Source: an uncultured Acidimicrobiales bacterium
GTDB taxonomy: Bacteria > Actinomycetota > Acidimicrobiia > Acidimicrobiales > UBA10347
NCBI GenBank assembly: GCA_937941245.1
Contig: CALDYC010000067.1
Coordinates: 1-64,000 of the forward strand
DNA: 64,000 bases
Direction of reading: 5' to 3'
The notes beneath the pieces are model-generated. The model was not told the DNA's origin and did not search any database. It saw only the letters and a list, made by a program, of their open reading frames with translations. Shown here piece after piece: positions 1 through 64,000 of the stretch (positions are counted from its first letter, which is position 1; every line of letters starts with the position of its first letter). The position numbers and the translations under genes were made by a program.

Positions 1-1893
1 GCCGACGGCCTCGCTGCCGGCAAGGGTGTGATCATTCCGAGCTCGCATCACGAAACTGAGCAAGCGCTTCGCGACCTGCTCGACAACGGAGCCCTCGGCG
101 CTGCCGGCCAGACGGTCGTGGTCGAGGAACGTATCTCCGGCGAGGAGCTGTCTCTCATCGGGTTCAGTGACGGCACGACGGTTGCTGCTTTGCCGTTCGC
201 CCAGGACCACAAGCGCGTCGGCGTCGCTGACACCGGGCCCAATACCGGTGGCATGGGTGCGTTTGCACCTGTTCCCGGTGTATCGGCCGAGCTCGGCAAC
301 GAACTTGTCGAGACATTCCTGCAACGTGCAGTCGATGGCATGGCGGCCGACGGCACCCCGTACATCGGCTGGCTCTACGCCGGCATCATGCTCACCGATC
401 ACGGCCCCAGGCTCATCGAATACAACTGTCGTCTCGGGGACCCCGAAGCCCAGGTCCTGCTGCCGTTACTCGACACAGACATCGTCGAGATCATGCAGGC
501 ATGTATCGACGGCACCCTGTCTGACGTTGAGTTCCGGCTCAGCACAGACACCGCCGCTACGGTCGTTCTCGCGGCCGACGGTTATCCGGGGCCAGCGACG
601 ACAGGCATTGCGTTGCCTGACATTGATCCCGGCGACGCAACCGTTCTGCACGCCGGGGTCAGCGTCGCCCCCGACGACTCACTCGTGTCGTCGGGTGGGC
701 GCGTGCTCAGCGTTGTCGGAACCGGAGCGAACCTGGGCGCAGCCCTCGACCAGGCATACCTGGCAGTTGATCGCTACCTCGCAGCTGATGTTGGTCTATT
801 CGCCCGCCCCGATATCGGTTGGCGACACCATGTTCGCCAAGCTCCGCAGGACAATGCCGCAGGCGCCTACGCGCAGGCCGGCGTGTCTCTCAGCGCGGGT
901 GCGGCAACGACCGATCGGATTGCCGCGTCGGTCAAGAGTACCCACGATGCCCGAGTCGTTGCCGGACTCGGAAGCTTCGGGGGCGTCTTCGATGTTGCCG
1001 GGTTTGCGGACCTTGATCAGCCGTTGCTCGTGGCTACCACCGATGGCGTTGGCACCAAGACGGTGCTCGCCGAACAACTTGACCGGTGGGAAGGATGCGG
1101 CGCAGACATCGTGAATCACGGGATCAATGACGTCCTTGTGCAAGGCGCGGTCCCGCTGTTCTTTCTCGACACGGTCGCATCGGAGAAGCTCGACCCCGAA
1201 ATTGTTGGTCGAGTGGTGGACGGCATGGCCGAAGCCTGTCGCGACAACAACTGCGTACTGCTCGGTGGCGAGACTGCTGAGATGCCAGGGGTGCTGACCC
1301 CGGGCTCGGTCGACATTGCGGGCACGCTCGTTGGCGTGGTCGAACGGCCCAAGCTTCTCCCTCGTGCCGGTATTGCTCCCGGGCACGTGTTGATTGGCAT
1401 GGCGTCGTCGGGATTGCATACCAACGGGTACAGCTTGGCCCGCAAAGTCGTCGCCGACATGGACCTCAACGATCCGTTGCCCGGTGGCGATGGCGAATCG
1501 ATTGGCGACGCGCTGCTGGCTGTGCACCGTAGCTATCTCGCTCCGCTGGCAAAGGTGCTCGAACTCGACGTAGTCGACGGTCTTGCTCACATCACCGGCG
1601 GCGGTCTCACCGACAACCTGCCTCGCATTCTTCCCGATGGCTGCGGGGCGTCGATCGACGTGCAGGCATGGCCATTGCCCCCGCTCTTTCGCATGCTGGT
1701 CGACCACGCAGACCTCGAGACAGCCGACGCCGTGAACATCTTGAACTGCGGTATCGGCATGGTCGTCGTTGTTTCACCCGACAATGTTGATGCAGTGCAA
1801 ACCAATATTGACGAGCCGACGTGGATCATCGGCACGGTCACCGCTGCCGACGAGGTGTCCTACGTTGGCTCGCTAGCGGGTGAGCGAGCGTGA
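1..1893 (+). CDS. purD-purM: Fused PurD-PurM (phosphoribosylamine-glycine ligase C-terminal part + phosphoribosylformylglycinamidine cyclo-ligase); 5' end outside window
   Basis: Frame is open from base 1 (ADGLAAGKGV...). PurD motifs (EERISGEELSL, NTGGMGAFAP, EYNCRLGDPEAQ) run without a stop into PurM motifs (TTDGVGTKTVLA, NDVLVQGA, GGETAEMPG, HITGGGLTDNLPR). Confidence 0.93.
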   Translation, partial: ADGLAAGKGVIIPSSHHETEQALRDLLDNGALGAAGQTVVVEERISGEELSLIGFSDGTTVAALPFAQDHKRVGVADTGPNTGGMGAFAPVPGVSAELGNELVETFLQRAVDGMAADGTPYIGWLYAGIMLTDHGPRLIEYNCRLGDPEAQVLLPLLDTDIVEIMQACIDGTLSDVEFRLSTDTAATVVLAADGYPGPATTGIALPDIDPGDATVLHAGVSVAPDDSLVSSGGRVLSVVGTGANLGAALDQAYLAVDRYLAADVGLFARPDIGWRHHVRQAPQDNAAGAYAQAGVSLSAGAATTDRIAASVKSTHDARVVAGLGSFGGVFDVAGFADLDQPLLVATTDGVGTKTVLAEQLDRWEGCGADIVNHGINDVLVQGAVPLFFLDTVASEKLDPEIVGRVVDGMAEACRDNNCVLLGGETAEMPGVLTPGSVDIAGTLVGVVERPKLLPRAGIAPGHVLIGMASSGLHTNGYSLARKVVADMDLNDPLPGGDGESIGDALLAVHRSYLAPLAKVLELDVVDGLAHITGGGLTDNLPRILPDGCGASIDVQAWPLPPLFRMLVDHADLETADAVNILNCGIGMVVVVSPDNVDAVQTNIDEPTWIIGTVTAADEVSYVGSLAGERA

Positions 1894-2534
1894 CGATGGC
1901 GCCGCCGCGTGTCGTCGTGTTGGTGTCCGGCAGTGGAACCAATCTCCAGGCATTGCTCGACGCCGTGGCCGAGGGGCGCCTGTGCTGTGAGATCGCGGCA
2001 GTTGTTTCGAATCGCCCCGATGCCCGCGGGCTCGAACGGGCCAAGCGCGCTCAGGTAGCCGCACTCGTTGTCGAAACAGTCGACGGCGAGTCGCGAGTCG
2101 ACTACGACACCAGGCTCGCGAGCGCTGTACGCGAATTCGAACCCGACCTGGTCGTGCTCGCTGGATTTATGCGCGTGCTGAGTTCACTCTTCCTGGACCA
2201 TTTCGAGGTGATCAACCTGCACCCCGCACTGCCGGGCACCTTTGTTGGAACCCGATCCATCGAGCGGGCGTTCGACCAGTGGCAGGCCGGCGAGATCGAG
2301 CGCTCTGGGGTGATGGTGCACTGGGTTCCCGACGAAGGCGTCGACAACGGCCCGGTCATCGCGAGCGCCGAGGTGCGGTTCGTCGACGGCGACACCCTGG
2401 CCGCCTTCGAAGCACGCATGCACGAAGCCGAACACGAGCTGATCGTGTCGGCTGTCCACCACGTGCTGGCAGAACGAACTTCGACCACCACACGGTCCGA
2501 CCCCCGCGAACCTCAACGAGAGGCGTTTGTATGA
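1890..2534 (+). CDS. purN: Phosphoribosylglycinamide formyltransferase
   Basis: VVVLVSGSGTNLQALLDA, NLHPALPGTF, VHWVPDEGVDNGPVI; GTGA overlap with purDM stop. Confidence 0.95.
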   Translation: MTMAPPRVVVLVSGSGTNLQALLDAVAEGRLCCEIAAVVSNRPDARGLERAKRAQVAALVVETVDGESRVDYDTRLASAVREFEPDLVVLAGFMRVLSSLFLDHFEVINLHPALPGTFVGTRSIERAFDQWQAGEIERSGVMVHWVPDEGVDNGPVIASAEVRFVDGDTLAAFEARMHEAEHELIVSAVHHVLAERTSTTTRSDPREPQREAFV

Positions 2535-4003
2535 ACGAAGAACTGTTCGACCATTTCGAGGCACTCACCTTCGACGACCTGCTGGTCGTTCCTGGATGGA
2601 GCGAGGTGCTTCCGACTGAGGTTGACACCACCGCTCACCTTGGCCCGGTCACCCTCAAAGTGCCGTTGATGTCCGCAGCGATGGACACGGTTACCGAAGC
2701 GCCGCTCGCAGTCTCACTGGCTCGCGAGGGCGGCGTTGGTGTGCTGCATCGCAATCTCAGCGTCGAAGACCAGGCCGAACACGTTGACCGGGTCAAGCGC
2801 GCCCAGTCTGGCATGATCGACGCTCCGGTCAGTTTGCACCCAGCAGCCACACTTGCCGATGCCGAGGCAGTGATGGCCCGACACAAGATCAGTGGTGTGC
2901 CGATCTGTGACCCAGACGGCCGACTCGTGGGCATCTTGACCAACCGAGATGTGAGATTCTGCGGCGAAGACGAAGATCATCGCCTGGTTTCAGAGTTCAT
3001 GACCCGGGACTCGTTGGTAACAGCCCCGGTCGGCACCAGTCTCGAGGTTGCGACCGAAATCCTGCACAAACATCGCATCGAAAAGCTGCCGCTTGTCGAC
3101 GACGACGGCAGGTTGCGCGGCTTGATCACCGTCAAAGACATCGTCAAGCGAATCGAAAAGCCCCAGGCCACGCTCGACGAGCGGGGGCGGTTGTGCGTCG
3201 GCGCCGCTGTCGGGGTAACCGATGTCGCTGATCGGGCCGCGGCGCTCGTTGAGGCCGAAGTCGACTTTCTTGTGATTGACACCGCACACGGCCACACGCG
3301 GGGCGTTCTTGAAGCAATCGCTCAGATCCGAGCGCAGGTTCCTGACGCCGTCATCGTCGGCGGCAATGTGGTCACGCGCGAAGGCGTCGATGCACTCGTC
3401 GGTGCTGGCGCAAACATGGTCAAGGTCGGCGTAGGTGCCGGATCGATCTGCACGACCCGTGTCGTCGCTGGAGCGGGCATGCCGCAGATGTCGGCAATCT
3501 ACGAGTGTGCGCGTGCCGCTAGCGAACATCGCACAGCAGACGGCGGGCATGTGCCGATCATCGCTGACGGGGGAGTGGTTGCTTCTGGCGACATCGTCAA
3601 GGCCTTCGTGGCCGGAGCCGATGCTGTGATGGTCGGCAATGCCCTCGCAGGCGTCGATGAGGCTCCTGGCGATCTGGACCTGGTCGATGGCGCAATGTGG
3701 AAGACCTATCGGGGAATGGGCTCCGCCGGAGCTATGCGGGGCCGAGCGGCTGATCGCTATGGCACGGCTCAGACCGAAGCAACGGGTGCAAAACATGTGG
3801 CCGAAGGGGTCGAAGCTCGTGTTCGGTATGCAGGGCCGCTCGCAGAAATGGTCTCGCAACTTGCGGGCGGGCTTCGGTCCGGCATGGGCTACGCCGGCGC
3901 AGCGACCCTCGAGGACCTACGCGAACGCACCCGGTTGGTGCGAATCACCGGCGCTGGCCTGCGTGAGAGCCACCCGCATGACGTCGACATTTTGCGGGAC
4001 TGA
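2531..4003 (+). CDS. guaB: IMP dehydrogenase with CBS domains
   Basis: LTFDDLLVVPGWSEVLPTEVD, MSAAMDTVTE, VKVGVGAGSICTTR; ATG at 2531 overlaps purN stop (ATGA). Confidence 0.95.
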   Translation: MNEELFDHFEALTFDDLLVVPGWSEVLPTEVDTTAHLGPVTLKVPLMSAAMDTVTEAPLAVSLAREGGVGVLHRNLSVEDQAEHVDRVKRAQSGMIDAPVSLHPAATLADAEAVMARHKISGVPICDPDGRLVGILTNRDVRFCGEDEDHRLVSEFMTRDSLVTAPVGTSLEVATEILHKHRIEKLPLVDDDGRLRGLITVKDIVKRIEKPQATLDERGRLCVGAAVGVTDVADRAAALVEAEVDFLVIDTAHGHTRGVLEAIAQIRAQVPDAVIVGGNVVTREGVDALVGAGANMVKVGVGAGSICTTRVVAGAGMPQMSAIYECARAASEHRTADGGHVPIIADGGVVASGDIVKAFVAGADAVMVGNALAGVDEAPGDLDLVDGAMWKTYRGMGSAGAMRGRAADRYGTAQTEATGAKHVAEGVEARVRYAGPLAEMVSQLAGGLRSGMGYAGAATLEDLRERTRLVRITGAGLRESHPHDVDILRD

Positions 4004-4033
4004 GCCGAATGCTGAACTCCGACAGAGTCGTTT

Positions 4034-4051
4034 GGCCGCCCGCGTGCGGCC
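4034..4051 (+). terminator. Possible hairpin after guaB
   Basis: GGCCGC-CCGCGT-GCGGCC perfect 6-bp stem, no long T tract. Confidence 0.35.
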
Positions 4052-4115
4052 TTCGCAGACAATACAGCTACCCTGCGTGACGCAACGGACTGCTCGATTT
4101 GAGCACCATGTCCGT

Positions 4116-4188
4116 AGGGCAGTGGCTCAATTGGTAGAGCACCGGTCTCCAAAACCGGCGGTTGTGGGTTCGAGTCCCGCCTGCCCTG
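4116..4188 (+). tRNA. trnW: tRNA-Trp (anticodon CCA)
   Basis: AGGGCAG/CTGCCCT acceptor, CCGGT-CTCCAAA-ACCGG anticodon arm, GTGGG-TTCGAGT-CCCGC T arm; CCA tail not encoded. Confidence 0.95.
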
Positions 4189-4219
4189 CAACCCGGTCGG
4201 CAAGAAAGTACGCAGGACA

Positions 4220-4525
4220 ATGTCCGATACATCAGGTCTGAATCGACAAACCCGCCGCTTCGCGCAGAAGCAGGGACTTCTGGATGGCGACGGTGAGCCC
4301 GTTCGTCAGCAGCGTGATCAGCGCGCTCAACGCGAGCCGCGAACGCCTCCAGGTCAATTCATCAAAGAGGTTCGTAAGGAACTCAAGCTGGTCTCATGGC
4401 CGAGCCGTGACGAAGTGATCAACTACTCGTTGGTCGTCTTCACGCTGCTGGTCGTCTTCACTGGCATGGTGGCGCTCCTCGACTTCGGCTTGGGCCAAGC
4501 CATCGTCAAGCTGTTCGAACGATGA
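4220..4525 (+). CDS. secE: Preprotein translocase subunit SecE
   Basis: FIKEVRKELKLVSWPSRDEV followed by TM helix; located between tRNA-Trp and nusG. Confidence 0.93.
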   Translation: MSDTSGLNRQTRRFAQKQGLLDGDGEPVRQQRDQRAQREPRTPPGQFIKEVRKELKLVSWPSRDEVINYSLVVFTLLVVFTGMVALLDFGLGQAIVKLFER

Positions 4526-5337
4526 GCGATCTCGACGAGACCGCAACTGAGGTCGGCGATGTGGTTCCGTCAGGCGAGAGCGCGGCTCCGGTGACGGTCG
4601 ATGCAACCGATCCAGTCGAACCTGCACCTGCTGCCTCGCTTGCTGACGCGACTGCATCGGTCGATGCTGCCGACGGCGACGTCGAGGTCATTGACGAAGA
4701 CGCGCTGATCTACGAGAAGCTCGACGACGACGAAGACGAACACGAGGGTGAACCGGCGCCAAAGCCGGTCAGCCCATATGACCGCCCCGGTCGCTGGTAT
4801 GTGGTTCACACCCAATCCGGCTACGAGAAGAAGGTCAAGCAAAACCTCGAAGCTCGTACTGCGAGCATGAATATGGATGGCCGCATCCACGAAGTCGTTA
4901 TCCCAATGGAAGACGTCGTCGAGTTCCGTCAGGGCAAAAAAGTTGTTGTCCAAAAGAAGATGTTCCCCGGCTACCTGCTTGTACGTTGCCGTCTCGATGA
5001 CGACTCGTGGTTCGTGATCCGCAACACGCCTGGTGTCACCGGTTTCGTGGGTCAAGGCTCCAAGCCATCCCGGCTGCCTCGACGCGAGGTCGAAGCCTTT
5101 CTTCAGACCAAAACCGACGACGATCTCGCTGCATCTGGCCAGAAAAAGCCAGGCGGTCGCGTACGCAAGCTCTACGAGATGGGCGAAACAGTCCGTGTCA
5201 AAGAAGGACCGTTCGCTGACTTCTCTGGAGAAGTCATTGAAATCAACGAAGACCAGTTGCGAGTCAAGGTTCTTGTCAACATCTTCGGTCGAGAGACACC
5301 CGTCGAACTCGAATTCGCGCAAGTCGCAAAGCTGTAG
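4522..5337 (+). CDS. nusG: Transcription termination/antitermination protein NusG with acidic N-terminal extension
   Basis: WYVVHTQSGYEKKVKQNLEAR, FPGYLLVRC, TPGVTGFVG, KOW motif VRVKEGPFADFSGEV. Confidence 0.95.
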   Translation: MSDLDETATEVGDVVPSGESAAPVTVDATDPVEPAPAASLADATASVDAADGDVEVIDEDALIYEKLDDDEDEHEGEPAPKPVSPYDRPGRWYVVHTQSGYEKKVKQNLEARTASMNMDGRIHEVVIPMEDVVEFRQGKKVVVQKKMFPGYLLVRCRLDDDSWFVIRNTPGVTGFVGQGSKPSRLPRREVEAFLQTKTDDDLAASGQKKPGGRVRKLYEMGETVRVKEGPFADFSGEVIEINEDQLRVKVLVNIFGRETPVELEFAQVAKL

Positions 5338-5458
5338 AGGTTGTCCGTCGGCTTTGTCGGCGGCACACTTCCGCGGTTGTGTTGGCCTGTTCCATCACCT
5401 GATCGCCTTGACCCGCAAGGGTCACAACGACCACTTGGTCACCTAGAGAGAAATCGTC

Positions 5459-5884
5459 ATGGCAAAGAAGCAAGTAGCTGCTGTCGTTAAAATCCAGATC
5501 CCTGCTGGCGAAGCTTCGCCAGCACCTCCAGTGGGTACCGCTCTTGGTCCCCACGGTGTGCAGATCATGGACTTCTGCAAGGCATACAACGCACGTACCG
5601 AAGGCCAACGCGGTCAGGTCATCCCGGTCGAAATTTCGATCTTCGAAGACCGAAGCTTCACCTTCATCACCAAAACGCCACCGACCGCGTTCTTGCTCCG
5701 CAAGGCTGCCGGTGTTGACAAGGCGTCCCAAGAGCCCGGCCGCATCGAAGCCGGCAGCGTGACCGACGCACAGGTTGCCGAGATCGCCGAGATCAAGATG
5801 CCGGACCTCAACACGGCCGATCTCGAACAGGCCAAGCTGCAGGTAGCGGGAACCGCTCGCAGCATGGGTCTTCGCGTCGTGTGA
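5459..5884 (+). CDS. rplK: 50S ribosomal protein L11
   Basis: [35 protein letters not shown]. Confidence 0.97.
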
Positions 5885-5890
5885 TTCTCT

Positions 5891-5911
5891 GGCTGCAGGA
5901 CTTCTGCAGCC
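5891..5911 (+). promoter_or_regulatory. Perfect hairpin in rplK-rplA gap
   Basis: GGCTGCAG-GACTT-CTGCAGCC, followed by CACCAC-CAACA-GTGGTG (5962-5978). Confidence 0.5.
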
Positions 5912-6009
5912 AAGATGAACGCCACCGGGACGACCTCGCCCGGGGAACAACGTTTGTCGCCCACCACCAACAGTGGTGATCCACATCGAGGGAGCTGAAA
6001 GGAAGCGAC

Positions 6010-6702
6010 ATGCCAAGAGGTAAGCGATACGACGACGCAACCAAGCGGTACGACCGTGACGGTTTGCACACCATCGACGAAGCAGTGGAGCTGGCCAAGA
6101 GCCTGTCCGGTGCGAAATTCGACGAGACGATCGAGCTCGTCATGCGGCTAGGTATCGATCCACGTAAGACCGAAGAAGCCATTCGTGGCACGGTGGCGTT
6201 GCCCGCTGGCACCGGCCGTGTCGTCCGCATCGCCGTCTTCGCCCAGGGCGAAGCTGCCATCGCGGCACGCGATGCCGGAGCGGACATTGTTGGAGCTGAC
6301 GATCTAGCCGCCGAGATCGAAGGCGGCATGCTCGACTTCGATGTCGTGATCGCCAGCCCTGACATGATGCCAACGGTCGGAAAGCTCGGCCGTTCCCTCG
6401 GCCCACGCGGTCTCATGCCTAACCCGAAGACCGGAACGGTTACACCCGACGTTGCCAAGGCTGTTGGCGAGTTCAAGGGCGGTCGGGTCGAATATCGCGC
6501 AGATCGCAACGCGAACGTTGCAGTCCCCATCGGCAAAGTCAGCTTCTCAAGCGAAGATCTGCTCAGCAACTTCCGCGCGGTGGTCGATGAACTGGTCCGC
6601 GTGAAGCCCGCTTCTGCCAAGGGCCGCTACATCAAGCGCATCGGCGTAGCAACCACCATGGGTCCCGGCATCAAGGTCGACCCCGCAGTCGCTACGAACT
6701 AG
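6010..6702 (+). CDS. rplA: 50S ribosomal protein L1
   Basis: GTVALPAGTGRVVRIAVFA, SLGPRGLMPNPKTGTVTPDV. Confidence 0.96.
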   Translation: MPRGKRYDDATKRYDRDGLHTIDEAVELAKSLSGAKFDETIELVMRLGIDPRKTEEAIRGTVALPAGTGRVVRIAVFAQGEAAIAARDAGADIVGADDLAAEIEGGMLDFDVVIASPDMMPTVGKLGRSLGPRGLMPNPKTGTVTPDVAKAVGEFKGGRVEYRADRNANVAVPIGKVSFSSEDLLSNFRAVVDELVRVKPASAKGRYIKRIGVATTMGPGIKVDPAVATN

Positions 6703-6934
6703 TCACTGTTTTTTGGGAGGTTGGGTATCGGTGGTGCACCGATACCCTGCGTTCTTACAACTGCATCGTCACCACAGACATCCGGTGTTCTTCGGAACAG
6801 AAGTGAGTTGCTCGCAACTCCGCCCGACGAGGAGACAACAAGCTCTTTGAGCGTGTTGCGCACGTCGCCGGTCTGTGGACCTCATGATGTGCAGCACACG
6901 CTCATCATTCGTTTTCGACCCTGAAAGGCGCCCA
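6703..6934 (+). promoter_or_regulatory. Structured leader of rplJ-rplL (candidate L10 leader)
   Basis: Three consecutive hairpins: GGGTATCGGTG-GTG-CACCGATACCC (6723-6747), TGTTC-TTCG-GAACA (6786-6799), GAGTTG-CTCG-CAACTC (6805-6820). Confidence 0.6.
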
Positions 6935-7654
6935 ATGGATCCGAATCCAGCCAAAGTCGCCAAAGTCGCAGAAATCGCCGAGAAGCTCGAAGCAGCGGGA
7001 ACGGTCGTAGTTACCGAATACCGCGGCCTTGACGTTCCAGCACAGGCCAAGCTGCGTCAGACCGTTCGCGATGCAGGCGGCGAGTTCAAGATCTACAAGA
7101 ACACGCTGACCAAGATCGCTGCCGAGCGAGCAGGCGTCGACCTCGACGAGCACCTCACCGGGCCTACAGCGCTCGCGTTCGCCTACGGAACCGACGATTC
7201 GCCGGCCGATCCGGTGTCGCTCTCAAAGGCGCTCTCGGACTTCTCGAAGGAGAATGAGGCATTGATCGTCAAGGGCGGTGTCATGGACGGCGCTGCGATC
7301 GGCGCCGACGATGTCGCCGCATTGTCGAAGATCCCGCCTCGCGAAGACATGCTTGCCATGTTCGCCGGCCTACTCCAGGCCCCAATGTCGAAGTTTGCTG
7401 GCCTGCTCCAGGCTATGCCTCGCGACTTCGCAGGTCTGGTCAAGGCACTTATCGACAAGGGCGGTGCCGCACCCGATGCCGCCGCCGACGCAGCACCTGC
7501 TGCAGAAGAGCCAGCCGCAGAAGAACCAGCGGCTAGCGACGAGACCGAAGCGTCAGCTGACGCACCGGAAGCTGCTGCCGATACGGCCGCAGCCGAAACG
7601 ACCGACGATGCAGTCGAGACTGCATCTGACGATTCCGACGACAAGGAGGACTGA
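6935..7654 (+). CDS. rplJ: 50S ribosomal protein L10 with Ala/acidic C-terminal tail
   Basis: [34 protein letters not shown]; start at 6935 preferred over 6875. Confidence 0.93.
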
Positions 7655-7656
7655 AC

Positions 7657-8028
7657 ATGTCCAAGGTTGAAGATGTCCTGACCACGATCGAGGGCATGAC
7701 TGTTCTCGAGCTGAGCGAACTGCTCACGGCATTCGAAGAGAAGTTCGATGTCACCGCAGCAGCTCCAGTTGCAGCCGCAGCAGCTCCTGCTGGTGGCGGC
7801 GCCGCAGTTGAAGAGAAGGATGAGTTTGACGTGGTGATCGTGGCTGAAGGTGCCAAGAAGATCGCCGTGATCAAGGAAGTCCGCAGCATCACCGGTCTTG
7901 GCCTCAAAGAGGCCAAAGAACTGGTCGAATCACTGCCTAAGCCTGTGCTCGAGGGCGCAAGCAAGGACGATGCTGAAAAGGCCAAGGCCGCGCTTGAAGA
8001 AGCCGGCGCTCAGGTCGAACTTAAGTGA
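7657..8028 (+). CDS. rplL: 50S ribosomal protein L7/L12
   Basis: [48 protein letters not shown]. Confidence 0.96.
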
Positions 8029-8032
8029 TCAC

Positions 8033-8102
8033 GCGGCGCCCTTGTGGCGCCGCACCCGTATATCTGCACCGATCGGGAGTCACAGCTTCGGCTGTGGCTC
8101 CC
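8033..8102 (+). terminator. Tandem hairpins between rplL and rpmE2
   Basis: GCGGCGCC-CTTGT-GGCGCCGC (8033-8053) and GGGAGTCACAGC-TTCG-GCTGTGGCTCCC (8075-8102); no clear T tract. Confidence 0.5.
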
Positions 8103-8202
8103 GTGAAGGTCACCCCGGCCATCGCCTGCCGCAGAGCGCAGGCGCCGCCAATCCGCTTCGGCTGGAACACGACCAGCTAACCCGATTATGATTTGGAGCA
8201 CC

Positions 8203-8481
8203 ATGAGGCCCGACATTCACCCCGAGTATCGCGACGTTGTCTTTCTGGACACCCAGAACGGCACGAGCTTCATCACCCGCTCCACGATCACGACTGAAGA
8301 GACCACTGACGTAGACGGCGTCGAGTATCCCCTCGCTAAGGTCGAGATCTCGGCAGCGAGCCACCCCTTCTACACCGGCACGATGGCGATCATCGATACC
8401 GCTGGTCGCGTCGAGCGCTTCGAAAAGCGTTACGGCCGCCGCAAAAAGAAGGCTGGCGGAGCCGAAGAGGCAACCGAGTAA
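8203..8481 (+). CDS. rpmE2: 50S ribosomal protein L31 type B (cysteine-free)
   Basis: [29 protein letters not shown]...ASHPFYTG...[12 protein letters not shown]; lacks the Zn-binding Cys residues. Confidence 0.9.
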
Positions 8482-8485
8482 CCCA

Positions 8486-9526
8486 CTGGCTCTTTCATCT
8501 GAGCAGCGAAGCGCACTATGGGCCGCCAAGGTCGGTGCGCTTGCGCGTGATGCACTCGGGCATCTCGAGGGGGACATTTCCCCGACTTCTTGGGGTGCGG
8601 TGCACCGCGGCGATTCAGGGGTTGTCGCTCTCATCGAATTGGACCCGATCCGTTCCTATGGTCTGGTTCTCGCTGCTTGTGCGGCGGGACCGAGCAGCGG
8701 CGGAACCCCGGCCGCTCCGATCACCATTCTTGTGAACGAACGTGCCAGCGATCTGGCGCGTCTCGCGCAGGATCTGGGCCCTGCAGTCCACATCGCCGAG
8801 ATTGACGGGTCGACGGTCACCCCTGCGGTCGCGGCCGCTCCAATCGACGTTCCCACAACCGAGTTGCAGACAGAGTTTCGCGAGCTCTTCGATCACGCAG
8901 GGCTGCACACGGTCGACGAGTTCGCCGCAATCACCGCCGAGTTTCGCGGCCTAGAGGTGGCGCGAGTAACCGGAGTCAACGACACCCAGCGCGTCGACGT
9001 CGGAATCGGCGCCTATGACCAGGGCGCATTCGCGATGATGAACCCCGAGTTCAACGCGAAAGAGTCGCTCGCGTACGTCGTTCGCCAGGCTGGCGAGCAC
9101 CGGGTCCGGGGTGCCGAACCGCACCCGATGAACCGCTTGGTCCGAGAGCGTTGGCTGCGTGCCGAAGCACTCGTTGACCCGACGCTCGTCGGTTGCGTCT
9201 CGATCGAAGCGGTCGCCCCTGCTCGCCCGCGGGGCGGGCTCCATGAGATGGCCCCATCATTTGCCATTGGTCACTCAGTCGGTGGGGCCACCACTCTGCT
9301 GGCCTTTTCGGTCGGGATCGATCTGGCTCTCGTTCCCGATGCGGTTGAAGTCGCGAGCCGTTTTGCGATCGAGTCGGTTGCATTCGTCGTTCCCGAACAG
9401 GATCAGCATCGTGTCACCCTCGATGCGGCCGGACAGATGCGCTGGCCGGCAACCTTCCTGATTCCCGATCTTCCGTGGGCAGCTCCCGCAGGCTCGACGC
9501 CGGCGCCAAGTAGGTTGCGGCGGTGA
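8486..9526 (+). CDS. Conserved hypothetical protein between rpmE2 and prfA; start uncertain (GTG 8600 or CTG 8486)
   Basis: Frame open well upstream of 8600 with protein-like sequence LALSSEQRSALWAAKVGALARDALGHLEGDISPTSWGAVHRGD; overlaps prfA start. Confidence 0.65.
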   Translation: MALSSEQRSALWAAKVGALARDALGHLEGDISPTSWGAVHRGDSGVVALIELDPIRSYGLVLAACAAGPSSGGTPAAPITILVNERASDLARLAQDLGPAVHIAEIDGSTVTPAVAAAPIDVPTTELQTEFRELFDHAGLHTVDEFAAITAEFRGLEVARVTGVNDTQRVDVGIGAYDQGAFAMMNPEFNAKESLAYVVRQAGEHRVRGAEPHPMNRLVRERWLRAEALVDPTLVGCVSIEAVAPARPRGGLHEMAPSFAIGHSVGGATTLLAFSVGIDLALVPDAVEVASRFAIESVAFVVPEQDQHRVTLDAAGQMRWPATFLIPDLPWAAPAGSTPAPSRLRR

Positions 9527-10587
9527 GCGAACTCCACGACGAACTGATCCGAGAGTTTCACGACGTCGAAAGCCAACTCGCTGATCCCGAACTGGTCAAG
9601 GATCGTTCGCTCTACGCCAACGTGACCCGGCGTTACAAGGAACTCGGCGAGATCGTTGCATGCATCGGCGAACTGCGGGGCGCGCTGGACGACGTCGAAG
9701 CGGCGCGCGAGATGCACGGCGAGAGTTCGGGTGACGAGCGGGCCATGCTGGTCGATGAGATTTCCGACGCCGAAGATCGAGCTGCATCGGCCGGTGAACG
9801 ACTTGATCAGCTGCTCATCCCCAAAGATCCGAACGATGGTCGCAATGTGATTGTCGAAATCCGTGGTGCCGAAGGGGGAGAAGAAGCCAATCTGTTTGCG
9901 CGTGATCTCTTTGAGATGTACCGAAGCTACGCATCGAATACCAAGTGGACGTTCAAGACGCTCGAAGCAAACGAGAGCGACATGGGCGGCTTCGCGACTG
10001 TCATCTTCATGCTTGCCGGTGAGGGTGCCTGGTCGCATATGAAGTTCGAAGGCGGACCCCATCGCGTGCAGCGCGTGCCAGTGACCGAGTCACAAGGCCG
10101 TGTCCATACATCGTCGGCGACCGTCACCGTCCTGCCCGAAGCCGATGAAGTCGACGTGCAAATAGCCGACAACGATTTGCAGGTCGATGTCTTCCGCGCG
10201 TCGGGCCCCGGCGGGCAGTCGGTCAACACCACGGACTCTGCAGTTCGCATTACCCACAAACCGACGGGCATTGTGGTGTCCATGCAGGACGAGAAAAGTC
10301 AGCTGCAGAACAAGGCCAAGGCGATGACGGTCTTGCGGTCGCGACTCTTGCAGGCGGAACAAGAACGAGCGTCCGCCGAAGCCAGTGACCTACGCAAGGG
10401 CCAGATCGGTGGCGGTGGACGTAGCGAAAAGATCCGCACCTACAACTACAAAGAGAATCGGGTCACCGACCACCGCATTGGTCTGACGCTCTACAAGCTG
10501 GACAAGATTTTGGCCGGTGCGGTTGATGAGATCATCGACCCACTTCTGCAGCACGAGCGAGCCGAACAACTCGGCGGCGATGACTGA
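9523..10587 (+). CDS. prfA: Peptide chain release factor 1
   Basis: [44 protein letters not shown]. Confidence 0.96.
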
Positions 10588-11512
10588 CCCTGCCGCTGCC
10601 CCACCAGAGCCGTCGGAAGACAACGCCGATGAGGGCATTGCGTGGAGGGCGTTCTTTGATGAAGCTCGCGATCGGCTCACCGCCGCTGGATGCGAGTTCG
10701 CAGAGATCGACGCACGACGCATCGTGGAAGAAGCTGCCGGTATCGAACCGCATGAGTTCGCTGCGACCCTCGAAGTCCCAGCCCTCAAGAGGGGTGTGGC
10801 TCACTTTGACGCCATGCTCGTGCGCCGTCTGGGTGGGGAACCGCTGCAGTACGTGCTCGGTCGATGGGCCTTTCGTTCGCTTGACCTCGCTGTCGACGCT
10901 CGGGTGCTGATCCCACGCCCCGAGACTGAAATCGTTGCCGGCCTTGTGCTCGATGAGCTGCGTCGCCTCGACGATCAGGTGGGTGGACGACAACTTCTCG
11001 CTGCCGACCTCGGAACCGGAAGCGGATGCATTGGGTTGTCGCTCGTCGCCGAGTTTGTGAACGTGCACGTGATTTGTACCGACCAATCTGACGGTGCGCT
11101 CTCAATGGCGAGGGCGAATGCCGTCGGGCTGGGACGGCCGGCGTCGCGTGTCGAGATGCGCGCCGGAAGCTGGTTCGACGCGCTCGACCTTGATCAGCGA
11201 GCCATGTTTGACGTGATCGTGTCGAATCCGCCGTACATCGGCATTGGCGAGGTGCTTCCGGCAGTTGTGGCCGATTGGGAACCAGTGTCGGCGCTTCGTT
11301 CGGGCGACACCGGCTTCGATGCTGCCGCTGAAATTATCAACGGAGCGCCGTCGTGGCTCCGTCCACATGGCGTGCTGGTGCTTGAACTCGGCGAGACCCA
11401 GCTTGACCGAGCTCGGCAGGCCGCGTTGGCAGCCGGATTTGTCGATGTTGAAGTGCACCAGGATTTCGCTGACCGAGACCGGGCGCTCGTAGCCCGGCTC
11501 AGCCCAAGCTGA
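10580..11512 (+). CDS. prmC: Release factor glutamine methyltransferase
   Basis: GEPLQYVLGRWAFRSLDLAV, LIPRPETE, VSNPPYI; overlaps prfA end. Confidence 0.94.
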   Translation: MTDPAAAPPEPSEDNADEGIAWRAFFDEARDRLTAAGCEFAEIDARRIVEEAAGIEPHEFAATLEVPALKRGVAHFDAMLVRRLGGEPLQYVLGRWAFRSLDLAVDARVLIPRPETEIVAGLVLDELRRLDDQVGGRQLLAADLGTGSGCIGLSLVAEFVNVHVICTDQSDGALSMARANAVGLGRPASRVEMRAGSWFDALDLDQRAMFDVIVSNPPYIGIGEVLPAVVADWEPVSALRSGDTGFDAAAEIINGAPSWLRPHGVLVLELGETQLDRARQAALAAGFVDVEVHQDFADRDRALVARLSPS

Positions 11513-11515
11513 ACC

Positions 11516-12148
11516 ATGGATGTTGTTGGCCCTGACGACGCAGGGATACAAGCCGCCGCATCGGCACTGCGCAAAGGCAAGCCGGTCGTGATCCCGACCG
11601 ACACGGTCTACGGGCTTGCGGCCTTGGCGAGCGACGCAGCGGCTGTCGATCGACTGTTTGAACTCAAACAACGTCCAGCTGACCGGTCAATCGCGGTGCT
11701 GGTGGCTCATCGAAAGCAGGCCGAGACGATCGCGGTCTTCGCTGCCGCTGAGCGCCGAATCGTCGAGCAGCTTTGGCCGGGCGCGCTGACGCTCGTTGTG
11801 CGCCGCCGCGACGATGCGCCGTCCCACATTGGTCGCGTCGATGGGACGGTCGGTGTACGTAGCCCTGGTCTCGCGGTCGTGCGTGCCCTTGCCGAGCAGG
11901 TCGGGCCGCTGGCGACGACAAGCGCCAACCGAAGCGGTTGTGAGACTCCGGCCGAAGCCGTCGCTGCCGCCGCTGATCTGGCCGGACCAGTCGCGGTGGT
12001 CATCGATGCCGGGCGGTGTGTGGGCACCCCATCGACCGTTGCGAGGGTTGACGATCATGGCATCATTGCCGTTCTTCGTGAGGGCAGTGTTGAACATGGG
12101 GCAATCAGCGCTGCCGCGATGGGTGGAATCTCCTCGACATGGGACTGA
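11516..12148 (+). CDS. tsaC: L-threonylcarbamoyladenylate synthase (Sua5/YrdC family)
   Basis: GKPVVIPTDTVYGLAALA, KQRPADRSIAVLV, TTSANRSG. Confidence 0.92.
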   Translation: MDVVGPDDAGIQAAASALRKGKPVVIPTDTVYGLAALASDAAAVDRLFELKQRPADRSIAVLVAHRKQAETIAVFAAAERRIVEQLWPGALTLVVRRRDDAPSHIGRVDGTVGVRSPGLAVVRALAEQVGPLATTSANRSGCETPAEAVAAAADLAGPVAVVIDAGRCVGTPSTVARVDDHGIIAVLREGSVEHGAISAAAMGGISSTWD

Positions 12149-12197
12149 ATCCGGCTAAATCTCAGTGCGAGAGTGGCGGCGCGAGGGACTTTGTGTA

Positions 12198-12203
12198 TAT
12201 ATT
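12198..12203 (+). promoter_or_regulatory. Candidate -10 (TATATT) of atp operon
   Basis: AT-rich TGTATATATT in otherwise GC-rich sequence upstream of atp genes. Confidence 0.35.
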
Positions 12204-12318
12204 CACGAAGTCGCAGGCGAGCGTGGTAGGGCTCTCGCAGCTCCACTCGAGTGGTGCCTGGACTGACTGTCGTAACCAGCCGTACGAGGATCCCGTGCCA
12301 GCGCCTTCTGAGCGAGAC

Positions 12319-12579
12319 ATGAACCGCGAGATCGTGAGTTCTGAGATGGTTGGCGCCCTGCACAGCAGCACCGGTGCCTACGAACTCGTCATTGGCGCAC
12401 TCGCCGCCGCACTCGTGGGCTGGGCTGTCGACACGGTTGTCGGAACAACCCCGTTGTTTGTCCTTCTCTTCGCTGTCATCGGATTCGTCGGTGCCAGTTA
12501 CAGCATCTGGTTGAACTATCGCACTGATATGGCCGAAGCCGCCGCCGACCGCGCCGTCCGCGCCAAGGGCGCGCGATGA
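12319..12579 (+). CDS. AtpZ/AtpI-like small membrane protein (start may be GTG 12295)
   Basis: Two TM segments, YELVIGALAAALVGWAVDTVVGTTPLFVLLFAVIGFVGASYSIW, first in atp operon. Confidence 0.75.
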   Translation: MNREIVSSEMVGALHSSTGAYELVIGALAAALVGWAVDTVVGTTPLFVLLFAVIGFVGASYSIWLNYRTDMAEAAADRAVRAKGAR

Positions 12580-13072
12580 CGGTCGACGTCAACCGCGAAA
12601 ACCCGCTACTCAGCCGGTTCGAAGGCCGCTCGCCTGCCATGCAGGTCGGTATCGATATCGTTAAGCGGGGCGCAATCATCGCCCCGGTCGCCATCCTCGT
12701 CGGCACACTTATCTGGGGTACCGATGGTGGTGCCTCGGTGGCACTCGGTCTTGGCTTGATCCTGGTCAACATGTGGTTGTCGGCGTGGATCATTGATGTG
12801 ACCGCACGCATCTCGTTTGCCGCACTCGCTGGCGGTGCAATGTTTGGCTTCTTGATTCGGCTCAGCATTATCAGCGCCGTTGTCATCTCGGTACGCAACG
12901 TCTCATGGGTTGACCTTGTCGCCCTGGGTATCACGATCATCGTGACCCACCTCGGACTGCTCTTCTGGGAGCTCCGCTATATCTCTGCGAGCCTCGCGTA
13001 TCCCGGCCTCAAGCCGGGGGCAGGCCTTGCATCAAATGATCACTCCACCTCTCCGAAGGAGTCAGTCTCATC

Positions 13073-13076
<4 letters not shown>
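12576..13076 (+). CDS. ATP synthase subunit I-like membrane protein
   Basis: Four predicted TM helices, immediately upstream of atpB. Confidence 0.65.
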
Positions 13077-14228
<1,152 letters not shown>

Positions 14229-14276
14229 TCCGTCCTCCGGGACACCGGACAACACGATGCATCGAGGAGGTGTTTT

Positions 14277-14843
14277 GTGACGTTACCCATCGAGCCCCTC
14301 GTCGGGCTGATGCTGTTCGCTGAAGAAGCGGCCGAAGACGAAGGCACATTCAACCCAATCCTGCCGACGCTGCCAGAGATGATCTGGTCAGGTTTGGCGT
14401 TCTTTGGACTTTGGGCACTGATGAAGTTTGTGCTTCTGCCGCCGATCATGGAAGGGCGCGACCAACGTCGAGCCAAGGTCGCAGCCGGACTGGACTCCGT
14501 CTCCGGTTCCCAGTCTGAGCTTGCACAGATTCGTGCGGCCCACGATGAACGTCTGAACACCGCTCGAGCCGAAGCAGCTCGTATCACCGACGCAGCGCGT
14601 GCCGAGGCCGAGGCGCAGCGAGCCCAAGCGGTCGCGGCGGTCGACGAGCAGATCGCCAAGCTCCGCAACGGCACCCAGGCCGAGATCGACACCGCACGTG
14701 CGGGCGCTCTTGCCGGCGCCCGCGGCCCGGTGTCCGCCCTCGCAGTTGGCGCCGCAAGCAAAGTCATTGGTTGTGACCTCGACGTATCGTCGAACCAGTC
14801 CGTTATCGATGCATTTCTGAATTCGGCCGGAGGCACAGCATGA
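14277..14843 (+). CDS. atpF: ATP synthase F0 subunit b
   Basis: Single N-terminal TM followed by long Ala/Glu/Arg coiled coil; after atpE. Confidence 0.88.
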   Translation: MTLPIEPLVGLMLFAEEAAEDEGTFNPILPTLPEMIWSGLAFFGLWALMKFVLLPPIMEGRDQRRAKVAAGLDSVSGSQSELAQIRAAHDERLNTARAEAARITDAARAEAEAQRAQAVAAVDEQIAKLRNGTQAEIDTARAGALAGARGPVSALAVGAASKVIGCDLDVSSNQSVIDAFLNSAGGTA

Positions 14844-15376
14844 TTGCAACCGTGAGTGTGATCGCAGCCGAGGGCCCTAACGGGCGGTTCTTCCCCGGTG
14901 ACATCTACGAATTCTGGTGGGGTCTGCTCGCATTCCTCGTCGTCTTCGGTCTGCTGGCATGGAAGGTTCTCCCCCTTGCCAAGGAAGCCCTGAACAAGGG
15001 TCAGGCTGATGCTGTCGCCGAAGGTGCGGCAGCAGAAAAGGCACAGGCCGACGCAGCCGCCAAGGTCGCAGCGCTCAAAGCCGAGCTCGGCGACGCCGAT
15101 GCCGTCGCCGCGCAGATCGTCGCCGATGCCGAAACGAACGCGCAACAGCTTCGGATCGATTCGGCAAACCGCACTCAGCAACTGGTGAACGACATGTGGG
15201 CCAAAGCCCAGTCCGACTCTGAGTCGATGAAGGTTCAGGCCCAGTCAGACGTGCAAGCCGAAGTTGCCGCACAGGCCGTTGGCGCCGCCGAACAGGTGGT
15301 CCGTTCAAGCCTGGACAGTGCTCGTCACGGCGACCTGATCGACGATTACATCTCCAAACTGGGAGCATCATCATGA
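14840..15376 (+). CDS. Second b-type ATP synthase stalk subunit (b')
   Basis: FFPGDIYEFWWGLLAFLVVFGLLAWKVLPLAKEAL plus coiled coil; between atpF and atpH. Confidence 0.83.
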   Translation: MIATVSVIAAEGPNGRFFPGDIYEFWWGLLAFLVVFGLLAWKVLPLAKEALNKGQADAVAEGAAAEKAQADAAAKVAALKAELGDADAVAAQIVADAETNAQQLRIDSANRTQQLVNDMWAKAQSDSESMKVQAQSDVQAEVAAQAVGAAEQVVRSSLDSARHGDLIDDYISKLGASS

Positions 15377-15897
15377 GCGATCGCGTTCAAGGCTACGCCG
15401 ACGCCATGTTGGCTGTCGCTCACGCCGAAGGCGATATCGACGCCATTAGCAACGAATTGTTTGCCGTTGGACGCGCTGTCGATACCAACGACGAGCTTCG
15501 GTCCACGCTCAGCGATGCACGCATTCCCGCAGAGCGCCGCATGCAGATCATGGATGACCTGCTTGACGGTCGCACCCGACCGGCCACGAAGGGCCTGGTG
15601 TCAATGGTCGTTGGCGCCGGTCGCGGGGCCGACCTCGGCAAAATCGCTACCGCACTCGCTGACAAGGCTGCCACGTCGCAGTCCAAGCAGGTTGCGACGG
15701 TCCGATCGGCCGTTGCTCTCTCAGATGATCAGCGCACCCGCCTTGCGTCGGCGCTCGCCGCCAAGCTCGGCACTGAAGTTGACCTCAAGGTCATTCACGA
15801 TGAGTCCGTTGTCGGTGGTCTGATTACCACCGTCGGCGACACCGTTATCGATGGAAGCGTGCGTACCCGGCTTAGCCGGTTGCGTGAGTCGCTCTAG
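15373..15897 (+). CDS. atpH: ATP synthase F1 subunit delta
   Basis: [17 protein letters not shown]-terminal [37 protein letters not shown]. Confidence 0.93.
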
Positions 15898-15911
15898 CCC
15901 CAGGAGACGAC

Positions 15912-17540
15912 ATGTCTGAAATGACGATCGACACCAGCGCAATCACCGCTGCGATCAGCAACAACCTTGATGGCTTCGAGCCATCACTCGAAGCAAGCCA
16001 AGTCGGCCACATCATTGAGGTCGGCGACGGTATTGCGAGAGTTTCGGGACTACCCGCCGCGGCTGTCAACGAAATGCTCGAGTTCGAGAACGGCAGTATT
16101 GGCCTGGCGCTGAACCTCGATGAGGGCAGCATCGGCGCTGTGGTGCTCGGCGAAGTCGACGAGATCCAAGAAGGCCAGACCGTCCGCTCAACTGGCGACA
16201 TTTTGTCGATGCCAGTTGGCGACGCGCTGCTCGGTCGCGTGGTCAATGCACTTGGAACACCGATTGACGGTAAAGGTCCACTTGTTGGAGCCAAGACCCG
16301 TCAGATGGAAGTGCAGGCTCCGGGCATCATGGGCCGCAAGCCGGTGCACGAGCCAATGCAGACTGGCATCAAAGCCATCGACTCACTTATCCCCGTCGGC
16401 CGCGGCCAGCGAGAGCTGATCATCGGCGACCGCAAGACCGGCAAGACGACGATCGCGCTCGACACGATCATCAACCAGCGCGGCCTCGGCGTGAAGTGCA
16501 TTTACGTCGCGATTGGCCAAAAGGCCTCGACTGTCGCCCAGGCTGTAGCGACGCTCGAAGAAATCGGCGCCATGGAATACACCGTCGTGGTGGTTGCTCC
16601 AGCATCGGATCCTGCACCCTTCAAATACCTTGCTCCGTACGCAGGCTCGGCCATCGGGCAGCAGTGGATGGACGACGGCGATCACGCCCTCGTCGTCTAC
16701 GACGACCTGTCCAAGCAGGCCGAGGCGTACCGCCAGATGTCGCTTCTGCTGCGTCGCCCGCCAGGTCGCGAGGCCTATCCCGGCGACGTCTTCTACCTGC
16801 ATAGCCGTCTGCTCGAACGTGCGGCCAAGCTCAGCGACGAGCTGGGCGCCGGATCACTAACCGCCTTGCCGATCATCGAGACCAAAGCTGGCGACGTGTC
16901 GGCCTTTATCCCGACCAACGTGATTTCGATCACCGATGGCCAGATCTTCCTGCAGGACGACATGTTCAAGTCGGGTATCCGCCCGGCGGTCGACGTTGGC
17001 GTGTCGGTGTCCCGTGTGGGTTCGGCTGCGCAGATCAAGGCAATGAAAACTGCCGTGGGCACGCTCAAGTCAGATCTGCAGCAGTTCCGTGAACTCGAAG
17101 CATTTGCTTCGTTTGGTTCGGACCTCGACGCGGTGTCACAAGCACAACTTGATCGCGGCTATCGGCTCACCGAACTGCTCAAGCAGGGCATCAACTCGCC
17201 CATGCCGGTGCAGGAACAGGTCGTATCGATCTTCGCTGGCACTCGAGGACACCTTGACGCCGTTGATGTGTCTGAAGTCGGCCGGTTTGAGACCGAGCTT
17301 CTCGAACATGTCCGCAGCCGTCACTCCAGCATGCTCGACGACATCGTTTCGACGGGCAACGTCGACGTTGATGCGCTCGAAAGTATCGTCGCCGGGTTCG
17401 CTGGTCAGTTCGAGTCGGCCATCGTGTCGACCGGCATCGACACCCCCGAGGCCGCAGCACAGGCCGCAGCAACGACTGCCATGGTCGACAGCGATGTCAC
17501 ACTCCCCGAGACCGACATCGCTCGTCCGCAGGAGGGCTGA
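15912..17540 (+). CDS. atpA: ATP synthase F1 subunit alpha
   Basis: [36 protein letters not shown]. Confidence 0.97.
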
Positions 17541-17543
17541 GCC

Positions 17544-19969
<2,426 letters not shown>

Positions 19970-19981
19970 TCGGAGCGCCCG

Positions 19982-20377
19982 GTGTCCATTCACGTTGAGT
20001 TTGTCTCACCCGAACGCGTCATCTTCGAGGCCGAGGCCAAAGAGGTCATCGTTCGCACAAGCGACGGCGAGATCGGCTTTTTGCCAGGTCACGTCCCGTT
20101 CGTGGGAGTTCTCGCGGTTGCTGAAGCACGCATTCACGATGCTGACGGGTCAACGATCCACAGCTTCGCAGTGCACCGGGGTTTCGTCGAGATTGCCGAT
20201 GATCACTGCACGATCTTGAGCGATGTGGCCGAAGCGGCCGCTGACATCGATCGAGCGCGCGCCGAGATTGCTCAGAGCAGGGCCGAAGAAGCGCTTCGGG
20301 CATCGCGCGACGATGCCGACGCCATCGCTGCATTGCAGCGAGCCAACGTTCGCCTCGAGGTCGCCAAAAAGGCCTGA
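19982..20377 (+). CDS. atpC: ATP synthase F1 subunit epsilon
   Basis: VEFVSPERVIFEAEAKEVIVRTSDGEIGFLPGHVPFVG. Confidence 0.94.
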   Translation: MSIHVEFVSPERVIFEAEAKEVIVRTSDGEIGFLPGHVPFVGVLAVAEARIHDADGSTIHSFAVHRGFVEIADDHCTILSDVAEAAADIDRARAEIAQSRAEEALRASRDDADAIAALQRANVRLEVAKKA

Positions 20378-20426
20378 CAGTCTGGCTAGGGCCACAGTGA
20401 TGCCGTGACGTTTCAATACACAGTCG

Positions 20427-20465
20427 CAACAACCGCTGGGTTCCGCCGGCGGTTGTTGTTGTTTT
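20427..20465 (+). terminator. Intrinsic terminator of atp operon
   Basis: CAACAACCGC-N12-GCGGTTGTTG followed by TTGTTTT. Confidence 0.8.
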
Positions 20466-20539
20466 CGGGTCTGATTGCTTTGATCGATGGCGTTGGCGGA
20501 GAGCGCGATTGAGCGGGACCCCAATGAGGTTTGGGGTCC

Positions 20540-21370
20540 TCAGACGATTTCGATGTCCTCAAGTCCGTCCTCGGCGGTCGGGAACGCCATTGCCAGACCA
20601 TCGAGAGTGTCGACTGCAATGCGTGATACCAAAAGGTTTCGGAACCACTTGCGGTCAGCTGGTACGACGTACCACGGAGCGTTGTCGGTGCTGGTCTCCT
20701 CGAGCATGGTCGTGAACGCCTGCTGGTAGCTGTCCCAGTGTTCGCGCTCGGCAAGGTCGCCGGTCGAGAATTTCCAGTTCTTCTCGCTGTCATCGAGGCG
20801 AGCCTGGAAGCGTTCCCGTTGTTCATCCTTCGAAATGTGTAAGAACAGTTTGACGATGGTGGTGCCTTCGTCTGAAAGCATGTTCTCAAACTCGCGGATG
20901 TGGCGATAGCGGCGTTGCCACTGGTCCGCGGGCACATAGTTGTGGACCCGCACGACCAGCACGTCCTCGTAGTGGCTGCGATTGAAGATCACCATCTCGC
21001 CAGTTGACGGTGCATGAGCATGAACCCGCCAGAGATAGTCATGGGCCAGCTCAACCGGGTTTGGTTTCTTGAACGAAGCCACTCGCACCCCCTGCGGGTT
21101 CACGCCGTCGAAAACATGCCGGATAGTGCCGTCCTTACCGGCAGCGTCGGTTGCCTGGAGCACGACAAGCACCTTGTGACGGTCTTCGGCCCACAGCAGT
21201 TCCTGAGCTGCTTCGAGCCGTTGGTTCAAGGTCGCCGTGGCTTCGCGGCCGACCGACTTGTTGAGACCCTCGTTCTCGTCCGTTTTCCAGGTCGATAGAT
21301 CAACCGCGTCGCCGGGCCGAACCCGATAGCGGTCGGTGTCGAAAGTGAAAGCATGTTCGATCGAAGCCAT
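20540..21370 (-). CDS. ppk2: Polyphosphate kinase 2 family protein
   Basis: VLVVLQATDAAGKDGTIRHVFDGVNPQGVRVASFKKP, FNRSHYEDVLVVRVHNYVP; start at 21370 (MASIEH). Confidence 0.92.
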   Translation of the reverse strand: MASIEHAFTFDTDRYRVRPGDAVDLSTWKTDENEGLNKSVGREATATLNQRLEAAQELLWAEDRHKVLVVLQATDAAGKDGTIRHVFDGVNPQGVRVASFKKPNPVELAHDYLWRVHAHAPSTGEMVIFNRSHYEDVLVVRVHNYVPADQWQRRYRHIREFENMLSDEGTTIVKLFLHISKDEQRERFQARLDDSEKNWKFSTGDLAEREHWDSYQQAFTTMLEETSTDNAPWYVVPADRKWFRNLLVSRIAVDTLDGLAMAFPTAEDGLEDIEIV

Positions 21371-21466
21371 GCATGCAGTCTCGCACCGATGGGTTCGCAC
21401 AGCGACCACAAAGCGGTTCACGCATATCTGTGGAGATCTTGACCCGTTCTTGTGTGCCAGCTCACC

Positions 21467-21472
21467 TACGAT
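21467..21472 (+). promoter_or_regulatory. -10 TACGAT, 7 nt before ATG of MEMO1-AMMECR1 gene
   Basis: TACGAT-caaggac-ATG. Confidence 0.55.
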
Positions 21473-21479
21473 CAAGGAC

Positions 21480-22838
21480 ATGTCCACAGGAGTACGCGAC
21501 TCGGTCGCGGCCGGGTCGCTCTACCCCGAAGACTCGTCGGTTCTTCGTAGCGAGATCGACAATGCGATCAACTCAGCCGACGCCGACTTCGTCGGCCCAA
21601 AGGTGTTGGTACTTCCAAGTTGTGGACTGAGCGCTGCAGCCGATGTCGCCGCAACCGGACTGGTCATGCTCGAGAGTGAACGTGGGGTGATCGAACGTGT
21701 CATCGTCGTCGGGGATCACAGTCCCGGCGTAGGCGAACGGCCGTTCTCGGGCATTGCCATGCCGCAAGCGATCGCGTTTCGAACCCCTCTTGGTGACCTG
21801 CTCGTCGACCGTGAGTCGATCGATTCCGCTGCATCGCACCCATCGGTTCACGTGTCTGACCGTCCGTTTCGCAACGACACCTCGATCGAAGTGCACCTGC
21901 CCCCGATTCAGCGACTGCTCGGTTCGGTGCGCGTGGTGCCCGTGCTCGTTGGCGACGTTGCGGTTACTGATTTGGTTGACGTCTTCGAACATCTGTGGGG
22001 TGACCGCAGCACGCTGATTATCGTCACAACTTCGTTCGGACACGGGACCGACATCGATCAAGCTGCAGCGCAGGGTGAACGAGCTCGCGATGTGCTCGAA
22101 AAGAATGACCGCAGTGCGCTTGAGCAGTCCTCAGCTAGCTCCCGGCTGTCTCTTGCCGCGCTGGGAGCAGTCATTGCCCGGCGGTCGATGGGGCTGCTTG
22201 AACTAGCTTCCGACACGGTTAGCGACCCATTTACCGGAACCGGAGCGCTCGATGTGGGTGCCTTCGCTGCCTGGGAGTCGACCGGTATTGACCTCGATGA
22301 AGCGGATCGAGAGCATCTGCGAGCGCTCGTCGGGCAAACGGTTGCGTTGACGGTGTTGGGTGGACGGGTTAGCGGTGCCGACCTGGCACGGGTGCCGCCG
22401 GCGCTTACCGCTCGCCGAGCGACTGTCGTCACTCTCCGTCACGCAGGCAAAGTGCGGGGTTCGGCTGGAACGATCGAAGCCGATCGCTCGTTTGCTGGTT
22501 CGGTCGTGCGAAACGCTGCGGCTGCGTGTGCTGATCCACGACTGCCATCGATTCAACCCGCAGAGCTGTCAGACCTCCGGGCTACCGTCACGGTAATCTC
22601 GCCGATTGAGCGGATCTTCCCGCATTCGTGGGATGACCTCATTGCATCGGTGACCCCCAATGTCGATGGGCTACTGGTGACGCAGCCGGGGTCGCGAGCG
22701 GCGCAGCTCCCGGCAATGTGGTCTCGGTTCAGTTCGACGAGTGAGTTCGTGGGTGCAGTGGCTCGCAAGGCCCGCCTCGATAGCGGCTCGAAGGTCTCGC
22801 AAGCCGCGTGGTATCGCTTTCAGTCTGTCGACTACTGA
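21480..22838 (+). CDS. MEMO1-AMMECR1 fusion (AmmeMemoRadiSam system proteins B+A)
   Basis: MEMO-like N-terminus (VAAGSLYPEDSSVLRSEID, FRTPLGDLLVDRE, VPVLVGD) and AMMECR1-like C-terminus (VTLRHAGKVRGSAGTIEADRSFAGSVVRNAAAACADPRLPSIQPAEL). Confidence 0.82.
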   Translation: MSTGVRDSVAAGSLYPEDSSVLRSEIDNAINSADADFVGPKVLVLPSCGLSAAADVAATGLVMLESERGVIERVIVVGDHSPGVGERPFSGIAMPQAIAFRTPLGDLLVDRESIDSAASHPSVHVSDRPFRNDTSIEVHLPPIQRLLGSVRVVPVLVGDVAVTDLVDVFEHLWGDRSTLIIVTTSFGHGTDIDQAAAQGERARDVLEKNDRSALEQSSASSRLSLAALGAVIARRSMGLLELASDTVSDPFTGTGALDVGAFAAWESTGIDLDEADREHLRALVGQTVALTVLGGRVSGADLARVPPALTARRATVVTLRHAGKVRGSAGTIEADRSFAGSVVRNAAAACADPRLPSIQPAELSDLRATVTVISPIERIFPHSWDDLIASVTPNVDGLLVTQPGSRAAQLPAMWSRFSSTSEFVGAVARKARLDSGSKVSQAAWYRFQSVDY

Positions 22839-22848
22839 TTTCAATTCG

Positions 22849-24681
22849 TTGAATCGAGTAGCTCTGATCGCGATAGCGGCGGTGCTGTGTGTCGTGGCTG
22901 GCTGCACCGTCGACCCCGTACCCGTTGTCACGGATCGAGTCTCAACCGAGACGGCCTCTGTAACGGTTACCCCGGCGCGCCCCGAGCGCTCCGGCGCCAC
23001 GCAGTCCGGCGGGGTGCCAGGGACCGAGTCTGCAACGGATGAGCCGCTCGAGTCTCCGGTGCCGACGCGTTCGTCCACCGACCCTTTGGCGTCGGACTCT
23101 GCGCCAGCGAACACGGGTACGGATCGTGGCGATGCCAGCACGGTTCCTGAGCCCGAGCTGACCTCTGAGCCCGAGTCGGCCCCTGAGCCCACGCCGATAC
23201 CAACGGCCACGGCGATACAAGCGGCCACGCCGGCCCCTGAACCCACGCCGGCACCCACAGCCATGCCGCTCACCGGGGCAGATGCAATAGCCAACGCACT
23301 GCCGTTCGCTTCGCTCCAAGACATGCCGTGCCCCGAGGGTGCGCGAGCCGCAGACGTTCGCTGCAGCAGCGCAACGTTGCCCGTGCATCCGTTGAACCCC
23401 GGCGACGGCGAAACCGTCGAACTTGTCGTGGCTTACGTCGACAACGGCGATCCACATGGTGTTGGTCCGGTCTTCTTTTTGCAAGGGGGACCTGGTGTCG
23501 GAAGCGTGTCCGGGGCTGCACGCTTTGTCGGGGCATCGTACGATTTGGTGTTCATCGACCAGCGCGGCACTGGGGCATCGACACCGCGGCTTGACTGCGA
23601 TGAGGTCGATGCGCTGTGGGCAGACGATCTTGGCGGTCTTGTCGATGAGGCTCAGGTTCTCGCCGGATTCGAGGCCTGTGCTGATCGGCTTCGAGGCGAA
23701 CGCGTAGACCTGAATGCATTTCATACCGACAACGCCGCCTTTGATGTTGCGTTGATCCGTCAGCTGCTCGGGATCGAAGACTGGTCTATCTGGGGTATCA
23801 GTTACGGAACCCGCTTAGGTCTCACGATCTTGCGTGACCATGCTGACGGATTGCGAGCAGCAATTCTCGATTCGGTCTTGCCGTTCGAGGTCGACTTCTT
23901 TGGATCGATTCCGCGCAACGGTCTGCGTTCGATCGAAGCGCTGAGCGCAGCCTGTGCCGCGGATACGTGCGCAACCGACCATGGCGACTTTCTTGACCAG
24001 CTGGGTGAAGCTGCGCGTCGGCTCGATGCTGATCCGCTCACTGTCAGTGCCAACCGGTCGGTTACCGGAGAACCCTTCGACGTGGTCGTCGATGGTGCTG
24101 AGCTACTCGACTTGACGTTCGCGCAGCTCTACAGCACTTCGCGGTTGCGTCAGCTGCCACGACAGGTCGCTCGTTTCGAGTTCGGTGGCATCGAGGAGAT
24201 GGTCACCGCCCATGTATCGAGACGCGATCCGCAGTCTTTCGACCTTTCGTCGGCCTTGTACTACACGACGTGGTGTCGCGAAGAGGTGCCGTTCTACGAC
24301 GAAACCTTCGACGACCAGGCTGTTGCACGTGGCGTCGAGCTGTTTGGTGCCGCGTTCGACGAAGCGCTCTCGGCCGACGGTGTCGACGACGTGTGCGCTG
24401 CGTTCGGCGTAGACGTCGGCCCATCGATCAATGATCGACCAATCACGAGCCAGGTGCCGACCGTCGTGTTTGCGGGAGCGTTCGATCCGGTGACGCCTCC
24501 CGAGTGGAGCAAACAGGTCGCCGACCAACTCGCGGAGACGACCTATGTCGAGTTCGCTGACCACGGCCACGGAATGACCAGTCGCTGCGCCGGGGAGATT
24601 CAACTCGAATTCTTGAAGAATCCGACCGCAGCGTTGGACCTGGCTTGTGTAATCGAGGTCGGTCCCCCCGATTTCGATTGA
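22849..24681 (+). CDS. Lipoprotein alpha/beta hydrolase (TAP-like) with Pro/Glu/Thr-rich linker; probable TTG start
   Basis: LNRVALIAIAAVLCVVAGC lipobox; FFLQGGPGVGSV, WSIWGISYGTRLGLTILRDH (GxSxG), TAP-like C-terminus. Confidence 0.83.
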   Translation: MNRVALIAIAAVLCVVAGCTVDPVPVVTDRVSTETASVTVTPARPERSGATQSGGVPGTESATDEPLESPVPTRSSTDPLASDSAPANTGTDRGDASTVPEPELTSEPESAPEPTPIPTATAIQAATPAPEPTPAPTAMPLTGADAIANALPFASLQDMPCPEGARAADVRCSSATLPVHPLNPGDGETVELVVAYVDNGDPHGVGPVFFLQGGPGVGSVSGAARFVGASYDLVFIDQRGTGASTPRLDCDEVDALWADDLGGLVDEAQVLAGFEACADRLRGERVDLNAFHTDNAAFDVALIRQLLGIEDWSIWGISYGTRLGLTILRDHADGLRAAILDSVLPFEVDFFGSIPRNGLRSIEALSAACAADTCATDHGDFLDQLGEAARRLDADPLTVSANRSVTGEPFDVVVDGAELLDLTFAQLYSTSRLRQLPRQVARFEFGGIEEMVTAHVSRRDPQSFDLSSALYYTTWCREEVPFYDETFDDQAVARGVELFGAAFDEALSADGVDDVCAAFGVDVGPSINDRPITSQVPTVVFAGAFDPVTPPEWSKQVADQLAETTYVEFADHGHGMTSRCAGEIQLEFLKNPTAALDLACVIEVGPPDFD

Positions 24682-24734
24682 AGCCGGCCCGACGCCATTT
24701 AGGCAGCCGGGTTGGCCTAGAAATGCCGGTAGGC

Positions 24735-25721
24735 CTAGGAATAGTCGATCTGTGAGAAGTCGCTCAGTTTGTCGAGCTGATGAAAGGCATTGATCTGGCG
24801 CACCGTTCCGGAACGTGACCGCATGACCAACGACTGGGTGGTCGCTCCGCCGGCCTCGAAGTGCACGCCCTTAAGCAGGTCGCCGTCGGTGATACCGGTC
24901 GCGGCAAAGAATGAGTTGTCGCCGGCAACCAGGTCATTGGTCGTGAGTTTGCGGTCCAGGTCGTAGCCCAGCCGTTCAGCTTCTGCTCGCTCGTCGTCGT
25001 TGCGAGCCCAGACCTTGCCTTGGATCTCGCCGCCCATGCACTTCATCGCTGCAGCGGAGATCACACCCTCGGGAGTACCGCCGATACCGAACAACACGTC
25101 GGCACCGGTGTCGGGCCATGCCGTCGACAATGCACCGGCAACGTCGCCGTCGGCAATCAGACGGATACGAGCTCCTTGAGCACGGATTTCGGCAATCAAC
25201 TCGGTGTGGCGAGGACGATCGAGTACCACAGCCGTCAGGTCTCGCACTCGCTCACCCTTGGCCTCGGCAATATGGTGCAGGTTGTCGCGAACCGATGCGT
25301 CGATGTCGATCACTTCAGCACACCTCGGGCCAACAGCGATCTTTTGCATGTACACGAACGGGCCCGGATCAAACATCGTGCCTGCGTCAGAGACCGCCAG
25401 AACCGACAACGCGTTGCCGCGGCCGTATGCAGTCAGGGTGGTGCCTTCGACGGGGTCAACGGCAACGTCGACTGTCGGACCCGTGCCGTCGCCAAGCTGC
25501 TCGCCGTTGTAGAGCATGGGAGCTTCGTCCTTTTCGCCCTCGCCGATGATGACAGTGCCGGCCATCGAGACGCTCGAGAGCATGTGGCGCATGGCTTCTA
25601 CCGCAGCGCCATCGGCGCCTTCCTTGTCTCCGCGGCCCATCCAGCGGCTTGCGGCGAGCGATCCAGCCTCGGTAACTCGAACCAGTTCAAGAGCGATGTT
25701 GCGATCAGGAGTCTCGTTCAT
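24735..25721 (-). CDS. glpX: Fructose-1,6-bisphosphatase class II
   Basis: [41 protein letters not shown]. Confidence 0.93.
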
Positions 25722-25857
25722 TGTCGCTGCCTTGTGTCTGGAATCGAACATTTGGACCCTATCTCGGGGGTGCACAGGGTCTGGCGCGGCGGCCGGAGCC
25801 CCCGTGGTGTCCGAGAAGAATGTTGCCGTGGCCGGTTCAGGTCGTCATGATGGCCCG

Positions 25858-26694
25858 GTGAATACACACGCCGACTCAAGTCCCGAAACCGACGTTGTCT
25901 GGTGTTTCCAGTGCGGAAGCGAGTACGACCTCGATGTTGAGACATGCAAGGAATGCGGTGTTCCAACAACCGACGTGGCGCCAACGACCGCTGATGATGT
26001 CGGAGACGCTGGCGACGACCAGATGGCCTATGAACTTCACGAGTGGACAGGTCAGGGCCGATCGCTTCTCGACGGCATGCTCTCGAGGCTCAACGTCGAG
26101 CATGCCTGGCAGGGAGCCACGCTCATCGTCCGAGAAGCCGACGAAGAGGCCGTCGATGCCTCGATAGCGGAGATCGAAGTCGTGGCCATGCCCACGCTCG
26201 ACCCCGCAGAACCGACCATCGTCTACGAGCTCGATGAACTTGACGACCAGCAGCACGGCCGGCTGCTGCGCCGGCTGGGCGACGGCGGACTCAACCATGC
26301 CTTCGACGGCAACGGCGACCTGTTCGTCTACGAAAGAGACGAAGCCAAGGTCGATGAGATCTTCTCGGGACTCGAACAGGCCGACCTCAGTGAACGTGAG
26401 TTCGGCGAAGGCATCAGTGAGGACCCACTGTCTGTCATCACGGACATGTTCGTAGCGCTCACTCGGCTCCGCAAGCGCCCCAACGAAGGCAAATCTGTCG
26501 TCAACGTCGTCGAAACGGCTCAGCTCATCGAACAAATGCGCCTTCCCTATGGCATGGGCGTCGACGTGTGGTCTTCGGTCGTCGATCAATCGGCTGATCT
26601 GAGCGATCTACTCACGAGCGATGAGGTCGTAGGCAACGACGAGGTCGAAGAAAAGGCAGCAGCATTGCATGGGCTGCTTCGACGACTGGTCTAG
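25858..26694 (+). CDS. Zinc-ribbon protein with two related DUF2007-like domains
   Basis: CFQCGSEYDLDVETCKECG; YELHEWTGQGRSLLDGMLSRLNVEHAWQGATLIV repeated as YELDELDDQQHGRLLRRLGDGGLNHAFDGNGDLFV. Confidence 0.7.
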   Translation: MNTHADSSPETDVVWCFQCGSEYDLDVETCKECGVPTTDVAPTTADDVGDAGDDQMAYELHEWTGQGRSLLDGMLSRLNVEHAWQGATLIVREADEEAVDASIAEIEVVAMPTLDPAEPTIVYELDELDDQQHGRLLRRLGDGGLNHAFDGNGDLFVYERDEAKVDEIFSGLEQADLSEREFGEGISEDPLSVITDMFVALTRLRKRPNEGKSVVNVVETAQLIEQMRLPYGMGVDVWSSVVDQSADLSDLLTSDEVVGNDEVEEKAAALHGLLRRLV

Positions 26695-26766
26695 CTGTGG
26701 CAAACCGGCGACCACGCGCAAAATGCGGCCGTCGCCGTCAGCCACGTGTCCTTGCCCGCCGACCCG

Positions 26767-26772
26767 TAACCT
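26767..26772 (+). promoter_or_regulatory. -10 TAACCT, 6 nt before GTG of J-domain gene
   Basis: TAACCT-tgcgcg-GTG. Confidence 0.55.
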
Positions 26773-26778
26773 TGCGCG

Positions 26779-27492
26779 GTGCTTCTGGCTGAACTTGAGG
26801 TCTTCCACTCGCGCCCCATCGCGCCCACCCGTCGGGTGGCGTTGGGTCGGGCGATCCTGCCGACCGATGACCCGCCAGGGTTCGGTGGGCTCCTGCTGGC
26901 AGCGGTTGTCGCCAGATATAGCCAAATGATTGACCCGGAACTTGTGGAAGAACTCGAGGTCCTGAGCTACCAGGTCGAGCAGGGACAGCGCATTCCGCAG
27001 CCGCGCCTGCGGCACCGCCTGCAGCAGGACCGGGTAGGTCTCAGCCGGTCGGTGCACACGCTTGAACGGCTCCCAAACAACAAGCTCCACGTCCGCTACG
27101 AGCCCGAGCACCAAGCGCCTGCTCAGTTCGTGCTTGCGGCGGTCTATGTCGCCGGCACGGTTCCCGATGCACACCGTTCGGCAGTCATGTCCTGTATTCG
27201 TCGGGCGATCGGATGGCAGGGCGACACCGAAACCAGCGATCTGTTGCTTCGACACCTAAGCAGCTCGTTCGAGCGCTACGCCTTGTCGTCGTCATCGCTC
27301 GCCGACCCGGTCGCGTGGGCACTCGAAGTTCTCGGGCTTGATCCTGAGGGCGACGTTCCTGATAGTGCAGAGCTGCGAAGTGCCTATCGATCCTTGCTTC
27401 GTCAAGCGCATCCCGATATCGGTGGCGAAGCTGACGATGCAGCCGACAGAATCGCCGAGCTGACCGAGGCCCGGCGCATTCTGATGGACTGA
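26779..27492 (+). CDS. Protein with C-terminal J domain
   Basis: ELRSAYRSLLRQAHPDIGGEADDAADRIAELTEARRILMD (HPD motif). Confidence 0.75.
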   Translation: MLLAELEVFHSRPIAPTRRVALGRAILPTDDPPGFGGLLLAAVVARYSQMIDPELVEELEVLSYQVEQGQRIPQPRLRHRLQQDRVGLSRSVHTLERLPNNKLHVRYEPEHQAPAQFVLAAVYVAGTVPDAHRSAVMSCIRRAIGWQGDTETSDLLLRHLSSSFERYALSSSSLADPVAWALEVLGLDPEGDVPDSAELRSAYRSLLRQAHPDIGGEADDAADRIAELTEARRILMD

Positions 27493-27496
27493 ACCG

Positions 27497-29488
27497 GTGG
27501 CGCTGCTGCTTGGTGTCGACGCTGGCGGCACATATACCGATGCCGTGATTGTTGACGATGCGCGTGCGCCCGGACCATCTCAAGTGGTTGCCTGGTCGAA
27601 GTGTGAAACCACGCATGGCGACCTGAACGTCGGCGTGTCCCAGGCGATGCGTCAGGTGATCGAGTCCAGCGGGGTGTCTGGTGCGCAGGTCGACCTTGTT
27701 GCGGTCTCAACCACGCTCGCGACCAACGCCCTTGTGGAAGGCCACGCCCAGCCCGTTGCGTTGGTGAGTGTTGGCTTCTCGTTGGCTGATTTGCAGCGAA
27801 TCGGCCTGGACGAGCACGTGCCTGCACACCTGCAACTCGTGTTCGATGGTGGGCACGACGCACATGGAAATGAACGGTCGGCGCTCGATATCGATGCCAT
27901 CGGTCGCCGTTTCGAGTCGATCGTGGATCAGGTGTCAGCGTGCGCCGTGGTCGCGCAATTCAGCGTCCGTAATCCAGCCCACGAGCGCAAGGTTCGTGAC
28001 GCTCTCGCTGCGGCACACTCGATCCCGGTGACGTGCAGCCACGAGCTCACGGCCCGGCTCGATGGGCCACGCCGAGCGGTGACCTCGGTTCTCAACGCCG
28101 GGCTCATTGGCGTGATCGGTGAGCTGAACTCCGCCGTCCAGCGGTCGATGTCGCACCTGGCAATCGCGGCTCCGCTGATGGTTGTTCGTGGCGATGGCAC
28201 GTTGGTGTCCGCAGCGTTCGCTCGCGATCGGCCGATCGAGACCGTATTGTCGGGCCCTGCAGCAAGTGTGATTGGCGGCCTGCACCTTGCTGCCGAGCCC
28301 ACGTGCCTGGTCATCGATATCGGTGGAACGACGAGCGATCTGGCCGTGGTGCACAATGGTCGACCGAGAATCGCGACCGAAGGTGCGACCGTTGGCGGGC
28401 ATCGCACGATGGTCGAAGCTGTTGACATGGCCACGATCGGGCTCGGCGGGGACAGCGAGGTCAGGGTCGATAGTCGCGCCGACGGCGGGCCGCTGATGAT
28501 CGGCCCCGAGCGAGCGATCGCGGTTGGGCGGCTGGCGGCTCGATGGCCCGACCTGCACGACGTACTCGACCGCCAACTCGCCGCACAGGTCGGCCAGAGA
28601 GGGCACGGCAGGTTCGTAGTGCTCGAACGTGAGGCAGCCACAGACAGCCTTGATCAACGCGAGCGGTCAATGCTCGATGCACTATCCACTGGGCCGGTTG
28701 CTGAATCAGCGGTCGCGTTCAACAGCGCCGACGTCGCAGTGTTGACGCGTCTGCGTTCGCGGGGCCTGGTTCGCGTCGCCACCATGACACCGACCGACGC
28801 AATCGCTCACACACAACACATCGACGGCGTCGATTCCAGCGCGTCTCGCAAGGTTGCGACCCTGTTGGCCCGCCAACAGGGTCCCGACGGATCTGCGGTC
28901 GCTTCGGACTCGAACGAGCTTGCTGAAGCGGTCGTTGAGCAGATGGTCTCGCTCCAAGCGACGTTCATGCTGAAATCGGCGCTGGTCGCGGACGGCGTCA
29001 ACAAGGTCGATGACGACAATCCGCTCTTGCAATCGGCCCTCGCGTCGGCTGGCCCGACGGCCCACGTGTCGATCGAACTTCTCAACCCCGTCATTGCACT
29101 CGGTGCATCGGCGGCTACCTACTTTCCGATGGTTGGGGATCGGATCAAGGCAGATGTGCGGGTACCCGCACATGCAGGTGTCGCCAATGCTGTCGGGGCA
29201 GTGGTTGGCCAAGTCCGGGTCCGAGAAACAGCCGTGGTGACCCAGCCAACTCGAGGGCAGTTCCGGGTGCATCTTGATGATCAACCCGGCTTTGGCACCG
29301 AGGAATGGGCTCGCGACCATGCCCGCATCGTGCTGAGCGAGCGCCTGCGCAGAGCGGCCGACAGAGCCGGAGCGGCGAACCCGGTACTGCACGAATCATG
29401 GGATGTCACCCGCGCCACCATCGATGGGCGAGAGGTATTCGTCGAGGCCACGTTCACCCTCGAGGCAACCGGCAGGCCACGACTGTGA
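27497..29488 (+). CDS. hyuA: Hydantoinase/oxoprolinase subunit A family protein
   Basis: LLLGVDAGGTYTDAVIVDD, TTLATNALVEG, VIDIGGTTSDLAVV. Confidence 0.88.
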   Translation: MALLLGVDAGGTYTDAVIVDDARAPGPSQVVAWSKCETTHGDLNVGVSQAMRQVIESSGVSGAQVDLVAVSTTLATNALVEGHAQPVALVSVGFSLADLQRIGLDEHVPAHLQLVFDGGHDAHGNERSALDIDAIGRRFESIVDQVSACAVVAQFSVRNPAHERKVRDALAAAHSIPVTCSHELTARLDGPRRAVTSVLNAGLIGVIGELNSAVQRSMSHLAIAAPLMVVRGDGTLVSAAFARDRPIETVLSGPAASVIGGLHLAAEPTCLVIDIGGTTSDLAVVHNGRPRIATEGATVGGHRTMVEAVDMATIGLGGDSEVRVDSRADGGPLMIGPERAIAVGRLAARWPDLHDVLDRQLAAQVGQRGHGRFVVLEREAATDSLDQRERSMLDALSTGPVAESAVAFNSADVAVLTRLRSRGLVRVATMTPTDAIAHTQHIDGVDSSASRKVATLLARQQGPDGSAVASDSNELAEAVVEQMVSLQATFMLKSALVADGVNKVDDDNPLLQSALASAGPTAHVSIELLNPVIALGASAATYFPMVGDRIKADVRVPAHAGVANAVGAVVGQVRVRETAVVTQPTRGQFRVHLDDQPGFGTEEWARDHARIVLSERLRRAADRAGAANPVLHESWDVTRATIDGREVFVEATFTLEATGRPRL

Positions 29489-30051
29489 GCGTGAGTGGCC
29501 TGGTGCTCGCCCATGGCGCAGGTAGCGATCGGGATCAGGCGACGCTCGTGGCGGTTGATCAGGCTGTGCAGCCACTTCCGGTACACCGATTCGACTTTTG
29601 GTACCGGCGCGAACAGCGTCGCCGCCCACCGGATCGGGCCCCAAAGCTGCTTGCATGTCTGGACGAAGAACGGTTGGCGTTCTGTCACGATCGCGAGCTT
29701 GACCCCCAAAGGCTCGTACTTGGCGGCCACTCGATGGGCGGACGAATGGCGTCGATGGCGGTAGCCGATGGGACCCCCGCTGCTGGGCTGGTGCTGCTGA
29801 GCTATCCGCTTCATCCACAAGGAAAACCTGACAAACTCCGGGTCGACCACTTTGATCGCATACACGTCCCAGTCCTCTTCGTGTCAGGAGACCGGGACCC
29901 CCTTGGCAGACCTCACGAGTTCGCCGAACACATCGATGCAATCGCCGCGCCGGTCACACAGGTGTGGATCGAGGGCGCCAACCATGGCCCCAAGCCCAAG
30001 CATGTGCCGCAGATCGTCGAGGCGGTTGTGACGTTCATGGCGGGTTTGTGA
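29485..30051 (+). CDS. Alpha/beta hydrolase, KANL3/Tex30-like
   Basis: VLAHGAGSDRD, LVLGGHSMGGRMASM, VLFVSGDRDPLG; GTGA overlap with hyuA. Confidence 0.83.
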   Translation: MSVSGLVLAHGAGSDRDQATLVAVDQAVQPLPVHRFDFWYRREQRRRPPDRAPKLLACLDEERLAFCHDRELDPQRLVLGGHSMGGRMASMAVADGTPAAGLVLLSYPLHPQGKPDKLRVDHFDRIHVPVLFVSGDRDPLGRPHEFAEHIDAIAAPVTQVWIEGANHGPKPKHVPQIVEAVVTFMAGL

Positions 30052-30076
30052 GTGCGGTGGCGGCACCGACGAGCAC

Positions 30077-31579
30077 TTAGGGCCCGACGTGGTCTTCGGG
30101 GTTGAGGTCTTCAAGTGAGCGGCCACCAGTTTCGGGATAGCGAGAGATCACCAGGATCGCCAGGATCGGCACAATCGCAAGCCACGCGAAGGTTCGGCCG
30201 AAGCCCCACCGTTCTGAGTACTCACCGACGAACCACAAGCCGATGACGCTGCCGATCACGCTGACACATGTGAGTAGACCGTTTGCGAGTCCGCGTCTCG
30301 AGGTCGGGAAAAGCTCTGGTCCGTACACGCCAAGCGCAGGGATCGTCGCAGCGCCGATGACCGTAGACAGCACGCCAGCACACCACATGAGCGGACCGGC
30401 CGCGTTGTAACGAACCACGGCAAATACCACTCCACCGAAGAGACCAATCGCTCCGATCACACGGCGGCTGCGGCGGTCGGCGAATCGCCCAGCAACAGCG
30501 ACACCGATGCCTACTGGGGTGCTGACCGCTGTCGAGTACAAGCCGATTCGTCCTCCGGAGAAGCCCCGCTCGTCGCGGAGATACTCATTCTGGAAGTTCG
30601 ACGCTGGCGCTGCGAACATTGACGCGGCGGCTCCGACGGTGGCCAACATGGCGAATCGCCGACGCATGCTTGACGTGATGGGAACCGAAGCACCCACCAC
30701 CCGCTGCATGAATCGGCGGGTCTCGCGGAGCCGGCCGCGGAGGAACCACAAGGTCGGAAGTGCGAGCAACGCAACGACATACAGAACCCGCCAAGCTGAA
30801 TCGGCGCGGTCAGCGAACGGGATGAGCCACAGCACCATGCCTGACCCGAGACCGGCGCAAAGCGCGAGAACCGATGTAACCCATGCCCTTGAGCTGTCTG
30901 GGGCCTCTTCTGCGGCCGCTACACCGATGAGGATGCCGAAACCCGTAGCGAGCCCGCGTGACAACGTTTGGGCGGAGCCAAACCACCAAATGCCGGGTGT
31001 TAACGCGGTGGCAGCAGCAAACACCGCAGAACCAGTGCCTGCGGCCAACAACATGGTTCGACGCCCGATGCGATCGGCTGCGGCGACGACCGCGAGTGCG
31101 AGCAATGCTCCGATACGCGTGAGCCCGGTGACCAGTCCTTGCGTGCTTCGGTCTGCGCCAAAGTCGTCGGCGACGAAGGTGATCGTCTGGGACAGCAACG
31201 TGCCGAGATAGGCCGCGGTCAATGTCGCAATCGTCAAGAGAGAGAGCGTGGTTGCTGCCGCTGCATCGAGCCGGTCCGGCGGAGCCCACCACGGCGCGGT
31301 GGGCCGGGGCGGTCGACGGAGATAGCGCTTGGCTACGGGGGTGAATAGCGGACGCCAGATCGCTGCGGCGACGGTGAATTCGGTGGTTTCGACGATGCCG
31401 TGGTCGGTCTCGACCACCGTGCGTCGGTAGCTCGTGAACGGTCCGATGTCGCAGACAAAGCCCCGATCGTCGGCGCGTTCTCGCAGCAACCAGTCGTTGC
31501 GCTCAGTGTCGAGTCGGTCGAGCGTCGTGCATGCGTCGCTGAGCGATGCAACAGGGTGGATGGTGGTGAGCCGTGCCAT
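30077..31579 (-). CDS. MFS transporter with about 95-aa N-terminal soluble domain
   Basis: 12-TM pattern; ADRIGRRTMLLAAG, GRFADRRSRRVIG. Confidence 0.82.
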   Translation of the reverse strand: MARLTTIHPVASLSDACTTLDRLDTERNDWLLRERADDRGFVCDIGPFTSYRRTVVETDHGIVETTEFTVAAAIWRPLFTPVAKRYLRRPPRPTAPWWAPPDRLDAAAATTLSLLTIATLTAAYLGTLLSQTITFVADDFGADRSTQGLVTGLTRIGALLALAVVAAADRIGRRTMLLAAGTGSAVFAAATALTPGIWWFGSAQTLSRGLATGFGILIGVAAAEEAPDSSRAWVTSVLALCAGLGSGMVLWLIPFADRADSAWRVLYVVALLALPTLWFLRGRLRETRRFMQRVVGASVPITSSMRRRFAMLATVGAAASMFAAPASNFQNEYLRDERGFSGGRIGLYSTAVSTPVGIGVAVAGRFADRRSRRVIGAIGLFGGVVFAVVRYNAAGPLMWCAGVLSTVIGAATIPALGVYGPELFPTSRRGLANGLLTCVSVIGSVIGLWFVGEYSERWGFGRTFAWLAIVPILAILVISRYPETGGRSLEDLNPEDHVGP

Positions 31580-31710
31580 GACGTGTCGGCGAGACTAGCC
31601 ACGCTGGACAGCGAATGGCCGTGGGGGAGCGCTCCCCGCTGCGGTGGGCATTGCTACGACCAGACAGTTCTATGCTGCGTCAGGTTCGAATCGCTAGCAC
31701 GGAGTCATCG

Positions 31711-33009
31711 ATGAGCAGCAGCCTGGTTGTGCATGGAGGTAAGCCGCTGTCCGGCAGCGTTCGACCCTCGGGAAACAAGAACTCGGTTTTGCCGACGCTC
31801 TGCGCCTCGCTTTTGACCGATGAGCCGGTCCGGATTACCAATGTCCCCGACATCACCGATGTCGGCAAACTGGTCGACTTCTTTGAGTCGCTCGGAAGCG
31901 ACGTGCAGTGGGACAAACAAACCGAGACGGTGACGCTCTGCCACGCGTCGATCGACCTGTCGCGGGTCGAGGCGCTTCCGCCGGGCATGCGCAGCTCGGT
32001 CATGTTGTTCGGCCCGCTGCTGTCGCGGGTTGGTCACCTCAACGTCACCGAGGATGCCACCGGGTGCTCGCTTGGTGCCCGTGAAGTCGACCCGCATCTC
32101 GACATTCTCGAAGGGTTTGGTGCGCAGGTCGAGTGGGGGGACCGGCGCGAGCTTCGGCTAGCGGGGCCGTTCCAGGCGCAAGATCAGTGGCTCGACTATG
32201 CATCGGTGACCACGACGGAACACTTCGTCATGTGTGCTTCGCTCGCGTCGGGAACGTCGACATTGGTGAATGCCGCCAGCGAGCCCCACGTCCAAGACGT
32301 ATGCCATGTGCTGACGCAGATGGGTGCGAAGATCGATGGCATTGGCACCTCGGTGCTTCGGGTCGAAGGGGTTGAAGTCCTCGGCGGCGCCGACGTCCGC
32401 GTAAGCGACGATCACCACGAGATTTTCACGTTCCTCGCTATCGGCGCAATGACGGGCGGCGAGGTGACGGTGCCTCACTCGGTCCATCAACACTTCCCGC
32501 TTATGGACCGGGCACTTGAGAAATTCGGCGTGCAGGTCGATGTCGACGCTGCAGGGTCATCGGTGCGAGCCGGATCCGAACTCGAGATTGTGCACCCCAG
32601 GACCCAGAACCTTGTGACGAAAATCGAGGGTGCTCCGTGGCCCTATTTCCCCGTGGATCTGCTTCCACCTGTTGTCGCACTCGGCACGGTCGCCCGCGGC
32701 AGCGTGCTCTATTGGAACAAGGTCTATGAAGGCGCATTTGGCTGGATCCCCGAGCTGATGAAGTTCGGTACCCAGGTGACGGTGTGTGACCCGCACCGGG
32801 TGATCGTCACCGGCCGCGAAGATCTCAGACCAGCGATCGTCGACGCGCCCTACATCATTCGGGTGATTATCTCGCTGTTTATGGTCGCTGCCACGATCGA
32901 CGGCGAATCGGTAATCCGCAATGCCGAGCCGGTTCGGCGGGCCCACCCCGACTTCGTTGAGAATCTGCGTTCACTCGGTGCCGAGGTCGAATGGACGTCC
33001 GAAGCCTGA
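31711..33009 (+). CDS. MurA-family UDP-GlcNAc 1-carboxyvinyltransferase-like protein
   Basis: SGNKNSVLPTLCASLL, TGCSLGAREVDPHLDILEGFGA, FPVDL. Confidence 0.83.
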   Translation: MSSSLVVHGGKPLSGSVRPSGNKNSVLPTLCASLLTDEPVRITNVPDITDVGKLVDFFESLGSDVQWDKQTETVTLCHASIDLSRVEALPPGMRSSVMLFGPLLSRVGHLNVTEDATGCSLGAREVDPHLDILEGFGAQVEWGDRRELRLAGPFQAQDQWLDYASVTTTEHFVMCASLASGTSTLVNAASEPHVQDVCHVLTQMGAKIDGIGTSVLRVEGVEVLGGADVRVSDDHHEIFTFLAIGAMTGGEVTVPHSVHQHFPLMDRALEKFGVQVDVDAAGSSVRAGSELEIVHPRTQNLVTKIEGAPWPYFPVDLLPPVVALGTVARGSVLYWNKVYEGAFGWIPELMKFGTQVTVCDPHRVIVTGREDLRPAIVDAPYIIRVIISLFMVAATIDGESVIRNAEPVRRAHPDFVENLRSLGAEVEWTSEA

Positions 33010-33021
33010 ACTCGGGCGGGA

Positions 33022-33207
33022 TCAGCTCTCGTGTGTTGCCTGGTGAGCGGCGTGTTCGGCGAGCTTGGCGTTCGCCCGACGGTTCGCGAGTACGAGCACC
33101 GCGGCAAACACGAGTAGCGGTACCGCGACCATAAGAATCTCGTCCCACCCGCCCTGATGGGCGACGAGTGATCGACGCGCCGCAGCGAAGGCGGCCAGTA
33201 GCGCCAT
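33022..33207 (-). CDS. Small single-TM membrane protein
   Basis: 61 aa with one TM (ILMVAVPLLVFAAVLVLANRR), 1-nt gap from upstream SRPBCC gene. Confidence 0.55.
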   Translation of the reverse strand: MALLAAFAAARRSLVAHQGGWDEILMVAVPLLVFAAVLVLANRRANAKLAEHAAHQATHES

Positions 33208-33208
33208 G

Positions 33209-33670
33209 TCAGTCGCTCTGTTCCTGGGCTAACCACTTGGCTTCGATCCGGCTCTTCAATCGGCGCAGATTGCCTCGCCAGATTGCTCGTAGCACCGGCT
33301 TGGAAACCACCGCACCGACCGGCCCGCCGAGATACCACGGAAACGTCAGAGTCTCGACCCACGAAAAGATCGTGGTAGACCCGCTGGTTCGCAAATCGAA
33401 GCGCCCCACGCCGCCGACAATTCCTTGGTGGCGTACACCCATCACCGCGGCGGTCTGCCACTCGGTGATCTCCATAATGTCGGTGAGCTTGATCGGGCCA
33501 ACGACGGTGTCGCATTCGAATCGGGTGCCGAGACCCGACGATTGCTCTGAGATGAAGCGGATCTCCGCGGCGTCTTGCATCCAGGTCACGTGCGATGCGA
33601 TGTCTTTGACGTCATCCCAGACGAACTCCGTCGGGGCATTGATGACCACTTCGACTGCGATGCCTGGCAT
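33209..33670 (-). CDS. SRPBCC family protein
   Basis: VEVVINAPTEFVWDDVKDIASHVTWM; start at 33670 (MPGIAV). Confidence 0.8.
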   Translation of the reverse strand: MPGIAVEVVINAPTEFVWDDVKDIASHVTWMQDAAEIRFISEQSSGLGTRFECDTVVGPIKLTDIMEITEWQTAAVMGVRHQGIVGGVGRFDLRTSGSTTIFSWVETLTFPWYLGGPVGAVVSKPVLRAIWRGNLRRLKSRIEAKWLAQEQSD

Positions 33671-33677
33671 AGAGGAA

Positions 33678-33683
33678 AGGGTA
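33678..33683 (-). promoter_or_regulatory. -10 TACCCT, 7 nt before ATG of SRPBCC gene
   Basis: TACCCT-ttcctct-ATG. Confidence 0.55.
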
Positions 33684-33731
33684 CGGCCGCCCGGTCGGGC
33701 TACGACTGTCTTGCTCGCTTGCTCGGTCGGG

Positions 33732-34553
33732 CTACGGGCTGGCTGATTGGTCGGCGCATCGCTCAAACCAGCTGACGCGACGCCTGGCTTCGGGTGTGAA
33801 CGGGGCTCCGGCCCAGTCGCTGTTGGCTGCAACGAGGCGCAGACCAAGCGTTGATGCCACATCGTCGAGCGCCGCCGGTGTTTGGTGACAGAGGCGCCAA
33901 GGGCGCACGCGGGTACCCGTTCGGTGGAGCTCGATGTGCACCCCATCGATGAGGTCTGCTCCGGATCCGATGTCGGTGTCGCGTCGCGTGATCATCGCTA
34001 CGACAGGTGACGGCTCGACACCCGGGCTCTGGATGGACCTGGTCGATACATCGATCAGGTGGCTCGCGTTCGCCGGCGCTGCGACAAACATGTCGATTGC
34101 CAAAACACCGCCCACGGTGAGTGCCCGGCTGCATTCGGCGATGCACTGGCGTTGAGCGGCAACCGAGGCGAGATTGCACAACGTGTTGTAGGCGATGATG
34201 ACGCCGTCGACCGATCCGGTGCGAATCGGCAATTGGGTCATATCGGCGCCGACGCGCTGTTCGGTCGTGGTTGAGCGGCGTAACATGTCAATCGAGATAT
34301 CAACGCCGGTGGTCTCGAAGCCGTGTGCCGCTAGCGGGCCAGCAAGTCGCCCAGTTCCCGATCCGAGTTCGACAACTCTGCCGCCGTCGGGCATGCGAGC
34401 TGCGAATGCGTCAACCAGGTCCGCTGGGTCGTCAAGCGCTGAGTACCAAGCGTCGTACACGTCAACGAACGACCGGGCGTACAGGCCTGAATCGAGCGCA
34501 GCGCGGTCGTCGGCGATCACGTGTGGCGTCGGCATGGGCAGACGCTCTGACAC
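33732..34553 (-). CDS. Class I SAM-dependent methyltransferase
   Basis: RVVELGSGTGRLAGPLAAHGFETTGVDIS. Confidence 0.83.
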   Translation of the reverse strand: MSERLPMPTPHVIADDRAALDSGLYARSFVDVYDAWYSALDDPADLVDAFAARMPDGGRVVELGSGTGRLAGPLAAHGFETTGVDISIDMLRRSTTTEQRVGADMTQLPIRTGSVDGVIIAYNTLCNLASVAAQRQCIAECSRALTVGGVLAIDMFVAAPANASHLIDVSTRSIQSPGVEPSPVVAMITRRDTDIGSGADLIDGVHIELHRTGTRVRPWRLCHQTPAALDDVASTLGLRLVAANSDWAGAPFTPEARRRVSWFERCADQSASP

Positions 34554-34559
34554 GTGTCG

Positions 34560-34565
34560 ACCGTA
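34560..34565 (-). promoter_or_regulatory. -10 TACGGT, 6 nt before GTG of methyltransferase
   Basis: TACGGT-cgacac-GTG. Confidence 0.55.
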
Positions 34566-34581
34566 GTGGCCGGGTCGCTTC

Positions 34582-34587
34582 TACGCT
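34582..34587 (+). promoter_or_regulatory. -10 TACGCT, 6 nt before ATG of cysteine desulfurase
   Basis: TACGCT-gtgcgt-ATG. Confidence 0.6.
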
Positions 34588-34593
34588 GTGCGT

Positions 34594-35811
34594 ATGGCTG
34601 CAGCCCCGGCGACGACGCCCGATATCTATCTGGACTGGGCTGCCAGCACTCCGATGCGCGCTGATGCAATCCAGGCAATGGTCGCCGCGGCGAATGAAGG
34701 GTTTGGTAACCCGACGGGATCGCATCATCAAGCCCGCACGGCTCGTCGGCTAGTAGACGACGCTCGCGACCTCGTGGCCGACGCCGTGGGCGCTGAGCCG
34801 TCCGAGGTCATCTTCTGCGGCAGCGGCACCGAAGCCGACAACCTTGCGGTGTTCGGCGCCTATCACCGCCTGGCGCAGAACGTCAATAACCCGTCTGTCG
34901 CCTGCGCTGCGGTCGAGCATCACGCGGTGTTGCATCCGGTCAAGCACCTGGGCGGGACCGTTGTTGACGTTGGCCAGGATGGATTGATCGACCTCGATCA
35001 GGTCCGGTCGATCGCGAACGCCGATTTGGCCGTGCTGTCGGTCATGCTGGTCAATAACGAGACCGGCGTGATCCAGCCGCTCGAACCGTTGCGCGAGATT
35101 CTTGACGAGCACGCTCCTCAAGCCTTGCTGCATACCGACGCGGTCCAGGCATTTCCGTGGATCGACGTGTCGGCTGCGGCTGGGTGCGCGGACCTGATCA
35201 GTCTTTCGGGCCACAAGTTTGGTGGACCAAAGGGAGTCGGCGCGTTGATCGTCAGAGATCGAACCCGCATCGCCGCACAAGTGCTTGGTGGAGGACAGGA
35301 ATTTGAGCTACGAAGCGGCACTCACAACGTCGCTGGCATCGCAGCATTTGGTGTTGCGGCCGAACGCATGCACAACGAACGGGCCGAGACCGTCGGCCGT
35401 GTCGCACGGCTACGAGATTCGCTGGTAGACGCACTGCGAGCCGAAATCCCAGATCTTGTCGAGTCCGCGGTCGGGGCCATGCATCCTCACGGGCTCAGCG
35501 ACCGCACGAACAAGGCAGCCGGAAGCGCACACGTGTGTTTCCCCGGAATCGAAAGCGAAGCGCTGTTGTTCCTCCTCGAACGCCAAGGACTCAGCGCCTC
35601 GGCAGCATCGTCGTGCGCGAGCGGAGCCCAAGACCCAAGCCACGTGCTCGCTGCAATGGGCTGGTCACGCGAACTCGCCGCCGGATCGCTTCGGCTATCG
35701 CTTGGCTTCGGCACGACCGAAGACGACGTGACACAAGCCGCCAAAATCGTGCCGAAGGCCGTACATCAGCTTCGGGCCTCGACGTCGATTCCGAAACCGC
35801 AGGTCGCCTGA
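34594..35811 (+). CDS. Cysteine desulfurase (NifS/IscS family)
   Basis: IYLDWAASTPMR, EHHAVLHP, SLSGHKFGGPKGVGAL, SASAASSCASGAQDPSHVL. Confidence 0.92.
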   Translation: MAAAPATTPDIYLDWAASTPMRADAIQAMVAAANEGFGNPTGSHHQARTARRLVDDARDLVADAVGAEPSEVIFCGSGTEADNLAVFGAYHRLAQNVNNPSVACAAVEHHAVLHPVKHLGGTVVDVGQDGLIDLDQVRSIANADLAVLSVMLVNNETGVIQPLEPLREILDEHAPQALLHTDAVQAFPWIDVSAAAGCADLISLSGHKFGGPKGVGALIVRDRTRIAAQVLGGGQEFELRSGTHNVAGIAAFGVAAERMHNERAETVGRVARLRDSLVDALRAEIPDLVESAVGAMHPHGLSDRTNKAAGSAHVCFPGIESEALLFLLERQGLSASAASSCASGAQDPSHVLAAMGWSRELAAGSLRLSLGFGTTEDDVTQAAKIVPKAVHQLRASTSIPKPQVA

Positions 35812-36851
35812 TGCAGGTCATGTGTGCCATGTCAGGTGGCGTCGACTCGTCGGTCGCTGCCGCACTGCTTCGCGATGCCGGCCATGACGTGGTTGGCGTG
35901 ACGATGAAGCTCTGGGGTGGGCCGAGCGACAAAGGTTGCTGCTCAGTTAGCGATGTTCTTGATGCCCGCCGGGCAGCAGATTTGATCGGCGTTGATCACC
36001 ACGTCTTCAACTTTGGCGATGACTTCACGAGAGACGTCATCACGCCATACGTGACAGAACACCAGGCTGGCCGCACCCCGAACCCGTGCATCGAGTGCAA
36101 TCGGTCGATCAAATTCGCTCGGTTACTCGAACGCGCCGACGCACTCGGCTTTGACGCGGTTGCCACCGGGCATCACGTGCGCCTTGTCGACCAACCCGAC
36201 GGAACGAAGCGACTGGGTCGTGCCGCGGACATGGCCAAAGACCAGAGCTACGTTCTGCACATGTTGTCGGTCGAAGATCTCGACCGTGTGCTGTTCCCGG
36301 TCGGCGAAATGACCAAGGCCGATGTTCGCCAGGTCGCTGCTGATCTCGGCATGCGGGTTGCGGCTAAGCCGGACAGCCAGGATGTGTGCTTCATCGCAAG
36401 CACGACGAGTCGCCAAGAGTTTCTTGGCGACCGTATGAGTTTTACGCCGGCCGACGTGATCGACCGCGAAGGCAAGGTCGTCGGCCATGTGGAATCGGTG
36501 CAATTGGTCACCATTGGTCAGCGCAAGGGTCTCGGCCTGCAAGGCGGCGGCCCGCCTCAGTGGGTCACTGATGTCGACGTTGCTGGACAGACGGTAACGA
36601 TCGGCAACCGCAGCGACCTGCTATCGGCCTTCGTTGACGTTGATGAGATGGTCTGGACGGGCGGGGCTGCGATCAGCGGTGATCTGCTTGCTCAGACCAG
36701 CGCCCACGGAACGGCGCGTTCAGCCCATGTTGACGGCAATCGCGTGCACTGGAGCGAGCCGAACGAGCGAGTTGCGCCGGGCCAAACTGTCGTCGTCTAC
36801 CACGATGATGTTGTCGTCGGTGGGGGCATCGCCTGCCGAGATCGCGACTGA
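35811..36851 (+). CDS. mnmA: tRNA 2-thiouridine(34) synthase
   Basis: CAMSGGVDSSVAAALL, NPCIECNRSIKF, KDQSYVLHML, KPDSQDVCFI. Confidence 0.95.
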   Translation: MQVMCAMSGGVDSSVAAALLRDAGHDVVGVTMKLWGGPSDKGCCSVSDVLDARRAADLIGVDHHVFNFGDDFTRDVITPYVTEHQAGRTPNPCIECNRSIKFARLLERADALGFDAVATGHHVRLVDQPDGTKRLGRAADMAKDQSYVLHMLSVEDLDRVLFPVGEMTKADVRQVAADLGMRVAAKPDSQDVCFIASTTSRQEFLGDRMSFTPADVIDREGKVVGHVESVQLVTIGQRKGLGLQGGGPPQWVTDVDVAGQTVTIGNRSDLLSAFVDVDEMVWTGGAAISGDLLAQTSAHGTARSAHVDGNRVHWSEPNERVAPGQTVVVYHDDVVVGGGIACRDRD

Positions 36852-36889
36852 CGTCCGGCCGAAAAGCTCGGCCCGTCGGTCCTGATTCG

Positions 36890-37771
36890 TTATCGAACCG
36901 GAAGAGACCGACGTTCGGCCTCGTCGAGCAAGGCGCCGGGTCGAGTTGGGGCGAACAGAAAGCGGCGGACGTCGGTGATGTTCGCGGCTTGGGCGGTTGA
37001 TCGTCGATTGTCCACCAGACCCAACGGCGCCGGATCAGTGAGCTCGCACTCAAGTAGCAGGCCCGCAGCGTTGCCAGACAGGTCACGTGCGGGGCTTCCG
37101 GCGATGGCTGCACCAAGACGTTCGACCGAACTTTGGCGAAACAGCACCGGCTCAGTAACGGTTGCATAGTCGTGCAGCACAAATCCGTTTGGCACGAACA
37201 CGATCCACCGCCGGGTCAGTTCGTACATTGCCCGGCCACCGATGAGCACGAGGGCCGCTCCGGCGCCGGTCGCGAGTACACCGAGGACCCACTGGCGGTG
37301 AGCGAGCAGCAGGGGACCGGCGACAAGCCCGGTCACGGTCGTTGCCCACGTGAGCGGAAGCCCAACGGTGAGTACCGAAATCTGTGGGCGGAGCAGCATG
37401 CGACGTTCGTTGCCGTAGCTAGCGCCATCGACGAAGAGGTCACCGATCAACTGGCTCAGCGCAACAACCGTGACCGCCACGCCGTGCGCGACCGCAATCG
37501 CTTCGCCACTTGTGGCTCCTGCTGTGAACAGCAGCCAGCCGCCGACACCGACGGTTGCAGGGGCAAGCGTACGAATGATCGCCAAAGTGCTCGGAAGCGG
37601 TAGCGCAACAGCGGCCAAGCCAATGGCCCAGAGCGCCCAGAGGCCGACAGCGACTGTCCATCGAACGGCGGCGTCATCGCCGCTGAGCGAGATGCTGACC
37701 TGGTCGATCAACGTCAGCGGCAGCAGAAACCACAGTGTGCGCAGTATCCAGATCGCTGCAGTCCGCATCAT
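36890..37771 (-). CDS. Conserved membrane protein of unknown function
   Basis: Several TM segments followed by a cytoplasmic C-terminal domain. Confidence 0.65.
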   Translation of the reverse strand: MMRTAAIWILRTLWFLLPLTLIDQVSISLSGDDAAVRWTVAVGLWALWAIGLAAVALPLPSTLAIIRTLAPATVGVGGWLLFTAGATSGEAIAVAHGVAVTVVALSQLIGDLFVDGASYGNERRMLLRPQISVLTVGLPLTWATTVTGLVAGPLLLAHRQWVLGVLATGAGAALVLIGGRAMYELTRRWIVFVPNGFVLHDYATVTEPVLFRQSSVERLGAAIAGSPARDLSGNAAGLLLECELTDPAPLGLVDNRRSTAQAANITDVRRFLFAPTRPGALLDEAERRSLPVR

Positions 37772-37839
37772 GGCTACAGCCTGCCCGGATTCACCAGACG
37801 ATCAACACGTGTTGCCCGTCGTTCGTCAGCCGTTTCTCA

Positions 37840-39882
<2,043 letters not shown>

Positions 39883-39939
39883 TCGCTCTCGGTCGAAACG
39901 CCATGCCAGCGCAGTAGGGCACGCGCGTGCTCTAGCCCG

Positions 39940-40356
39940 TCAGCTGGTGAAGAAGCACCAGGTGTAAATCTGGGCATTGGCGGGCCCCTGGGCAATCTCC
40001 CAGTAACGGGCCTGCATACAGTTCTGATCAGCCAACAGCGCCGTAACGGTCTTGTCTGCCCCCGGCCGATACGAGACCAAGTTGAGTCCGCGGACCTCTT
40101 GCATCTCCGAGCGCGGAATGGTCACGCCATTGACCACAAGCTCAGCGTCGTATCCAGCTGCGAGATCGATCACGATCTCGGTCTGGCTCAACACATTGTC
40201 GCCAGAAGCCGGGGTCACGGCCTGGATCGCTGTCGGCAAGCCGTTGTTCTCAGGGTTGTTCGCGTAAATGATGACGGCGGTCGCAAAGATCGCAGCGGCA
40301 AACGCCAGGATCGCCAACACCGTCAATCGTTGGGTCTTCGCCTGTGGCAGATCCAT
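39940..40356 (-). CDS. Membrane-anchored hypothetical protein
   Basis: N-terminal TM (LTVLAILAFAAAIFATAVIIYA) and extracytoplasmic domain. Confidence 0.6.
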   Translation of the reverse strand: MDLPQAKTQRLTVLAILAFAAAIFATAVIIYANNPENNGLPTAIQAVTPASGDNVLSQTEIVIDLAAGYDAELVVNGVTIPRSEMQEVRGLNLVSYRPGADKTVTALLADQNCMQARYWEIAQGPANAQIYTWCFFTS

Positions 40357-40363
40357 ATCGCCA

Positions 40364-40369
40364 AGACTA
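40364..40369 (-). promoter_or_regulatory. -10 TAGTCT, 7 nt before ATG of 39940-40356 gene
   Basis: TAGTCT-tggcgat-ATG. Confidence 0.55.
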
Positions 40370-40479
40370 CGCCCAAGCCGTCGCAGCGACCGCGGTTGCG
40401 GCAGTGCGGCGCGTGTCACAACGTCTCGACACCACAGCGCCGCTGTCTGCAAACCATGGGGAACTACGCTCGTGCACCA

Positions 40480-42744
40480 ATGACATCAGCAGTGTGGTCT
40501 GAATATCTCGGACAGGTGATTGCGGGCCGGTATCTGCTCGAGTCTGCCCTTCGGTCCGATGCTGCCGTCTTCGAGGCGCTCGACACAACACGGCACGAGC
40601 ACGTCTGTATCGAGTTGTTCGCGATCGCTGACGATGCCGAAGCCAGGGAACAGTTCCATACCCAGATTGGCGCTGCGGCGGAACTCATTCACCCAAATAT
40701 TGCGACCATTCACGACTGGGGAACCGATGAGGTCGCTTGGGTCGCGAGCGAATTGTGCGCCTATGGGACACTCGACGGCGCGTTGGTCGAGACAGGCTCG
40801 CTTACTCCTAGTCAAGCGGTCGTGCTTGGCATCGAGGTATCTCGTGCACTCGACTACGCCCACGAACTCGGATTTGTTCATGGGCGAATCACGTCCGCCC
40901 AGATCGCGCTCAACGCGGATCTGCGAACTCGCGTGCTCGGCATTGGGCTGCCGCTACATCTACTCGGCAAACCCGATGGCGCCGACCCAGAAATGCAACG
41001 CCGCCGCGCCGCAAGCTATGTCGCCCCTGAGCAGGCCAACGGCTCTCCCGCAACTCCCGCGAGCGACGTCTGGTCGCTCGCTCTAATCTTGAACGAGGCG
41101 GTATCGGCCATCGCTCCGCCCATCGGCGAGTCGCTGGTTGACACGCTTCGGATGCGGGCCGAAGAACCGGTGGAACCCGATGCCGACTTGGATGAGATCC
41201 GCGACGTCGTCGCCGCTGCGATGGACCGACAGCCAACTGAGCGGCCAACTGCAAGCATGTTTGCCGAAGCGTTGATGGACGTCGCCGAAGGCATGGCTGC
41301 CCCGGTGGCCTTTGCGTGGTCACGCCCCGCAACCAGTCCGGTTCTTGCGGACAGCGACCCGTCACCCGGCGATGAGCTCGACTCGGTCGGCGCGGGTTCC
41401 ACCGATGCTGAATTGGCAGAAGCCGACCTGTCTAGTGAGTTCGACATTTTTCAAATCGACCCTGAGCCTGCAGACGTCGACGCATCCGACCTTGCGTCGG
41501 CCGGCGATGAGTCGGCAGAGTTCGATACATACGACACATACGACCTTCCGCCGATCGAAGGTGACCCTGCGGAGGTCGATGCATACGACTCTTCGCTGGT
41601 CCATGATGGGCCGTCGGCTGCCGTTGATGAGTCTGTTGACGTCCCGACCAGCGACATATCACCACTCGGACCTACCGACGCGCTCGACCGCGAGACGGTG
41701 TCCCATGTGGGCGGGGGCGATCCCATCGATGCGCCGGTCAGCGTTCCCCGAAGCGTGGTGGCAACAGCCGCCATCGACGACGATGACGTCGGCCCGCTTC
41801 CGGCCTGGCCGCTCGTGGCCCTGTTCGTGCTCGTTGCAGCGGCACTCGGCGCAGTCGCAGTGTCGTGGCTCACCAGCGGAGGAATCGGTTCTTCTTCGGT
41901 ACCTGACGTCACCGGCCAGCCATTCGACGCGGCCTCGTCAGAGCTCATCGCCGATGGCTGGAGCGTCGAGCGTCTCGAGACTCGTTCGGCCGACGCAGAA
42001 CCGGGCGACGTCGTCGCTCAGTCGCCAGAACCGGGAGCCGACGCCTCGCGGTCCGAGCCAGTGTCGCTGACGGTGACGCTCGGCAAGGATCTGGTCGAGA
42101 TTCCTGATGACATGGTCGGTCTGACCGTGCCTCAAGCCGAGGAACGACTCAGGCTGGTCGGGCTCAACGTCGGCAGCCTGGATCGCGTGAACAGCGAGGC
42201 GCTCGCGTCGGGTTTGGTGCTTGGCACCGACGAGCCCACCACGCAGAAACCCGAAGGCGAAGCGGTCGACCTGCGCGTCTCGTTGGGCCCGGCCGACCGC
42301 CAGATCCCGAACTCGATCATCGGTGCCACAATTGCCGATGCAACCGCCACGCTTACCTCGCTTCGTATCGGCATCGTCGAAGAAGAGGTATTTGACGAGG
42401 CAGTGCCGGTCGGCGTGGTTGTCTCGATCATCCCCGGTCCCGGAACCTCGGTTGCCGCTGATTCGGTGGTGCAGGTGCAAGTCAGCGCCGGACCGGCCCC
42501 AGTGGTTGTACCAGATGTGATCGGACTCGGTCTTGGCGAAGCGCGAGAGCTTCTCGAAGGACTTGGTCTGCTCTTCATTGACAGCCGCGGCACCCCAGGC
42601 GAGCCAGCAATCGGTTCAGCGCCGCCTGCGGGCCAGGAAGTAGACGTCGGTTCGGAGTTCATCATCATCCTCGGTGAGCCGAGCGACAACGAAGAGGGCG
42701 AGCCGGGCGAGCCAAACGACGGTGACGAGGTCAGCGACAACTGA
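40480..42744 (+). CDS. PknB-like pseudokinase with TM and four PASTA domains
   Basis: Kinase fold GRYLLESALRS...LIHPNIATIHDWG...SYVAPEQANGSPATPASDVWSLALIL; PASTA repeats SSVPDVTGQPF, LVEIPDDMVGLT, RQIPNSIIGAT, VVVPDVIGLGL. Confidence 0.88.
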   Translation: MTSAVWSEYLGQVIAGRYLLESALRSDAAVFEALDTTRHEHVCIELFAIADDAEAREQFHTQIGAAAELIHPNIATIHDWGTDEVAWVASELCAYGTLDGALVETGSLTPSQAVVLGIEVSRALDYAHELGFVHGRITSAQIALNADLRTRVLGIGLPLHLLGKPDGADPEMQRRRAASYVAPEQANGSPATPASDVWSLALILNEAVSAIAPPIGESLVDTLRMRAEEPVEPDADLDEIRDVVAAAMDRQPTERPTASMFAEALMDVAEGMAAPVAFAWSRPATSPVLADSDPSPGDELDSVGAGSTDAELAEADLSSEFDIFQIDPEPADVDASDLASAGDESAEFDTYDTYDLPPIEGDPAEVDAYDSSLVHDGPSAAVDESVDVPTSDISPLGPTDALDRETVSHVGGGDPIDAPVSVPRSVVATAAIDDDDVGPLPAWPLVALFVLVAAALGAVAVSWLTSGGIGSSSVPDVTGQPFDAASSELIADGWSVERLETRSADAEPGDVVAQSPEPGADASRSEPVSLTVTLGKDLVEIPDDMVGLTVPQAEERLRLVGLNVGSLDRVNSEALASGLVLGTDEPTTQKPEGEAVDLRVSLGPADRQIPNSIIGATIADATATLTSLRIGIVEEEVFDEAVPVGVVVSIIPGPGTSVAADSVVQVQVSAGPAPVVVPDVIGLGLGEARELLEGLGLLFIDSRGTPGEPAIGSAPPAGQEVDVGSEFIIILGEPSDNEEGEPGEPNDGDEVSDN

Positions 42745-42761
42745 CCGACGGCAGTGGTTGT

Positions 42762-43181
42762 TCAGGCGGTGATTGCTTCGAGCCGGCTGACGACCTTCTC
42801 AGCGAGTGCCTGCTGGTCGGCCGTGGGATCCATGTCTTGGAGGTCCAGCAAACGCGAAACATCGCCTTCGACGGTGATCTCACCGCTCATGAACGCAATC
42901 ATCAGGGCTTCGAAATCTTGATTGACAAGCATGTTGCGGGCTACTTCGTAGGGCAAATGTACGGTGACGTCCGCCTGCTCAAGATGGCCGAGGTCAGGCA
43001 CCAGGCTTCCGGCTGACGTATCTACATGCCCAAGAACCGTGCCATCATCAAATGGCGCATCGGTGACCGTGACATTGAGCTGTAGCGGATCGTCGGGAAT
43101 CGTGAAGTCAGCTTCGAATTCGGATTGGATCTCGCGTGCGGCGGCGATCCACGAATTGGACAGAAAGACATGTCGACTCAC
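42762..43181 (-). CDS. SCP2 sterol-binding-like protein
   Basis: DVTVHLPYEVARNMLVNQDFEALMIAFMSGEITVEGDVSRLLDLQ. Confidence 0.7.
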   Translation of the reverse strand: MSRHVFLSNSWIAAAREIQSEFEADFTIPDDPLQLNVTVTDAPFDDGTVLGHVDTSAGSLVPDLGHLEQADVTVHLPYEVARNMLVNQDFEALMIAFMSGEITVEGDVSRLLDLQDMDPTADQQALAEKVVSRLEAITA

Positions 43182-43187
43182 GGCTTC

Positions 43188-43193
43188 ACGGTA
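43188..43193 (-). promoter_or_regulatory. -10 TACCGT, 6 nt before GTG of SCP2-like gene
   Basis: TACCGT-gaagcc-GTG. Confidence 0.55.
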
Positions 43194-43253
43194 CCAACGG
43201 CGGTGGTCACGGCTGCAGCCGGTCGCAGACCCTGCCGCGATCAGCGTCAGCGA

Positions 43254-43259
43254 TACGAT
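43254..43259 (+). promoter_or_regulatory. -10 TACGAT of gatCAB operon
   Basis: TACGAT-ctgacc-GTG (micro-ORF). Confidence 0.55.
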
Positions 43260-43265
43260 CTGACC

Positions 43266-43292
43266 GTGATGAACGAATGGTGTGACCGATGA
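43266..43292 (+). CDS. Candidate leaderless micro-ORF (MMNEWCDR) coupled to gatC
   Basis: TACGAT (43254-43259), 6 nt, then GTG 43266; stop TGA 43290-43292 overlaps gatC ATG 43289. Confidence 0.45.
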   Translation: MMNEWCDR

Positions 43293-43588
43293 GCGAACGA
43301 ATCACCCGAGACGAGGTGGCGCACGTTGGGCAACTGGCGCGTCTGGTGATCACAGACGATGAGTTGACGATGTTCACTGAACAACTCGGCGCAGTGCTCG
43401 ACACCGCAAGCGATCTTGCTGCACTTGATCTATCGGGGGTCGAACCCATGGCACAGCCATGCGCTCTCACGAATGTCACCCGGCCAGACGTGATCGAACC
43501 AAGCCTTGGGCGCGACGAGGTCCTCGCCATGGCCCCAGCAGCCCAAGATGGTCGCTTCCGGGTACCGCCGGCCCTCGGTGAAGCATGA
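43289..43588 (+). CDS. gatC: Asp/Glu-tRNA amidotransferase subunit C
   Basis: [34 protein letters not shown]. Confidence 0.93.
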
Positions 43589-45063
43589 TGAACGCCCAAC
43601 TGACGGCGATCGAAACTGCTGCACGGGTGCGCTCGGGCGACATGACAGCGGTTGAGGCCCTAGCCCAATCACAGGCCGCGGTTACCGCTCGCGACGCAGA
43701 CGTGCGTGCATTTCTGCATCTCACCGATGACCGCGCAGCCGAACAGGCCGACCGGGTCGATGCACAGGTCGCTCAGGGCCAAGACCCGGGCCCGCTGGCA
43801 GGTGTCCCGATCGCGATCAAGGACAACATGTGCACCCGCGGTGCTCCCACGACGTGTAGCTCCAAAATGCTTGAAGGCTGGAAGCCCCCCTATGACGCCA
43901 CCGTCGTCAGCAGGCTTGAAGCGGCTGGAGCGCTCGTGGTCGGTAAGACCAACCTGGACGAATTCGCGATGGGTTCATCAACCGAGAATTCGGCGTTTGG
44001 CCCGACCCGAAACCCCCACGATCTCACCCGGGTACCTGGAGGCTCGAGTGGCGGTTCCGCAGCAGCTGTTGCAGCCGGATTCGTCCCGCTTTCACTCGGA
44101 AGCGATACCGGTGGGTCGATCCGCCAACCGGCAGCCTTGTGTGGCGTAGTTGGTTTCAAACCGACCTACGGAGCGGTGTCTCGGTACGGGCTGATCGCAT
44201 TTGCCAGCTCGCTTGACCAGATCGGGCCGTTCGCGTCAACTGTCGCAGACGCTGCGTTGTGTTTCGACACGATCGGCGGACACGACCCTCGCGATGCGAC
44301 GTCGATTCCGTCTGCGATTCCCTCGGCGGCTGCAGCGCTCGGCAACGGTGTGGCTGGCAAGCGCATCGGGATCATCGACGAGCTCATGGGCGAAGGCATC
44401 GATGACGATGTTCGGGCTCGAGTCGAGCAAGCTGCGGCAGCGCTGGCCGACGCAGGAGCGACGGTCGAACGAGTGAGCGTGCCCGCAACCATTTACGGGC
44501 TCGCCGCGTACTACCTCATCGCTCCAGCCGAAGCGTCGAGCAACCTGGCCCGCTACGACGGCGTTCGTTACGGTCAACGCGTCGACGGAGTCAACGTCGA
44601 AGAGATGAATGCAGCGACCCGAACTGCGGGATTCGGTGATGAGGTCAAGCGTCGCATCATGCTTGGTACCTACGCGTTGTCCTCTGGCTATTACGACGCG
44701 TATTACGGCAAGGCTCAACGGGTGCGAACCTTGATCGCGAACGAGTTTGCCCAGGCCTACTCGTCGTTCGATCTGTTGATGTCGCCAACGTCTCCATCGA
44801 CGGCGTTCGAGCTCGGGGCCAAGAGCGACCCGATGTCGCTGTACATGTGCGATGTGTGCACCATCCCGTCGAACTTGGTTGGGCACCCTGCACTATCAGT
44901 GCCGTTCGGTGTCGGTGACGACGGACTGCCAGTCGGCGTGCAGCTGCTTGCGCCGCTACTTGGCGACGACGAGCTGTTCGCTGCTGGTCAGGTGCTCGAA
45001 GATGCCAACCCGACCGATGCGACCGCATCTGGTTCAGAAATCCGCGGAGAGGTACGGCCATGA
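43585..45063 (+). CDS. gatA: Asp/Glu-tRNA amidotransferase subunit A
   Basis: [43 protein letters not shown]. Confidence 0.96.
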
Positions 45064-46478
45064 GTGAGCTTCCTGACGGCTGGGAGATGGTTATCGGGCT
45101 CGAAGTCCATGTCGAACTCGCGACCCAGACCAAACTGTTCTGTCCGTGCGCCAACGCGTTTGGCGATGAGCCCAACACCAACATCTGCCCGACCTGCCTG
45201 GGGCTGCCTGGCTCGCTTCCGGTTCCGAACGCACAAGCAATTGACTACGCGATGACGCTTGGCCACGCTCTCGGGTGCACCGTTGCTGGGTCGGTCTTCG
45301 CCCGCAAGAACTATTTCTACCCGGACATGCCGAAGGACTACCAAACCACCCAGTACGAGCATCCGACAAACGAGAACGGCTCAATCACGTTGGGTGATGG
45401 CACCGTGATCGGCGTCGAACGCGCTCACATCGAAGAGGACACTGGCAAGTCCACCCACCTCGGTGGAGGTGGTCGAATTCATGATGCGACGGCGACCTTG
45501 GTCGACTACAACCGAGCGGGCGTGCCGCTCGTTGAGGTCGTCAGCCGGCCCGAAATGCGCTCGGCGGACCAGGCTCGGGCCTATGTCTCGGAGCTACGTG
45601 ACATCTTGCTGGCTACCGGCGTGAGCGATGCGCGTATGGAAGAAGGCTCGATGAGGGTCGACGCGAATGTGTCGGTGCGTCCGGTGGGTAGCGATGAGCT
45701 GCGTACCCGGTGCGAGTTGAAGAACATCAACTCGATGCGATCTCTGGGCCGAGCAATCAACTACGAGGCTCGGCGTCATGTCGATCTCTATGAGTCGGGC
45801 CAGTCGCCAAACCAACAGACCCGGCACTGGGATGAGGATGGCGGACGATCGACGCCCGGGCGTTCCAAAGAAGACGCTGACGACTACCGGTATTTCGCCT
45901 GTCCTGATCTTCCGCCGTTGGTTCCGACGGACGAAGAAATGCAGGCAATTCGAGCAGGACTGCCGGTGTTGCCGGCAGCTCGCCGCCAGGCTCTGGCCGA
46001 TGCGACCGGTATCGAAGCCGGCCAAGCGGTTCTTGCGGTTGAGCGTGGGCTCGATGCATTGGCGATCGCCGCGGTGCGGGCCGGAGCGCCCGGCGATGTT
46101 GTGATCAAACACGTTGACCAGAACCTTTCTGATGGCGCTGGTCAGCTCGACGGGCCCATGCTCGCCAAGCTGGTCGGGCTCGAAGTCAGCGGAGCGCTGA
46201 GTGCTACGCAGGTGAAGACCGTGCTTGGTGAACTGGTGGCCAGCGGTGGCGACCCGGCAGATGTTGCAGCTTCGATGGGTTTCGAAGCCATGGACAGTTC
46301 CGAGCTGGCGACGTTGCTTGATCAGCTGATCGCAGACAACCCCGACGAGTGGCAACGGTTTACTGAAGGTGACACCAAGGTGCAGGGATTCTTTGTCGGC
46401 CAGATCATGAAGGCCACGCAGGGCAAGGCTGATGGCAAGATTGTCAATCAGCTGATGAAAGAGCGAAGCTCAGGTTGA
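45060..46478 (+). CDS. gatB: Asp/Glu-tRNA amidotransferase subunit B
   Basis: [48 protein letters not shown]. Confidence 0.96.
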
Positions 46479-46533
46479 GGAGCGAAGCTCGGGTTCCAGA
46501 GCGAAGCTCAGGTTAAAGGGGACAGCTCAGGTT
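46461..46533. repeat. 19-bp-period tandem repeat (three good copies plus one degenerate)
   Basis: GAGCGAAGCTC(A/G)GGTT at 46461, 46480 and 46499; degenerate GGGGACAGCTCAGGTT at 46518. Confidence 0.9.
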
Positions 46534-49500
46534 GAACCGAGACGTTGTCCGCTTCGATGGTTGTGGCGGAATGCTCAGGTATCGCTTGGTCGTTGATCGA
46601 GTCGAGCCCGTCGCCGGTCTCGGCTAAACCATTTACGAATCGCAGTGAACCTGATCCGGCCGAGCGAACTCGCTCACCGGGCAACACGATGCCGGTCAGG
46701 TTGCAAGGGTCGACCGCCATCACTGTCGCCCGGTGTCGCTGGTCGGAGCGCGATGATTTGCGGGTTGCTCGCAGCGATCTGATGGCATCGACCGATGCAT
46801 ATTGCTCGCCGCCAAAGCCGGTCACGAACCGGCCGCCGCGGATCAGCCCGCGAGCCTCGAGCCGTCGGAATGCCCACAGAATCTCGCGCCACGGAAGGGC
46901 CAAGGTTTCGGTCAGGGCCACGTCGCGGAACACCACACCCCATCGGGCGAGCAGCTGTTCGGCGACGGCCTCGGCGAGTTCCTCTGTGCTCTCGACTTCG
47001 AGCGGTGCCGGCAGTAACGCCCAACGCCCTTCGCTGCGGGTGTGGCCAGCGGCACCGCGGCGCAGGCCCCGATTGCCGAGTGTGTGGCGCTTGGGTTGAG
47101 AAGCTCGCCCGTTTAGCAGTGTTCGGACGGCATTAAAACTGTCTGCGGTGACCAGTCCCATGCCGACGGCGTTCCAGAGCGCCCGCTCGGTTTGGGTGGC
47201 GTCGAGGCCGAGGGCTTCGACCAGTTCGGTGTGGAACTGGGCCCCTCGGCTGGCGAGTGCCTCGATGATTGTTGCGACATGTCCGTCGGTCGGAGTCGGT
47301 GCAGCGTGGGCATGGCGGCCAGCGGCTAACAGCCATGGGAAGTCACCGCGCAACGTGAGCGTGATCGGTGTCGCTCGTGACGGCGTTAGGCGCTGGGTTG
47401 GGTCGGTTGGTTCAGCCCGAGGTGATAGTCGGCCCCAGACGACTTCGCCACTGAGACACATTTCGTCGAGCCAGGCTGGTTGATAGTCGGCGACCCGGCC
47501 AGCGAGGACCTGCTCCCATGCTCCTGCTGGGATCTCGAAGCCCTGGAGCTGTTCGAGTACGGCAAGCAGCCCGGCGCGACCTCGAACGTGAGTTTCGGGT
47601 CCGAGACGGTGCCAGTCGAGCAAGAAGCGCATGTATTGCTGCGCGGTGGCCGGTTCGATTTGGCGGCGGCGTTGCTTTTGCGAATAGATGTGGATCCGAG
47701 CGAGAAGCTGACGAGCGCACCATTCCGTGTCGTTGCCGTCTCGTGGCGACCATGTTCCGCGGATGGCGAATCCGGTGCCTTCGAGTGCGACCAAGGCGAT
47801 CGCGACCCGGCTGGTGTCGGTTCCGCAGCGACGGGCCAATGCTTCGGTCGTGACAGGGCCGGTGATCGAGAGGTGTCCGCGAACCATTGCCACGATTGCG
47901 TTTTCGCCAGCGGTCGTGTCGGATCCGATCGACGCAGCGGACTCGGCGAGTTCCGTTGTGGCCCAGCTGCCATCGCCAAGCACGACGACTCGTTTGCGTT
48001 CAAGCAATGTGTCGAACAGCCCTTGCCACTGTGGTGCAGGTTGGCACCGCACCAAATCGCTAAGTAGATCGTGAAGCTCGTCGGATGTGCGGACATCGGG
48101 AGCTGCTTCGGCCCGAACTTGGTCGATTGCTGATGTGTCAACTCCACCGATTTCGGTGAGATCTACCGGAATACCTCGGCGCAGTGGGACAGCCCGGGTG
48201 CGGCGGTCGATTGCTTCGGCATCGTCGAGGAAGGTGTATGGCGGGCCGACGAGAAGCTCATGAGCGAGCGGTGACGGCTCGACAGTGTCGACGCAGGTGA
48301 CGTGCAGGGTGCCGTTCTCGAGCCGTTCGACGAGGTCGCACAGGCCATCGACATCCATCGCTTCGTGCAGAGTGTCGTACATGGTCTGTCGGACGATCGG
48401 GTGATCGGGGATCTCAATCGGGCCGTTGATGTGTTCCTGGCATCCCGCGGCTGACGGGAACGCCGCAGCCATGACGTCGTCTGCTTCCATCCGTTGAATC
48501 GGTGGAGGGTTTTTGCGTCCGCCTTTGAATCGAAGCACGGTAAGGGACCGGTTCAGGTTCCAACGCCAACGAGAGATAAACATCGGCGAGGGAGGGACGA
48601 GCACCGCTTGCACGAGCGTTTGTGGGACCTGTTCTTTCTTCAGATAGTTCTGCACCTCGTCGAGCGCGAAGCTGTGCTGCGGTCCAAGGGACAAGACGAC
48701 GGCGTCGTCGTTGGCGGCAGCTTGCAGTTCGAAGTCGAAGTTGACACAGAACTTCTTGCGCAACGCGAGCCCAAATGCTCGGTTGATTCGCCCACCGAAC
48801 GGTGAATGCACGACGAGCTGCATGCCGCCTGTCTGGTCAAAGAACCGTTCGATGACGAGACGGTCGGTGGTAGGAAGATCACCGAGCACAGCAAGCGAAG
48901 CGGCGAGATATGCCACGATCGTCTCTGCGGCGAGTGCGTCGATGCCGCACGCATCGCGAACCCACGCTCGCGCCGCGGCTGGAACGTCGGTCTCAAGTCG
49001 GGCCTGGACCTCGGCGCGAAGCTGTGACACCTCTTCGGACAACTCGGCGGTGCGGGCCGGAGCCTCGCCAAGCCAGAACGGCACGGTCGGTGGCTTGCCG
49101 CCTGCATCGACCACCCGGACGACGCCGGGTTCGATCCGGCGGATCTGCCACGAATGAGTGCCGAGCAAGAAGATGTCACCGGGCAACGACTCGGTAGCCC
49201 AGTCTTCATTGACGGTGCCGACGAATAGGTCATCGGGGTCAGCGACGACCCGATAGTCGGCTATCTCGGGGATCGCTCCGCCGGAAGTCAGTGCGGCCAG
49301 GCGCGCACCGCGGCGGCCCTCGACTTCGTTGTTGACTTGGTCGTGGTGCACATAGGCACCTTTGGGCCCTCGACCGGTGACGATGCCTTTGGTGACAAAG
49401 TCGAGGACCTCGTCGAAGACCTCGCGGCTCAGATCGCGGTACGGCATGGCACGGCGCATGAGGGCGAAGAGTTCGTCTACGTCCCAACGTTCGGCAGCAG

Positions 49501-50872
49501 TCTCGGCGACGATCTGCTGGGCGAGAATATCGAGCGGAGCGATTGGTGGGATGATGGCGTCGAGACGTCCGCCGCGAACAGCGGACATGAGCGAAGCGCA
49601 CTCGACGAGCTCGTCTCGACTGAGCGGGAAAAGGCGACCTTTGGGAGTGCCAAAGCGGGTGTGGCCAGAGCGCCCGACCCGCTGAAGGAACGTGGCGATA
49701 CTGCGGGGAGAGCCGATCTGGCAGACGAGTTCGATTGGCCCGATGTCGATACCGAGTTCGAGCGAAGCCGTTGCAACGAGTGCCTTGAACTCGCCAGCGC
49801 GGAGCTTGCGTTCGACCCGCTCTCGACGGGTCTTCGAAAGCGAGCCGTGGTGGGCAGCGACCTTGTCGTCGCCGATCCGTTCGGCGAGTTGATGGGCGAT
49901 CCGTTCGGCGAGTCGCCGAGTGTTGACGAACACGAGCGTGGTCTGATGCTGTTCGATCATCTCGGTGATCTCATCGAGCATTTCGCTGATCTGTTCGGCA
50001 GGTGCCAGTGCTTCGGGCTCACCGTTGGGAAGCACAAGTTCAAGGTCGAGCGTGCGTTGGTGGCCGGTGTCAACCACGGTGCAATCAGGCGAACCGTCAG
50101 CCTTGACCGGGCCGGTGCCGACCAACAGGCGTGCAACGGTCTCGATCGGCCGTTGGGTCGCTGACAGGCCAATGCGAACCGGACGTTCGGCACAGATGTG
50201 TTCGAGCCGTTCGATGGTGACGGCGAGGTGTGACCCTCGCTTGTCACGGGCGACTGCGTGGATCTCATCAATGATGACGGTGCGGACCGTTCGCAGCGCA
50301 TCTCGGCTGCGTTCGGCGGTGACCATGAGATAGAGCGACTCAGGAGTGGTGACGATGAACTGGGGAGGTTTGCGCACCATTGAGCTGCGCTGTGAGCTGG
50401 TGGTGTCGCCGCTGCGCACGCCGACCCGTAGTGACGGCGGGGCGTAGCCAAGTTCGGTGGCGATGGTTGCGATCTCGTCGAGGGGCCGAACCAGGTTCTC
50501 GCTGATGTCGACGGCTAAGGCCTTGAGCGGTGAGACGTACATGACCTGGGCGGTGTTTTCGAGCAGCTGTCCAGCGTCATGGCGTTTGTAGAGATCGTCG
50601 ATTGCGACGAGGAACGCGGACAGCGTTTTGCCTGAACCAGTGGGTGCAGCGACGAGCGTGTCATTGCCTGCGGCGATCGATGGCCAGGCCTGGCGCTGCG
50701 GGTCGGTTGGTCCGTGCGGGAAGGTACGGGTGAACCACGTGCGAACCGCGGGGTGAAAGCTGGCCAGGTCCGGGTCGCACGTAGCCGCGGGAGCAGCGAA
50801 TGGCAGGGGGATAGGACCCGCTGCAAGAGCCGGTGTCGCAGGGCTTGTGGGAGGAAGCTCAGTCAGTGCCAT
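46508..50872 (-). CDS. lhr: Lhr-family ATP-dependent helicase
   Basis: LVAAPTGSGKTLSAFLVAI, DEIHAVARDKRGSHLA, QRVGRSGH; start at 50872. Confidence 0.93.
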   Translation of the reverse strand: MALTELPPTSPATPALAAGPIPLPFAAPAATCDPDLASFHPAVRTWFTRTFPHGPTDPQRQAWPSIAAGNDTLVAAPTGSGKTLSAFLVAIDDLYKRHDAGQLLENTAQVMYVSPLKALAVDISENLVRPLDEIATIATELGYAPPSLRVGVRSGDTTSSQRSSMVRKPPQFIVTTPESLYLMVTAERSRDALRTVRTVIIDEIHAVARDKRGSHLAVTIERLEHICAERPVRIGLSATQRPIETVARLLVGTGPVKADGSPDCTVVDTGHQRTLDLELVLPNGEPEALAPAEQISEMLDEITEMIEQHQTTLVFVNTRRLAERIAHQLAERIGDDKVAAHHGSLSKTRRERVERKLRAGEFKALVATASLELGIDIGPIELVCQIGSPRSIATFLQRVGRSGHTRFGTPKGRLFPLSRDELVECASLMSAVRGGRLDAIIPPIAPLDILAQQIVAETAAERWDVDELFALMRRAMPYRDLSREVFDEVLDFVTKGIVTGRGPKGAYVHHDQVNNEVEGRRGARLAALTSGGAIPEIADYRVVADPDDLFVGTVNEDWATESLPGDIFLLGTHSWQIRRIEPGVVRVVDAGGKPPTVPFWLGEAPARTAELSEEVSQLRAEVQARLETDVPAAARAWVRDACGIDALAAETIVAYLAASLAVLGDLPTTDRLVIERFFDQTGGMQLVVHSPFGGRINRAFGLALRKKFCVNFDFELQAAANDDAVVLSLGPQHSFALDEVQNYLKKEQVPQTLVQAVLVPPSPMFISRWRWNLNRSLTVLRFKGGRKNPPPIQRMEADDVMAAAFPSAAGCQEHINGPIEIPDHPIVRQTMYDTLHEAMDVDGLCDLVERLENGTLHVTCVDTVEPSPLAHELLVGPPYTFLDDAEAIDRRTRAVPLRRGIPVDLTEIGGVDTSAIDQVRAEAAPDVRTSDELHDLLSDLVRCQPAPQWQGLFDTLLERKRVVVLGDGSWATTELAESAASIGSDTTAGENAIVAMVRGHLSITGPVTTEALARRCGTDTSRVAIALVALEGTGFAIRGTWSPRDGNDTEWCARQLLARIHIYSQKQRRRQIEPATAQQYMRFLLDWHRLGPETHVRGRAGLLAVLEQLQGFEIPAGAWEQVLAGRVADYQPAWLDEMCLSGEVVWGRLSPRAEPTDPTQRLTPSRATPITLTLRGDFPWLLAAGRHAHAAPTPTDGHVATIIEALASRGAQFHTELVEALGLDATQTERALWNAVGMGLVTADSFNAVRTLLNGRASQPKRHTLGNRGLRRGAAGHTRSEGRWALLPAPLEVESTEELAEAVAEQLLARWGVVFRDVALTETLALPWREILWAFRRLEARGLIRGGRFVTGFGGEQYASVDAIRSLRATRKSSRSDQRHRATVMAVDPCNLTGIVLPGERVRSAGSGSLRFVNGLAETGDGLDSINDQAIPEHSATTIEADNVSVQPELSPLT

Positions 50873-50966
50873 AGGACCTGCCTGCGAACCTAGTGCAGCG
50901 GTGTGACAGACCCGCCGCGAAGTGGCTGGTGTTGGCAAATGGCTGTCGGGAGCTCCGGCGATCGCT

Positions 50967-51755
50967 TCAGCGCTTTGTGGCCACGAACAGGCCTTCGGTG
51001 AGGACAAACGCTGCCGACGAACGATCACTGTCAAGTGACGGTCGCAGCCACGCTGCAGCCGCTGGGGGAGCGGTGCGAAGATCGTGCAACAACTGCACCC
51101 GCACCGCTTCGTCGACCGACATATTGCCCGCCCAGGGCTCAAACATCATCTGCTTGCCGATCGTTTCGGCCGCGACGATGTCAAATCCAGCACCATCGAT
51201 CAGTTCCAGCCATTCGCTGATCGGCAGGCATCGCAGATGGCTGAGGTCGCGGCGGCGCTCAAAATCATCACACCAGCGAGCAGCGTCGGCGTCTTCGGGA
51301 GCGACATTGTCCACGAGCGCAAAGGTCCCGCCGGCAACAAGGACCCGTGCTGCTTCGCCAACAAAGCCGCCAGGGTCGGAGAAGTGATGCGGAGCAATGC
51401 GACAGGTCACGAGGTCGAAGCTCGCGTCGTCGAACGGAAGATCATGGGCGTCGGCTTCTTCGAAGCGAACATTGTCGATGCCGCGTTCCACGGCAAGATC
51501 GGCCGCAACCTGAACCATTTCCGGGGTCACGTCTGACGAAACTACCGAGCTGACGTGCGGGGCGATTGCGAACGCGGTGTGCCCAGCGGCACTAGCGATA
51601 TCGAGTGCATGCCAATCAGCCTGCGGACTGACCATCTCGACGATCCGCCCCAAGCTGGCTCCCTTGGCATGCACCGTTGATGCTGCGTAGTTGGCAGCGT
51701 TGGGCCCGAACTGGGCAATCGAGCGTGCGAGCTGGCCTTCGGCATCGTTGGTCAT
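50967..51755 (-). CDS. Class I SAM-dependent methyltransferase
   Basis: ALDIASAAGHTAFAIAPHVSSVVSSDVTPEMVQVA. Confidence 0.83.
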   Translation of the reverse strand: MTNDAEGQLARSIAQFGPNAANYAASTVHAKGASLGRIVEMVSPQADWHALDIASAAGHTAFAIAPHVSSVVSSDVTPEMVQVAADLAVERGIDNVRFEEADAHDLPFDDASFDLVTCRIAPHHFSDPGGFVGEAARVLVAGGTFALVDNVAPEDADAARWCDDFERRRDLSHLRCLPISEWLELIDGAGFDIVAAETIGKQMMFEPWAGNMSVDEAVRVQLLHDLRTAPPAAAAWLRPSLDSDRSSAAFVLTEGLFVATKR

Positions 51756-51762
51756 GCCGGCG

Positions 51763-51768
51763 ACCTTA
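51763..51768 (-). promoter_or_regulatory. -10 TAAGGT, 7 nt before ATG of methyltransferase
   Basis: TAAGGT-cgccggc-ATG. Confidence 0.55.
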
Positions 51769-51774
51769 CGGGCC

Positions 51775-51780
51775 TACGAT
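51775..51780 (+). promoter_or_regulatory. -10 TACGAT, 5 nt before GTG 51786 (8 nt before GTG 51789) of tryptophan dioxygenase
   Basis: TACGAT-cggca-GTGGTG. Confidence 0.5.
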
Positions 51781-51785
51781 CGGCA

Positions 51786-52568
51786 GTGGTGACAACCTAT
51801 GGCCAGTACCTCAAGATCGACGAACTACTTAGCCTGCAACAACCGCGCAGTGAGCCGGAGGAGCACGATGAAACCCTGTTCATCGTCATCCATCAGGTGT
51901 ATGAGCTGTGGTTCAAACAGGTGTTACACGAGCTGGATCGGTTCGGCCGTCACCTCGATGGCGATGCGCTTGCGCGAGGGGGCCATCAGCTCAGACGGGT
52001 GCGTCGGATCTTCGCCACGTTGATCAGTCAAATCAGCATTCTCGAGACCATGACCCCACTCGAGTTCATGTCGTTCCGGGCCTTCCTTGACGAAAGCAGC
52101 GGATTCCAATCAGCGCAGTTCCGCGAACTCGAATGCTTGCTCGGTATCACTGACACCTTCGAGCTGGAGTGGTTCGAATCAAACCCGGGTGAGCATGCAC
52201 GACTGTCGCGGCGTATCGCCGAGCCGACCCTGTGGGACAGCTTCGTCGGGTACCTGCATCGCAACGGTCACCCCATGCCATTGTCGGCGACCGACCGCGA
52301 CCCGACTGCCGCCGTCGTTCCGGATCCTGCGGTTCAGGCCGTCATCGCCGGGGCATACCGAGATGACGTCAGACTGCGCAGTCTGTGCGAGGCCATGGTC
52401 GACCTCGATGAGTCGCTGCAACAGTGGCGTTATCGCCACATGATGATGGTGCAACGCACGATTGGTGTCCGTCCCGGAACCGGCGGCAGCTCAGGTGTTG
52501 ACTACCTCAAGGGCACGTTGTTCCGCCAGTGCTTTCCCGACCTGTGGCAGGTTCGCGCACTCTTCTAG
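51786..52568 (+). CDS. kynA: Tryptophan 2,3-dioxygenase
   Basis: DETLFIVIHQVYELWFKQVLHELD, SFRAFLDESSGFQSAQFRELE, WRYRHMMMVQRTIGVRPGTGGSSGVDYL. Confidence 0.95.
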   Translation: MVTTYGQYLKIDELLSLQQPRSEPEEHDETLFIVIHQVYELWFKQVLHELDRFGRHLDGDALARGGHQLRRVRRIFATLISQISILETMTPLEFMSFRAFLDESSGFQSAQFRELECLLGITDTFELEWFESNPGEHARLSRRIAEPTLWDSFVGYLHRNGHPMPLSATDRDPTAAVVPDPAVQAVIAGAYRDDVRLRSLCEAMVDLDESLQQWRYRHMMMVQRTIGVRPGTGGSSGVDYLKGTLFRQCFPDLWQVRALF

Positions 52569-52614
52569 GTGTCGCGGTTCTCGGCCCGCGATCGGTCGCG
52601 TAACGGTCGTCGAG

Positions 52615-53568
52615 TCAGTAACCGCGTGCGACGTCAACCGGGCCGAGTAGGTCTTGGCCCGATCGGTACCGTTCGACGTTCAGTCGAACCCGCTCAGCGA
52701 GGAGCACCAGACCCATCTCGGGTGTGTTGCCGACGTGAGGTGTGATCAGTGCGTTCCCGCGGCCCCAAAGCGTGTGACCGTCCGGGAGCGGTTCAGGATC
52801 GGTGACATCGAGTGCGGCACCGCCGATGCCCGACCGATCCAAACAAGACACGAGAGCGTCAGTATCGATGTGCCCGCCGCGGGCCACATTCACGATCCAC
52901 GAGGTTGGCTTCATTAGCGCAAACTCGGCGGCTCCGATGATTCCAACCGTCTCGGGGGTCAACGCGAGAGCCAACACGACGGCGTCCGCGTCGGGAAGGA
53001 CTTCGTGCAGGTCGTCGATCGGCCGGGTAGCGGTAGCACCCGCAACGTCGCCGGTCGACTTCCGAAGCACCGTTGTGGTGCAGCCAAACGGTGCAAGCAG
53101 TGCAAGCAACGATTCGGTGATGCCACCGCCGCCGAGGATGACCACATGGGATCCGCATAGGTTCTGACCAACTGGACCGGTCCACGTTCGAGCTTGGGAG
53201 TAGCTGACGAGATTCCGGAAACCCGCGAGCAACATGGCCAACGCGGCCTCGGCAACCGGCGGTGCATAGACGCCCTTGCCGCACGTCCAACGCCGGCCGG
53301 TGTCGAACATGTCGACGAACGGCTCGACCCCGGCAAAGGGGAGTTGTACCCAGTCGATGCCATCGTGCAGATAGCTCGGCAGCTGGTCGGCTTGGCTCTG
53401 GTCGGCCCACACCAGGGCCGTGGCTTCGGCGGCAGGCACGACACGCCCACCGCCGGCCACGACGGCGCGAGCAAGCGCATTGGTCCGCCAGCAAGACGGC
53501 TCGACCGCAATCAGTGGCTCAGCAGCAGATCCGTCGGGTACGAAGGCATTGGACGGGTCAACAGTCAC
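52615..53568 (-). CDS. D-isomer-specific 2-hydroxyacid dehydrogenase family protein
   Basis: [49 protein letters not shown]. Confidence 0.88.
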
Positions 53569-53575
53569 GAAGTCG

Positions 53576-53581
53576 AGCGTA
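53576..53581 (-). promoter_or_regulatory. -10 TACGCT, 7 nt before GTG of 2-hydroxyacid dehydrogenase
   Basis: TACGCT-cgacttc-GTG. Confidence 0.55.
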
Positions 53582-53617
53582 AGGGAAAGGTTCCCCGGCT
53601 GGCCGCAACGGTGCCGG

Positions 53618-53623
53618 TAGAAT
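53618..53623 (+). promoter_or_regulatory. -10 TAGAAT upstream of guaA
   Basis: TAGAAT-ctttgc-TTG (upstream ORF). Confidence 0.55.
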
Positions 53624-53629
53624 CTTTGC

Positions 53630-53734
53630 TTGAACTGCATGATCTTTCGCCCGCCGACTCTGTACGCGTTGCTACCGACTCTGCGCACCTTGGCGCTCGT
53701 TGCACCGGGTTGCTGCAATCGGCCACGCCCATGA
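53630..53734 (+). CDS. Candidate leaderless upstream ORF of guaA (TTG start, 34 codons)
   Basis: TAGAAT (53618-53623), 6 nt, TTG 53630; open to TGA 53732-53734, overlapping guaA ATG 53731. Confidence 0.4.
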
Positions 53735-55281
53735 GCGCTTCAGTACACGCCGCGGCAGCGACGCCGGATCAGCCGGTACTCGTCGTCGACTTCGGTGCAC
53801 AATACGCACAGCTGATTGCGCGCCGGGTACGCGAAGCGAACGTCTACAGCGAGATCGTGGCCCCCGACCTCAGTGCCAGCGAATATGCCGCACTGTCGCC
53901 CGCTGGCATCATCTTCAGCGGTGGCCCAGCTTCGGTCAACGTCGATGGTGCCCCGGCGATCGACCCGGGCGTCTACGAGCTTGGCGTGCCGATTCTTGGC
54001 ATTTGCTACGGAGCGCAGCTGATCGCCAGTCAACTGGGCGGCACGGTGACCCGCTTCGAAGCGGGTGAGTACGGGCGAACCGACATGACCGTTGCCGGTG
54101 GCGACCTCCTCGAAGGTCTGCCGCGTTCCCAGTCCGTCTGGATGAGTCATTTCGATTGCATTAGCGACGTACCCGAAGGCTTCACGGTCACGGCGTCGAC
54201 CGAACATGCACCCGTCGCCGCATTTGAGAGCGATGGGGTGTGCGGCGTGCAATATCACCCCGAGGTGTCGCACACACCGCACGGCCAAGCCGTGATCGAA
54301 CGGTGGCTTGACCGGTCAGGAATCACTCGCACGTGGACCATGGCCAACATCATCGACGAACAGGTCGCGGCGATTCGCGAGCAGGTCGGAAGCGGACGGG
54401 CGATCTGCGGGCTCAGCGGCGGGGTCGACTCAGCAGTCGCCGCCGCGTTGGTACACAAGGCGATCGGTCCACAGCTCACCTGCGTGTATGTGGACACGGG
54501 CCTTATGCGCAAGAACGAAAGTGATCAGGTCGTCGAGACCTTCCAGAAAACCCAAGGCATCGAGTTGATTCATGTGCAGGCCGCAGATGACTTCTTCGTC
54601 AAGCTGGCCGGACTGACCGAACCCGAATCCAAACGCAAAGCGATTGGCGAGACGTTCATTCGGGTCTTCGAGCGGGCCTCGGCCGGCATCGACGATGCAC
54701 ATTTTTTGGTGCAGGGCACGCTCTACCCCGACATCGTTGAATCAGGCGGCAAGCACGCGTCGACGATCAAGAGCCACCACAACGTCGGCGGACTTCCCGA
54801 CGACATGACGTTCGCGTTGGTCGAACCACTGCGAGCTTTGTTTAAAGATGAAGTCCGCAAAGTGGGCACCGAACTTGGCTTGCCCGATGAGATCGTCTGG
54901 CGTCAACCGTTCCCCGGACCCGGACTTGGGGTCCGCATCATTGGCGAGGTAACTCCTGACAAGGTCGCGGTGCTGCAAGAAGCCGACCACATTGTCCGAG
55001 AGGTCCTGCGAGACGCGGGGCTTGAGCGTGAGATCTTTCAGTCATTCGCCGTGCTACCGGATATCCGCAGCGTTGGGGTGATGGGAGATGAGCGAACCTA
55101 TGGCTATCCGATCATCGTGCGAGCGGTTACGAGCGAAGATGTGATGACTGCGGACTGGGCCCGAATCCCGTATGACGTACTCGAGACGATCTCGAGTCGG
55201 GTGATCAACGAAGTCGACGGGGTGAACCGGGTTGGCTACGACATCACCTCAAAGCCCCCCGGCACGATCGAATGGGAGTGA
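53731..55281 (+). CDS. guaA: GMP synthase (glutamine-hydrolysing)
   Basis: [60 protein letters not shown]. Confidence 0.96.
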
Positions 55282-55285
55282 CCTG

Positions 55286-55912
55286 ATGGCTGACGATCAA
55301 GGGTTGCATGACGCCATCTCCGCCGACGCGATCCCAGCCGATGTAGATGTCGTTGACGTATATGTCGAAGCCCTCGCGCTGTTTGGCAACGCGGTCCGAA
55401 GCATCGGCGATCACGAATGGGATTTGCCGACTCCGTGCCCCGAGTGGAATGTCAGGGAGCTCGTTACACACGTCGTGCTGGGCGAAGCACACTTGCCCGC
55501 AGTGCTGACCGGCGAGACCGAAACAACCCAGACTGCGTTCAGTTCGGAGATGCTTGGAACTGACCCGCTTTCAGTGTGGCGCGGGACGGCCCTTCGGGCC
55601 ATCGAAGTCGCTCGCGGCGATGGGATCGCCGCACAGGCACTGGCGTTGGACATGGGCACCGTTACCGGTCACCAGTTGCTGGCCTATCGGATCACCGACA
55701 ACGTTGTCCACACCTGGGACGTCGGCGTTGCGGTTAGTCGTCCTGAACCCGTTGACCAGCGTTTTGCCGAATGGCTGCTCGATTTCTGGCAGCCGGCCGC
55801 AGCCGATCTCAGCCAGACCGCGTTCTTTGGACCGCCGACCGAGATCGAGGCAGGCGCGTCGGCTTCGACGCGCCTGCTCGCTCTGCTCGGCAGGTCAGCC
55901 GTCGCCGGCTGA
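55286..55912 (+). CDS. TIGR03086/mycothiol-dependent maleylpyruvate isomerase-like (DinB fold) protein
   Basis: EWDLPTPCPEWNVRELVTHVVLGE, HTWDVGVAVSRP. Confidence 0.75.
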   Translation: MADDQGLHDAISADAIPADVDVVDVYVEALALFGNAVRSIGDHEWDLPTPCPEWNVRELVTHVVLGEAHLPAVLTGETETTQTAFSSEMLGTDPLSVWRGTALRAIEVARGDGIAAQALALDMGTVTGHQLLAYRITDNVVHTWDVGVAVSRPEPVDQRFAEWLLDFWQPAAADLSQTAFFGPPTEIEAGASASTRLLALLGRSAVAG

Positions 55913-55920
55913 CCCGTCGC

Positions 55921-57696
55921 TCACTCGTCTTCGCTGGTCGCTGAATCGCCCGGCGCCGCGGCGTCTGCCCCGGCGGCGTCTTCTGCGTGTGCGTCGTCAA
56001 CTGCAGGTGTTGCCTGGTCGGACGCATCAGCAACAGCAGGCTCTGGCTCGGCGGCAGCAGCAGCCGCAGCTGCTTCGTCGGCGGCGGTTTCGCTGGCGGG
56101 ATCAGGAGCGACAGCCTGCGACATCGACAGGTCGATCGTGCGTCGCTTTTTGTCGATCTTGATGACTTTGACCCAGACCTTGTCGCCGGGAACGACGATC
56201 TCTTCAGGAGCGAACACCCGGTACTCGGCCATTTCTGAGACGTGCACCAGACCTTCGCCGCCTTCGGGAAGCTCGACAAATGCGCCGAAGTCGACCAGTC
56301 GCGAGACACTGCCTTCGAAGCGAGTGCCCTTCTTCATCGCGGTGAGAGGATCGCTGCCAGAACGCATGGAGAGCCCGAGCCGGTTCTTCGACGGTTGCAC
56401 CTTGATGACCGTGACGTCGACTTCCTGGCCGACCTTCAGGTCGCGCTGAGGGTCGCGTGCTCGGCTCCAGCCGATTTCGGATTTGTGGACCAGGCCACGA
56501 ACACCGTTGACGTCGACGAATGCGCCAAAGTCAGTGATTTGGGCAACGGTGCCCTTGAAGGCCTGACCGATTTCGATCGACGCCATGGTCGACTTTGCTT
56601 GTTGGCGTTGTGTTGCACGAAGCGAGGCCTTGCGGCTAACGATCAACCGAGCCTTGTTGCGGTCAGCCTCGACGACGCGAACATCGAACGTCTGGCCGAT
56701 GAGCGGCGTGAGGTCGTTGACAGTTTGCAGATCTGCAAGCGATGCAGGCATGAAGCCGCGCAGTCCACCGACGTCGAGCGACAGGCCGCCCTTGACGGTT
56801 TCGGTCACCGTTGCCGACAGGTCGGACTTATCTTTGGCTGCTGCTTCGGCTGCTTCCCAGCCGCGTTTTTGTTGGGCCCAGAGGCGGCTGAGAGTGATGC
56901 GCTTTTTGACGTCGGCGCGAGCCAGCACTGCAGCTTCGACGGTGTCGCCGGTCTTGACGACAGAGGTGAGGTCGACCTGTTCGCCTGAGTCCCAGTGGCG
57001 GTCACTGATGACACCGACCTTGCCGTCACCAAGATCCACCTCGGCCTCGCGCTTGGAGACCGTGAGGACAGTACCGGGGATGATTTCGCCGCTTTCGAAG
57101 CCGCCGAGGTTCGGTGGGCCGAGGATGGCACCGGCGTCCGGCAGGCCCAGACCAGCATCAGGGTCGGTGTCGACAGCAGTGGCATCGGGCGCGGCTGCGG
57201 CCGCGGCCGCAGCGGTAGCTGGCGAATCACCGACCGATGGTGTCGGAGTATTCGTCGGTGCAGGCGTCGGTGCAGGCGCGACCGCATCGGCTTCGACGTC
57301 GGCTGCGGCTTCGGTAGCTACGGCCTGGGATCCGGCATCGACAGCGTCGGCTGCGGCGTCGGATCCGGCATCGACAGGGTCAGCAGCGGCGTCGGCCACG
57401 GCTGCAACGTCGGCTTCTGCTAGTTCGGCTGGTGGCTCAGGTGCCGGTGCCGGTTCTGGCGCGGATGGGGGTGCAGGTGCATCGGCAAGAGCCTGGGCAG
57501 CTGCGGTGTCGGGTGCTTCGGCAGCGGTACCGGCTGCTGGAGCCTGAGATTCTGCGTTGGTCACGGTGTCGTGCGTGGTGGATTCGGGAGCTGCCTCGGT
57601 TGCCGGTGCAGGCTCGGATGTGGATTCGACGACGGTGCTGTCGTCGGTCGATTCGCCGGTTGGCGTCTCGTCGGTGTTTTCGTTGGTGTCAGTCAT
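55921..57696 (-). CDS. Multi-S1-domain RNA-binding protein with long low-complexity N-terminal arm
   Basis: S1 motifs: VKGGLSLDVGGLRGFMPASL, ITDFGAFVDVNGVRGLVHKSEI, LVDFGAFVELPEGGEGLVHVSEMA. Confidence 0.88.
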   Translation of the reverse strand: MTDTNENTDETPTGESTDDSTVVESTSEPAPATEAAPESTTHDTVTNAESQAPAAGTAAEAPDTAAAQALADAPAPPSAPEPAPAPEPPAELAEADVAAVADAAADPVDAGSDAAADAVDAGSQAVATEAAADVEADAVAPAPTPAPTNTPTPSVGDSPATAAAAAAAAPDATAVDTDPDAGLGLPDAGAILGPPNLGGFESGEIIPGTVLTVSKREAEVDLGDGKVGVISDRHWDSGEQVDLTSVVKTGDTVEAAVLARADVKKRITLSRLWAQQKRGWEAAEAAAKDKSDLSATVTETVKGGLSLDVGGLRGFMPASLADLQTVNDLTPLIGQTFDVRVVEADRNKARLIVSRKASLRATQRQQAKSTMASIEIGQAFKGTVAQITDFGAFVDVNGVRGLVHKSEIGWSRARDPQRDLKVGQEVDVTVIKVQPSKNRLGLSMRSGSDPLTAMKKGTRFEGSVSRLVDFGAFVELPEGGEGLVHVSEMAEYRVFAPEEIVVPGDKVWVKVIKIDKKRRTIDLSMSQAVAPDPASETAADEAAAAAAAAEPEPAVADASDQATPAVDDAHAEDAAGADAAAPGDSATSEDE

Positions 57697-57832
57697 TGTC
57701 CCAGTTGGTCCAAAGTGAGTAAGGAAGCCTCCATGGTGCCATCACTTCGGGCGCGATCGGACATCGTTTTGGCTGATCGGGCCGATGGATACACGCCAGG
57801 CAATCCGATCGCATGTGCGTTGCTCGACGAGA

Positions 57833-58759
57833 TCAGGTGCCGTGGAGGGCCTCGACCACCGGAGCGAACGCTTCCATTTGGTCCCCGTTGATCGACACAA
57901 AGCTGATACCCCAGCGCTCACGCCAGGCCTGAACAGTCTCGATGCATTGCTCAGCGCTGCCGACCAAAGCATGCGGGGACCCGAGTGCTTCTTCGGCGCT
58001 CATGCCAAGTGCCGGTGCCATCGCTGCAGCCATCGCTTCTCGATCGTCGGTGATCATCGCCAGGTGGATCCGGGTCTGAAGCTCAATCTCGTCAAACCGC
58101 TCCCCGGCGCCAGCCTTGACCCATGAGATCTTCTGGTCGGTGCGGTCAGGCGTTGCATCGGCTCCGGCCCGCTCGTCGATGACCCCAGCGGCTAGGCCGG
58201 GGTTGATGCCGACGATGTCCGCCTGCTGGCCAGCGAGCGTGAGCATCTTCTGCTTCCCCCCTGCGAGCATGAGCGGGATACGAGGTTGGACAGGAAGAGG
58301 CGCCGACAGGGCACCCACCACGTCGTAATACTCGCCATGGAAGTCGACGTTGTCGCCCGCAAGCAATCCCCGCAGCACCGTGACTGATTCGCCCAGTCGG
58401 GCGATCCGCACCGAGGGTTTGTCGTAGGTCAAGCCAGCCGCCTCGTAGTCGCTGGTCATCCAACCTGCGCCGATTCCGAAGTCGACACGCCCGCCAGACA
58501 ATGCATCGAGACTGGCGATCTCCTTGGCGAGCACCAACGGGTGGCGGTAGTCGTTTGCAAGCACGAGCGGAAGCACGCGCAACGTCGTCGTCGCCATGGC
58601 CGCTGCTGTGAGCGCAACCAGGGGAGCGGCCTGATCGGTGAAGTGGTCGGGCAGCGTGACTGCTGAGTAGCCAAGTGCTTCGGCTCGTCTAGCCGACTCG
58701 CCGATCTCGGAAGCACTCATGCCGCCAAGTGATGCGCTGAACCGAAATGCCTTTGTCAT
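57833..58759 (-). CDS. LLM-class F420-dependent oxidoreductase
   Basis: LGYSAVTLPDHF, GGRVDFGIGAGWMTSDYEAAGL, FHGEYYDV. Confidence 0.88.
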   Translation of the reverse strand: MTKAFRFSASLGGMSASEIGESARRAEALGYSAVTLPDHFTDQAAPLVALTAAAMATTTLRVLPLVLANDYRHPLVLAKEIASLDALSGGRVDFGIGAGWMTSDYEAAGLTYDKPSVRIARLGESVTVLRGLLAGDNVDFHGEYYDVVGALSAPLPVQPRIPLMLAGGKQKMLTLAGQQADIVGINPGLAAGVIDERAGADATPDRTDQKISWVKAGAGERFDEIELQTRIHLAMITDDREAMAAAMAPALGMSAEEALGSPHALVGSAEQCIETVQAWRERWGISFVSINGDQMEAFAPVVEALHGT

Positions 58760-58765
58760 GGTCGC

Positions 58766-58771
58766 AGGCTA
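58766..58771 (-). promoter_or_regulatory. -10 TAGCCT, 6 nt before ATG of LLM oxidoreductase
   Basis: CTGACA-16 nt-TAGCCT-gcgacc-ATG. Confidence 0.65.
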
Positions 58772-58801
58772 CGAGAAGCGGACCCGGTGTCAGAGACGGC
58801 A

Positions 58802-58807
58802 TAAGGT
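58802..58807 (+). promoter_or_regulatory. -10 TAAGGT, 6 nt before GTG of pcrA
   Basis: TAAGGT-gctgcc-GTG. Confidence 0.55.
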
Positions 58808-58813
58808 GCTGCC

Positions 58814-61057
58814 GTGCCGATCGAGATCCTCGACGGGCTGAATCCCGACCAGGAAGAAGCCGTTCTCCACGACTCAGGGCCGCTGCTGGTCATTGCCGGG
58901 GCGGGATCTGGTAAGACCCGCGTGCTGACCCATCGGATCGGGCGACTCATCCAGGAGCAGGGCGTCTCACCCTTTTCGATTCTGGCGATCACCTTCACCA
59001 ACAAGGCCGCCAACGAGATGAAGTCTCGGGTCGAAGCGATCGTTGGATCGGTCGCACAGAAGATGTGGGTGTCGACCTTTCACTCGGCTTGTGTCCGAAT
59101 CTTGCGTCGCGAGGCTGCAACCGCTGGCTACCCGTCGTCGTTCACGATCTATGACCATGCCGATGCGGTCCGTCTGACGAGCTATGTCCTGCGAGACCTC
59201 AACGTTGATACCAAGCGCTACCCGCCCCGAGCCGTTCATTCGGCAATCAGCGCTGCAAAGAACGAAGGTCTTGACCCCGTCGAGTACGCCGAACGGGCTG
59301 GACAGGCCTATGAACGCCGTGTCGGCGAGGTGTTCGACGAATATCAGCGGCGGCTTAAAGCCGCTGGTGCCATGGACTTCGACGACCTGCTCAGTGTGAC
59401 CGTCAGGTTGTTCCGCTCACACCCTGCGGTGCTCGAGACATGGCAACGGCGCTTCGAGCACGTGCTTGTTGATGAGTATCAAGACACCAACCCGGTGCAG
59501 AACGAGCTGGTGTTGCAGCTCGGTGCTTCGCATCGGAATGTGTGCGTTGTTGGTGACGCGGACCAGTCGATCTACCGGTTCCGCAAAGCCGACATCCGCA
59601 ACATCCTCGAATTCGAGAACGCGTTCCCCGATGCGACCACCGTCGTTCTCGAACAGAATTACCGGTCAAGCCAAACGATTCTCGACGCTGCCAACGCGGT
59701 TATCGACCACAACGCCGGGCGGGCTCCGAAGACGCTGTGGACCGAGCAGGGCCCAGGGGAGCAGATCGTTCGCTATCACGCTGAAGACGAAGGCGACGAA
59801 GCCCGCTGGGTCGCTCACGAACTTTCGCGGCTGCACGAGACCGAGCACTACCGCTGGGGCGAGATGGCGGTCTTTTACCGCACGAACGCACAATCCCGGG
59901 TACTCGAGGAGTACCTCATGCGGGTTGGCATTCCCTACAAGGTCATCGGTGGCACACGGTTCTACGACCGCCGAGAGATCAAAGACGCAATGGCCTACCT
60001 CAAGGCCGTCGTGAACCCGATCGACGAGGTCAGTGTCAAGCGGGTACTCAACACCCCTCGTCGTGGTGTGGGCGACAGTTCCATCGCGCGCCTCGATGTG
60101 TGGGCCCAATCACATGGGCTGTCGTTCATCGACGCACTCAAGTCAGCTCCCGAAGCGGGTGTGTCTGGCAAAGCCATCACCGGTATCAATGCGTTCCTCA
60201 ACCTGTTGGCCTCGGCTGAGGATCATTTGGCCGACGGGCCCTCGGCGGTTCTCGATCACTTGCTCGACGTGTCCGGCTATCGCGGCGCGCTCGAAGCTGA
60301 CCGCAGTATCGAATCTGATGGACGGTTGGAGAACCTCGGCGAACTGGTCGGCGCGGCAAACGATTTCGGCGACGTCGCCGAGTTCCTTGAACAGATCGCA
60401 TTGGTCAGCGACACCGACCAGATCGATGATGAAGATGCGTCGGTCGTGCTGATGACCATGCACTCAGCCAAGGGTCTGGAATACCCCACGGTGTTCATCC
60501 TCGGTATGGAAGACGGTGTCTTTCCGCATATTCGCAGCATCGGCGATCCCGAGGAACTCGAAGAAGAACGTCGTCTTGCCTATGTAGGTATTACCCGCGC
60601 TGAGCAACGGTTGTACCTCACCCACGCGGCAAGCCGGACATTGTTCGGGGCCACCCAATACAACCCGCCGAGCCGGTTCCTCGATGAGATTCCGCAAATC
60701 CTCATCAACGAAGTTGAGAGCACCGCCGGTCGACGCCGCAGCAGTTCCGCACGAGGAAGCAACCGTTGGGCCGAACATCGCGAAGCACGCGTCGAACGGG
60801 CAATGCGCGCAGGCGAACGACGAACCTCGCTGGGCACGAGCATCGCAGAGCCGACCAAGCCGGCCCGTGAACAATCAGGCGCGCACGAGATCGGCATCCG
60901 AACCGGCGACGACGTCGAACACTCGACGTGGGGCGAGGGTGTCGTATTGATGGTCGAAGGATCCGGTGACAAAGCCGAAGCACTCGTTCGCTTCCCGACC
61001 GTGGGCGAAAAACGTGTGCTGCTGTCGTGGGCGCCTCTGAAGAAGATCGAGCGCTAA
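58814..61057 (+). CDS. pcrA: UvrD/PcrA-family ATP-dependent DNA helicase
   Basis: LNPDQEEAVLHDSGPLLVIAGAGSGKTRVLTHRI, VDEYQDTNPVQNELV, TMHSAKGLEYPTVFI. Confidence 0.95.
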   Translation: MPIEILDGLNPDQEEAVLHDSGPLLVIAGAGSGKTRVLTHRIGRLIQEQGVSPFSILAITFTNKAANEMKSRVEAIVGSVAQKMWVSTFHSACVRILRREAATAGYPSSFTIYDHADAVRLTSYVLRDLNVDTKRYPPRAVHSAISAAKNEGLDPVEYAERAGQAYERRVGEVFDEYQRRLKAAGAMDFDDLLSVTVRLFRSHPAVLETWQRRFEHVLVDEYQDTNPVQNELVLQLGASHRNVCVVGDADQSIYRFRKADIRNILEFENAFPDATTVVLEQNYRSSQTILDAANAVIDHNAGRAPKTLWTEQGPGEQIVRYHAEDEGDEARWVAHELSRLHETEHYRWGEMAVFYRTNAQSRVLEEYLMRVGIPYKVIGGTRFYDRREIKDAMAYLKAVVNPIDEVSVKRVLNTPRRGVGDSSIARLDVWAQSHGLSFIDALKSAPEAGVSGKAITGINAFLNLLASAEDHLADGPSAVLDHLLDVSGYRGALEADRSIESDGRLENLGELVGAANDFGDVAEFLEQIALVSDTDQIDDEDASVVLMTMHSAKGLEYPTVFILGMEDGVFPHIRSIGDPEELEEERRLAYVGITRAEQRLYLTHAASRTLFGATQYNPPSRFLDEIPQILINEVESTAGRRRSSSARGSNRWAEHREARVERAMRAGERRTSLGTSIAEPTKPAREQSGAHEIGIRTGDDVEHSTWGEGVVLMVEGSGDKAEALVRFPTVGEKRVLLSWAPLKKIER

Positions 61058-61068
61058 GCCCCCGAAGC

Positions 61069-62067
61069 TCAACCGCGCTGACGCAGCACGATGAGGCGGT
61101 CGTCTGCCCGAAGGTCGGCGGGGTTGGTCTGGCCCGGAGCGAGACGCTCGTTGTCGCGGATCACCGCGACGACGGTCACATCGGCTGGCACAGTAACCGA
61201 CTGGCCGGCAGAGACCGGCGCCATCTCGGTCAGCTCTAGCCCGGTTCCGGTCTCAAGGAGATCCTCAACGACCGAAACGGCTCCCGGGGTTTGGGTCGCC
61301 AGGCCGAGCATGCGTCCTACCGCGGCAGTCGCGTCGATCACCTCGTCGGCACCTCCTTGGCGCAGCAAATGCAGGTTCTCTTGCTCTCGCCCACCGACGA
61401 CGATGTGGGCATCGGCGTTGAGCTCGCGAACGGTCAAGGTCACAAGCACGGCGGTGTCATCACGATTTGGCGCGACCACCACTGCGCGCGCCTGACGCAC
61501 GCCGGCCTTGTCAAGAACCGCTCGCTCGGTGGCGTTGCCGCTGATGGCGACGAGTCCGTGGACGCGCGCCGACTCGAGGGCTTCGGTGTCTGGATCAACA
61601 ACGACAATCTCATCGAGCGATACACCTCGGTTCCGCAACTCTCGGACGGCGCTGCGGCCGGTTGATCCGTACCCACAAACAACGATGTGATCGTGCACGT
61701 TCTTCCTCCAACGGCGGACGGCTAGGAACTCTCGGGATTGGTCGGTTAGCACCTCAACGGTGGTCCCGACAACCAAAATCAGGAACACGATGCGTGCCGG
61801 CATGATCAGCAGAATCGTGGCAAGGCGCGCGCCGTCGCTCACGGCGGTGATGTCGCCATACCCCGTGGTGGTCACGGTGACCGATGCGTAGTACAGCGCG
61901 TCGAGGAAACTCACGGCATCGCCGTTGCCGTCGACGTAGCCGTCCTTGTTCACCCAGGCCACAAGAGCGACGAACAAGACGAGGCCGAGAGCGAAGCTGA
62001 CGCGTCGGGCGATCGCGGTCAGGGGCGCGGGCTCGCGCCGCGGCATATGTACCCGGTCGGTCGCCAT
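61069..62067 (-). CDS. Potassium channel with RCK (TrkA-N/TrkA-C) domains
   Basis: ALYYASVTVTTTGYGDITAVS selectivity filter; HIVVCGYGSTGRSAVREL. Confidence 0.92.
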   Translation of the reverse strand: MATDRVHMPRREPAPLTAIARRVSFALGLVLFVALVAWVNKDGYVDGNGDAVSFLDALYYASVTVTTTGYGDITAVSDGARLATILLIMPARIVFLILVVGTTVEVLTDQSREFLAVRRWRKNVHDHIVVCGYGSTGRSAVRELRNRGVSLDEIVVVDPDTEALESARVHGLVAISGNATERAVLDKAGVRQARAVVVAPNRDDTAVLVTLTVRELNADAHIVVGGREQENLHLLRQGGADEVIDATAAVGRMLGLATQTPGAVSVVEDLLETGTGLELTEMAPVSAGQSVTVPADVTVVAVIRDNERLAPGQTNPADLRADDRLIVLRQRG

Positions 62068-62073
62068 CGTCAG

Positions 62074-62079
62074 AAACTA
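62074..62079 (-). promoter_or_regulatory. -10 TAGTTT, 6 nt before ATG of K+ channel gene; overlaps upstream stop codon
   Basis: TAGTTT-ctgacg-ATG. Confidence 0.45.
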
Positions 62080-62619
62080 GTTGTTGTGATCGGTGGACGT
62101 ACCGACTTGAAATTGTGCACGGCTGCCGTCGTGAACCCGGTCGGTTGCGGCTTCGTCATCTGAACGGAAGTTCACGATAAGGCGGTCATCTTCGTCAATC
62201 GTGATCGCGTAGGTCGGTTGCCCGAAACCAGTCGCTGGAAACTCGGTGCCGTCGCAGACGTCGCGGAACTTGCCACGGTCAGCCACCCACTCGAGCTGGC
62301 AGTCATCGGTGCTTCCGTCCCGAACGAGATCGAACACATACCAACCGGTGGTCGGATCGTTGCCGAGGTGCTGGACGATGATGTTCTGACGCCCGCCAAT
62401 CAGGTCGGCATAGAAAATGGGACCGTTCTCGTCGATCTCTTCGGCGAGCACGTCGACACGCCCAGCTTCGAACACGTCATCGCCAAGAGCGATTTCGACG
62501 CCGCCCCGATCGGTGACCCATAGCACCAACAGTAGGAACCCGACGGCTGCACCAACCGCACCCAGACCCAGTGCAACTGCTTTGAAGGTCTGGCGGGGAT
62601 CTCGTTGTTCAACCGGCAC
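62077..62619 (-). CDS. Membrane-anchored protein with degenerate Rieske-like region
   Basis: N-terminal TM; DDCQLEWVADRGKFRDVCDGTEFPATG; start uncertain (GTG 62619 or upstream). Confidence 0.6.
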   Translation of the reverse strand: MPVEQRDPRQTFKAVALGLGAVGAAVGFLLLVLWVTDRGGVEIALGDDVFEAGRVDVLAEEIDENGPIFYADLIGGRQNIIVQHLGNDPTTGWYVFDLVRDGSTDDCQLEWVADRGKFRDVCDGTEFPATGFGQPTYAITIDEDDRLIVNFRSDDEAATDRVHDGSRAQFQVGTSTDHNN

Positions 62620-62747
62620 GGTGAGCGCTTTCGATGGGAGTGGCGTGGTCCCGAACGACCGGGACCCGCCTAGTATCACGTCGGCGCCGGTCGACTTCCC
62701 ACCTCGACGCCGCGTCGACTGACCGTGTCACGACTAAGGACCTCCAG

Positions 62748-63890
62748 GTGGATTTGTTTGAGTATCAGGGCAAGCAATTCTTTGCCGAGTACGGCATGCC
62801 CATTTCGGCGGGCGAAGTTGTCTTCAGCGTTGAAGAAGCACTGGCTGCAGCCGAGCGGCTGGGTACCCCAGTCATGGTCAAGTCGCAGGTGCTGACCGGC
62901 GGCCGCGGCAAGCTCGGTGGCATCAAGTTCGCTGCCGATATCGACGCGGTGCGCGAGCACGCCACCAACATCCTCGGACTCGACATTAAGGGCCATGTCG
63001 TCGAACGGTTGTGGATCGAAAAGGCCTCGGATATCGCCGAGGAGTACTACATGAGCTTCACGCTCGACCGAGGAGCCAAGAAACACCTCGGCATGTTGTC
63101 GGCCGAAGGTGGCATGGATATCGAAGAAGTCGCGGCATCGACGCCCGAGAAGATCTCGAAGATCTGGGTGGACCCGGTCGACGGTCTCACCGACGAACTC
63201 GCCGCACAGTGGGTCGATGGTGCCGGTCTGAACCCCGACGCACGCGACGGCGCCATTGCGATCGCCAAGCAGCTTTACACGAGCTACACCGACGGCGATG
63301 CCGATCTCGTTGAGATCAACCCGCTGATCCTCACGCCCGAGGGCAAGGTGCACGTGCTTGACTCGAAGGTCACCCTCGACGGCAACGCCGAGTTCCGCCA
63401 TCCGGACTATGCGCAATACGACGAGACGCAGACCCGTGACGACCGTGAACAAGCCGCTCATGCGAAGGGCCTGCAATATGTTGGCCTCGACGGCACCGTC
63501 GGTGTTATCGCCAACGGCGCCGGTCTCGCAATGAGCACCCTTGATGTCATCAATCAGGTCGGCGGCAAACCAGCGAACTTCCTCGACATCGGTGGCGGCG
63601 CAAATGCCGACGTTATGGCCGGCGCGCTCGAAGTCATCAACGATGACAAGAACGTCAAGGCCATCTTCATCAACATCTTCGGTGGTATCACCCGTGGCGA
63701 AGAAGTCGCCAACGGCATCCTCGAAGCAATGAAGCGCGTCAAGATCGATTCGCCGATTGTGATCCGGCTCGATGGCACCAATGCCGAAGAGGGTCGCGCA
63801 ATCCTCGAACCGGCGCTTAACGACATGTTGATGATGGAAACCACCATGCTCGACGCAGCTCGCCGCTCCGCCGAACTTGCCGCCCGCTGA
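62748..63890 (+). CDS. sucC: Succinate-CoA ligase (ADP-forming) subunit beta
   Basis: MDLFEYQGKQFFAEYGMPI, GGRGKLGGIKFA, NIFGGITRGEEVANGI; GTG with SD GGACC. Confidence 0.96.
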   Translation: MDLFEYQGKQFFAEYGMPISAGEVVFSVEEALAAAERLGTPVMVKSQVLTGGRGKLGGIKFAADIDAVREHATNILGLDIKGHVVERLWIEKASDIAEEYYMSFTLDRGAKKHLGMLSAEGGMDIEEVAASTPEKISKIWVDPVDGLTDELAAQWVDGAGLNPDARDGAIAIAKQLYTSYTDGDADLVEINPLILTPEGKVHVLDSKVTLDGNAEFRHPDYAQYDETQTRDDREQAAHAKGLQYVGLDGTVGVIANGAGLAMSTLDVINQVGGKPANFLDIGGGANADVMAGALEVINDDKNVKAIFINIFGGITRGEEVANGILEAMKRVKIDSPIVIRLDGTNAEEGRAILEPALNDMLMMETTMLDAARRSAELAAR

Positions 63891-63921
63891 CCCCGCCTGC
63901 TTCACGAGAAAGACTCTTCCC

Positions 63922-64000
63922 ATGGCAATCTTTGTTGACGAGAACACCAAGGTCATCTACCAGGGCCTTACCGGCCGACAGGGCAGCTACTACGGCGGCC
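63922..64000 (+). CDS. sucD: Succinate-CoA ligase subunit alpha, truncated by window edge
   Basis: MAIFVDENTKVIYQGLTGRQGSYYGG. Confidence 0.92.
   Translation, partial: MAIFVDENTKVIYQGLTGRQGSYYGG

Follow-up and report, generated by a model that had tools for sequence, protein, structure and literature searches.

A degenerate PASTA receptor kinase encoded between ligA and gatAB in an uncultured member of the Acidimicrobiales

Closest described systems

In Gram-positive bacteria, PASTA kinases are a main known link between the state of the cell wall and Ser/Thr phosphorylation; the share of catalysis in their function is an open question in the field. In the PknB/Stk1 group (PknB of Mycobacterium tuberculosis, PknB of Staphylococcus aureus and StkP), a kinase domain is followed by a linker, a transmembrane helix and four PASTA repeats. 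The protein analysed here has the same layout, and its best fold and profile matches fall into this group, but it is devoid of any catalytic residue. Its score against the NCBIfam model NF033483 is 206.9 bits, which is below the equivalog cut-off of 450.

A review from 2025 distinguishes seven families of bacterial pseudokinases (ActPs1-3, GLW, CP1, DYD and DLHK), none of which is described there as containing PASTA repeats; the term PASTA appears solely among its references (PMC12599244). Residues of the catalytic triad are also lost in ActPs1, ActPs2, GLW, CP1, DYD and DLHK, some of which carry a C-terminal transmembrane region (PMC12599244). However, the window protein features neither the PQQ domain nor the 250-aa loop insertion, the GLW motif or the ATPase domain of these families. 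By description, ActPs1 members harbour a PQQ domain after the kinase domain and often lack the G-helix. Pfam detected no PQQ domain in our protein, and AlphaFold2 predicted a helix in the G-helix region (residues 219-228). ActPs2 is characterised by a beta3 Arg, an HRN motif and an activation-loop insertion of about 250 aa; the corresponding features here are E45, HGR and the absence of a long insertion.

The pseudokinase of mycobacterial MviN/MurJ (family ActPs3) is likewise membrane-associated, of actinobacterial origin and connected with envelope synthesis (PMC12599244). It is a fusion to MurJ without PASTA repeats, while no MurJ domain was found in our protein by Pfam, and the activation-loop deletion of ActPs3 has no counterpart in its activation segment, which aligns without deletion. 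The original prediction had named MviN, which lacks PASTA domains, as a precedent for pseudokinase control of envelope synthesis, but the parallel is a loose one. In the four genomes of the genus with MurJ matches above the cut-off, the MurJ frames span about 580-770 aa and no fusion to a pseudokinase was seen, so that an MviN-type arrangement in this genus was rejected. MviN of M. tuberculosis is much longer than these frames.

EssB/YukC of type VII secretion is another bacterial pseudokinase anchored in the membrane, and its role is structural, not catalytic (PMC12599244). No PASTA repeats are described for it, and the gene studied here is part of a housekeeping block (ligA, gatAB) in which no secretion genes were recognised alongside. 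A full-text literature search did not yield a PASTA pseudokinase within the portion of the literature that it covered, subscription papers and large kinase-classification studies being outside its scope. We regard the protein as a PASTA receptor kinase turned pseudokinase, a change that has taken place several times.

Locus and domain architecture

The window, i.e. the entire analysed stretch of 64,000 nucleotides (contig CALDYC010000067.1, assembly GCA_937941245.1), contains the gene on its forward strand at positions 40,480-42,744 (start codon ATG at 40,480, stop at 42,744). The encoded protein has a length of 754 aa. Residues 1-275 (40,480-41,304) form the pseudokinase domain, as recognised by Pfam (PK_Tyr_Ser-Thr, PF07714, 69 bits; Pkinase, PF00069, 58 bits), AlphaFold2 and Foldseek. 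The following linker (residues 276-443; 41,305-41,808) comprises 168 residues, 41 of which are acidic and 3 basic. Acidic linkers of 114-182 aa were found throughout the genus (family f1), compared to an overall median near 85 aa with near-neutral charge. Hydropathy indicates a single transmembrane helix at about residues 443-463 (41,806-41,868). Four PASTA stretches (121 bits in Pfam) are located at 41,899-42,075, 42,109-42,282, 42,316-42,486 and 42,502-42,672. Pfam, hydropathy and linker composition are thus in agreement with the initially proposed PknB layout of kinase fold, acidic linker, one transmembrane segment and four PASTA repeats. An open reading frame of 754 codons with such domain scores, together with degenerate counterparts at this locus in five other species of the genus, rules out chance as a serious option.

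Upstream, the gene is preceded by ligA (37,852-39,882, forward strand; assigned by Pfam and synteny) and by a divergent gene on the reverse strand (39,940-40,356) for a conserved single-TM protein of 138 aa. Downstream follow a convergent gene on the reverse strand (42,762-43,181) and gatA-gatB (43,585-46,478, forward strand; gatA assigned by NCBIfam, gatB by position and sequence). The product of the convergent gene is a conserved, syntenic protein of 139 aa, labelled SCP2-like by eye only and without a match in Pfam or NCBIfam; in many families, its gene lies between the kinase gene and gatA. A conserved hydrophobic protein without a family match is encoded between mnmA and ligA (36,890-37,771, reverse strand), and synteny is likewise kept in many families. 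The alternation of strands among the genes of the block is conserved as well.

Replacement of catalytic residues and predicted fold

The protein was aligned with 106 relatives (107 sequences) and with PknB of M. tuberculosis. The motifs quoted in the original prediction align exactly with the positions of the Gly-rich loop, VAIK, HRDxKxxN, DFG, APE and DxWS. The Gly-rich loop is degenerate and shortened (ALRSDAAV, residues 23-30; 40,546-40,569). At the beta3 VAIK site (VCIELF; 40,603-40,620), K40 of PknB is replaced by E45, and Q62 takes the place of the alphaC glutamate E59. The catalytic loop reads HGRITSAQI instead of HRDxKxxN (residues 134-142; 40,879-40,905), with G135, R136, T138 and Q141 at the positions of R137, D138, K140 and N143. 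The DFG site is LGIGL (residues 153-157; 40,936-40,950), in which G154 occupies the position of D156. The Thr/Ser of the GT/S motif following the activation loop (T179 in PknB) is T or S in 66 of 66 active copies, but A177 in the window protein. A displaced but intact Lys or Asp was ruled out, as none was found nearby in the alignment. All four motifs regarded as lost are replaced at their aligned positions. Judged from these replacements, the window protein is probably without catalytic activity.

The fold markers are retained, as had been proposed: YVAPEQ (41,017-41,034) with the invariant residues P183 and E184, and DVWSLA (41,065-41,082) with the invariant D196. The fold residues H68, P185, E186, D198, E208 and R262 (PknB numbering) are all present in the window protein, and the latter five are 100% kept across the alignment, whereas the catalytic residues are not. 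An AlphaFold2 model of the domain, calculated from 32 sequences (the window and loci of relatives), predicts a kinase fold with high confidence (pLDDT 92.7, pTM 0.90), and the best Foldseek matches of this model are PknA and PknB of M. tuberculosis (TM about 0.8). By sequence, the single domain is closer to PknA than to PknB, while the family profile is closer to PknB.

Orthology and genomic context

When 298 genomes of the order were searched, most genera yielded matches that were better by far than PknB. These matches share a conserved block across the order (ligA, a small divergent gene, the kinase gene, a small convergent gene, gatA and gatB). Compared with PknB, the orthologues between ligA and gatAB give by far the higher scores with the window gene. 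Similar kinases with high scores were also obtained from other orders of the class, judged by score alone. In about 40 families of the order, the kinase encoded between ligA and gatAB is catalytically intact. From this sequence comparison we conclude that the window gene is a degenerate syntenic orthologue of a second PASTA kinase present across the order, rather than a broken PknB, since its best matches share its ligA-gatAB block. This distinction was beyond the reach of the original prediction, which was made from the sequence alone.

The host genome, with an assembly completeness of 71.5%, yielded four Pkinase matches, and PASTA repeats were found only in PknB and the window gene. The active-looking PknB paralogue that was searched for is encoded on another contig and has intact VAVK, HRDVKPGN and DFG motifs. 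In contrast to the location of the window gene between ligA and gatAB, the pknB gene adjoins a gene for a penicillin-binding-protein-like protein, with FHA genes on the same contig. Each of the six species in the genus has an intact PknB, as do most of the other checked genomes that carry a degenerate copy. A degenerate copy of PknB itself was ruled out, given the intact PknB elsewhere and the placement of the window gene in its own orthologue clade.

Repeated and graded loss

The 107 loci were classed as 66 intact and 41 degenerate. Degenerate copies occur in seven families, the window genus and six others: f1 (the window genus; 6/6 species), f7 (11/11 sampled), f22 (9/11), f26 (10/11), f51 (3/3), and f12 and f35 with one genome each. 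On a species tree of ligA, gatA and gatB from 96 genomes, the state of the kinase requires seven changes. Well-supported branches enforce at least five of these, and a single loss may account for f1 and f51 together. As the tree is based on a quick search with a simple model and on some partly incomplete rows, the number of losses is given as five to seven. Catalysis thus appears to have been lost independently about seven times, and at least five times. Such repeated loss at one locus suggests a lasting job that does not need phosphorylation.

Loss is graded within the window genus. At the VAIK, HRD and DFG sites, two species have VALK/HRNLTPHN/DYG and VALK/HGNLTPRN/DYG (G070 and G165) and two have VALK/HQGLKPEN with DMG or DLG (G106 and G138). 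The far end of the gradient is represented by G016 (VLIE/HGRLSPAH/GTG) and the window protein (VCIE/HGRITSAQ/GIG). The beta3 Lys and the Asp at the DFG position are kept in four of the six congeners, in which ATP binding could still be possible. The Asp at the HRD position is kept in 8 of the 41 degenerate copies, mostly in f7 and in one copy each of f26 and f35; these proteins could be impaired rather than dead. In f7 copies such as L181, L185, L186 and L189 this Asp is found in the motifs HAD, HHD, HLD and HGD, while the catalytic-loop Lys and Asn are absent, so these copies are possible ATP-binding intermediates.

Several lineages, including these four congeners, combine the beta3 Lys and the DFG-position Asp with the lack of the HRD Asp, and pseudokinases that have acquired new activities are on record in bacteria (PMC12599244). 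Both observations would be in line with unusual binding of ATP or another ligand by the fold, as in SelO, WNK or SidJ. However, the Lys, both Asp residues and the Gly loop are jointly gone in the window protein and in G016, and we regard altered catalysis as very improbable.

Partly degenerate motifs were apparently also present in three kinases of about 395 aa at positions of about 8000-9160 in two Kibdelosporangium genomes and a Rhodococcus rhodnii record (L005, L006 and L007; VAVRLF, HRDIHPGN or HGGVHPGN, TDVGIA). These kinases are too short to resemble a PASTA receptor.

Selection on the retained parts

All 40 degenerate orthologues scanned with Pfam gave both PASTA and Pkinase matches. 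A transmembrane segment and an open frame without stops were found in every degenerate copy, and the ectodomain has a median length of 273 aa in the intact and the degenerate class alike. Kinase-domain dN/dS was 0.10-0.11 in the two same-genus pairs, 0.13-0.25 in most pairs of f26 and 0.18-0.56 in f7, compared to 0.03-0.40 in intact pairs; these values are rough, with several dS above 1, and originate from pairs of close relatives, while the nearest relative of the window copy is just about 36-41% identical. In the closely related degenerate pairs, this sequence-based measure indicates purifying selection. The reading as a pseudokinase with PASTA repeats is well supported by this selection in close relatives, by the replacement of all catalytic residues and by the retained fold.

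Kinase-domain identity to intact copies of other families is 0.58 for intact and 0.38 for degenerate lineages. The identity of LigA falls only from 0.57 to 0.52 and that of the PASTA part from 0.34 to 0.29. The acceleration therefore affects mainly the kinase domain.

Loss of catalytic sites in several lineages might also be expected of a pseudogene that decays once the second kinase is no longer needed, and relaxation of the kinase domain is compatible with the pair G194/G256, which is too close, with too few differences, for an informative dN/dS. Open frames in every copy, dN/dS values of 0.1-0.25 in most measurable pairs of f1 and f26, and the retention of PASTA repeats, transmembrane segment and fold across whole families argue against decay. 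In addition, the loss must be old, as it is common to all sampled members of f1 and f7. Such a pseudogene is hardly credible.

Proposed function and the PknB dimer face

We consider it fairly probable that the window protein is a peptidoglycan-sensing receptor without phosphotransfer, whose kinase fold acts as a docking or allosteric module. The sequence shows descent from a catalytically competent second PASTA kinase encoded between ligA and gatAB. In the window lineage, this kinase became a pseudokinase with retained PASTA sensor, membrane anchor and kinase fold. Outside the cell, the PASTA ectodomain would most likely bind fragments of peptidoglycan or lipid II, a role suggested by the PASTA repeats only. 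Inside, the state would be relayed by protein contact in place of phosphate transfer, with the kinase fold and the long acidic linker docking a partner; candidates are the intact PknB, one of its substrates or an FHA protein. Signalling by docking, as put forward in the original prediction, is thus plausible. The sensor, the anchor and the fold are always kept, while the active site, the Thr of the activation segment and the contact at the PknB L33 site are released, which fits a receptor acting by contact.

Alternatively, the PASTA ectodomain alone could do the work, either in competition with PknB for muropeptides or lipid II or as a mark of the septum and pole, with the pseudokinase domain as a passive remnant that merely has to fold. 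The ectodomain is present with unchanged length in every degenerate copy. One study links overexpression of the PknB PASTA domain alone in mycobacteria to growth phenotypes (PMC4632501), and the PASTA domain is reported to be adequate for localisation (PMC6428115); both reports favour a self-sufficient ectodomain. A passive remnant, however, should be lost or decay, whereas a full kinase-fold match with invariant fold residues was found in 40 of 40 copies and dN/dS is well below 1 in most measurable pairs. We therefore consider a mere competitor or marker unlikely.

A third way of acting was examined at the PknB dimer face, where the N lobe of the pseudokinase could pair back-to-back with PknB and switch it on as a heterodimeric allosteric activator. 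R10 and D76 of PknB are dimer residues and align with R17 and D79 of the window protein; R17 is invariant in 107 of 107 sequences and D79 is kept in 34 of 41 degenerate copies. A back-to-back dimer with PknB was initially favoured for this conservation and then weakened by the loss at the L33 site. This site is Leu in 100% of the active copies and in 39% of the degenerate class; the window protein has R38 here and its congeners have E, D, A or V, so that the residue is charged in most of the genus. The PknB variants L33D, L33E and D76A exist as deposited mutant structures and presumably disturb the back-to-back interface. The loss of the L33 contact disfavours a PknB-like heterodimer through this face, and activation of PknB in this way is improbable.

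For the contact-acting receptor, the genomic neighbourhood points to the divergent gene at 39,940-40,356, the product of which may be a partner of the pseudokinase. Homologues were found at about 80 loci, divergent from the kinase gene. The protein has one N-terminal transmembrane helix and an Ig-like beta-sandwich as outside domain (AlphaFold2, pLDDT 91.9), the fold of which weakly matches those of CopC and of mycobacterial L,D-transpeptidases (Ldt-Ig); there was no match in Pfam or NCBIfam.

Tentatively, the PASTA 'kinase' encoded between ligA and gatAB might have a conserved job independent of catalysis even in the intact orthologues, although we hold this broader proposal to be somewhat doubtful. 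It would explain about seven losses within one order with fold, transmembrane segment and PASTA repeats always kept.

Implications

The locus provides a natural experiment: most families carry the syntenic orthologue in intact form, seven have degenerate copies, and intermediate states are found within one genus. The non-catalytic part of PASTA-receptor function thereby becomes directly testable. The few listed families of bacterial pseudokinases also gain a PASTA-bearing member. If the job of this receptor is indeed independent of catalysis, it would represent a new pseudokinase family, the intermediates of which would allow one to trace step by step how a bacterial signalling kinase loses its activity.
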